Assembly (NCBI GenBank): GCA_016792685.1
Contig: JAEULQ010000128.1
Coordinates: forward strand, 1 to 33,120
Direction of reading: 5' to 3'
Origin: Tabrizicola sp.
GTDB taxonomy: Bacteria > Pseudomonadota > Alphaproteobacteria > Rhodobacterales > Rhodobacteraceae
Length of the DNA: 33,120 nucleotides
The position numbers and the translations under genes are program-made. A model generated the notes under the pieces. It did no database searches. It was not told the DNA's origin and saw only the letters and a list, made by a program, of their open reading frames with translations. Positions 1 to 33,120 of the stretch are shown one piece after another (the first letter of the stretch is position 1; each line of letters starts with the position of its first letter).

Positions 1-368
1 GGGGCATGCAGCAGGGTGCCGCGCGGCGCCATGGCGATCACGGTCAGCGCGTTCGGCATGTCCTTGGCGGTGAGGGTCGTGCCTTCCAGCGGGTCAAGCG
101 CGATGTCGACCTCGGGGCCATTGCCGGTGCCGACTTCCTCGCCGATGTAGAGCATCGGGGCTTCGTCACGCTCGCCCTCGCCGATGACGACCACACCCTT
201 GATGTCGAGGAGGTTCAGCTGGTCGCGCATCGCGTTGACGGCGGCCTGGTCGGCGGCCTTTTCGTCGCCGCGGCCGATCAGGCGGGCCGAGGCAAGGGCA
301 GCGGCTTCGGACACGCGGCCGAGGCCGAGGCTGAGGAGCCGGTCCTGGAATTGCGATTTTTCTGACAT
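1..368 (-). CDS. glpX: Fructose-1,6-bisphosphatase class II (GlpX), 5' part only
   Basis: The first 122 codons of a GlpX-type class II fructose-1,6-bisphosphatase; the rest lies beyond the left edge. The family hydrolyses fructose 1,6-bisphosphate (often also sedoheptulose 1,7-bisphosphate) in gluconeogenesis and the Calvin cycle, using divalent metal. The reverse-strand translation begins [19 protein letters not shown] and carries the hallmark stretch [15 protein letters not shown] at about residues 64-78 and DPLEGTT at about 94-100, both part of the metal/phosphate site. A G-rich Shine-Dalgarno (GGGGGGA) lies just upstream of the ATG. The gene is transcribed divergently from the secreted protein at 529; hom lies beyond that one on the same strand as glpX. 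A hom-glpX neighbourhood is, from memory, common in Rhodobacteraceae. Identity is secure; the C-terminus cannot be assessed. Confidence 0.93.
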
Positions 369-528
369 CTTTCCCCCCGGGGTTTTCTACGGTGTAGCGG
401 GGGGGTGCGGGTGGAGCAAGGATGGTGACGCTAACTTTCGTGACCGCAGGCGCGGCAACCGACTTGTGGGCATTGATCGCGGCGTTATGCAGGCTCAGGA
501 ACGAGAATTTCAGAGGTCGGAGGCAGGA

Positions 529-1299
529 GTGACGTGGCAGGCAAGGGACTTGTGTCGCTGCGTCGGGCTGGCCTTGACGGGCCTGTGGGTCGCAATGGCG
601 CCTGCAGGGGCTCAGGAGCTGCAGATCAACGAGGCTCCCTATGCCGAGAACAAGGCGCTCAAGCCGGTGATCGAGACATTCGAGGCCTATCCCCAGGTGT
701 CGATCTGGGAGGATCTGGTGATCGAGAAGGCTCGGATCGGGCAGATCCTTGCCGGGCAGAGTCTGCAGGCACGGACAGGTCGGGCCCTGGACGACCACTG
801 GGTTCTGGCCGACCGTTCGGCACAGGAGCCGCTGGCGCTGGCGGTTGGCAGTGAAGGCCCGGTGGCGGCCGTGGTCCGGGACGCCGCTTTCGGGGGATAC
901 GCGCTGGCCGGGATCGGGCCGAGACAGAGTGGGATCGGACGGGCGAGGCTGGGAACGGGAATCGTGACCATCCTTTTCGACGAGTTGCAGTGCCTGTTCG
1001 GATTGCGCGTCGCGCTGGATGGCGAGGGTGACAATATCGTCATGCGGAACCATCCCGAAGGCAACCTGAACGTGATCTTCTGGAACGAAGCGGGTCAGGA
1101 ATTGGCGAATTTCAAACGGTTTCTGGATCAGGGCGTGATTGAGGTCGCCTATATCCAGTCCTCGGGCAGCAACCCGGAGATCAAGGCGGTGACGATCCAG
1201 AACCTTGATCCCGGCGGAATCGGTATCGACGAGATACTTTATGCTCCGATGTGCCCGATGATCATCTCGGGTCTGAACTCGGGTCTTCCGCGCGGCTAG
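529..1299 (+). CDS. Secreted protein of unknown function
   Basis: A 256-residue protein starting at GTG 529, chosen because GGAGG lies 5 nt upstream and the resulting N-terminus is a typical Sec signal peptide (VTWQARDLCRCVGLALTG, hydrophobic core to about residue 24, likely cleavage after AGA before QELQ). An in-frame ATG at 487 would add 14 residues without a better ribosome site. The mature part is a soluble, beta-rich looking domain with few charged clusters. It ends with an IQNLDPGGIGIDEILYA stretch followed by a single Cys-Pro. I recognise no enzyme motif. It stops 4 nt before the convergent hom stop codon, so it is probably monocistronic, and it diverges from glpX. It is real by codon bias, signal peptide and ribosome site, but its role is unknown; a periplasmic or exported binding protein is only a guess. 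Confidence 0.7.
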   Translation: MTWQARDLCRCVGLALTGLWVAMAPAGAQELQINEAPYAENKALKPVIETFEAYPQVSIWEDLVIEKARIGQILAGQSLQARTGRALDDHWVLADRSAQEPLALAVGSEGPVAAVVRDAAFGGYALAGIGPRQSGIGRARLGTGIVTILFDELQCLFGLRVALDGEGDNIVMRNHPEGNLNVIFWNEAGQELANFKRFLDQGVIEVAYIQSSGSNPEIKAVTIQNLDPGGIGIDEILYAPMCPMIISGLNSGLPRG

Positions 1300-1303
1300 C
1301 GCT

Positions 1304-2590
1304 TCAGACTTCTTCGATCCGGATTGCGACGGGTTCGCCGACAAGGACGCCGGTTGCGGCGAAACGGGTCATGGCGTGGGCGACGTCGTCAGGTGCCGCC
1401 TTGTGGGTCACGATCAGGACCGGGGCGTTGGCGCCCTGGTGGCCGTACTGGCGCATCTGGTCGATGGAGACGCCGGCATCGCCAAGGCAGGTGGCGATCT
1501 TGGCAAGCGCACCGGGTTTGTCCAGAAGCGTCATGCGCAGGTAGTAGGGCGCAGGTGTCGCGGCGCGGGCGGGCTGGGCAGCGGCTAGGCGGCTGGCCGG
1601 GATGCCGAAGGTCGGCAGGCGGAAGCCACGCGCGATGTCGATCACGTCGCCCATGACGGCGCTGGCTGTCGGACCCATGCCTGCGCCGGGGCCGCGCAGG
1701 ACGATCTGGCCGACGCTGTCGCCTTCGAGGACCACCATGTTCGTCCCGCCCTGAAGCTGTCCAAGGGGGCTGTCGGCGGGGACAAGGCAGGGCGTCATGC
1801 GCTGTTCCAGCCCACGGCCGGTCATCTGGGCGACGCCGAGAAGCTTGATGCGGTAGCCCATGTCCTCGGCCAGACGGATGTCGTCGATGGAGACGTTGCC
1901 GATGCCCTCAAGCTCGACATCGTCGAAGGCGACGCGGGAGCCGAAGGCTATGGAGGCGAGGAGCGAGAGCTTGTGGCCGGCGTCGATGCCGCCCACGTCC
2001 AGGTTCGGGTCGGCCTCGAGATACCCAAGCTGGCGGGCTTCCTCGAAGACGGTCTCATAGGGCAGGTTTTCGCTTTGCATCCGCGTCAGGATGTAGTTGC
2101 AGCTGCCGTTCATCACGCCCATCACCCGCTTGATGCGGTTTCCGGCCAGGCCTTCGGTCAGGGCCTTGATGACGGGGATGCCCCCGGCGACGGCAGCCTC
2201 GAAGCGGAGCGCAAGGCCCTGGGCCTCGGCGGCTTCGGCCAGGGCCTGGCCGTGATGGGCCAGAAGCGCCTTGTTGGCGGTGACGACATGCTTGCCGGAG
2301 GCCAGCGCGGCCTCGGTCGCGGCTTTCGCGGCGCCTTCGTGCCCGCCCATGACCTCGACAAAGACGTCGATGTCAGGGCGACGGGCGAGGGCGACTGGAT
2401 CGGTTTCCCAAGTGTAGCCGGACAGGTCGGCATCCCGGTTCTTCTTCGGGTCGCGGGCCGAGACTGCCGTAATGGTCACCGGCCGGCCGGCGCGCAGGGC
2501 GATCAGATCGGCATGCGCCTGGATGATCTTGACGACACCCATGCCGACGGTTCCGAGACCGGCAAGGCCAATACGCAAGGGGGCGGACAT
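1304..2590 (-). CDS. hom: Homoserine dehydrogenase
   Basis: A 428-residue homoserine dehydrogenase, reducing aspartate 4-semialdehyde to homoserine with NAD(P)H, the branch step to threonine, methionine and isoleucine. The N-terminal Rossmann fold has GLAGLGTVGMGV at residues 8-19. The catalytic/substrate domain contains KALTEGLAGN and GVMNGSCNYILTRM (about 164-180), a family signature, then EADPNLDVGGIDAGHK with the catalytic lysine region. A C-terminal ACT domain (about 350-425, YYLRMTLLDKPGALAKIA) is the usual allosteric module for threonine feedback. Length fits the monofunctional bacterial enzyme. Start ATG is at 2590. It converges with the secreted-protein gene (4-nt gap). About 66 bp separate it from the upstream lipoprotein gene, so it may have its own promoter. 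Identity is very secure. Confidence 0.97.
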   Translation of the reverse strand: MSAPLRIGLAGLGTVGMGVVKIIQAHADLIALRAGRPVTITAVSARDPKKNRDADLSGYTWETDPVALARRPDIDVFVEVMGGHEGAAKAATEAALASGKHVVTANKALLAHHGQALAEAAEAQGLALRFEAAVAGGIPVIKALTEGLAGNRIKRVMGVMNGSCNYILTRMQSENLPYETVFEEARQLGYLEADPNLDVGGIDAGHKLSLLASIAFGSRVAFDDVELEGIGNVSIDDIRLAEDMGYRIKLLGVAQMTGRGLEQRMTPCLVPADSPLGQLQGGTNMVVLEGDSVGQIVLRGPGAGMGPTASAVMGDVIDIARGFRLPTFGIPASRLAAAQPARAATPAPYYLRMTLLDKPGALAKIATCLGDAGVSIDQMRQYGHQGANAPVLIVTHKAAPDDVAHAMTRFAATGVLVGEPVAIRIEEV

Positions 2591-2656
2591 GATCGGAACC
2601 TCGGGCTGTTTGCGGCTGGTGTCTGTTAGCTTGAAGACGCGAGGCGTGCAACGCCG

Positions 2657-2893
2657 TCAGGGTGCGGGAGATCTGCTGCCAAGCGCCGCCGCGCGCGCCC
2701 GCAAGGCATCGGCCCGCGCCTGCAGCCCAGCCCCCGGATCGGAGCTATCGCCCGAGGCCTGTTCCAGCAGGCTGTCGATCGGCAGGAGTTGGGGGACAGG
2801 GCCGGTTTCCGGGCCAAGCCGATCAATCGCTGGAAAGGGTGCGCAGGCGGTGACCAGCACGAGGGACAGGGCGGCAGGGCGAAAGACGGTCAT
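2657..2893 (-). CDS. Small lipoprotein, hypothetical
   Basis: A 78-residue protein with a clear lipoprotein signal: MTVFRPAALSLVLVTAC, lipobox V-T-A-C with the lipidated Cys at residue 17. The start at ATG 2893 is preferred; an in-frame GTG at 2902 would add three residues. The mature part is short and ends in an Ala/Arg-rich stretch (LQARADALRARAAALGSR) that could form an amphipathic helix. It follows the TadE-like gene at 2953 by about 60 bp on the same strand and so may be the last gene of the tad-type operon. It resembles small lipoproteins I recall beside tad genes in Rhodobacteraceae, but no function can be given. Codon bias fits the neighbours. Confidence 0.6.
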   Translation of the reverse strand: MTVFRPAALSLVLVTACAPFPAIDRLGPETGPVPQLLPIDSLLEQASGDSSDPGAGLQARADALRARAAALGSRSPAP

Positions 2894-2952
2894 GATGCGC
2901 ACGAGCCTATCGCCCCGCGCCGCGGCCGGGAAGCCCCTGGATGACGGGCGGA

Positions 2953-3543
2953 TCAGAGGCAGTTGGTATTGCCGACCAGGACCAGGCGCCGGTGGCGCGG
3001 GCTGGTGACAATGAACTCGCCGTAAGTTGCGGCATTCAGGGTCGGGCCGATGTTCAGCACGCCCGTGTCGAATGCGGGTGTGAAGTCCACCCAGGTTTCG
3101 ACGACAAAGACGCTTTCACGATCGACGAGCGTCGGAATCCGTCCTGCAGTCCGCCATTCCTGGATCTGGGTCTGGGTCTTCTTGGGGGCAGCCGCTTCAT
3201 TGGTCGAAGTAGAGAAGAGCAGGCAGTATTCGTCGTCCCCCGCATCATACTCGAAGCTGGTGATCCGCATGGCGCGCTGAGGTGCGCCAGGCGTCAGGAA
3301 ATTGAGTATGTTTTGCATGTTGGCCAAGTAGGCCGGTTCGATCGGATCTTCCTGGCGCGACAGGAGGTCAGCGACCGAATAGGCGGCCTTCTGGCCGATG
3401 TTGATCGTGCGCCAGACATCCCAGTAGACGAACAGAGCGACCATCGTCCAGATGAGGAACGGGATGATGAGCAGCGTCTCGGCAAGGACGACGCCGTCTT
3501 CGTCGCGCAGGAATGACCGAAAGCTGTTCTTGAAACGCTGCAT
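2953..3543 (-). CDS. TadE/TadF-like pseudopilin
   Basis: A 196-residue TadE-family protein. The N-terminus has a short basic leader (MQRFKNSFRSFLRDEDG), then a hydrophobic helix with Glu five residues after the Gly (VVLAETLLIIPFLIWTMVAL). This matches TadE/TadF pseudopilins processed by a prepilin peptidase at the Gly. The remaining ~150 residues form the periplasmic domain, with Cys at 91-ish and near the C-terminus (NTNCL). TadE-like proteins are minor pseudopilins of Flp/Tad type IVc pili; in Rhodobacteraceae, TadE/TadG sets often occur apart from the main tad locus. It lies 6 nt after the preceding TadE-like gene, in the order TadG, TadE-like, TadE-like on the minus strand. The second and third genes are probably paralogues. 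Confidence 0.85.
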   Translation of the reverse strand: MQRFKNSFRSFLRDEDGVVLAETLLIIPFLIWTMVALFVYWDVWRTINIGQKAAYSVADLLSRQEDPIEPAYLANMQNILNFLTPGAPQRAMRITSFEYDAGDDEYCLLFSTSTNEAAAPKKTQTQIQEWRTAGRIPTLVDRESVFVVETWVDFTPAFDTGVLNIGPTLNAATYGEFIVTSPRHRRLVLVGNTNCL

Positions 3544-3549
3544 GACTGA

Positions 3550-4095
3550 TCAACCCGGTTCGTTCACAAAGACCGACGTCACAACGAGGGCATAGTTGCC
3601 GTCTGCCGCGTTGACCGGCATCCGGACACTGACCGCGGTGGTCGGGAACATCGGCTCTTCCTTCCAGCAGATCCGCATCAACATGATTTCGTTCGCCGCG
3701 CCGTAGGCAAAGGACGATCCGGGCGGTTCTTCGGTGCTGATCGGCTGGCTCTTGTCCACACAGCTGCTGGGCGGCGCAACCATGGCGAAGTTCGATGTGT
3801 CGATCGGCTGCATCCAGATGCTCATCGAATCGACGCAGGTCTGGATCGAGCCGACCATCATGCCGGTTTCACAGATCCGGCGCTTGAGCCCGGAATGGGT
3901 GACACCGTCCATGAGCCCCAGCCGGATGTCGCGCACGACGATGTCGACGGCGCGCTCGAACATCACATGGCGAACCATGTAGAGGCTGGCCTCGAACGAT
4001 GCCGTGAAGATCGTGAAGACGATCGGGAACATGAAGACGAATTCGATGGACGCGGTCCCCGACTCGTCGCGAAGGAAGCGGCCGAAGCGGGTCAT
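3550..4095 (-). CDS. TadE-like pseudopilin
   Basis: A 181-residue TadE-family protein with basic leader MTRFGRFLRDESG followed by the pseudopilin helix TASIEFVFMFPIVFTIFTAS (Glu at +5 after Gly). The C-terminal periplasmic part contains four to five Cys (for example KRRICETGMMVG, IQTCVDSM, SSCVDK, RICWKEE), which suggests disulphides. Its start overlaps the stop of tadG by 4 nt (ATGA), indicating translational coupling, and the next TadE-like gene begins 6 nt downstream. It is expected to be inserted in the inner membrane, cleaved by a TadV-type prepilin peptidase, and to act with TadG in Flp pilus assembly. No tad ATPase, secretin or flp gene lies in this window. Confidence 0.88.
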   Translation of the reverse strand: MTRFGRFLRDESGTASIEFVFMFPIVFTIFTASFEASLYMVRHVMFERAVDIVVRDIRLGLMDGVTHSGLKRRICETGMMVGSIQTCVDSMSIWMQPIDTSNFAMVAPPSSCVDKSQPISTEEPPGSSFAYGAANEIMLMRICWKEEPMFPTTAVSVRMPVNAADGNYALVVTSVFVNEPG

Positions 4096-5894
4096 TGCGT
4101 AAGCCTCAGATCCGAGATGTAGGTCGCGATCGTGTTGAAGGCCGAGCGCAGATCCTCGCCGTTCTTAGCGTCGAAGTAGTAGTTCTCGACGTTGGTCGAG
4201 CAGCCCTGGATCTGCGCCTGGCCACCAGCGGGAGCCGCGAATGCGATGCCGTAGATCTCGATCCCGGCGTTCTTTGCAGCGGTGCAGTTGGCCTGCAGCA
4301 GGCTGTTCATGTTCGACACCGACAGATAGGTGCCACGGAACTGGTTCATGATGGTGTCGTAGTTCGACGTTCCGGTGACGTTCGAGCGCATGTAGAGCTG
4401 GCGGGCGACCCAGCTGACGCGGAGATAGCGCCAGACTTCCGACCAGTCGAGCTGAACGGCAGTGCCACTTCCGGTCCAGGTGGGCGTGGTCAGCCAAGCG
4501 ACGCGGCCGGCACTGGTCGAGCTATTGCAAGTCGTATCGGAGTTCGGCTTGAGGTGAGGGGCGAAGTAGGTCCGTGTCCCCGCGCAGGCCGGGCGTGTGC
4601 CGCCGGTCAAGGCCGGGCCACCCGCCGTGAAGCGGATCGCAAAGTTGCCGTCGGCGCCGCGCCAGATCGGCGACAGGCCGGTCTTGTAGGTGTCGTAGAC
4701 GTGAGTGTTCGAGACGTGTTCGCCATCGGTCATCAGGATGATGATCTTGCGCGCATGGATGTCATCGGACGTTGCCGGATTGTCGGCCGGTCGGCCCTGC
4801 ACGGTCGAATCGCCGATCGCAGTGTAGATGTCGCGCGCGGACTCGTCGATCAACGCGGTGCCCCAACGCATGCCAAGGGCAATGGACGTGTTGCCGTTGG
4901 CAGTCAGGCGAGCGATCCGCTCCTTGACGGCGTCACCGTTCTTGGTGGGCAGGAACACATGGTTCACAAGCTCGTCGTTGTAAGAGGTCGATCCCGAATC
5001 CGGCGTGGTAGTGCAGATCCGGCCGGTTGCGCTGGGCGTACCGCTCGTCGGTGCGACAAAGTTCGTAGTGTTGCTGGTCGAGCTGGTGGTGTCCGCGACG
5101 GCAGCCATAGGCATCGTGGCCGAACGCGACAGCGCGGTGGCAGAATAGGTCGTGGTCGGCATCTCGATGCAGTTGATGTTGGGCACGCCCTGATTGGCGA
5201 TCCCGTTCCACGAGGACAGACGCGATACCGTGAACTGCTGGCGGAGGTTCGCCGGAATGTTCACCTGGGCAGCATAGGGAACGATGCCGATCGACACACC
5301 GTCCTTGGAGTCATTGGCCTTCACGATATCGACGAATTCCTGCGCATAGGTGCGCAGATCCTGAATCTTGGTCGTCGTGCCCGACGAGGCCGGGCTGTTC
5401 ATCGAGCCGGTGATGTCGAGCACCATCATGACTTCGATATGCGAGACGCCCTGCGCTGCTTGCGACACGGTCGGCGCGTCAAGATAGTCGACGTCCAGAA
5501 GATGCATGAAATGATTGTAGGACCGGACCTTCGATGACACGGTCACGCGCCGCAGGCTTGTAGTCTGGTCAACCTGCAGCACCGGCGCGTCGAAGCGTGC
5601 TGCATGGCCGCTATAGATCCCGGATGCGGCCCACCAGTCTTCCACGACGTCTTGCACAGGTCTTTGCTGACGCAGGCTGGCCGCAGCGAGTGAAATGCGG
5701 TCGGTCGTCTGGATCAGGGTCACCCGCCGGGTTTCGGACCGCATGACATCAACCGCGATGCCGCCGAAGGCCAGCATGAGGAAGAAGATGAAGAGGCCAA
5801 AGATCGCCATGGCGCCGGTTTCATCGTGGAGGAACTTCGAGAATGAGCGATGAAAAGCTGCAGCAACCGTTCGCGAGGCGGGTTTCTTCAACAT
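4092..5894 (-). CDS. TadG-like vWA-domain protein
   Basis: A 600-residue TadG-like protein. Residues ~20-50 carry a pseudopilin-like leader and transmembrane helix (FLHDETGAMAIFGLFIFFLM), matching the TadE-like leaders of the two following genes. A von Willebrand A domain starts near residue 153 with the MIDAS motif VLDITGSMN (D-x-T-G-S), and KIIILMTDGEH near the middle supplies the later MIDAS strand. A long Ser/Thr-rich insertion (about residues 250-310) and several Cys interrupt the vWA fold, which is usual for TadG. It is anchored in the inner membrane with the vWA part outside, and probably supports Flp/Tad pilus assembly or adhesion. It is the first gene of the minus-strand operon. Start ATG 5894 follows an A/T-rich patch and the ribosome site is weak. 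Confidence 0.9.
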   Translation of the reverse strand: MLKKPASRTVAAAFHRSFSKFLHDETGAMAIFGLFIFFLMLAFGGIAVDVMRSETRRVTLIQTTDRISLAAASLRQQRPVQDVVEDWWAASGIYSGHAARFDAPVLQVDQTTSLRRVTVSSKVRSYNHFMHLLDVDYLDAPTVSQAAQGVSHIEVMMVLDITGSMNSPASSGTTTKIQDLRTYAQEFVDIVKANDSKDGVSIGIVPYAAQVNIPANLRQQFTVSRLSSWNGIANQGVPNINCIEMPTTTYSATALSRSATMPMAAVADTTSSTSNTTNFVAPTSGTPSATGRICTTTPDSGSTSYNDELVNHVFLPTKNGDAVKERIARLTANGNTSIALGMRWGTALIDESARDIYTAIGDSTVQGRPADNPATSDDIHARKIIILMTDGEHVSNTHVYDTYKTGLSPIWRGADGNFAIRFTAGGPALTGGTRPACAGTRTYFAPHLKPNSDTTCNSSTSAGRVAWLTTPTWTGSGTAVQLDWSEVWRYLRVSWVARQLYMRSNVTGTSNYDTIMNQFRGTYLSVSNMNSLLQANCTAAKNAGIEIYGIAFAAPAGGQAQIQGCSTNVENYYFDAKNGEDLRSAFNTIATYISDLRLTQ

Positions 5895-6241
5895 TTTTTT
5901 ACATCCACAATAGCAGCGCCCCGCCAGCAGACGGCAGGATCCCTAGGATGATTTAGGCATAACTTCTGGCAGAAGTATGGCATTTTGATCGGAACTGGCC
6001 CAACTGTATGGGTCCGTGGAAACAATCCGCAGCCTTTTGCGGCTTCTGGTCGCAATTTGGCAGAAGTGGTGAGGCATGGGACTTGGGTGGCAGAATCGGA
6101 GCTGGTTGATTCGGCCTTACCTTGCCGAATGTTAGCGATCTCATTTCGTCGGGGATCAGTTCCAGGGTTCACACAGCTTCTTTAGACGCTAGTGTCCCGG
6201 CCAGGCGCAACCCTGCGCTGAGCCAGTCAGGGAGGAGTGGC
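5895..6241. promoter_or_regulatory. tadG / gdhA divergent intergenic region with CTTCTG-CAGAAG inverted repeats
   Basis: A 347-bp gene-free stretch between divergent tadG and gdhA, visibly richer in A/T than the flanking genes. It contains a perfect inverted repeat ACTTCTG-G-CAGAAGT at 5962-5976. A second pair of the same half-sites occurs with a 12-nt spacer (CTTCTG 6043-6048, CAGAAG 6061-6066), and a further partial half-site GGCAGAA is near 6090. The repeated half-site suggests a regulator binding several times in the shared control region. No convincing coding sequence or RNA gene was seen. Which gene is controlled cannot be told. Confidence 0.4.
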
Positions 6242-7675
6242 ATGAGGGTGTCTGGAGAACCAAGTTTCCGCGAGTCGGTTGATCTTATGTTCAACAGGGC
6301 CGCGAAGCTGATGGATCTGAGCCCGGGTCTGGAACAGAAGATTCGCGTCTGCAACTCGACCTATACGGTCCGCTTCGGCGTTCGGCTGCGTGGCAAGATC
6401 GAAACCTTCACCGGCTACCGTTCGGTCCATTCCGAACATATGGAGCCGGTCAAGGGCGGCATCCGCTATGCGCTGTCGGTCAATCAGGACGAGGTCGAGG
6501 CACTGGCGGCACTGATGACCTACAAATGCGCTTTGGTGGAGACGCCGTTCGGCGGATCGAAGGGCGGATTGTGCATCGATCCGCGCCAATGGGACGAACA
6601 CGAGCTGGAGCAGATCACCCGCCGCTTCGCCTATGAGCTGATCAAGCGCGACCTGATCCATCCGGCGCAGAACGTGCCTGCGCCAGACATGGGGACAGGC
6701 GAGCGCGAGATGGCCTGGATCGCCGACCAGTACATGCGGATGAACACGACCGACATCAACGGCCGGGCCTGCGTGACGGGCAAGCCGCCACATGCCGGGG
6801 GCATCCAGGGCCGGGTCGAGGCGACGGGCCGGGGCGTGCAATATGCGCTGCGCGAGTTCTTCCGGCACCCCGAAGACATGGAAAAGGCAGGCCTCTCTGG
6901 CGGTCTGGATGGCAAGCGTGTGATCGTGCAGGGCCTTGGAAACGTTGGCTATCACGCAGCGAAATTCCTGAGCGAAGAGGATGGCTGCAAAGTCATCGCC
7001 GTGATCGAGCGGGACGGGGCGCTGCTTGATCCCAAGGGTCTGAACGTGGAGGACGTCCGCCAGTGGATGAACCGTCATGGCGGGCTGCTGGCCGGTTATC
7101 CGAACGCCAAACACGTGGCGGACGGGGCTTCGGTTCTGGAGGAGCCCTGCGATATCCTCATTCCGGCCGCGATGGAGGGGGTGATCCATCTTGGCAATGC
7201 GGTACGGATCAAGGCGCCACTGATCATTGAGGCGGCAAACGGTCCCATCACCTTTGGCGCCGACGAGATTTTGCGTCGCAAGGGCTGCGTGATCATCCCG
7301 GATATGTATGCCAATGCGGGCGGCGTGACTGTTTCCTATTTCGAATGGGTGAAGAACCTCAGCCACATCCGCTTTGGCCGCATGCAGCGCCGGGCCGAGG
7401 AAGCGCGGTCGCGGCTTCTGGTCGAGGAGCTGGAACGGCTCTCGTCAGACCAGGGACTGGGCTGGTCGCTTGCCGAAGGGTTCAAGGAGAAGTTCCTGCA
7501 GGGTTCGGACGAGCTTGCGCTCGTGCGCTCGGGTCTCGACGACACCATGCGGACGGCCTACCAGGCGATGCGGGAAATCTGGCATGGCCGGCAGGAAGTC
7601 GAGGATCTGAGGGTGGCGGCCTACATCGTGTCGATCGGCCGGGTGGCAGCGACCTACCGCTCGAAAGGCCTCTGA
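6242..7675 (+). CDS. gdhA: Glutamate dehydrogenase (Glu/Leu/Phe/Val dehydrogenase family)
   Basis: A 477-residue member of the Glu/Leu/Phe/Val dehydrogenase family, most likely NAD(P)-dependent glutamate dehydrogenase (2-oxoglutarate plus ammonium to glutamate). The start at ATG 6242 has GGGAGGAG seven nt upstream; the frame stays open further left but without a ribosome site. The dimerisation/substrate domain holds VKGGIRY (about 72), the catalytic lysine motif PFGGSKGG (about 102) and PAPDMGTGEREM (about 145). The NAD-binding domain has ATGRGV and VIVQGLGNVGYHAA (G-x-G-x-x-G). It faces away from the tad genes across a 347-bp control region and is followed by a hairpin before the next gene. 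Its longer C-terminal helical part fits Rhodobacteraceae enzymes of about 476 residues. Amino-acid specificity is inferred, not shown. Confidence 0.92.
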   Translation: MRVSGEPSFRESVDLMFNRAAKLMDLSPGLEQKIRVCNSTYTVRFGVRLRGKIETFTGYRSVHSEHMEPVKGGIRYALSVNQDEVEALAALMTYKCALVETPFGGSKGGLCIDPRQWDEHELEQITRRFAYELIKRDLIHPAQNVPAPDMGTGEREMAWIADQYMRMNTTDINGRACVTGKPPHAGGIQGRVEATGRGVQYALREFFRHPEDMEKAGLSGGLDGKRVIVQGLGNVGYHAAKFLSEEDGCKVIAVIERDGALLDPKGLNVEDVRQWMNRHGGLLAGYPNAKHVADGASVLEEPCDILIPAAMEGVIHLGNAVRIKAPLIIEAANGPITFGADEILRRKGCVIIPDMYANAGGVTVSYFEWVKNLSHIRFGRMQRRAEEARSRLLVEELERLSSDQGLGWSLAEGFKEKFLQGSDELALVRSGLDDTMRTAYQAMREIWHGRQEVEDLRVAAYIVSIGRVAATYRSKGL

Positions 7676-7708
7676 ACCGGGCCCGCAGCAACAGGCTTGC
7701 AGCTTTGA

Positions 7709-7735
7709 CGCCAGTCGGGGAAAGTCCGGCTGGCG
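7709..7735 (+). terminator. Hairpin after gdhA
   Basis: CGCCAGTCGG and CCGGCTGGCG pair over 10 positions (one G-U) around a 7-nt loop, 34 nt after the gdhA stop. There is no T-run behind it, so it may be a weak or Rho-assisted terminator or an mRNA-stabilising structure. Confidence 0.45.
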
Positions 7736-7783
7736 GCACAGCCCTATTGCCGCGAACGGCACAAAGAACGGACTGGAGGAAAG

Positions 7784-8308
7784 TTGATAACGCTTGAAGA
7801 TTTTGTCGATGATGACCCCTGGACCCCCTCGGCCGGAGAGTTCGAGGAGATCAGGATCGAAAACCAGATCGCAGGTGTGGAAATGCACCGCTTGCGCAGC
7901 ATGGCGGACGGGCGGGGCAACTTGACAGTCCTTATGTCCGATCGGTTTGGCGAGACGCAAAGGACGCCGCACGTCTATATGGTCACGGCCGCGGCGCGGT
8001 CGGTTCGAGCCTGGGTCTACCACAAGCGGCAGACGGACAGGCTTGCCTTTGTCCGGGGCCAGATCCGGGTCGTACTTTATGACCTGCGCCCGGAGAGCCC
8101 GACTTATGGCGTCCTGAATGTGATCGAGGCGGGGGCCGACAACAAGCTGCAGCTCACGATCCCCCCCTTTGTCGTGCATGGCGTACAGAATCCGACCGAT
8201 GAAGACACTGTCTTTGTCAACATGCCGACCCGGGCCTATGACCCCGCCCATCCCGACAAATCGCGGCTGCCGAAGGATCATCCGGACATTCCCTATCGTT
8301 TCGAATGA
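7784..8308 (+). CDS. RmlC-like cupin (dTDP-4-dehydrorhamnose 3,5-epimerase family)
   Basis: A 174-residue single-domain cupin resembling dTDP-4-dehydrorhamnose 3,5-epimerase and related sugar-nucleotide isomerases. The central barrel includes RAWVYHKRQTDRLAFVRGQI (about 84-103), equivalent to the RmlC strand with catalytic His followed by the VRGxIRVVLYDLR strand. FVVHGVQNP near residue 128 also fits. The N-terminal ~45 residues are acidic. The start is taken as TTG 7784: GGAGGA ends 3 nt before it and no in-frame ATG occurs until residue 33, which would remove the first strands. The stop overlaps the ATG of the glycosyltransferase at 8305 (ATGA), so the two are translationally coupled and probably act on the same glycan. 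The rest of a dTDP-rhamnose pathway is absent here, so the substrate is uncertain. Confidence 0.78.
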   Translation: MITLEDFVDDDPWTPSAGEFEEIRIENQIAGVEMHRLRSMADGRGNLTVLMSDRFGETQRTPHVYMVTAAARSVRAWVYHKRQTDRLAFVRGQIRVVLYDLRPESPTYGVLNVIEAGADNKLQLTIPPFVVHGVQNPTDEDTVFVNMPTRAYDPAHPDKSRLPKDHPDIPYRFE

Positions 8309-9567
8309 CCGCTTCTGCCCCGTTCTTCACTGTCGTCATGGCGACCTGGGGTCGGGGGCGGCATATCCTGCCGTCGATCCAGTCGGTTCTGGAGCAGGAC
8401 TTCCGGGACTTCGAGCTGATCGTTGTGGGCGACGCCTGCACCGATGAGACGGAGGCCATGGTAACGGGTCTTGAGGATCCGCGCGTCCGCTGGCTGAACC
8501 TGTCTCGGCGTGTTGGTAGCCAGAGCGGTCCGAACAATGCCGGCATTGCCGCGGCTCGGGGAGAGTTCATCGCCTATCTGGGGCATGACGACATCTGGGC
8601 CCCATCGCATCTTTCCGCTGTCGCCGAGGCGTCGCGTGCCGATCCCACAGTCGATTTCATCGTTTCCGGGCTGATCGACCATCTTCCGAACGACCTGCGC
8701 GGCGGCTGGATCTATGGCCTGGCGACCGAGGCGCCGGCACCAAGGCGCCACCACTATCCACCCAGCTGCTTTGCACATCGCAAGGCCGTCATTGATGTGA
8801 TCGGGCCGTGGCAGCGCCCCGAAAGCCTCAGCGCGCCGGTCGATGTCGACTTTCTTGAGCGGGCAGCGGCGGCGGGCTTGCGCTTTCGCTCGACTGGCGT
8901 GGTCACGGTGCATAAGTTTTCTGCCGCTGCCCGCTATCTTTGCTACGTCCAGCCGAATGCGGAAGAGCAGGAGGCGATGCTGGCCGACTTCCGTTCGCCG
9001 GGCCATGCGGCGCGGGTCGAGGCGATCATTGCCGAGGCCAGGCGGTGCGGCACCTACATGACGGCTTTCGCCAGGGATTTCTCGCACCGCGCGGCCGGTG
9101 AGGAGCTGGCGAAAAGCACGATCCGCCGCGGCATTCTTCGCCCGGCGCTGCAAGAGCTGGGGCGCGGTGCGGTCATCCGGCAGCTCCCTGGTCCGTGCGG
9201 GCTGGACTGGCTGTACCGACCGTTTCTGGGCATCCGGTTGCATACGAGAAACCCGCGGCCCCGGTTTCTGCTGCCCTTTACGGCCAACGGGCCGGTCAGG
9301 CTTTCGATCCGGGTCGTGCATCCCGACCGGGCGGCATTTGGCCCCATGGCGCTAAGCTGCAACGGCGAGACGGTCACCGCGCATCCAGGTGCCATCCGGC
9401 GCAGCCTCTGGGGCTGGACCGCCCGGTATGAGGCGGTGATCACGCTTCGGCCGGACGCGGCTTCGCTGGTCGAGTTTCAGCTGAGCGAGGCGCAGCGCCG
9501 CAAGCGCAGGATTGCCACTCTGGACATAGGCCTGGGGATCGGCAGGCTGCGATTGCGCCCGGCGTGA
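8305..9567 (+). CDS. Glycosyltransferase family 2 with C-terminal extension
   Basis: A 420-residue protein whose first ~230 residues form a GT-A glycosyltransferase family 2 domain. FFTVVMATWGRGRHILPSI is the nucleotide-binding start, FELIVVGDACTDET follows, and a DxD-like YLGHDDIWAP sits at about 91-100. The family transfers a sugar from a nucleotide donor to a growing glycan; it is cytoplasmic or membrane-associated, and no transmembrane helix is evident. Residues ~300-420 (RFLLPFTANGPVRLSIRVV onward) form a separate all-beta looking module that I cannot name, possibly a glycan-binding or partner domain. It is coupled to the RmlC-like cupin by a 4-nt overlap. The acceptor is unknown; a surface polysaccharide or a glycosylated envelope protein is the reasonable inference. 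Confidence 0.85.
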   Translation: MTASAPFFTVVMATWGRGRHILPSIQSVLEQDFRDFELIVVGDACTDETEAMVTGLEDPRVRWLNLSRRVGSQSGPNNAGIAAARGEFIAYLGHDDIWAPSHLSAVAEASRADPTVDFIVSGLIDHLPNDLRGGWIYGLATEAPAPRRHHYPPSCFAHRKAVIDVIGPWQRPESLSAPVDVDFLERAAAAGLRFRSTGVVTVHKFSAAARYLCYVQPNAEEQEAMLADFRSPGHAARVEAIIAEARRCGTYMTAFARDFSHRAAGEELAKSTIRRGILRPALQELGRGAVIRQLPGPCGLDWLYRPFLGIRLHTRNPRPRFLLPFTANGPVRLSIRVVHPDRAAFGPMALSCNGETVTAHPGAIRRSLWGWTARYEAVITLRPDAASLVEFQLSEAQRRKRRIATLDIGLGIGRLRLRPA

Positions 9568-9719
9568 GATGTCGTTGCGCACCATTTGTGTCGCAGGGGC
9601 GGTGTCGCAACGAAGTGAGCAAACCTTTCAGCAAACTCTTTGTGCGACGATGGTCCGCCGTGTCGGCCCGCAAATGACCATAGAAGTGGAACGTCGTTGC
9701 CTTTGGACCTCAGGTCTAT

Positions 9720-10787
9720 ATGAAAAGCTCTGAGATCGCTGCCGATCACAAAGGTTGCACGATGCGCACGGAAATCGCTGATCGAGATACCCCGGCGGGT
9801 GCAGTCGTGGTCTGTTCGGATGCAACTTGGGCCTGGCAAAGCGCCTTTGTTCTGGCCCGGTCAATTGCTCTCGACCCGGATGGCCGGCTGGATCACCATG
9901 CCTACCTAATCGGTGAAACCTCAGACGAGCTTCTCGCGGCGTTCCCGAAACGTGTGACGCTACATCTCCTTTCCGAATATCCTAAGGAATTCAACTTCAA
10001 GCAAACGACCCATGTGCCGACTGCAGCGATGCTTCGGCTGTTCGCGCTGGATCAGCTTGCTGGTTCCTATCGGCGGGTCATCTATCTTGATGGTGACATC
10101 TTTCAGGCTTGGGGATCGTTGGCCGCAGCGCTTGACTTGCCTGAGACCGGCAGACCCCTTGCTGCGGTGCGCGATCGGTCTCACTGGTTTGACAACCCAC
10201 GGCTCCATCAACAGAAAACCTATGTCGCGGAGCTACACCCGAAGATCGGCACGGAGTATTTCAATTCGGGCATGTTGATAGTGAATGGTCGGGTTTGGTC
10301 CGAGGGTGCCTATTCCCACGTTGCCCTCGATTTCTTTAACCGCTTTTCCGAGCGCTGTCGCTACGGTGACCAGTCGGCCCTTAACGCGGCCGTCGCCGGC
10401 AACTGGGACAGCCTGTCCCCGGGATGGAACTGGCAGATGTCCAAGATCAGCTATCCGCTCTTGTCCGGACGAAGACCCCGGTTGGTGCATTTCACGGGTC
10501 CAACAAAGCCTTGGAACGACAAGCTTCGACTCTTTGATGGCCGAATCTTTGAGCAGATGAAACGCTTCCTTTCTGAAAGAGGGCTCGATCATCTGCTGGT
10601 TCCAGATCGCACGCCCGATGGCTTCACGCCTGGGATGGAGCGCCGAAGGATGCGTGAACTCGAACCTTTGGCGGGGGAGGCCTTGGCCAAGCGGAACCTG
10701 ATCAAGCGGTTCCTCGATGCGCCGAGCCATGTCGACATCGCCGCCGGAATTGCAGGATATGACATTGCGGCCGTTGAAGCGCTGTGA
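9720..10787 (+). CDS. Glycosyltransferase family 8-like protein
   Basis: A 355-residue GT-A enzyme of the GT8 (LgtC/glycogenin-like) type. VVVCSDATWAWQSAFVLARS (about 30-49) is the donor-binding start, and YLDGDIF (about 122-128) carries the metal-binding DxD. YFNSGMLIVNGRVW is the second conserved block, and LVHFTGPTKPW is the C-terminal His motif. GT8 enzymes are retaining hexosyltransferases in lipo-oligosaccharide or polysaccharide synthesis. ATG 9720 is used; ATG 9762, preceded by AAAGG, is an equally fair start because the family domain begins only at residue 28. Codon use is visibly less G/C-biased at third positions than in neighbouring genes, which hints at later acquisition. It sits 152 bp after the GT2 gene and may have its own promoter. 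Confidence 0.85.
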   Translation: MKSSEIAADHKGCTMRTEIADRDTPAGAVVVCSDATWAWQSAFVLARSIALDPDGRLDHHAYLIGETSDELLAAFPKRVTLHLLSEYPKEFNFKQTTHVPTAAMLRLFALDQLAGSYRRVIYLDGDIFQAWGSLAAALDLPETGRPLAAVRDRSHWFDNPRLHQQKTYVAELHPKIGTEYFNSGMLIVNGRVWSEGAYSHVALDFFNRFSERCRYGDQSALNAAVAGNWDSLSPGWNWQMSKISYPLLSGRRPRLVHFTGPTKPWNDKLRLFDGRIFEQMKRFLSERGLDHLLVPDRTPDGFTPGMERRRMRELEPLAGEALAKRNLIKRFLDAPSHVDIAAGIAGYDIAAVEAL

Positions 10788-10839
10788 CCTCGCCCGGAGT
10801 GACTTCGGCCGGGGCGCAAGGACGCTCGCGCGCCATCTC

Positions 10840-10854
10840 CGACACCTGATGTCG
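10840..10854. promoter_or_regulatory. Inverted repeat upstream of soxB
   Basis: CGACA-CCTGA-TGTCG, a perfect 5-bp inverted repeat about 80 bp before the soxB start, in the 148-bp gap that must hold the sox operon promoter. It is a candidate operator only; short palindromes of this size arise by chance. Confidence 0.25.
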
Positions 10855-10935
10855 CAGGCAGCCAAGGAATTCGTCGTGCTCTCTTGAATATGCGCAGCGG
10901 TCCCGGTCTTATGTCCGGATCAGGAGGCGTCACGC

Positions 10936-12186
10936 ATGCGGTATTCGGGCCTGAAGGTCATCACTGAGGGGCTTTTCGGCAACAAGGGCTGGACCCCGGC
11001 CTGGCGCGATCCGGCGCCCAAGGCGGAATATGACGTGGTGATCATCGGTGGCGGCGGGCATGGGCTGGCAACGGCCTATTACCTGGCGAAGAACCACGGG
11101 ATCACCAATGTCGCGGTCCTGGAGAAGGGCTATCTGGGCGGCGGCAACGTGGGGCGGAACACGACGATTGTCCGCGCCAACTACATGATCCCGGGCAACA
11201 CCGAGTTCTACAGCCACTCGATGAAGCTTTGGGAGGGGATGGAGGCCGATCTCAACTACAACGTGATGCATTCGCAGCGCGGGTTGATCAACCTCTTCCA
11301 CTCGGACGGCCAGCGCGACTACTGGGTGCGGCGTGGCAATGCGATGATCAATCAGGGGGACGACGCGATCCTTTTGGAGCGCGAAGGGGTGCGGGAGCAT
11401 CTGCCCTATCTCGATTTCGAGAACACCCGCTTCCCGATCTACGGCGGCCTTCTGCATCCGCGCGGCGGCTCGGCCCGGCATGACGCAGTGGCCTGGGGCT
11501 ATGCGCGGGGGGCGGACAAGCGCGGCGTGGACCTGATCCAGAACTGCGAAGTCACCGGGATCGACATCGAAAACGGTGTGGTTCGGGGCGTGCAGACCAC
11601 GCGCGGGGCGATCCGGGCGAAAAAGGTGGGGATCATCGTTGCGGGTCGGTCGTCACAGGTCGCGGCGATGGCGGGGATGCGGTTGCCGATCGAGAGCCAC
11701 ATCCTGCAGGCTTTCGTGACCGAGGGGCTGAAGCCGGTGATCAACCACGTGGTCAGCTTTGGCATGGGGCACTTCTATATCAGCCAGTCCGACAAGGGCG
11801 GGTTGGTGTTCGGGGGCGACCTCGATTTCTACGCGAGCTACGCCGCGCGGGGGAACCTGCCGATGGTCGAGCATGTGATGGAAGCGGGCATGACCCTGAT
11901 GCCGATGATCGGGCGGGCCAAGGTGCTGCGGTCCTGGGGTGGGATAATGGACATGTCGCCGGATGGGTCACCGGTGATCGACAAGACGCATGTCGAGGGG
12001 CTGTTTCTCGACTGCGGCTGGAACTATGGGGGGTTCAAGGCGGTGCCGGCCTCGGGCTGGTGCATGGCGCATCTGATGGCGACCGGCAACCACCACGAGG
12101 TCGCCGCCAAGTTCCGGCTGGACCGTTTCGCGACCGGGCATCTTCTGGACGAAGAAGGCACCGGCAGCCAGCACAACCTGCATTGA
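10936..12186 (+). CDS. soxB: Sarcosine oxidase beta subunit
   Basis: A 416-residue beta subunit of heterotetrameric sarcosine oxidase, the subunit that demethylates sarcosine to glycine. The FAD-binding Rossmann motif VVIIGGGGHGLATAYYLAKN lies at 34-53. The family-typical block GLLHPRGGSARHDAVAWG (171-188) contains the histidines among which the covalent FMN attachment site of this family is expected. GWNYGGFKAVPASGW near the C-terminus is the second flavin contact region. GGAGG lies 8 nt before ATG 10936. It is the first gene of soxB-D-A-G, which links glycine betaine/sarcosine catabolism to one-carbon metabolism. Length and N-terminus (MRYSGLKVITEGLFGNKGW) fit the heterotetrameric, not the monomeric, family. 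Confidence 0.96.
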   Translation: MRYSGLKVITEGLFGNKGWTPAWRDPAPKAEYDVVIIGGGGHGLATAYYLAKNHGITNVAVLEKGYLGGGNVGRNTTIVRANYMIPGNTEFYSHSMKLWEGMEADLNYNVMHSQRGLINLFHSDGQRDYWVRRGNAMINQGDDAILLEREGVREHLPYLDFENTRFPIYGGLLHPRGGSARHDAVAWGYARGADKRGVDLIQNCEVTGIDIENGVVRGVQTTRGAIRAKKVGIIVAGRSSQVAAMAGMRLPIESHILQAFVTEGLKPVINHVVSFGMGHFYISQSDKGGLVFGGDLDFYASYAARGNLPMVEHVMEAGMTLMPMIGRAKVLRSWGGIMDMSPDGSPVIDKTHVEGLFLDCGWNYGGFKAVPASGWCMAHLMATGNHHEVAAKFRLDRFATGHLLDEEGTGSQHNLH

Positions 12187-12197
12187 GGGAGAGCGTG

Positions 12198-12290
12198 ATG
12201 GGTGACCACTTGCGCCTTGCGCGCCCTGCGGGAGCCTCCGGCGGGGATATTTTTGCAAAGATGAAAGCGGGAGCCGGAAGATGCGCCTGA
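12198..12290 (+). CDS. Possible 30-residue ORF between soxB and soxD
   Basis: ATG 12198 is preceded by GGGAGAG at a usable distance and opens a 30-codon frame (MGDHLRLARPAGASGGDIFA...) whose stop overlaps the soxD start region. The frame runs through a repeat-like hairpin, so the peptide may simply reflect that element. It is listed because it fills the only real gap in the sox operon and would couple translation of soxD. There is no independent evidence that it is made. Confidence 0.15.
   Translation: MGDHLRLARPAGASGGDIFAKMKAGAGRCA
12222..12257 (+). repeat. GC-rich hairpin plus ATATTTTTG, Rhodobacteraceae-type intergenic element
   Basis: The gap between soxB and soxD contains CCCTGC...GCGGGG pairing around a GGAGCCTCC core, immediately followed by ATATTTTTG. 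Structure plus T-run looks like a Rho-independent terminator or attenuator inside the operon. From memory, the GCCTCCGGCGGGGATATTT string recurs between genes in many Rhodobacteraceae genomes. Only one copy is in this window, so the repeat status is remembered rather than shown. Confidence 0.45.
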
Positions 12291-12544
12291 CATGCCCCCT
12301 TTGCGGAGACCGGGACCGGCGGGAGTTCTATTATTACGGGGCGGAGGATTATCTGCACCGGCCGGCGGAGGGTGCGCCCTTGGCGGAGTGGGACAACTAT
12401 CTGCACCTGCGGGACAATCCGGCGGGTGTCTTGCGGGATCTCTGGTATCACGAGGCGGGCTGCGCGCAGTGGCTTCTCGTCACGCGAAACACGGTCACGC
12501 ATGAGATCCTTGGGACGGAACTGGTGGCGGAGCGCAAGGCATGA
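12281..12544 (+). CDS. soxD: Sarcosine oxidase delta subunit
   Basis: An 87-residue delta subunit, a small zinc-containing structural subunit of heterotetrameric sarcosine oxidase. The zinc ligands are visible: CPLCG at 5-9 (Cys5, Cys8) and WYHEAGC at 55-61 (His57, Cys61), the C-x2-C...H-x3-C pattern of the family. GGAGCCGGAAG directly precedes ATG 12281. The stop overlaps the soxA start by 4 nt (ATGA), so the two subunits are translationally coupled. A hairpin/T-run element and a possible 30-codon frame lie just upstream. Confidence 0.95.
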   Translation: MRLTCPLCGDRDRREFYYYGAEDYLHRPAEGAPLAEWDNYLHLRDNPAGVLRDLWYHEAGCAQWLLVTRNTVTHEILGTELVAERKA

Positions 12545-15450
12545 GGATCGACGGGAAGGGTCTGATCGACCGGACGAAACCTGTCCGCTTCCGCTTCGAC
12601 GGGAAGGATTACGCCGGGTACAAGGGCGATACCTTGGCCTCGGCTTTGCTGGCCAATGACGTGCGGCTGGTGGGGCGGTCGTTCAAGTATCACCGGCCGA
12701 GGGGCGTGCTGACTGCGGGGTCGGAGGAGCCGAACGCGCTGGTCGAGGTCGTGGGGCCATCGAACCAGACGCCGAACGTGCGGGCCACGATGCAGGAGGT
12801 GTTCGAGGGGCTGGTGGCGCAGTCGCAGAACCGGCTGGGGTCCTTGCGGTTCGACCTGCTGGCGGTGAACGACTACCTGTCGCCCTTCCTGTCGGCGGGG
12901 TTCTACTACAAGACCTTCATGTGGCCGCGCGCCTTCTGGGAGGGGCTTTACGAGCCCATCATCCGCCGCGCTGCGGGGCTTGGCAGCCTTTCGGGCAAGC
13001 ATGACGAGGGGACTTACGAGAAGGCCTTTGCCTTCTGCGATGTGCTGGTCATCGGCTCGGGCCCTTCGGGTCTGATAGCGGCCCTGACGGCGGGGCGCGC
13101 GGGCGCGGACGTGATCCTGTGTGAGGAGAGCCATGCGCTCGGAGGGCGGCTTCTGTCGGCTGGCGGGACCATCGGCGGCGTGCCTGCGGGCGAATGGGTC
13201 GCGCAGGTGGTGGCCGAGTTGCAGGCGCTGCCGAATGTGCGGATCATGCCTCGGACGACGGTGACGGGGGCCTATGACCACGGCACCTATGGCGCGCTGG
13301 AACGGGTGGGGCTGCACAAGCCCGCGCGTCCGAACCTGCCGCGCGAGTGCTTCTGGCGGATCGTGGCCAAGCATGCGGTGCTGGCCTCGGGCGCGCTGGA
13401 ACGGCCGGTGGCTTTCGAGAACAACGACCGGCCGGGGATCATGATGGCCAGCGCCGTACGGACCTACCTGAACCGGTACGGCGTGGTGCCGGGCAAGCGG
13501 GTGACGTTGTTCGCCAATACCGATGCGGCGCGGGCCACGGCGCGGGAGCTGATGGCGGCGGGGGTGACGGTGGCGGCGATCATCGACCCGCGTCCCGATG
13601 CCTCGGGCGTCGAGGAATGCCCGGTGCATGTCGGGGCCGAGGTCGTGGGCAGCCGAGGGCGGCTGGGGCTGTCTGGGATCCAGGTGCGGAAGGGTTCGGA
13701 GGTCTTCGAGATCGAGACCGACTGTCTGGCCATGTCGGGCGGCTGGAACCCGACGATCCACCTGACCTGCCACATGAACGGGCGGCCGCGCTGGGATGAG
13801 GATCTGGCGGCTTTCGTGCCGATGGAAGGCGCGGTTCAGGGGCTGTTGGCAGTGGGCGCGGCGAACGGGTCGATGTCGACCCATGGCGCTTTGGCCACAG
13901 GGCATGCGGCGGCCATGAAGGCGGTCGAGGCGCTGGGGCGGAAGGTTTCAGTCGCGGTGCCAGAGGCGGAGGACATGCCGTACCGGCTGAAAGCCCTGTG
14001 GGCGGTGGAAGGCAAGGGGCGGGCCTGGCTCGACTTTGCCAATGACGTGACGACCAAGGACGTCAAGCTCGCCGCGCAGGAAGGCTACCGGTCGGTCGAG
14101 CACATGAAGCGCTATACCACGCAGGGCATGGCGCCGGATCAGGGGAAGAATTCCAACGTCGCGGCGCTGGCGGTGCTGGCAGATGCGACCGGTCGGGGGA
14201 TCCCGGAGACGGGGGTCACGACCTTCCGGCCGCCCTATGTGCCGGTGTCGATCGCGGCCATGGGCGCCGGAGGCCGGGGCGAAGGCTTTGCGCCGCAGCG
14301 GTTCCTGACCAGCGATCAGGCGAGCCGCGACCGGCATGCGCCGATGATCGAGGCGGGTCTTTGGTATCGGCCGTCGTATTTCCCGAAACCGGGAGAGGCG
14401 ACCTGGCGCGAGGCATGCGACCGCGAAGTCACGATGGTCCGGCAGGCTGTGGGGATCGCCGATGTCTCGACCCTGGGCAAGATCGACATTCAGGGCAAGG
14501 ACGCGGGGCGGTTCCTCGATTTCGTCTATACCAACACCTTTTCGACCCTGCCGGTCGGCCGGGTCCGCTATGGGCTCATGCTGCGCGAGGACGGGCTGGT
14601 GCTGGATGACGGCACTTCCGCCCGGCTGGGGGAAAACCATTACCTGATGACCACCACCACGGCGGCGGCGGGGCTGGTGATGCGGCACCTCGACTTCGTG
14701 CATCAGGCGTTTTGCGCCGATTGGCAGGTGCGGTTCATCTCGGTCACCGAATCCTGGGCGCAATTCGCGGTCGCGGGGCCGAAAGCGCGGGCGCTGGTGA
14801 ATTCCTTCCTGGAAAGCCCGGTGGAGCTGCCGTTCATGGGCGTTGCTCCGGTCCGGATCGGTGGGGTCGACGGAAGGCTCTTCCGGATCTCGTTCAGTGG
14901 CGAGGAAGGGTACGAGATCGCAGTGCCGACACGATACGGCGAGGCGCTGTTCCGCGATCTGGTGGCGCGGGCCGAGACGATGGGCGGCGGGCCTTACGGG
15001 ATGGAGGCGCTCAACGTCCTGCGGATCGAGAAGGGCTTCATTACGCATGCCGAGATTCACGGCCGGATCTCGGCCTATGACATCGGCATGGAGAAGATGG
15101 TCAGCGCGAAGAAGGACTGCATCGGCAAGGCGGCGGCAACGCGGCCGGGCCTTTGGGGGCCGGAGAGGGAGCAACTCGTGGGGCTGAAGACCCATGCGCC
15201 GATTTCCTCCGGCGCGCATCTTTTCGTGCCGGGGACCGAAGTGCATCGCGAGACCGATCAGGGCTATGTGACAAGCGTCGGCTGGTCGCCCACGGTCGGG
15301 GCCTGGCTGGGTCTAGGCTTCCTGAAGGATGGCCGGGCGCGGATCGGCGAGAAGGTGCGGCTTGTTGATCATCTGCGCGGTCTCGACGTGATCTGCGAGG
15401 TCTGCCATCCCGTCTTCCACGACCCTGAGGGGGAGAAGCTTCGTGCCTGA
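12541..15450 (+). CDS. soxA: Sarcosine oxidase alpha subunit
   Basis: A 969-residue alpha subunit of heterotetrameric sarcosine oxidase. An N-terminal ferredoxin-like domain (residues ~15-100; FRFDGKDYAGYKGDTLASAL, RSFKYHRPRGVL) is followed by an NAD/FAD-binding domain with VLVIGSGPSGLIAALTAGRA at about 169-188. From about residue 600 comes a GcvT-like tetrahydrofolate-binding aminomethyltransferase fold (REVTMVRQAVGIADVSTLGK), where the methylene group from sarcosine is captured as 5,10-methylene-THF. EGYEIAVP and GMEALNVLRIEKGF belong to that fold. The gene overlaps soxD (4 nt) and soxG (8 nt), consistent with stoichiometric production. The length is normal and the protein is cytoplasmic. 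Confidence 0.97.
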   Translation: MRIDGKGLIDRTKPVRFRFDGKDYAGYKGDTLASALLANDVRLVGRSFKYHRPRGVLTAGSEEPNALVEVVGPSNQTPNVRATMQEVFEGLVAQSQNRLGSLRFDLLAVNDYLSPFLSAGFYYKTFMWPRAFWEGLYEPIIRRAAGLGSLSGKHDEGTYEKAFAFCDVLVIGSGPSGLIAALTAGRAGADVILCEESHALGGRLLSAGGTIGGVPAGEWVAQVVAELQALPNVRIMPRTTVTGAYDHGTYGALERVGLHKPARPNLPRECFWRIVAKHAVLASGALERPVAFENNDRPGIMMASAVRTYLNRYGVVPGKRVTLFANTDAARATARELMAAGVTVAAIIDPRPDASGVEECPVHVGAEVVGSRGRLGLSGIQVRKGSEVFEIETDCLAMSGGWNPTIHLTCHMNGRPRWDEDLAAFVPMEGAVQGLLAVGAANGSMSTHGALATGHAAAMKAVEALGRKVSVAVPEAEDMPYRLKALWAVEGKGRAWLDFANDVTTKDVKLAAQEGYRSVEHMKRYTTQGMAPDQGKNSNVAALAVLADATGRGIPETGVTTFRPPYVPVSIAAMGAGGRGEGFAPQRFLTSDQASRDRHAPMIEAGLWYRPSYFPKPGEATWREACDREVTMVRQAVGIADVSTLGKIDIQGKDAGRFLDFVYTNTFSTLPVGRVRYGLMLREDGLVLDDGTSARLGENHYLMTTTTAAAGLVMRHLDFVHQAFCADWQVRFISVTESWAQFAVAGPKARALVNSFLESPVELPFMGVAPVRIGGVDGRLFRISFSGEEGYEIAVPTRYGEALFRDLVARAETMGGGPYGMEALNVLRIEKGFITHAEIHGRISAYDIGMEKMVSAKKDCIGKAAATRPGLWGPEREQLVGLKTHAPISSGAHLFVPGTEVHRETDQGYVTSVGWSPTVGAWLGLGFLKDGRARIGEKVRLVDHLRGLDVICEVCHPVFHDPEGEKLRA

Positions 15451-15988
15451 GCTAATCGCGAAATCCGCCCTTGAAGGGCGCTCTGTGACGCTGGGCAATG
15501 TGACGCTTGCCGAGGTCGCTGTTGGTCCGATCACCTCGCTCGCGGTCTTCCCGGCCGGGGGGAAGGCGGTGGCCAAGGGGCTGAAGGTCCTGGGGTTGGC
15601 TATGCCGGAACCCGGGACCTTTGCCGAGAAGAAGGGCGCACGGATCGTCTGGACTGGGCGCGAGCAGGCCTTCCTGATGGGGGTAGATGCTCCGCCGCTG
15701 GAGGGCGCGGCACTGACCGACCAGACGGATGGTTGGGCGGTACTGTCGGTCAGTGGGGCGGGCATGGCCGATGTCCTGGCCCGTTGGGTGCCGGTTGACC
15801 TGCGGCTGGCGGCCTTTCCGGTCGGGCGCGTGATGCGGACCCAGCTCAATCACATGAACGTCGTGATCCTGCGCATCGGCGATCATGCGGTCGAGATCAT
15901 GGTCTTCCGGTCGATGGCGCGGACGGCCTGGCATGAGATCGAGACCGCTATGCATATGGTCGCGGCGCGGGCGGGCGTGAAAATCTAG
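15443..15988 (+). CDS. soxG: Sarcosine oxidase gamma subunit
   Basis: A 181-residue gamma subunit, GcvT-related in fold and needed for complex assembly. The start is GTG 15443, overlapping the last 8 nt of soxA; the frame begins VPELIAKSALEG, as in family members. Conserved features seen are RIVWTGREQAFLMG (about 69-82), AVLSVSGAGMADVLARW, and the C-terminal VEIMVFRSMARTAWHEIETA. It is the last gene of the sox operon; a 94-bp gap with a strong inverted repeat follows before the aminotransferase gene. No catalytic residues are expected in this subunit. Confidence 0.93.
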   Translation: MPELIAKSALEGRSVTLGNVTLAEVAVGPITSLAVFPAGGKAVAKGLKVLGLAMPEPGTFAEKKGARIVWTGREQAFLMGVDAPPLEGAALTDQTDGWAVLSVSGAGMADVLARWVPVDLRLAAFPVGRVMRTQLNHMNVVILRIGDHAVEIMVFRSMARTAWHEIETAMHMVAARAGVKI

Positions 15989-16044
15989 GCGGAAATACGC
16001 AAAGAGCAGAATTTGTCACTGGCGCGTCATCCTTCGCCTGTTTA

Positions 16045-16077
16045 CACCTTTCCTAAACCTGAGGTTAAGAAAAGGTG
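16045..16077 (+). promoter_or_regulatory. 15-bp imperfect inverted repeat abutting the DegT-type aminotransferase start
   Basis: CACCTTTCCTAAACC (16045-16059) and GGTTAAGAAAAGGTG (16063-16077) pair at 13 of 15 positions with a 3-nt loop, ending 5 nt before ATG 16083. The right arm contains the only Shine-Dalgarno-like AAGG. As RNA the hairpin would bury the ribosome site; as DNA it is a long operator-like palindrome. Its A/T-rich arms stand out from the GC-rich surroundings. Confidence 0.55.
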
Positions 16078-16082
16078 CAAAG

Positions 16083-17270
16083 ATGGCCCACGACGGTCAG
16101 ACCCTCGCCCCTAATGTCTATGACGCCGAACCGATCCCCGAAGCTGCGCGGGCAGAGATCGACCGTCTGTTGAGCTCGGGCGATCTGTTCCGCTACACGG
16201 CCCCCTCGGATGCGCCGGTTGCACTTCTGGAGCAGGAATTCGCGGAACTTCTGGGTGCGCGCTATGCGCTGGCGGTCTCGTCCTGTTCGGCGGCGCTGTT
16301 CCTGTCGCTCAAGGCGCTGGATCTGCCGCGCGGGGCGAAAGTGCTGATCCCGGCCTTCACCTTTGCTGCGGTGCCCTCGTCGGTGGTGCATGCCGATTGC
16401 GAGCCGGTGCTGGTGGAAGTGGGCGCGAACTACCGCGTCGACATGGCGGATTTCGCGAAGAAGCTGCCGGGCGCGGGCGCGGTGATGATCAGCCATATGC
16501 GGGGGCATACCTCGGACATGGACGCGATCATGGCGCTGTGCGATGCAGCGGGCGTGCCGGTGATCGAGGATGCAGCGCATTCCCTGGGCACGGTCTGGGG
16601 CGGGCGGAATATCGGGACGATCGGCAAGGTCGGCTGTTTCAGCTTCCAGTCCTACAAGCTGGTGAACGCGGGCGAAGGCGGGATCATGGTGACGGATGAT
16701 CCCGAGATCGCAGCGCGGGCGATCATCATGTCGGGGGCTTACGAGACCAACTGGAAGAAGCATCCGGGCCTGACCAATTCCTGTGCGCATTGGCAGAACA
16801 AGCTGCCGCTTTATAACCTGCGGATGCAGAACCTTTCTGCCGCCGTGATCCGCCCGCAGCTGCCGCTGGTGGCCGAGCGGGTGGCGAAGGGCCGGGCGAA
16901 CCATGACCATGTGGCGGCCTTGCTGAACGCCTCGGCCCATCTGGCGGTCCCAGAGCCGCTGGGGCCCGAAGAGCGGGCGCCAGATTCGATCCAGTTCAAT
17001 CTGGTGGGCGACTGGACGGATGCCGAGGCGCTGGACTTCCAGACCGAGGCCAAGGCGCGGGGGGTCTCTGTTCAGGTCTTCGGGCTGAGCGAGGGCAATG
17101 CGCGGGCCTTCTGGAACTGGCAGTTCCTTGGCGCTCCGCCGGAGCTGCCGCAGACTCGCGCCATGCTCATGCGCGCCTGCGACGTACGGCTGCCGACCCG
17201 GTTGACCGAAGCGGAACTCGACTTCATCGCCGCCGCGATCCTTGAAGCGGCCGAGGTCGTGCGGGGCTGA
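16083..17270 (+). CDS. DegT/DnrJ/EryC1/StrS family PLP aminotransferase
   Basis: A 395-residue fold-type I PLP enzyme of the DegT/DnrJ/EryC1/StrS family, members of which transaminate keto-sugars of nucleotide sugars or related carbonyl compounds. Visible sites are SSCSAALFLSLKAL (PLP phosphate loop, ~66-79), IEDAAHSLGT (161-170, Asp163 to the pyridine nitrogen) and FSFQSYKLVNAGEGG (186-200) with the PLP-binding Lys192. The motif is QSYK rather than the usual S-x-H-x-x-K, so the branch is somewhat atypical. It lies 94 bp after soxG on the same strand but behind its own strong inverted repeat, so co-transcription with sox is uncertain. The nearby glycan genes (7.8-10.8 kb) suggest an amino-sugar role; a role in amine catabolism with sox is the alternative. 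Confidence 0.88.
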   Translation: MAHDGQTLAPNVYDAEPIPEAARAEIDRLLSSGDLFRYTAPSDAPVALLEQEFAELLGARYALAVSSCSAALFLSLKALDLPRGAKVLIPAFTFAAVPSSVVHADCEPVLVEVGANYRVDMADFAKKLPGAGAVMISHMRGHTSDMDAIMALCDAAGVPVIEDAAHSLGTVWGGRNIGTIGKVGCFSFQSYKLVNAGEGGIMVTDDPEIAARAIIMSGAYETNWKKHPGLTNSCAHWQNKLPLYNLRMQNLSAAVIRPQLPLVAERVAKGRANHDHVAALLNASAHLAVPEPLGPEERAPDSIQFNLVGDWTDAEALDFQTEAKARGVSVQVFGLSEGNARAFWNWQFLGAPPELPQTRAMLMRACDVRLPTRLTEAELDFIAAAILEAAEVVRG

Positions 17271-17313
17271 GCCGCGAGGGAATCACTACTTGGTGACCCG
17301 AACCTGCTTGGCT

Positions 17314-17329
17314 GGCCGGGGTGCCGGCC
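17314..17329 (+). terminator. Hairpin after the aminotransferase gene
   Basis: GGCCGG-GGTG-CCGGCC, a perfect 6-bp stem 43 nt after the aminotransferase stop. No T-run follows, so termination is only possible, not clear. Confidence 0.35.
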
Positions 17330-17369
17330 CAACGCTAAGGTGATTGCGTACCAAGCGCCGGGGGTGGCC

Positions 17370-17837
17370 ATGCTGAAGATGTCGCGAAGGATGCTGGTTC
17401 TGGCAGGGCTGGCGGTAACCGCAGGCCGATCCCTGCAGGCTCAGGATTTGCCGGTGATCCGGGTGTCGAAAGACGCGTCCTGTTCCTGTTGCGAGTCCTG
17501 GGTGGAATATCTGCGCGCAGAAGGATTCCCGGTTGAGGTGACGGTGCTTGAGCTTGACGCGCTTCAGGCATTCAAGTCCGAGGTGGGTCTGCCCGCAGAG
17601 GCATGGTCATGCCACACTGGCCAGGTGGACGGTTACGTCCTGGAAGGCCACGTTCCGGCGGCGGACATTCGGCGACTGCTGAGTGAGCGCCCAGACGCCA
17701 TCGGCTTGGCGGTGCCAGGTATGCCCTGGGGTTCGCCGGGTATGGGACCGGAAAGCGAACGCGAGGCCTATGCGGTGCTTCTGGTTGGCAAAGACGGATC
17801 CACAAGCCAGTTTTCAGCCTATCCTGCCGCGACCTGA
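17370..17837 (+). CDS. DUF411 exported metal-binding protein
   Basis: A 155-residue DUF411 (COG3019) protein, a family described as predicted metal-binding and often found with copper or heavy-metal genes. A signal peptide covers residues ~1-26; SRRMLVLAGLAV resembles a twin-arginine signal as well as a Sec one, with cleavage near LQA-QDLP. The mature N-terminus has the redox/metal motif DASCSCCESWVEYLRAEGF (Cys-x-Cys-Cys), followed by the family signature WSCHTGQVDGYVLEGHVPA containing Cys and two His, and GMPWGSPGM near the end. ATG 17370 is chosen with GGGGGTGG upstream; GTG 17340 in frame is possible but spoils the signal peptide. It converges with the LysR gene. Confidence 0.88.
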   Translation: MLKMSRRMLVLAGLAVTAGRSLQAQDLPVIRVSKDASCSCCESWVEYLRAEGFPVEVTVLELDALQAFKSEVGLPAEAWSCHTGQVDGYVLEGHVPAADIRRLLSERPDAIGLAVPGMPWGSPGMGPESEREAYAVLLVGKDGSTSQFSAYPAAT

Positions 17838-17863
17838 CCGGACAGGGCTGCACCGCGAGCCAG

Positions 17864-18811
17864 TCAGAGAACCCGAAGTGCCGGAGCAAGCCAGGGCGTG
17901 GCTGCGAGGGCCGGGGCAATCACGACTTCGGCGATCAGTGGTTTGAGCCGCTGGGTGATCTGGCCGGGTATGCCGTGCAGGATGCCCGCGCGTGCGGAAA
18001 GCGAGAGGGTGCGTTCCAATGCCGGAAAGGGCAGGGGGCGGACTTCGACCTGCGGGCGGAACGCGCGGGCCTGGTGGAGCGCAAGGGGCGTGAGGATGGT
18101 CCAGCCCTCGCCGCCCGCGACCATGGCGAGGATCGCGGCGTAGCTGTCGAGTTCAAACCGGTGCGCGGGTCGCAGCCCATGGCGGGCGAGATGGGTGGCG
18201 ATCTGGCGGCCCATCAGGTGGCGGGCGGTGTACTGGATCAGGGGGAGGTCCTCGATCACCGCGCCGGGAGGGGCGACAGCGACGAAAGGTTCCGACATCA
18301 GCGGGTGAACCTCGCGCCAGTCCTCCGGTCCCGGCTCGCTGGCGCTGTCCGCGGCGACGACAATGTCGAGGGCGCGGGCCTCAAGCTGGTCCATCAGACG
18401 GTGGCTGGCCCCGGTTTCCAGAAGGAAGCGGCAGCCCTTGAGGTCACGGGAAAGGAGCGAGAGAAGGCGTGGGGTGACGTCGCTGTCGAAATCCTCGATC
18501 ACCCCGATCCGGAGCGTGGTCATGCCGGAAAGGTCCGCCATGGCAAGTTCGGCCCGCGCTTCGCTGGCGGCATTCAGGATGGTCTGGGCATGGCGACGGA
18601 ACATCGCTCCGGCGGGCGTCACCGGCATCGGACGGCCCGAGCGGTCGAGAAGAACGGCGCCGAGCGCGGCCTCGAGCCCGGAGAGCTGCTGGCTGACCGC
18701 TGACGGGCTGACGCCCAAGCGGCGGGCTGCGGCCGAAAGCGAGCCCTCTTCCGCTGCTGCGACGAAGACCTCGATCCCCCAGAGCGTGACGCGGCCTTCG
18801 GTTTCAGCCAT
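17864..18811 (-). CDS. LysR-family transcriptional regulator
   Basis: A 315-residue LysR-type regulator. The winged helix-turn-helix spans residues ~9-68 (GIEVFVAAAEEGSLSAAARR, VSPSAVSQQLSGLE). The remaining two-lobed effector-binding domain begins near residue 98 (TTLRIGVIEDFDSDV). The effector is unknown. Its ATG lies only 3 nt after the phaR stop codon, so it is almost certainly co-transcribed with phaR. It is therefore unusual for a LysR gene, which normally stands divergent to its target. Whether it touches PHA metabolism is not known; the convergent DUF411 gene is not an obvious target. It ends 26 nt from that gene's stop. Confidence 0.9.
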   Translation of the reverse strand: MAETEGRVTLWGIEVFVAAAEEGSLSAAARRLGVSPSAVSQQLSGLEAALGAVLLDRSGRPMPVTPAGAMFRRHAQTILNAASEARAELAMADLSGMTTLRIGVIEDFDSDVTPRLLSLLSRDLKGCRFLLETGASHRLMDQLEARALDIVVAADSASEPGPEDWREVHPLMSEPFVAVAPPGAVIEDLPLIQYTARHLMGRQIATHLARHGLRPAHRFELDSYAAILAMVAGGEGWTILTPLALHQARAFRPQVEVRPLPFPALERTLSLSARAGILHGIPGQITQRLKPLIAEVVIAPALAATPWLAPALRVL

Positions 18812-18814
18812 GGG

Positions 18815-19372
18815 TCAGAGTCTGGACAGTTTCTTCTGCAGTTCGGCCAGCTGCTTCTTGATGTCGGCAATGTCGTCCGAGCCAGCGCTGGGGGTCTCGT
18901 CCTCGCGCGCGGGGCCGGAGGAGGACCAGCCGGGCATGCCGCCCATCATGGTTTTGAGAAAGGCTTCCTGCTGCTTGCGCATGGCCTCGAACCCCGGCAC
19001 GGCGGCCAGCGGGTTCGGGATCGCGGCAAGGTTTTCCACCATCTTTGCCTGGCTTTCGCGCAGCATCTCGAAGCTCGAGGCCAGGAACTGCGGCATCACC
19101 GACTGCATGCCGGTCGCGTAGCTGCGGACGAGATCGGTCAGGACCCCGACCGGCAGTACGCTTTCACCCTTGGATTCATGTTCGGCCACGATCTGCAGCA
19201 GATACTGCCGGGTCAGGTCATCGCCGGTCTTGAGGTCGACGATCTGCACCTCGCGGCCCTGGCGGATGAAGCCGGCGATGTCTTCCAGCGTGACGTAATC
19301 CGAAGTCTCGGTGTTGTAGAGCCGCCGGCTGGCATAGCGCTTGATCAGAAGCGGCTTGTCGGTATCGGCCAT
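18815..19372 (-). CDS. phaR: Polyhydroxyalkanoate synthesis repressor PhaR
   Basis: A 185-residue PhaR, the repressor that senses PHB granules and controls phasin synthesis. The conserved N-terminal PHB/PHA accumulation DNA-binding domain spans ~8-66 (IKRYASRRLYNTETSDYVTL, IVDLKTGDDLTRQYLLQIV), followed by the accessory domain (PQFLASSFEMLRESQAKMVE, ~110-130). A Gly/Ser/Pro linker and a C-terminal leucine-containing coiled coil (DIKKQLAELQKKLSRL) complete it. GGGGGGA precedes ATG 19372. A degenerate PhaR-like site lies at 19391-19402, suggesting autoregulation, and matching operators sit in the phaP promoter 1.3 kb away. It heads a two-gene unit with the LysR regulator. Confidence 0.96.
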   Translation of the reverse strand: MADTDKPLLIKRYASRRLYNTETSDYVTLEDIAGFIRQGREVQIVDLKTGDDLTRQYLLQIVAEHESKGESVLPVGVLTDLVRSYATGMQSVMPQFLASSFEMLRESQAKMVENLAAIPNPLAAVPGFEAMRKQQEAFLKTMMGGMPGWSSSGPAREDETPSAGSDDIADIKKQLAELQKKLSRL

Positions 19373-19390
19373 AGTTCCCCCCAGCGTTCT

Positions 19391-19402
19391 TTGCGCTTGC
19401 AG
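19391..19402. promoter_or_regulatory. Degenerate PhaR-type site upstream of phaR
   Basis: TTGC-GCTT-GCAG, one mismatch from the CTGC-N4-GCAG form of the PhaR operator, 19 nt upstream of the phaR start. It fits autorepression, as described for PhaR in related bacteria, but a single degenerate site is weak evidence. Confidence 0.4.
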
Positions 19403-19448
19403 AGAAGTCTAGGGGAGGCCGCAGCAAAAAGAAAGTCTCGCCTAAGGC

Positions 19449-20093
19449 TCATCTCGCCCTTGCGGCATCCGCCGCAGAGAAGTGATCGAGCTGGTCCTGC
19501 AGCGCCTTGCGGAAGGCGGGACGGTCAAGGTTGCGGGCGACATAGGCCTGCAGCGCCGGGTAGGGGCCGAGCGCGGCACGAAGCCTGCTGACGCGCAGTA
19601 TGTCCGCCATCAGGAGATCGGCGACGGTAAAGCGTCCGGCGGCAAGCCAGTCGCGCGTCGCAAGGACGGCTTCCAGGCGGCCCAGGCGCGAAGCGAGCCA
19701 ACCTTCAAGCGGGTTTTCCGCGGGCGCAGAAAGTCCGATGAACCACCAGGGAACCGAGACCATCTCGACCGAATTCAGCCCCGATATGAGCCATTGCAGC
19801 GTGTCAGCGCGACCCACCGGATCGCGGGGCATGAGCGTTTCGGACTTTTCGGCCAGGTGCAGCAGGCAGGCCCCGCTTTCGAAAAGCCGGATCTCGCCAT
19901 CCTCGAGGGCCGGAACCTGGGCAAAGGGCTGGCGGGCGAGATGGCCGGGGCTGGTGCGGTCTTTGAACCGGACAGAGCTGACCGAGTAGGGCAGGCCGGC
20001 CTCTTCGCAGGCCCAGCGGAGGCGGACATCACGGACATAGCCCCGGGGACCCTGCGGGACCCAGTCATAGGTCAGGATGGTAAGCTCGCTCAT
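19449..20093 (-). CDS. Glutathione S-transferase family protein
   Basis: A 214-residue GST-fold protein starting at ATG 20093 (MSELTILTYDWVPQGPRGYV). The frame is open further upstream but that extension would cross the phaP terminator. The N-terminal thioredoxin-like domain (~1-85) contains QVPALEDGEIRLFESGACLLH, the cis-Pro and the Glu-Ser pair that bind glutathione in the family. An all-helical C-terminal domain follows (RFTVADLLMADILRVSRL, the GST N-capping region with Asp). It lies between phaP and phaR on the same strand, but the strong terminator behind phaP and the poor ribosome site make its expression separate. No link to PHA granules is evident. Substrate unknown. Confidence 0.88.
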   Translation of the reverse strand: MSELTILTYDWVPQGPRGYVRDVRLRWACEEAGLPYSVSSVRFKDRTSPGHLARQPFAQVPALEDGEIRLFESGACLLHLAEKSETLMPRDPVGRADTLQWLISGLNSVEMVSVPWWFIGLSAPAENPLEGWLASRLGRLEAVLATRDWLAAGRFTVADLLMADILRVSRLRAALGPYPALQAYVARNLDRPAFRKALQDQLDHFSAADAARAR

Positions 20094-20120
20094 GGCAGCA
20101 GAGTGGACTCGAGCGCCGGA

Positions 20121-20152
20121 AATGGAAAGGGCCCGGAGAAACCTCCGGGCCC
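20121..20152 (-). terminator. Rho-independent terminator of phaP
   Basis: GGGCCCGGAG and CTCCGGGCCC form a perfect 10-bp stem with a 4-nt loop, followed on the minus strand by TTTCCATTT. It lies 36 nt after the phaP stop, the right place to end the abundant phasin message, and it precedes the GST start. Confidence 0.85.
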
Positions 20153-20187
20153 CCTGCGCAAACAAGCGCAATACTGGTGATTGCGAA

Positions 20188-20637
20188 TTACTTCGCAGCC
20201 GCAGCGGCTTTCTTGGCAACCGAGGTCACGTCCGCGGTGGCTTTCTTGACGGCGGCAGTGGCGTCTTCCGACATGTCCTTGCCAGCAGCCAGCATCAGCT
20301 CGACGGTTTCCATCTGCACTTTCTTCGCGACTTCAGCGAAGGCGGCCAGGTTCTCGGCAGCCATTTCGGCAGCGGCCGAAGCGAAATCGGTCATCGACTT
20401 GGTGTAATCGGCCGGCTCGGCCTTTGCCTTGGCGATGTCGCCAACCTTGGCCAGCGCGTCCTTGGTCCACTTGGCCGAAATCTCGGTCGACTTTTCAGCG
20501 GCTTCGATCGCAACTTTCGAGAACTTCTCGGCGAAGGCAGCCTGGGTCTTGAACGCGTTCTGGAACGCCGAAGCGTCAACCGGGAACGAAGCCATCATGT
20601 CCTGCATGGTCTTGGCGAAATCCGGGGTCTTGGTCAT
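20188..20637 (-). CDS. phaP: Phasin
   Basis: A 149-residue phasin-family protein, the amphipathic coat of PHA granules. ATG 20637 (MTKTPDFAKTMQDMMASFPV) is chosen because GGAGAG lies 5 nt upstream; an ATG at 20649 would place that ribosome site inside the gene. Almost the whole chain is predicted Ala/Lys-rich helix (SKVAIEAAEKSTEISAKWTK), ending in an Ala-Lys tail (VAKKAAAAAK) typical of alphaproteobacterial phasins. There is no Cys. It has its own strong promoter with two PhaR operators and its own terminator, matching a highly expressed, PhaR-repressed gene. It lies downstream of phaC on the same strand. Confidence 0.93.
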   Translation of the reverse strand: MTKTPDFAKTMQDMMASFPVDASAFQNAFKTQAAFAEKFSKVAIEAAEKSTEISAKWTKDALAKVGDIAKAKAEPADYTKSMTDFASAAAEMAAENLAAFAEVAKKVQMETVELMLAAGKDMSEDATAAVKKATADVTSVAKKAAAAAK

Positions 20638-20690
20638 GTCACTCTCCATTGGGCCTGGGGGGGGAGGAGGAGGCCCGTTTTCATGAACAA

Positions 20691-20738
20691 CATATACATG
20701 CTGCAGCGCAGCATTTCAAGTCTCTTTCTGCATTGCAG
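20691..20738 (-). promoter_or_regulatory. phaP promoter with two PhaR operators
   Basis: On the minus strand TTGAAA (20719-20714) and TATATG (20696-20691) are separated by exactly 17 nt. The spacer is occupied by CTGC-AGC-GCAG (20701-20711, itself within a 7-bp-armed inverted repeat ATGCTGC...GCAGCAT). A second perfect CTGC-ATT-GCAG lies at 20728-20738, 27 bp away. CTGC-N3-GCAG is the PhaR recognition sequence reported for Rhodobacter sphaeroides. A repressor bound at the first site would block RNA polymerase directly. Confidence 0.8.
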
Positions 20739-20739
20739 C

Positions 20740-20761
20740 AAAACCCGAAGTTGCGTCGGGT
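20740..20761 (-). terminator. Weak terminator of phaC
   Basis: ACCCGA and TCGGGT pair perfectly around a 7-nt loop, with TTTT on the minus strand behind the stem, 26 nt after the phaC stop. The 6-bp stem makes it modest, but placement and T-run fit. Confidence 0.5.
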
Positions 20762-20786
20762 AACCCTGCGGAAAGCTGGTGAAATG

Positions 20787-22577
20787 TCAGAGCTCGGGCT
20801 TGGCGACCACGTAGGTGCCGGGCGCGGCACACAGCGAATCAACCGGCACGCGGGCCTTCACCATCGGTCCGGACTTGGCCGCAAGCCATGCCCCCCAGCG
20901 TGGCCACCAACTGCCCTTCTGGAAGGTTGCGGACTTCAGCCAGGCCTCCGGTTCGCCCGCGACGGGGGCGTCGTTGGTATAGTGGCCGTACTTGTCCTTG
21001 GAGGGCGGGTTGATGATCCCGGCGATATGGCCGCTTTCCGACAGAAGGAAGGTCTTGTCCTTCGAACCCATCTGCTTGATGCCGTTGAAGCTGCCCTTCC
21101 AGTGCGCGATATGGTCGGTCTCGCATGCGATGGCGAAGACGGGAAGCTTGACGTCGGCAAGGCTGACGGACCGGCCGAAGACCTTGAATTCGCCCTTGGC
21201 AAAGCCATCCTGTTGGCAAAGGCCGCGCAGGTATTCCACGGCCATCTTCGCCGGCAGGTTGGTGCCGTCGCCGTTCCAGAAGAGAAGGTCGAAGGCGGGG
21301 GGCGCCTCGCCCAGCATGTAGGACTTGATGGCGGGCGTGTAGATCAGGTCGTTCGAGCGCAGGAAGCTGAAGGTCCGGCTCATGAAGAACCTGGACAGCA
21401 TCCCGTCACGTTCGGTCTGGCGTTCGATCCCGTCGACGAAATCGTTGTTGAGGAAGACACCGACCTCACCGGGGTCGGAGAAATCGGTGAGCGTGGTGAA
21501 GAAGGTGGCGGTCTTCACCGTCTCGTCGCCGGCTTTCTGCAGATGCGCGAGCGTCAGGCCCAGAGTGGTCCCTGCGATGCAGTAGCCCACGGCGTTGATC
21601 TGCTTTTCGCCGGTGATCCGCCGCACCTCGGCCATTGCCCGCAGATAGCCATCGCGGATGTAGTCGTCCATTCCGGTCCCGGCATAAGAGGCATCGGGGT
21701 TGACCCAGGAGACGACAAAGAGGGTAAAGCCCTGGTCGACGATCCATTTGATCAGCGAATTCGCGGGCTTGAGGTCCATGACGTAGAACTTGTTGATCCA
21801 GGGCGGGAAGATCAGCAGGGGCGTCTTGTGGACCTTTTCGGTCGTGGGCTCGTACTGGATCAGCTCCAGCATCTTGTTGCGGTAGACGACGGCGCCCGGC
21901 GTCGTGGCGATGTTCTGCCCGACCTTGAAGGCCTCGCGGTCGGCAAGCGTCACCAGAAGGTCGCCCTCGTTGGCCTCGATATCGCGGACCAGGTTCTCCA
22001 ACCCGTGCACGAGGCTTTCGCCGTCGGTCTCCACCGCCTTTTCCAGGGCCTCGGGGTTGGTGCCGAGGAAGTTGGTCGGGCTGAACATGTCGACAATCTG
22101 TTTCGTGAAATACTCGACCCGACGGCGGTCTTCGGGGGCGAGCGTCTCCATGTCGCCAACGGCGGTGGTGATCGCGTCGGCGTTCAAGAGGTACTGCTGC
22201 TTGAGGTAGTTGAAGAAGGGATGCGTTTCCCACAGGGGATTCTGAAAACGGCGGTCCTTGGGGCCGGGATCGGGCGGTGCCTTGAACTCGCCCTTGGCAA
22301 GGGTCTGCTGCGCCTCGACATAATGCTTGAGCGTCTTGCCCCAGTAGCCGATCTGGTGTTCCACCACCTTGGCCGGGTTCGCCATCATCTCGGCGAAATA
22401 GGCGGCGGCGGCCTTCATGTAGACGTCTGGTGCCGGGCCGTGCAACGAGGGGTCGACGTGGCGGCGACGGGTCAAGGCTTCGGTAAGGCGCTTTGACAGC
22501 TCTTCAACCTTTGCGAGGTTAGAATTCAGCCGTTCGGCGCGTTCCGTGGTGTCGGGGGTGCGGTCTTCTGTTGTCAT
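20787..22577 (-). CDS. phaC: Class I poly(3-hydroxyalkanoate) synthase
   Basis: A 596-residue class I PHA synthase polymerising 3-hydroxyacyl-CoA (mainly 3-hydroxybutyryl-CoA) into PHB at the granule surface. The N-terminal domain (~1-220) is the PhaC_N region (FAEMMANPAKVVEHQIGYWG). The alpha/beta-hydrolase catalytic domain has the lipase-box-like GYCIAG with nucleophile Cys333, Asp488 (CETDHIAHW) and His517 (SGHIAGIINPP). Length is normal. AAGGGGGA precedes ATG 22577. phaZ is transcribed divergently from a shared 95-bp control region, and phaP follows downstream with its own promoter. No phaA/phaB genes are in the window. Confidence 0.98.
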   Translation of the reverse strand: MTTEDRTPDTTERAERLNSNLAKVEELSKRLTEALTRRRHVDPSLHGPAPDVYMKAAAAYFAEMMANPAKVVEHQIGYWGKTLKHYVEAQQTLAKGEFKAPPDPGPKDRRFQNPLWETHPFFNYLKQQYLLNADAITTAVGDMETLAPEDRRRVEYFTKQIVDMFSPTNFLGTNPEALEKAVETDGESLVHGLENLVRDIEANEGDLLVTLADREAFKVGQNIATTPGAVVYRNKMLELIQYEPTTEKVHKTPLLIFPPWINKFYVMDLKPANSLIKWIVDQGFTLFVVSWVNPDASYAGTGMDDYIRDGYLRAMAEVRRITGEKQINAVGYCIAGTTLGLTLAHLQKAGDETVKTATFFTTLTDFSDPGEVGVFLNNDFVDGIERQTERDGMLSRFFMSRTFSFLRSNDLIYTPAIKSYMLGEAPPAFDLLFWNGDGTNLPAKMAVEYLRGLCQQDGFAKGEFKVFGRSVSLADVKLPVFAIACETDHIAHWKGSFNGIKQMGSKDKTFLLSESGHIAGIINPPSKDKYGHYTNDAPVAGEPEAWLKSATFQKGSWWPRWGAWLAAKSGPMVKARVPVDSLCAAPGTYVVAKPEL

Positions 22578-22604
22578 GCGAATGGTTCCCCCTTATCGTC
22601 GCCG

Positions 22605-22637
22605 CTATGCAGCATAGGCGCATCTGACCTTATGCGC
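22605..22637. promoter_or_regulatory. Tandem inverted repeats in the phaC/phaZ divergent promoter region
   Basis: CTATGC-A-GCATAG (22605-22617) is followed immediately by GCGCAT-N8-ATGCGC (22618-22637); all arms are perfect 6-mers. They sit midway in the 95-bp gap between divergent phaC and phaZ. The TGC/GCA content resembles the PhaR operator but the spacing differs, so PhaR or another regulator could bind here. No clear -35/-10 pair was identified. Confidence 0.5.
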
Positions 22638-22672
22638 CATGCGACATCTGCCCGCCCGGGCGAGGAGACGTG

Positions 22673-23941
22673 ATGAAGTATATGTTCACCTACGACCTTA
22701 TGGAAAGCGCCCGCAACACCAATGAGTGGCTGGGCGCGACCGCAAGGGCCATGGCCTCCTACCCGGCCTTCGCGATGTCGATGAATCCGATGCTGCCCCT
22801 GATGGCCGCCTGGGGTGAGGTGACTGAACGCACCTTCAGCCGAATGATCGCAAAGCCCGACTGGGGGATCCGGTCGATTGTCGGTCCCGACGGGCAGGAC
22901 CATCTGGTCGACGTGAAGCCGATCGTGGAAAAACCTTTCGGCGATCTGGTCCAGTTCTTCGTTCGCCGCCGGGGGCCGATGGCGCGGAAGATCCTGCTGA
23001 TCGCGCCGATGTCCGGGCACTATGCAACGCTGTTGCGTTCGACCGTCGCCTCGCTCCTGCCCGATGCCGATGTCTTCGTGACCGACTGGCACAATGCGCG
23101 GGACATTCCGGTCAGCGCGGGCAAGTTCGATATCGAGGATTACACGCTGTATCTGGCCGAGTTCATGAAGGTTCTTGGCCCTGATACCCACGTCATCGCG
23201 GTTTGCCAGCCGGTGCCCTTGACCCTGGCTGCCACCGCCTACCTCGCCGCCGAGCACCCCGAAGCACAGCCGAAGTCGCTGGTTCTGATCGGCGGCCCGG
23301 TCGATCCCGATGCCGCCGCGACCGAGGTGACCGATTTTGGTCGTCGGGTCACCATGGGCCAGCTTGAGCATCTTGCGATCCAGCGGGTGGGTTTCAAGTA
23401 CAAGGGCGCAGGGCGGCTGGTCTATCCGGGCCTGCTGCAACTGCAAAGCTTCATGACGATGAATGCCGAGCGGCATTCCAAGGCCTTTTCCGAGCAGATC
23501 CTGCGTGCCGCGCGGGGCGAGGCTTCGGATCACGACGCGCACAACCGCTTCTATGACGAATATCTCGCGGTCATGGACATGACGGCGGAATTCTACCTGT
23601 CGACGGTCGAACGGATCTTCAAGAACCGCGAAATCGCGACGAATCAGTTCGTGGTCAACGGTCGCAAGGTCGATCTTGGCGCTATCACGCGGGTTTCGGT
23701 GATGACGGTCGAGGGCGCGAATGACGACATTTCGGCCCCCGGGCAATGTGTCGCGGCGCTGAAGCTTCTGACCGGATTGTCGGAGGACAAGAAGGGCCAG
23801 CATCTTGAGCCGGGCGCGGGGCACTACGGGATATTCGCGGGCAAGAGCTGGCGGCTGAACATCCGGCCACTGGTCCTGAACTTCATCGACCGCGCGGCCG
23901 GTCGGCCCAAGGCGAAGATCGCGCTGGCCTCAGCGCAATAG
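22673..23941 (+). CDS. phaZ: Intracellular polyhydroxyalkanoate depolymerase
   Basis: A 422-residue intracellular PHB depolymerase of the Ralstonia PhaZ type, which mobilises native granules. MKYMFTYDLMESARNTNEWL and MNPMLPLMAAWGEVTERTF are typical N-terminal blocks. VIAVCQP (174-180) gives the catalytic Cys178, replacing serine as in this family. VTDWHNARDIPV, EGANDDISAP (Asp) and GAGHYGIFAG (His) complete the active-site regions. ATG 22673 has GAGGAG six nt upstream; a GTG at 22670 would add one residue. It diverges from phaC, so synthesis and breakdown genes share one control region. Its end overlaps the convergent hydrolase gene by 12 nt. Confidence 0.96.
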   Translation: MKYMFTYDLMESARNTNEWLGATARAMASYPAFAMSMNPMLPLMAAWGEVTERTFSRMIAKPDWGIRSIVGPDGQDHLVDVKPIVEKPFGDLVQFFVRRRGPMARKILLIAPMSGHYATLLRSTVASLLPDADVFVTDWHNARDIPVSAGKFDIEDYTLYLAEFMKVLGPDTHVIAVCQPVPLTLAATAYLAAEHPEAQPKSLVLIGGPVDPDAAATEVTDFGRRVTMGQLEHLAIQRVGFKYKGAGRLVYPGLLQLQSFMTMNAERHSKAFSEQILRAARGEASDHDAHNRFYDEYLAVMDMTAEFYLSTVERIFKNREIATNQFVVNGRKVDLGAITRVSVMTVEGANDDISAPGQCVAALKLLTGLSEDKKGQHLEPGAGHYGIFAGKSWRLNIRPLVLNFIDRAAGRPKAKIALASAQ

Positions 23942-24649
23942 AAGCGTCGGAAGGCGACCGGACAGGAAGGTCTCCAGCACCTTCGTCACGGCTTCGGGCT
24001 GTTCGAGCTGCGGAAGGTGACCGGCTTCCGCAATGATTTCCAGACAACCCTGCGGCATCATCGCGGCCAGAAACTCGGCCCGGCGGCGCGGAATGAGGGT
24101 ATCGCTTTCGCCCGCGATGATCATCGTGGGCACATTGGCCTTGCGAAGCGCCTTTTGCTGGTCCGGGCGGCGCTGCAACACGCGCAGGTGACGCTGGAAC
24201 TGGTCGGGGCCAAGGTTGGCCGCCATGTCCTGCACCAGGGCCATCACTTCTTCCCGCCAGGGCGCGTCATGTAGCGCGGTCAGCGGCAGCATCTGCGCCA
24301 TGCAGGCGGCAAGATGGCCGGTCTTGGCCGCCACCAGAAGAGCCTCCTGCTCGGCGGCCAGTTGTGGTGTTTCGGGCAGCGGATCGGTCGAGATCAGGGC
24401 GACCCGGCTGACGGCCTCGGGCCGCTTGCGCACAAGTTCGATGGCGATGTTGCCGCCCAGGCCGTGGCCGATGACGGCAAAGCGCCGCGGCAAGTCGGGG
24501 GCCACGTCCGCCGCGATCTTTTCCACGGTCTCGCCCAGACCCGGTCCCAGCAGGATCACCTGCCGCTCTGCCCCAAGCCTGGCCAGTTGCGGCATGAAAC
24601 AGCGCGCATCTGCCATGAAGCCGGAGATCAGGACGACGGGTTCGTTCAC
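23930..24649 (-). CDS. Alpha/beta hydrolase-fold protein lacking the nucleophile serine
   Basis: A 239-residue alpha/beta hydrolase-fold protein of the menaquinone/haloalkane/esterase-like group. The nucleophile elbow reads AVIGHGLGGNIAI, so the usual G-x-S-x-G is Gly-His-Gly63-Leu-Gly: the serine is replaced by glycine. The acid (IAGESDTLIP) and histidine (EAGHLPQLEQP) positions are intact. Codons at the elbow are unambiguous and the frame is otherwise clean, so this is a clean substitution, not a frameshift. It may be a non-hydrolytic member or use another mechanism. It converges with phaZ (12-nt overlap) and lies 132 nt downstream of another hydrolase gene on the same strand. Start ATG 24649. 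A role in PHA turnover is conceivable but unsupported. Confidence 0.82.
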   Translation of the reverse strand: MNEPVVLISGFMADARCFMPQLARLGAERQVILLGPGLGETVEKIAADVAPDLPRRFAVIGHGLGGNIAIELVRKRPEAVSRVALISTDPLPETPQLAAEQEALLVAAKTGHLAACMAQMLPLTALHDAPWREEVMALVQDMAANLGPDQFQRHLRVLQRRPDQQKALRKANVPTMIIAGESDTLIPRRRAEFLAAMMPQGCLEIIAEAGHLPQLEQPEAVTKVLETFLSGRLPTLLLR

Positions 24650-24781
24650 ATCGTGGCCTCAGGTCTATGATGCAGGATTTCTGCAAGTAGCGTTTGCTAC
24701 AGTCCCAAGAGAGTAACCTACAACCGATTGGATTCAAATATGGATTTCTGGGCCTCCGGGCGTCATGGCCCAAAAGCAACA

Positions 24782-25579
24782 TCAGCTGATGTTCGAAACC
24801 TTCAAGTTGAGGCCATCTTCCACCGGCAAGGCATCGCGTGAGCGGATCACGTCCTCGACGGCTTCGGTGATCAGGGCAAGGCAGGGCGGTGTCGAGAACC
24901 GGTGATCGGCATCCTTGACCAGCGTCAGCCGCAAGTCGGGGCTGGAGATCTGGTGGAAGAGTGTGATCGCGACCGAAGCCGGCACATCGCTGTCCGCGCT
25001 GCCCTGCAAGAGACGCACCGGTATGTGCAGATGCAGCGGTCCGTTCAGCACCAGATTCTGCCGTCCATCCTCGATCAGGCGCAGGGTGATCGGGTAGGGC
25101 TCGTCCGAATAGTCGCTGGGACGAAGAAAGAGGCCTTCTTCCAGAAGAGTCGTGCGTTCAGCCAGCGTGAACTCGGCTTCCCACATCCGTTCGGTGAAAT
25201 CGGGGGCGGCGGCGATGCCGACGAAGCCGGCGATCCGGGGACCAAGGTCACGGGCAAGCAGAAGTGCGATCCAGCCACCCATCGACGAGCCGACCAGAAT
25301 CTGGGGGCCTTCTGTCAGAACCTCGATCACCGCCAGCGCATCCTCGCGCCAGTCACTGATTGCGCCATCGACAAAGGCGCCGTGAGACTGGCCGTGACCG
25401 GAATAGTCGAAGCGCAGGAACGAACGGCCCGTAGCCTCGGCCCAGGCTTGCAGGGCCTGCGCCTTAGAGCCCGTCATGTCCGAGCGGAACCCGCCCAGAA
25501 ACACCACGCCCGGTTCTTTGCCTGGGGTGCGGTGATAGGCGATGTGGCGGCCTTGCGGGGTGGTGATGAATGTGGTCAT
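24782..25579 (-). CDS. Alpha/beta hydrolase (serine hydrolase)
   Basis: A 265-residue alpha/beta hydrolase related to ABHD10-like/BEM46-type serine hydrolases. FLGGFRSDMTGSKA (28-41) supplies the oxyanion region, and RFDYSGHGQSHG follows. LVGSSMGGW gives nucleophile Ser99 in G-S-S-M-G, and GSADSDVPAS and DADHRFS give the Asp and His. Unlike the neighbouring hydrolase the triad is complete. The frame stays open far upstream across thrS antisense sequence, but the family N-terminus begins at ATG 25579 (MTTFITTPQG). A promoter-like TATATT ends just 6 nt before that ATG, so the message may be leaderless. It is transcribed divergently from thrS. Confidence 0.9.
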   Translation of the reverse strand: MTTFITTPQGRHIAYHRTPGKEPGVVFLGGFRSDMTGSKAQALQAWAEATGRSFLRFDYSGHGQSHGAFVDGAISDWREDALAVIEVLTEGPQILVGSSMGGWIALLLARDLGPRIAGFVGIAAAPDFTERMWEAEFTLAERTTLLEEGLFLRPSDYSDEPYPITLRLIEDGRQNLVLNGPLHLHIPVRLLQGSADSDVPASVAITLFHQISSPDLRLTLVKDADHRFSTPPCLALITEAVEDVIRSRDALPVEDGLNLKVSNIS

Positions 25580-25585
25580 GCACCC

Positions 25586-25615
25586 AATATAGGCATCGAA
25601 ACCGGGTTTCGTCAG
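25586..25615 (-). promoter_or_regulatory. Putative promoter with palindromic operator upstream of the hydrolase gene
   Basis: On the minus strand CTGACG and TATATT (complement of 25591-25586) are spaced by 18 nt, and the perfect palindrome CGAAACC-C-GGTTTCG (25597-25611) fills most of the spacer. The -10 ends 6 nt before the ATG, predicting transcription start at or next to the start codon. A repressor at the palindrome would occlude the promoter. Confidence 0.5.
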
Positions 25616-25744
25616 GCCGGAATGCAACCGGCGGGCGAAGAACCGCCCATGACTTGACTTCACTGCGCCCGCTTGGCAAGACACCGCCCGACATAACCCG
25701 CAACCGGGCGTTTCGTAGGCGCCAAACTGACGAGGAGGACGGCC

Positions 25745-27691
25745 ATGGGCCAGATTTCCCTGGCATTTCCTGACGGCAACCGGCGTGAGTATCCGGCGGG
25801 CGTGACGCCTGCCGAAGTGGCGGCGTCGATTGCGCCCTCGCTGGCCAAGGCGTCGATTTCGGCGCAGGTGAACGGAAAGCATTGGGATCTGGCTTGGCCG
25901 ATCCCGTCCGATGCGACGATCAGCCTGAACACGATGAAGGACGAGGCCCCGGCGCTGGAGCTGATCCGACATGATCTCGCGCATATCATGGCGCGGGCGG
26001 TGCAGGAGCTGTGGCCCGATGTGAAAGTGACGATCGGCCCGGTCCGCGACCAGGGCTGGTTCTACGATTTCGACCGGGCCGAGCCTTTCACGCCAGAGGA
26101 CCTTGGCGCGATCGAAGCGAAGATGAAGCAGATCATCAACGCCCGCGAGCCGGTGAAGACCGAGTTGTGGGACCGTGCCCGGGCGGTGGAATACTACCGG
26201 GGCCGGGGTGAGCCCTTCAAGCTGGAGCTTCTGGACCGCATCCCCGAAGGCGAAGACATCCGGATGTACTGGCACGGGAACTGGCAGGATCTTTGCCGGG
26301 GGCCGCATCTGCAGCATACGGGCCAGGTTCCGGCGGACGCGTTCAAGCTAACGCATGTCGCGGGCGCCTATTGGCTGGGCGATGCGTCGCGTCCGATGCT
26401 CCAGCGCATCTATGGCGTGGCGTTCCGCAACCGCGACGACCTCAAGGCGCACTTGACGATGCTGGAAGAGGCCGCCAAGCGCGACCACCGCAAGCTCGGC
26501 CGCGAAATGGAGCTTTTCCACCTGCAGGAAGAAGCGCCGGGCATGGTCTTCTGGCATCCGAACGGCTGGACCATCTACCGCCAGCTTGAGGATTACATGC
26601 GCGGCCGGCTGCGGCAGGCGGGATACAAGGAAATCCGCACGCCGCAGGTGGTGGACCGCGTCTTGTGGGAAAAGTCGGGCCACTGGGAGGCCTACCGCGA
26701 GAACATGTTCATCGTGGAGGTCGACGAAGAGGGTGCAAAGGAAAAGCGGATCAACGCCTTGAAGCCGATGAACTGCCCCTGCCATGTGCAGGTGTTCAAC
26801 CAAGGCCTCAAGTCCTACCGCGACCTGCCCTTGCGACTGGCGGAGTTCGGGTCCTGCCACCGGTATGAGTCGTCGGGCTCGATGCACGGGTTGATGCGGG
26901 TGCGTGGCTTTACACAGGACGACGCGCATATCTTCTGCACGGAAGATCAGATTGAGTCCGAATGCGCGGGATTCATCCGGCTTCTGTCCAGCGTCTACAA
27001 GGACCTTGGCTTCGACAGTTTCGAGATCAAATTGTCCACGCGCCCCGAAGTGCGGATCGGCACGGATGAGCAGTGGGACAAGGTTGAAGGCGCGTTGGAA
27101 GGGGCGATCAAGTCGCTGGGTCTGGCTTATGAGATCAACCCCGGCGACGGGGCCTTCTATGGCCCGAAACTGGACTTCAAGCTGACCGACGCCATCGGGC
27201 GGCAGTGGCAGTGCGGCACGTTCCAGGTCGACGCGCAGCTGCCGCACCGCCTGGGCGCGGAATATGTGGGCGAAGACGGCATGAAGCACACGCCCTACAT
27301 GCTGCACCGCGCAGTGCTGGGCTCGTTCGAGCGGTTTATCGGCATCCTTTTGGAAAACTACGCGGGCAAGCTGCCGTTCTGGCTCGCACCGCGGCAGGTC
27401 GTTGTGGCCTCCATCGTCTCGGACGCCGACCCCTTCGTGCATGAAGTCGTGGCGGCCCTGCGCAAGGCCGGGGTGCGGGCCGAGGCGGACGTGCGCAACG
27501 AAAAGATCAACTACAAGGTCCGCGAACATTCGGTCGGCAAAGTTCCCGTGATCCTGGCCATCGGGATGCAGGAGGTCGAGGCGAGAACTGTTTCAGTCCG
27601 TCGCCTGGGCGAGACGCGGACTGAAACGATCAGCCTCGATTCTGCGGTCGCAAGCTTTGGATTCGAAGCGCTGCCGCCGGCAATGGCCTGA
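25745..27691 (+). CDS. thrS: Threonyl-tRNA synthetase
   Basis: A 648-residue class II threonyl-tRNA synthetase. The TGS domain (1-62) is followed by the editing/second additional domain with [10 protein letters not shown] (His-x3-His) and DLCRGPHL. In the catalytic core, [10 protein letters not shown] carries a zinc-ligand Cys, and [20 protein letters not shown] is motif 2 with the threonine site. The C-terminal anticodon-binding domain starts near 545 ([20 protein letters not shown]). GAGGAGG lies 6 nt before ATG 25745. It is transcribed divergently from the hydrolase gene and ends in a terminator-like hairpin before the bufferin operon. Length is normal for the family. Confidence 0.98.
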
Positions 27692-27715
27692 CGCAAGGCA
27701 TTGATAAAAAATGGA

Positions 27716-27741
27716 AAAGCCTCGAATAGATGCGGGGCTTT
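27716..27741 (+). terminator. Probable thrS terminator
   Basis: AAAGCCTCG and CGGGGCTTT pair over nine positions (one G-U) with an 8-nt loop, 25 nt after the thrS stop. Only scattered T residues follow (TGTCATTTCC), so efficiency is uncertain. It separates thrS from the next operon. Confidence 0.6.
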
Positions 27742-27874
27742 GTCATTTCCGGCCGCCCGCTCGGGCCTCACGAAGCCGTGGCTCACGCGGCCGTGCTTGG
27801 CTTGTGAGCGGCGCATTCCCTTAGGTCTTTGTCAGTCGCGGAAGAAGGCGACGCTTAGACAAAGGGATGCTCAA

Positions 27875-28180
27875 ATGTCGTATCAATCCAAATCTCTCGT
27901 TATTGCAGGTGCTCTTGCTGCTGCCCTCTCCGGTGTCGCAGGCATGGCTTCGGCCCAGGAAAACGAGAAGTGCTTCGGCGTCGCGCTTGCCGGGCAGAAT
28001 GACTGTGCCGCGGGCGAAGGCACCACCTGCGCCGGGACCTCGAAGGTCGACTACCAGGGCAATTCTTGGAAGCTCGTCCCGGCTGGCACCTGCGAGACGA
28101 TGGAACTCCCGGCTGCCGAGGACGGCATGATGCGCAAGGGCTCGCTGACCGCGCTGGAGCGTGACCTGCCGCAGGCCTGA
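27875..28180 (+). CDS. bufA1: Bufferin-type RiPP precursor (DUF2282)
   Basis: A 101-residue DUF2282 protein, the precursor class of bufferins (also called gold-induced gig proteins). A Sec signal peptide ([20 protein letters not shown]) ends at ASA27-Q28. The mature peptide has the four family cysteines: [15 protein letters not shown] (Cys33, Cys44), [10 protein letters not shown] (Cys52) and VPAGTCE (Cys73). In this class the MNIO enzyme oxidises cysteines to thiooxazole-type heterocycles before export, and the product binds copper or similar metals in the periplasm. The tail (residues 74-101) is acidic and Met-containing. AAGGGA precedes ATG 27875. It leads the operon bufA-B-C-DoxX and is followed by a strong hairpin, so it may be made in excess over the enzymes. 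The modification itself is inferred from the family. Confidence 0.92.
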
Positions 28181-28188
28181 TGCCGATG

Positions 28189-28211
28189 GCCCCGGCCTTC
28201 CCGGCCGGGGC
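28189..28211 (+). terminator. Hairpin between precursor and MNIO genes (attenuator-like)
   Basis: GCCCCGGCC and GGCCGGGGC form a perfect 9-bp stem with a 5-nt loop, 8 nt after the bufA1 stop and 19 nt before the bufB start, followed by ACTTTCG rather than a full T-run. It is well placed to terminate part of the transcripts or protect the 3' end of the precursor message, giving more peptide than enzyme. Confidence 0.6.
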
Positions 28212-28230
28212 ACTTTCGATGGGGAACCCA

Positions 28231-29076
28231 ATGCTTGACCAGACCCTCAGCCTGCCCGCCCGTCCGGGCGTGGGCTACAAGCCCCAGCATTTTGCAGCGA
28301 TCCTGGCCAATCCGCACCCGGTCGGCTGGCTGGAAGTCCATGCCGAGAACTACATGGGTGACGGCGGCCGCCCGCTTGCGCAGTTGCGTCATCTGGCTGA
28401 ACGCTTCCCGATTTCGGTCCACGGTGTGGGCCTGTCGATTGGGGGCGAGGGACCTTTGAACCGCGACCACCTTCTGCGCCTGAAACAGCTTTGTGGCTGG
28501 CTGAACCCGGCAAGCTTTTCCGAACATCTTGCCTGGTCGACGCATGAGGGGGCCTTCCTGAACGACCTTCTGCCCTTGCCCTATACGCCCGCTACCCTGG
28601 CCCGCGTCGCCGACCACATCGACGAGGTGCAGGAGGTTCTCGGTCGTCGGATGCTTCTGGAAAACCCCTCGACCTATGTGGCCTTTGCCGAGACCGCGAT
28701 GGGCGAGGTCGAGTTCCTGACCGAAGTCGCGCGGCGCACCGGCTGCGGGCTGCTTCTGGACATCAACAACGTCTATGTCTCGGGCACCAACCAGAACTAT
28801 GACCCGGTCGACTACCTGGATGCCTTCCCGCTTCAGCTCGTGGGCGAAGTGCATCTTGGCGGCCATGACGAGGACCGCGATGACCAGGGGCGCAGACTGC
28901 TGATCGACAGCCATGGCGCCGAGGTGGTGGACCCGGTCTGGGCGCTTTACGCCCGGGTCATTCACCGGGCGGGCCCGCTGCCGACCCTGATCGAATGGGA
29001 CAACGATGTGCCGGACTGGCCGGTCCTTGCGGCCGAGGCTTCGCGGGCCGCGGCGATTCTGGAGCCGGTCGCATGA
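28231..29076 (+). CDS. bufB1: DUF692 multinuclear iron oxidase (MNIO, BufB-type)
   Basis: A 281-residue DUF692 TIM-barrel enzyme, the MNIO family (relative of methanobactin MbnB), a multinuclear iron oxidase that modifies peptide cysteines. ATG 28231 is chosen for GGGGAA upstream and for the family start [14 protein letters not shown]; an ATG at 28180 overlapping the bufA1 stop would put the hairpin inside the gene. Iron-ligand motifs are all present: EVHAENYM (His37, Glu39, Asn40), [11 protein letters not shown] (His64), SEHLAWS (His99), LENPSTYV (Glu144), [11 protein letters not shown] (Asp177, Asn179), [11 protein letters not shown] (His208, Asp213), DSHGAEV (Asp227, His228) and IEWDND (Glu255). 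It is coupled to bufC by a 4-nt overlap. Function is strong by family, untested here. Confidence 0.95.
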
Positions 29077-29804
29077 GCCAGTCGCTCTTTGCCCGGGCCC
29101 TGCTTGACCCCCAGGCTGCAATCCCCCCCGGCATCGTCGATCCCGAGGGTCGCCCGGCCCCGAAGCGCTTTTCCGTCTATCGCAACAATGTCGCCTTGTC
29201 CCTGACACGGGCGCTGGAGGCCGCGTTTCCGACGGTCCGAAAGCTGGTAGGCGAAGACTTCTTCGCTGCCATGGCCGGGGTTTTCCTGCGGGCCAACCCA
29301 CCAAGGTCGCGGATGCTGATGCTCTATGGTGATGACCTTCCGGCGTTCCTTGCCAGCTTTCCACCGGTTGCGCATCTTGGCTACCTGCCTGACGTCGCAA
29401 GGCTCGACCAGGCCATGCGCGAAAGCTATCACGCGGCGGACAGTTCGCCCTTGGACCAGGCCGATTTCGAGCGGCTCCTGGGCGAGGATCTTGCCGCCCT
29501 GCGCCTGTCGCTTGCCCCGTCCCTGCGGCTGGTCCGTTCGCGCTGGCCGATCGTGTCGATCTGGGCAGCACATGCCAATGGTGGTCCTGCGCCGAAGCCA
29601 GGCCCGGAGGATGCGCTGGTCCTGCGGCCTGATTTCGATCCTTTGCCGCAGCTCTTGCCTGCCGGCGGCGGCGCCTTTGTCACGGGCCTTCTTGAGGGGC
29701 GGACCCTGGGCGAAGCTGTTGATATTGCTGGACCCAAGCTCGACCTGCCTGCCGTTCTGGGGTTGCTCATCTCGGGCCGCGCCATTTCCGGAGTAACCGC
29801 ATGA
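29073..29804 (+). CDS. bufC1: DUF2063 partner protein (BufC/MbnC-type)
   Basis: A 243-residue DUF2063 protein, the partner of MNIO enzymes that recruits the precursor peptide and supports the oxidation. The family core is [20 protein letters not shown] (~33-52) with [13 protein letters not shown] next, then [20 protein letters not shown] (~89-108) and [13 protein letters not shown]. The remaining C-terminal part (~130-243) is the RiPP-recognition-like lobe of MbnC-type proteins. ATG 29073 overlaps the bufB stop (ATGA); the frame is open further left but lies within bufB. Its own stop overlaps the DoxX gene in the same way. No signal peptide, so it is cytoplasmic. Confidence 0.92.
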
Positions 29805-30340
29805 CCTTCATCCGTACTGCCCATGATCGTGCCGCCGGGAGGCTAGACCGCTCTGCCGACTGGCTGCTGCCGAGCCTGGCGCGAATGGTCTTTGCCGCTG
29901 TCCTGCTTGGCTATTTCTGGGCCTCGGCCATGACAAAACTCGACGGCCCGATCACCCCCTCCATCGGGGCCTACGCCCAGATCTTTCCGAAAGCCTTCGA
30001 GGCTGCCGGCTATGATGTCGGACAAATGGGGCTCTGGCATTGGCTGGTAGTGCTGGCCGGTGCCTGGGCTGAATTTGCACTACCTGCACTGATCACTGTC
30101 GGGCTGCTGACCCGGCTTGCAGCCTTGGGGATGATGGGTTTCGTGGCGGTGCAAAGCCTGACCGACATCTACGGCCACGGCGCCGCGTCAGGCGCTTGGT
30201 TCGACCGAGCGTCTGACGCGCTGATCCTTGACCAGCGGGCGTTCTGGATGCTTTTGCTGGCCGTTCTGGTCCTCAAAGGGGCGGGTCCGATCTCGGCGGA
30301 TCGGTTCCTCAGGGTTGAAACGGTTCGCCTTGCAGCTTGA
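29801..30340 (+). CDS. bufD1: DoxX-family membrane protein of the bufferin operon
   Basis: A 179-residue DoxX-family inner-membrane protein with four predicted helices: ~24-42 (PSLARMVFAAVLLGYFWASA), ~79-100 (WHWLVVLAGAWAEFALPALI), ~103-122 and ~145-161 (AFWMLLLAVLVLKGAG). The N-terminal ~20 residues are cytoplasmic and basic. DoxX proteins are regular members of bufferin/gig operons, where their role (possibly redox or export related) is not settled. ATG 29801 overlaps the bufC stop by 4 nt. It is the last gene of the operon; the next gene starts 138 bp later. Confidence 0.9.
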   Translation: MTFIRTAHDRAAGRLDRSADWLLPSLARMVFAAVLLGYFWASAMTKLDGPITPSIGAYAQIFPKAFEAAGYDVGQMGLWHWLVVLAGAWAEFALPALITVGLLTRLAALGMMGFVAVQSLTDIYGHGAASGAWFDRASDALILDQRAFWMLLLAVLVLKGAGPISADRFLRVETVRLAA

Positions 30341-30478
30341 TTTTCGGCAAATCCTTGGCATCATCGCCACAGTGACGACAGAATTCCTGACCGCCCTCGC
30401 AGAACGACGGCCCTGGAAGACCTGGTGGCACGGCCCGCGGCAATCTCGCCACGGGGAGGTTCTGAGAGGAGAAGCGGC

Positions 30479-30685
30479 ATGCCGACAGGCACCGTGAAGT
30501 GGTTCAATTCGACCAAGGGCTACGGGTTCATCGCGCCGGATGACGGCGGCAAGGATGTGTTCGTCCATATCTCGGCGGTGGAACGCGCCGGGCTGAAGGG
30601 GCTCAGCGACAACCAGAAGATCGGCTACGAACTTCAGTCGGGCCGGGATGGGAAGCAGTCTGCGGGCGACCTGCGGCTGCTTTGA
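30479..30685 (+). CDS. Cold-shock-domain protein (CspA family)
   Basis: A 68-residue single cold-shock domain, a nucleic-acid-binding OB fold acting as RNA chaperone. TGTVKWFNSTKGYGFIAPDD contains RNP1 (K-G-Y-G-F-I) and DVFVHISAVE contains RNP2. It is nearly all domain, as usual for CspA proteins. GAGAGGAG sits 6 nt before ATG 30479. The 138-bp leader separates it from the DoxX gene and may include a regulatory 5' UTR as in other csp genes, though I could not define a structure. It ends one nt from the convergent Spx/ArsC-like gene, so both messages may overlap. Confidence 0.95.
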   Translation: MPTGTVKWFNSTKGYGFIAPDDGGKDVFVHISAVERAGLKGLSDNQKIGYELQSGRDGKQSAGDLRLL

Positions 30686-30686
30686 T

Positions 30687-31013
30687 CTAACTGGTCAGCG
30701 CGGCTTCGGTCGCGCTGTCCCACCCCAGGTACCAGCGATCGCCGTCCTGGACGACCGGCCGCTTCATGACGGTCGGCTGGGCCGCGATCTGCGCCTCGGG
30801 GTCGGAGGCCTTCAGGAAATCGTTGAAGCTGCGATAGGTGGTGGACTGTTTGTTCACCGCGAGGTCGCCGAATTCGTGAGTGATCGCCTCGATCTCGGCC
30901 GCCGAGAGGGGGGCGGCCCGAATGTCGCGGAAGGTGACGTCCTTGCCGGCGGCCTCCAGGGTTTTCAGGGCGCGCTTGCAGGTGTCGCAGGTCGAGATGC
31001 CGTAAAGGATCAT
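30687..31013 (-). CDS. Spx/ArsC (YffB)-like reductase family protein
   Basis: A 108-residue thioredoxin-fold protein of the ArsC/Spx/YffB group. ATG 31013 begins MILYGISTCDTCKRALKTLE, with the Cys9-x-x-Cys12 redox motif. The conserved MKRPVVQDGDRWYLGW near residue 83 carries the basic residue of the family's C-terminal signature. The group includes arsenate reductases and glutathione-linked proteins of unknown role; the second Cys argues for the YffB/Spx side rather than single-Cys ArsC. The frame is open a little further upstream, but that part is the 28-nt repeat. Tail-to-tail with the cold-shock gene, 1 nt apart. Substrate unknown. Confidence 0.85.
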   Translation of the reverse strand: MILYGISTCDTCKRALKTLEAAGKDVTFRDIRAAPLSAAEIEAITHEFGDLAVNKQSTTYRSFNDFLKASDPEAQIAAQPTVMKRPVVQDGDRWYLGWDSATEAALTS

Positions 31014-31025
31014 GTTGGCCTTCCA

Positions 31026-31053
31026 GTCCACAGTGGACACTTTCGGATTTGCG
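31026..31053 (+). repeat. 28-nt palindromic repeat, copy 1
   Basis: GTCCAC-A-GTGGAC (a perfect 13-bp palindrome) followed by an asymmetric tail AYTTTYGGATT. It matches the copy at 32652-32679 at 24 of 28 positions in the same orientation. It lies just upstream of the Spx/ArsC-like gene. A second copy beside the RAYT gene suggests a REP-like mobile element or a repeated binding site. Confidence 0.65.
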
Positions 31054-31123
31054 CCTGAATTCAATTGCTTGCGCGCAGGCGATCGCCGATTGGTATCACA
31101 TCATTGCGGGGGCCGCAAAGGGG

Positions 31124-31516
31124 TCAGCCGTGGATTGCCTTGGTGATCATCACCCCGGCCCAGGCGGAGAAGGCGGTCAAAATCCCGCCCCAGGTGACGT
31201 CGGTCACGACCATGGTCCAGTGCCAGTCCTTCATGACGCTCCAGGAGGTGAACTCATAGGTGCCATAGGCCATGAGACCGATGATCAGCGCCGGAAGAAC
31301 CAGAGGGGAGCCGGCCCGGATCGCCGGAAGGGAGACGAGGTACACAAGGCCCCCGACATAGGCCAGATAGAAGAGCGCGGCTGGGGCAAGTCGAATGGGG
31401 TCCGCCAGCAGGGGGCCGATATGCCGGGTGAAGAGCGGTTTCATCACCAGGGTCAGCATGATCGCGTCCAGGATCAGGAAGACGGCGGCGGTCGCGGCGT
31501 AGAGTGTGAGGGTCAT
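31124..31516 (-). CDS. DUF2177 membrane protein
   Basis: A 130-residue inner-membrane protein of the DUF2177 family. Four hydrophobic segments lie at ~3-25 (LTLYAATAAVFLILDAIMLT), ~44-64, ~70-90 and ~101-125. The family block AYGTYEFTSWSVMKDWHWTM with VVTDVTWGGILT spans helices three and four. ATG 31516 is firmly set by a near-perfect AAGGAGGT Shine-Dalgarno 4 nt upstream, although the frame is open further left. It is transcribed divergently from the peptidoglycan-binding protein gene across a 130-bp gap. The family has no known function. Confidence 0.88.
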   Translation of the reverse strand: MTLTLYAATAAVFLILDAIMLTLVMKPLFTRHIGPLLADPIRLAPAALFYLAYVGGLVYLVSLPAIRAGSPLVLPALIIGLMAYGTYEFTSWSVMKDWHWTMVVTDVTWGGILTAFSAWAGVMITKAIHG

Positions 31517-31646
31517 GGGGACCTCCTTCGGCGGAAAAGGTAATACGGATGGCAGGCCCGACCAGTGCCCGCTTGCAACCATCTTCGATTCTGCGCGTTA
31601 TCCAAGGCAAATGCGGCCTCTGCCGCGTGTGAGAAGAGGAAACCCC

Positions 31647-32642
31647 ATGCGGACCCTGACCCTGCCCCTGATGCTGGCGACTAGCCTTGCCCTGACCGCC
31701 CCGGCCCAGGCACAGAATATCGAGGACATCATCGGCGGCATTGCCGACAGCCTTCTGCAGCAGGAGATGGACAAGCAGGCCTATATCGCCGCGCAGAACG
31801 CCAACACCGTGGCGGCCTACCAGAACTATCTGAGGAAGTACCCCAAGGGCATCTACCGGGTGAATGCCGAGCGCGCGCTGGCCAAGCTGGGAGCCCCCGT
31901 CGACGGAAGCGCGGATGCGGCGGCAGCGGCCGAGGCGAAACTGGGCATCACCCGGTCGCAGCGCGTGGCGGTGCAGCGCGAGCTGACGCGGCTCGGCTAT
32001 TCGACCGGCGGCACGGATGGGGCCTGGGGCCGCAACACCCGCAACGCAATTGCGACCTGGCAGCGTGACCGGAAGGAAAAGGTCACCGGCTACGTGACCG
32101 AAGCGCAGCTGAAGGTGCTGCTGCGCGGCGCGGTGGAAGTTCCGCCGGATGAGGTTGATCCGGGTGCGCTGGCCCCGGCCGAGATCGAGGCGGCGCTGAA
32201 GCTGACCCGCGCGCAGCGGACCACGATCCAGAAGCAGCTGATCCTGCTCGGCTATGACGCGGGCGTGGCGGACGGCCTCTGGGGGGCCAAGACCCGGACG
32301 GCAATCAAGTCCTGGCAGATGGCCAACAAGAAGACCCAGACGGGCTATGTGACGGCGTCGCAGGTCAAACTGATCGCCGACCAGGCCGGGAAGGTGGCCC
32401 CGCCGCCGCCGACCAACGAGGCGGCGCTGGAAGAGCAGCTTCTGGAGCTTTCACTGGAAGAACGCGCCGACCTGCAAGTCCGACTGAGGCAGCTCGGCTA
32501 TGAAACCGGGCGCACTGACGGGACCTTCACCACCACGACCCGCCGGGCCATCGGTGCCTGGCAGGCGGATGAGGGCGAGCGGGTCACGGGCTATCTGACG
32601 GCGGACCAGGTCCGGCTGATCTGGGTGCTGACGGGGCGGTAG
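31647..32642 (+). CDS. Secreted protein with three peptidoglycan-binding domains
   Basis: A 331-residue periplasmic protein. Signal peptide MRTLTLPLMLATSLALTAPA, cleavage likely after AQA before QNIED. Residues ~40-85 form a short helical repeat-like region (AAYQNYLRKYPKGIYRVNAE). Three PG_binding_1-type repeats of about 60 residues follow at ~99-160, ~185-245 and ~267-327, each with the pattern LGY-x-x-G-x-x-DG-x-x-G...T-R-x-A-I-x-x-W-Q and ending TGY-V/L-T. The third repeat has lost the Trp/Gly of the DG-x-W-G part (DGTFTTTT). It has no catalytic domain, so it probably anchors to or senses the cell wall. ATG 31647 has AGAGGA upstream. Confidence 0.9.
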   Translation: MRTLTLPLMLATSLALTAPAQAQNIEDIIGGIADSLLQQEMDKQAYIAAQNANTVAAYQNYLRKYPKGIYRVNAERALAKLGAPVDGSADAAAAAEAKLGITRSQRVAVQRELTRLGYSTGGTDGAWGRNTRNAIATWQRDRKEKVTGYVTEAQLKVLLRGAVEVPPDEVDPGALAPAEIEAALKLTRAQRTTIQKQLILLGYDAGVADGLWGAKTRTAIKSWQMANKKTQTGYVTASQVKLIADQAGKVAPPPPTNEAALEEQLLELSLEERADLQVRLRQLGYETGRTDGTFTTTTRRAIGAWQADEGERVTGYLTADQVRLIWVLTGR

Positions 32643-32651
32643 GGCCCTGCT

Positions 32652-32679
32652 GTCCACAGTGGACATTTTTGGATTATCG
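32652..32679 (+). repeat. 28-nt palindromic repeat, copy 2
   Basis: Same GTCCAC-A-GTGGAC palindrome and A-Y-TTT-Y-GGATT tail as the copy at 31026-31053 (24 of 28 identical), here 9 nt after the stop of the peptidoglycan-binding gene and 102 nt before the RAYT reading frame. RAYT genes are usually flanked by REP elements they mobilise, so this is a plausible cognate REP. Confidence 0.65.
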
Positions 32680-32728
32680 TTTGGGTCCAAGGGTTTGGGC
32701 GTGGGCGTTAGGGATTTGTTAGGGCGGT

Positions 32729-32759
32729 GGTTAATGGGGGCCGTAAGCGACCGTTAACC
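32729..32759 (+). repeat. Inverted repeat preceding the RAYT gene
   Basis: GGTTAATGG and CCGTTAACC pair at nine positions (one G-U) around a 13-nt loop, ending 10 to 22 nt before the possible RAYT starts. It may be a second REP-like hairpin, an operator, or a structure limiting transposase translation. Confidence 0.45.
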
Positions 32760-32781
32760 CCGTTCGGGCATGGTAACCCCC

Positions 32782-33120
32782 ATGTCCGCGTACATCCGTC
32801 CCAGGGTTCCAGGAGCTTGCATCTTCTTCACGGTCAACCTTGTGGACCGGGGGACGGACACGCTTGTGCGGCATGTGGAAGTGTTGCGGCAGGCGGTGGC
32901 GGTGACGCGGGCGGAGCGGCCGTTTGGGATTGATGCGTGGGTGGTGTTGCCGGACCACATGCATTGCGTGTGGACCTTGCCGGAGGGGGACCACGATTAT
33001 TCGGTGCGCATGGCGGCGATCAAGGCCCGGTTTACGGCCGGGTTGCGTAGGTCGGGGGTGGGACCGTCGTACTTGGAGCGCCCCGGGTATGGCGCGCAGG
33101 GGGGGGGGGTGCGGGAAGAA
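32782..33120 (+). mobile_element. REP-associated tyrosine transposase (RAYT, Y1 HUH family), 5' part
   Basis: The first 113 codons of an IS200-like HUH transposase of the RAYT type; the gene runs off the right edge. SAYIRPRVPGACIFFTVNLV is the usual RAYT start, and AWVVLPDHMHCVWTLPEGD contains the HUH motif (His-Met-His), followed by YSVRMAAIKARFTAGLRR. The catalytic Tyr and the WQ-x-RFWEH block expected further on are outside the window. ATG 32782 is used; ATG 32770 (MVTP) in frame is possible, and neither has a good ribosome site. A run of 11 G near 33099-33109 lies inside the frame. Codon use is high-GC like the host, consistent with a domesticated chromosomal RAYT. Confidence 0.85.

Follow-up and report, generated by a model that had tools for sequence, protein, structure and literature searches.

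A bufferin-1 operon behind thrS in Tabrizicola sp. and the conserved sequences flanking bufA in Rhodobacteraceae

The four genes and their products

The window, a stretch of 33,120 nucleotides from Tabrizicola sp. (contig JAEULQ010000128.1), carries a four-gene operon, bufA to bufD, which profile tests place among the bufferin-1 (DUF2282-type) clusters (Table 1). The original prediction had described a bufferin/gig-type RiPP operon of four genes, and these were found in the order and at the positions that it gave. The profiles it had proposed, for DUF2282, DUF692, DUF2063 and DoxX, all match, and the classification is further supported by NCBIfam profiles, the MNIO motifs and the fold match of BufC.

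Table 1. Features of the thrS-bufD region, in positions of the window.
Feature	Position	Strand	Basis and remarks
thrS, threonyl-tRNA synthetase	25745-27691	+	TGS, tRNA_SAD, tRNA-synt_2b and anticodon-binding domains; upstream neighbour outside the operon
Terminator-like hairpin after thrS	27717-27740	+	8-bp stem, -11.3 kcal/mol; putative end of the thrS transcript
Operator-like palindrome 1, TCACGAAGCCGTGG	27768-27781	.	Motif model, alignment; one mismatch to TCACG-N4-CGTGA
Operator-like palindrome 2, TCACGCGGCCGTGC	27783-27796	.	Motif model, alignment; one mismatch, 15 bp after palindrome 1
-10-like CTTAGGT (putative)	27820-27826	+	Upstream-region alignment and position; lines up with the relatives' TAG column
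bufA, bufferin-1 precursor, 101 aa	27875-28180	+	PF10048 (DUF2282), 90.9 bits (cut-off 22.4)
BufA signal peptide (putative)	27875-27955	+	Judged by eye
BufA DUF2282 core	27962-28108	+	Profile match
BufA conserved C-terminal tail past DUF2282, 13 residues	28139-28177	+	RD[LMIV] conservation
bufA-bufB hairpin, GCCCCGGCC-TTCCC-GGCCGGGGC	28189-28211	+	Folding, family comparison
bufB, MNIO bufferin maturase	28231-29076	+	Profiles (PF05114, 352.5 bits), motifs; likely start 28231, alternatives 28219 and 28180
bufC, DUF2063 partner (PME type 1), RRE-like C-terminal part	29073-29804	+	PF09836 (89.9 bits), predicted structure
bufD, DoxX-family membrane protein	29801-30340	+	PF07681, 30.3 bits (cut-off 23.6)

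BufA contains the four cysteines predicted for it, Cys33, Cys44, Cys52 and Cys73, and their spacing (C-x10-C-x7-C-x20-C) is identical in all 157 distinct BufA sequences, of which 142 also carry RD[LMIV] near the C-terminus. Judged by eye, its N-terminus looks typical of a signal peptide, with a positive start, a hydrophobic stretch and ASA before Gln28. One DUF2282 and one MNIO gene are present across the genome assembly (88.9% completeness), in line with the single precursor of the original prediction. BufB scores 380.6 bits against the NCBIfam equivalog NF050167 MNIO_BufB (cut-off 310), and its MNIO motifs, likewise predicted, align with those of 3BWW, TglH and MbnB and do not vary across 20 aligned sequences; among them are the residues that we take to hold the iron. 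PHROGs yielded no family for BufA or BufB, and sequence searches of the PDB with BufA and BufC returned nothing useful, so that the predicted fold was used to place BufC. This model (mean pLDDT 93.3) resembles TglHI chain A (8hi7 chain A, E 2.5e-6) and NGO1945 (3dee, E 2.4e-3), and on the predicted structure BufC is a DUF2063 partner with an RRE-like domain.

The closest likeness is to Caulobacter vibrioides, where CC3254-CC3257 of the sigma-F regulon have the same order of DUF2282, DUF692/MNIO, DUF2063 and DoxX (PMC3511200) and bufferin-1 has the same four-Cys type of precursor (PMC12452194). That paper also counts the gold-induced gig operons known from Cupriavidus and Legionella among the bufferin clusters, a likeness by description. 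The oxazolin/captophorin clusters HvfABC and FonABC also combine an MNIO with a DUF2063 partner, but their precursors carry EGKCG repeats, of which the BufA sequence has none, and the window proteins reach only 236.7 bits with the HvfB model (cut-off 360) and 23.4 bits with the HvfC model (cut-off 142). TglHI and MbnBC (pearlin, methanobactin) are related in MNIO sequence and partner fold; their precursors are described in PMC12452194 as having no signal peptide, and the window's MNIO scores far under the cut-offs of the MbnB, ApyH and ChrH models.

The chemistry, disulfide and copper binding of our reading come from published Buf1 work. By analogy, BufA would be synthesised with its signal peptide, and BufB, an iron oxidase, would act with its partner BufC in the cytoplasm to convert Cys44 and Cys52 to 5-thiooxazoles, a chemistry reported for oxazolin/captophorin clusters (PMC12668002). 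The modified peptide would then be exported, a Cys33-Cys73 disulfide would form, and the mature peptide would bind copper in the periplasm, with BufD assisting the pathway. Mass shifts had been anticipated on all four cysteines; published work on Buf1 (PMC12452194) places the modification on the two central cysteines and a disulfide between the outer pair, which points to Cys44 and Cys52 only as the targets in BufA and suggests that Cys33 and Cys73 should pair. The gene set itself is ordinary for an exported, modified copper-binding peptide, and its chemistry belongs to a recently described, widespread class. What is new is that in Rhodobacteraceae the set lies mostly behind thrS and shares a control sequence that its known switch, sigF-nrsF, does not explain.

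The bufA-bufB junction

ATGA overlaps, originally predicted throughout, are present at 29073 and 29801, thus at two of the three junctions; at bufA/bufB the first ATG, at 28180, instead makes a one-base TGATG contact. Among 105 junctions (108 loci minus 3 without a bufB core), all, including that of the window, have an in-frame ATG further downstream, usually ~50-75 nt past the bufA stop, and in most an ATG at the bufA stop is absent. The downstream candidates in the window are 28219 and 28231, the latter closely preceded by GGGGAA, and bufB most likely starts at 28231, behind the hairpin listed in Table 1.

A hairpin of this kind follows bufA across Rhodobacteraceae: 60 of 104 sequences, and 25 of 59, have stems of at least 8 pairs, compared with ~1% in shuffles and 1 of 59 in a control. 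We suggest that it would probably hold peptide output above enzyme output, although it could serve another role. It might, for example, hide the bufB start region and act on bufB translation rather than on the 3' end of bufA, and in the window the hairpin does end only 7 nt before the ATG at 28219 and 19 nt before that at 28231. However, the onset usually lies ~5-15 nt from the bufA stop whereas the distance to the bufB ATG is more variable, so that an element of the bufA 3' end fits better, and we regard an action on bufB translation as unlikely.

The control region upstream of bufA

The surroundings of bufA were compared in 78 named loci (80 minus 2 without bufA) and in 89 loci of an even draw, 9 of the named loci being identical to even-draw loci; 7 of the 89 have no usable BufB and were dropped from one comparison. 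A further set kept 26 of 29 loci, leaving out L322, which is of the same family, and two others that lack a usable ATG, and a choice of 60 loci passed over those on small contigs. At 69 of the 78 named loci and 56 of the 89 from the even draw, bufA has thrS no more than 1 kb upstream. The thrS neighbour, the single precursor and the missing sigma factor are usual among the family genomes sampled and no peculiarity of the window, where the operon would be a separate transcription unit 3' of thrS.

A tandem palindrome model of the TCACG-N4-CGTGA type exceeds the 99% shuffle threshold before bufA in 53 of the 56 thrS-linked even-draw loci and fails in 3, the training sequences overlapping this test set; the log-likelihood of the motif EM was 927, compared with 65 for shuffled sequences. 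A palindrome with at most one mismatch precedes bufA in 64 of 89 cases (0.8 expected; control 0 of 88). The strict 22-bp pattern occurs in 38 of 198 genomes, once in each (reversed control 0), and 26 of the 30 matches inspected lie before bufA; in the four that are not near bufA (L118, L132, L136 and L141), inspection by eye showed no gene resembling a regulator, and these were put down to chance. This strict pattern misses the window's genome, both palindromes of the window carry one mismatch, and a lone palindrome is unspecific, with 70 sites of at most one mismatch in that genome and 45 in the reversed control. TGTAACA, a top k-mer 5' of bufA, sits at the thrS stop codon in many loci and was therefore dropped as a promoter element.

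The promoter is most likely under an unlinked DNA-binding regulator that would bind the tandem palindromes; a reading of the genes between thrS and bufA in the wide gaps found no linked regulator common to them. Alternatively, the palindromes could have a structural role in DNA or RNA, or belong to an extended sigma-factor promoter, as might be expected from the sigF-linked loci, where the palindrome lies directly 5' of the sigma-F-type -35. In the thrS-linked loci, however, it repeats at a 15-bp period upstream of the -10-like box, where it is probably untranscribed, and it also precedes other genes of the same kind, which makes this alternative rather improbable compared with an operator. 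Of the 14 sigF-linked loci, 8 likewise satisfy the model, and the palindrome therefore does not simply exclude sigma-F. The wide gap in L057 also holds a TetR-like protein, named by eye.

Enrichment is also seen, more weakly than before bufA, ahead of fasciclin genes and of msrP (6 of 30, 0.3 expected). Exact palindromes in five other genomes numbered nine, three near fasciclin genes and six not, with one of the five genomes having none. The association with msrP bears on the stress that the operon answers: the Caulobacter sigma-F genes, which include that for YedY (MsrP), respond to dichromate and cadmium (PMC3511200), as would be in keeping with a main role against oxidants, gold, chromium or other metals. 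Against this stands Caulobacter Buf1, a copper-binding peptide with which growth under excess copper is better (PMC12452194); a copper role of the window's operon, drawn from these relatives, seems preferable, and another main stress doubtful.

That the operon is still controlled by an unlinked sigma-F/NrsF pair, missed in the 88.9%-complete assembly and conceivable from L204, where a thrS-linked operon has a sigma-F-type promoter and the genome an unlinked NrsF, is very improbable, since the 183-bp thrS-bufA gap contains no GTAA and no sigma-F-type promoter (kept as GTAA[CA]-N16-18-CGA only), no NrsF-type anti-sigma gene (PF06532) was found in this assembly or in the 99%-complete genome G191 of the same genus, and such a promoter is absent from all 70 even-draw loci whose genomes lack an over-cut-off NrsF. 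The promoter occurs in 15 of the 89 even-draw loci, all in NrsF-encoding genomes, which contribute 19 loci in total. Among the named loci it is found in 4 of 4 with sigF-nrsF and 0 of 74 others; in these four (L052, L056, L057 and L067), tblastn places sigF-nrsF between thrS and bufA, and gene reading in L052 likewise shows SigF- and NrsF-like proteins there. The count of 0 of 89 loci with sigF and thrS within 1 kb was set aside as trivial because the sigF-nrsF pair exceeds a 1-kb gap. In Caulobacter, sigF and its anti-sigma gene adjoin the cluster and the promoter is GTAACC-N16-CGAA (PMC3511200); the window has neither, and differs further in its thrS neighbour and upstream palindrome repeat. 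The original prediction of no adjacent sigma factor thus holds at the locus, and the induction that it had left open is narrowed by the lack of a sigma-F-type promoter and the conserved operator-like element in the gap.

A candidate regulon

We consider it likely, on the whole, that the window holds a bufferin-1 operon for a copper-binding peptide, transcribed as its own unit under an unlinked regulator that acts on the palindromes rather than under sigF-nrsF, with a hairpin favouring bufA. Family membership, the predicted BufC fold, conservation, the operator and hairpin statistics and the promoter/sigF association were computed in this analysis; the regulator and its mode, the separate transcription and the hairpin role we infer. 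More broadly, an unlinked regulator with TCACG-N4-CGTGA sites may run a small envelope-protection regulon of bufferin, msrP and fasciclin genes, whose bufferin promoter sigF-nrsF took over in several lineages, a proposal for which we see the chances as evenly balanced. MsrP serves methionine sulfoxide repair. If the proposal is correct, the target set overlaps the Caulobacter sigma-F regulon (bufferins and MsrP), and one set of targets would therefore be wired to two different switches.

The literature searched gave no account of such a control region, with its cis-element, largely fixed place and intercistronic hairpin, in clusters without the known sigma factor. Natural loci with the sigma factor and a differing promoter stand beside clusters without that factor, offering a concrete route to what turns on bufferins in bacteria without sigF-nrsF, with a regulator that should be findable, and to whether bufferin and MsrP form one response. 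The cluster of the window adds one member to the class from Rhodobacteraceae, of whose 295 sampled genomes 211 encode a DUF2282 precursor and 45 encode NrsF.

Operon membership and precursor chemistry

The four-gene operon behind thrS belongs to the bufferin-1 class, as the original prediction held, and is not unusual within it; the interest of the locus lies in a conserved control region without sigma-F. The predicted set (DUF2282 precursor, MNIO oxidase, DUF2063 partner and DoxX protein) is recovered with Pfam and NCBIfam profiles, the bufB product scoring above the cut-off of the MNIO_BufB bufferin maturase equivalog. The MNIO motifs of BufB, within which the iron-holding residues presumably lie, match those of 3BWW, TglH and MbnB in the alignment and are unchanged across all 20 sequences aligned. 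The best solved match of the predicted BufC fold (mean pLDDT 93.3) is chain A of the TglHI complex, which by its length is the TglI subunit, and the third is NGO1945 (3dee), a typical MNIO partner according to PMC12452194.

Features of the bufferin locus in the window
Feature	Position	Strand	Remarks
palindrome copy 1	27768-27781		one mismatch
palindrome copy 2	27783-27796		one mismatch
bufA	27875-28180	+	DUF2282 (Pfam)
BufA C-terminal tail (GSL...RDLP)	28139-28177	+	conserved; outside DUF2282 domain
bufA-bufB hairpin	28189-28211	+	
bufB	likely start 28231, end 29076	+	MNIO; NCBIfam MNIO_BufB equivalog
bufC	29073-29804	+	DUF2063
bufD	29801-30340	+	DoxX
cold-shock protein gene	30476-30685	+	3' of operon
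ArsC-like gene	30687-31064	-	3' of operon

The spacing of the BufA cysteines Cys33, 44, 52 and 73, C-x10-C-x7-C-x20-C, is held in 157/157 distinct BufA sequences, eight of which carry a fifth cysteine. In Buf1, the central cysteines are modified and the outer pair forms a disulfide, and Caulobacter Buf1 bears copper-binding thiooxazoles and aids growth in copper excess (PMC12452194); 5-thiooxazoles are said to be on the products of characterised MNIO-PME1 systems (PMC12668002). By analogy with this central-cysteine chemistry in relatives, modification is expected on Cys44 and Cys52, which narrows the earlier expectation of mass shifts on all four residues. BufB reads GYKP opposite the GYRR of 3BWW, which, provided that the stretches correspond, would fit the loss of conservation at an arginine (FonB Arg16) that PMC12668002 reports for DUF2282-type MNIOs.

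The BufA C-terminus is also kept past the DUF2282 domain, with RD[LMIV] near the end in 142/157 distinct sequences. In an even draw of Rhodobacteraceae genomes, this tail is present at 71/75 loci without an adjacent sigF versus 4/14 with one; one possibility is that it serves as a recognition sequence for BufBC. Separately, tandem DUF2282 domains at one further locus (L193; genome G007, contig C18, 55492-55647 and 55835-55990) suggest two precursors served by a single maturase.

The proposed ATGA overlaps are present at the bufC and bufD starts but most likely not at bufB, where the ATG at 28180 makes a TGATG contact only. An in-frame ATG lies farther 3' in 105/105 rows, the window counted, usually ~50–75 nt past the bufA stop, and the start implied originally is moved to the likely site in the table, preceded by GGGGAA. 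Within 50 nt past the bufA stop, stems of at least 8 Watson-Crick pairs occur in 60/104 and 25/59 sequences of two partly overlapping sets, compared with ~1% of shuffles and 1/59 windows within bufB. The stem sequence varies by species with pairing retained, and beyond Rhodobacteraceae such stems are rare (2/26 loci).

Gene neighbourhood and a palindrome upstream of bufA

DUF2282 is encoded in 211 of the 295 even-draw genomes; the assembly that contains the window (3.58 Mb; completeness 88.9%) has a single MNIO and a single DUF2282. Among the best 80 MNIO loci of the matches listed from named records, 78 have a readable bufA, with thrS in the fetched stretch of 77 and within 1 kb of bufA in 69, a sample biased to synteny because these loci are the nearest relatives. 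At 89 even-draw loci (29 best-scoring, 60 taken roughly by rank), thrS lies within 1 kb at 56, sigF or nrsF adjoins bufA at 14 and neither is found at 19, six of which have thrS 1–3 kb away. At none of 26 top-scoring loci in other alphaproteobacterial families (1.5 kb flanks) is thrS next to bufA. Homologues of the downstream cold-shock and ArsC-like genes are present at 67/80 and 68/80 of the best named loci, some stretches ending early.

A motif search of 104 distinct upstream regions returned TCACG-N4-CGTGA followed by CACGGGCCCGTGA, ~75–135 bp upstream of bufA (log-likelihood 927 versus 65 for shuffled sequence), with a TAG-like -10 at a fixed distance in at least half of 91 such loci. A strict 22-bp pattern occurs in 38/198 genomes, one copy apiece, and its reverse in 0/198; among 30 of the strict-pattern loci, 26 have it in front of bufA, the other 4 in a different setting. 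In the even draw, which shares sequences with the model's training set (29 of the 89 loci were in it, and nine named loci are identical to even-draw ones), the 99% shuffle threshold is passed at 53/56 thrS-linked, 8/14 sigF-linked and 14/19 other loci. A model-free count agrees with this result, palindromes with at most one mismatch lying within 300 bp of bufA at 64/89 loci versus 0.8 expected (control 0/88). The window carries two such copies; its genome has no match to the strict pattern, and single palindromes with one mismatch allowed lack specificity in it (70 sites versus 45 for the reversed control). No description of the operator, hairpin or thrS link was found in the literature searched, which is weak evidence of absence as subscription journals are sparsely covered; the terms 'promoter', 'hairpin' and 'stem-loop' are absent from PMC12452194.

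Possible alternation with a sigma-F/NrsF switch

The sigma-F site of Caulobacter is GTAACC-N16-CGAA (PMC3511200). NrsF, the anti-sigma factor of sigma-F, was found neither in the genome of the window nor in that of its congener G191. NrsF is present in 45/295 Rhodobacteraceae genomes, 40 over the cut-off, and a sigma-F-type promoter at 15/89 even-draw loci, all among the 19 loci from over-cut-off genomes (15/19, versus 0/70 in other genomes). By neighbourhood, the promoter is found at 11/14 sigF-linked and 1/56 thrS-linked loci, the sole thrS-linked case (L204) having an unlinked NrsF. Exactly four of the 78 named loci with a readable bufA (L052, L056, L057 and L067) contain sigF and nrsF, always between thrS and bufA, and only these four carry the promoter (Fisher p 7e-7, relatedness ignored). 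In all four, the sigF-nrsF pair is divergent and one palindrome is left beside the sigma-F-type -35.

The BufB tree (83 rows; a short search, with good support on 14/80 inner branches) requires three changes between sigF and non-sigF states, and the sigF-linked L025 falls in the window's own small group. This suggests that the cassette occurs more than once at what may be one and the same place, and the changes may have run either way.

A possible wider regulon

The palindrome-marked genes possibly form a regulon. In Caulobacter, the sigma-F regulon takes in the two bufferin operons as well as the gene for YedY (MsrP) (PMC3511200), so that the target sets share members although a different switch is used. 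Counted separately, 7/29 fasciclin and 6/30 msrP genes have a palindrome with no more than one mismatch in the 300 bp upstream (0.3 expected each; starts set by rule, the own-genome site counted in both sets), a modest enrichment. Exact palindromes number nine in five other genomes, three near fasciclin genes and six not, and five in the window's own genome. There, with genes identified by HMM, one (positions 1501-1514 of locus L144, on contig C60) lies between a divergent msrP and fasciclin gene, and another (positions 1501-1514 of locus L145, on contig C106) separates a second fasciclin gene from an ECF-sigma/anti-sigma pair of RskA type. The latter palindrome is kept at the corresponding position in G191 (L244).
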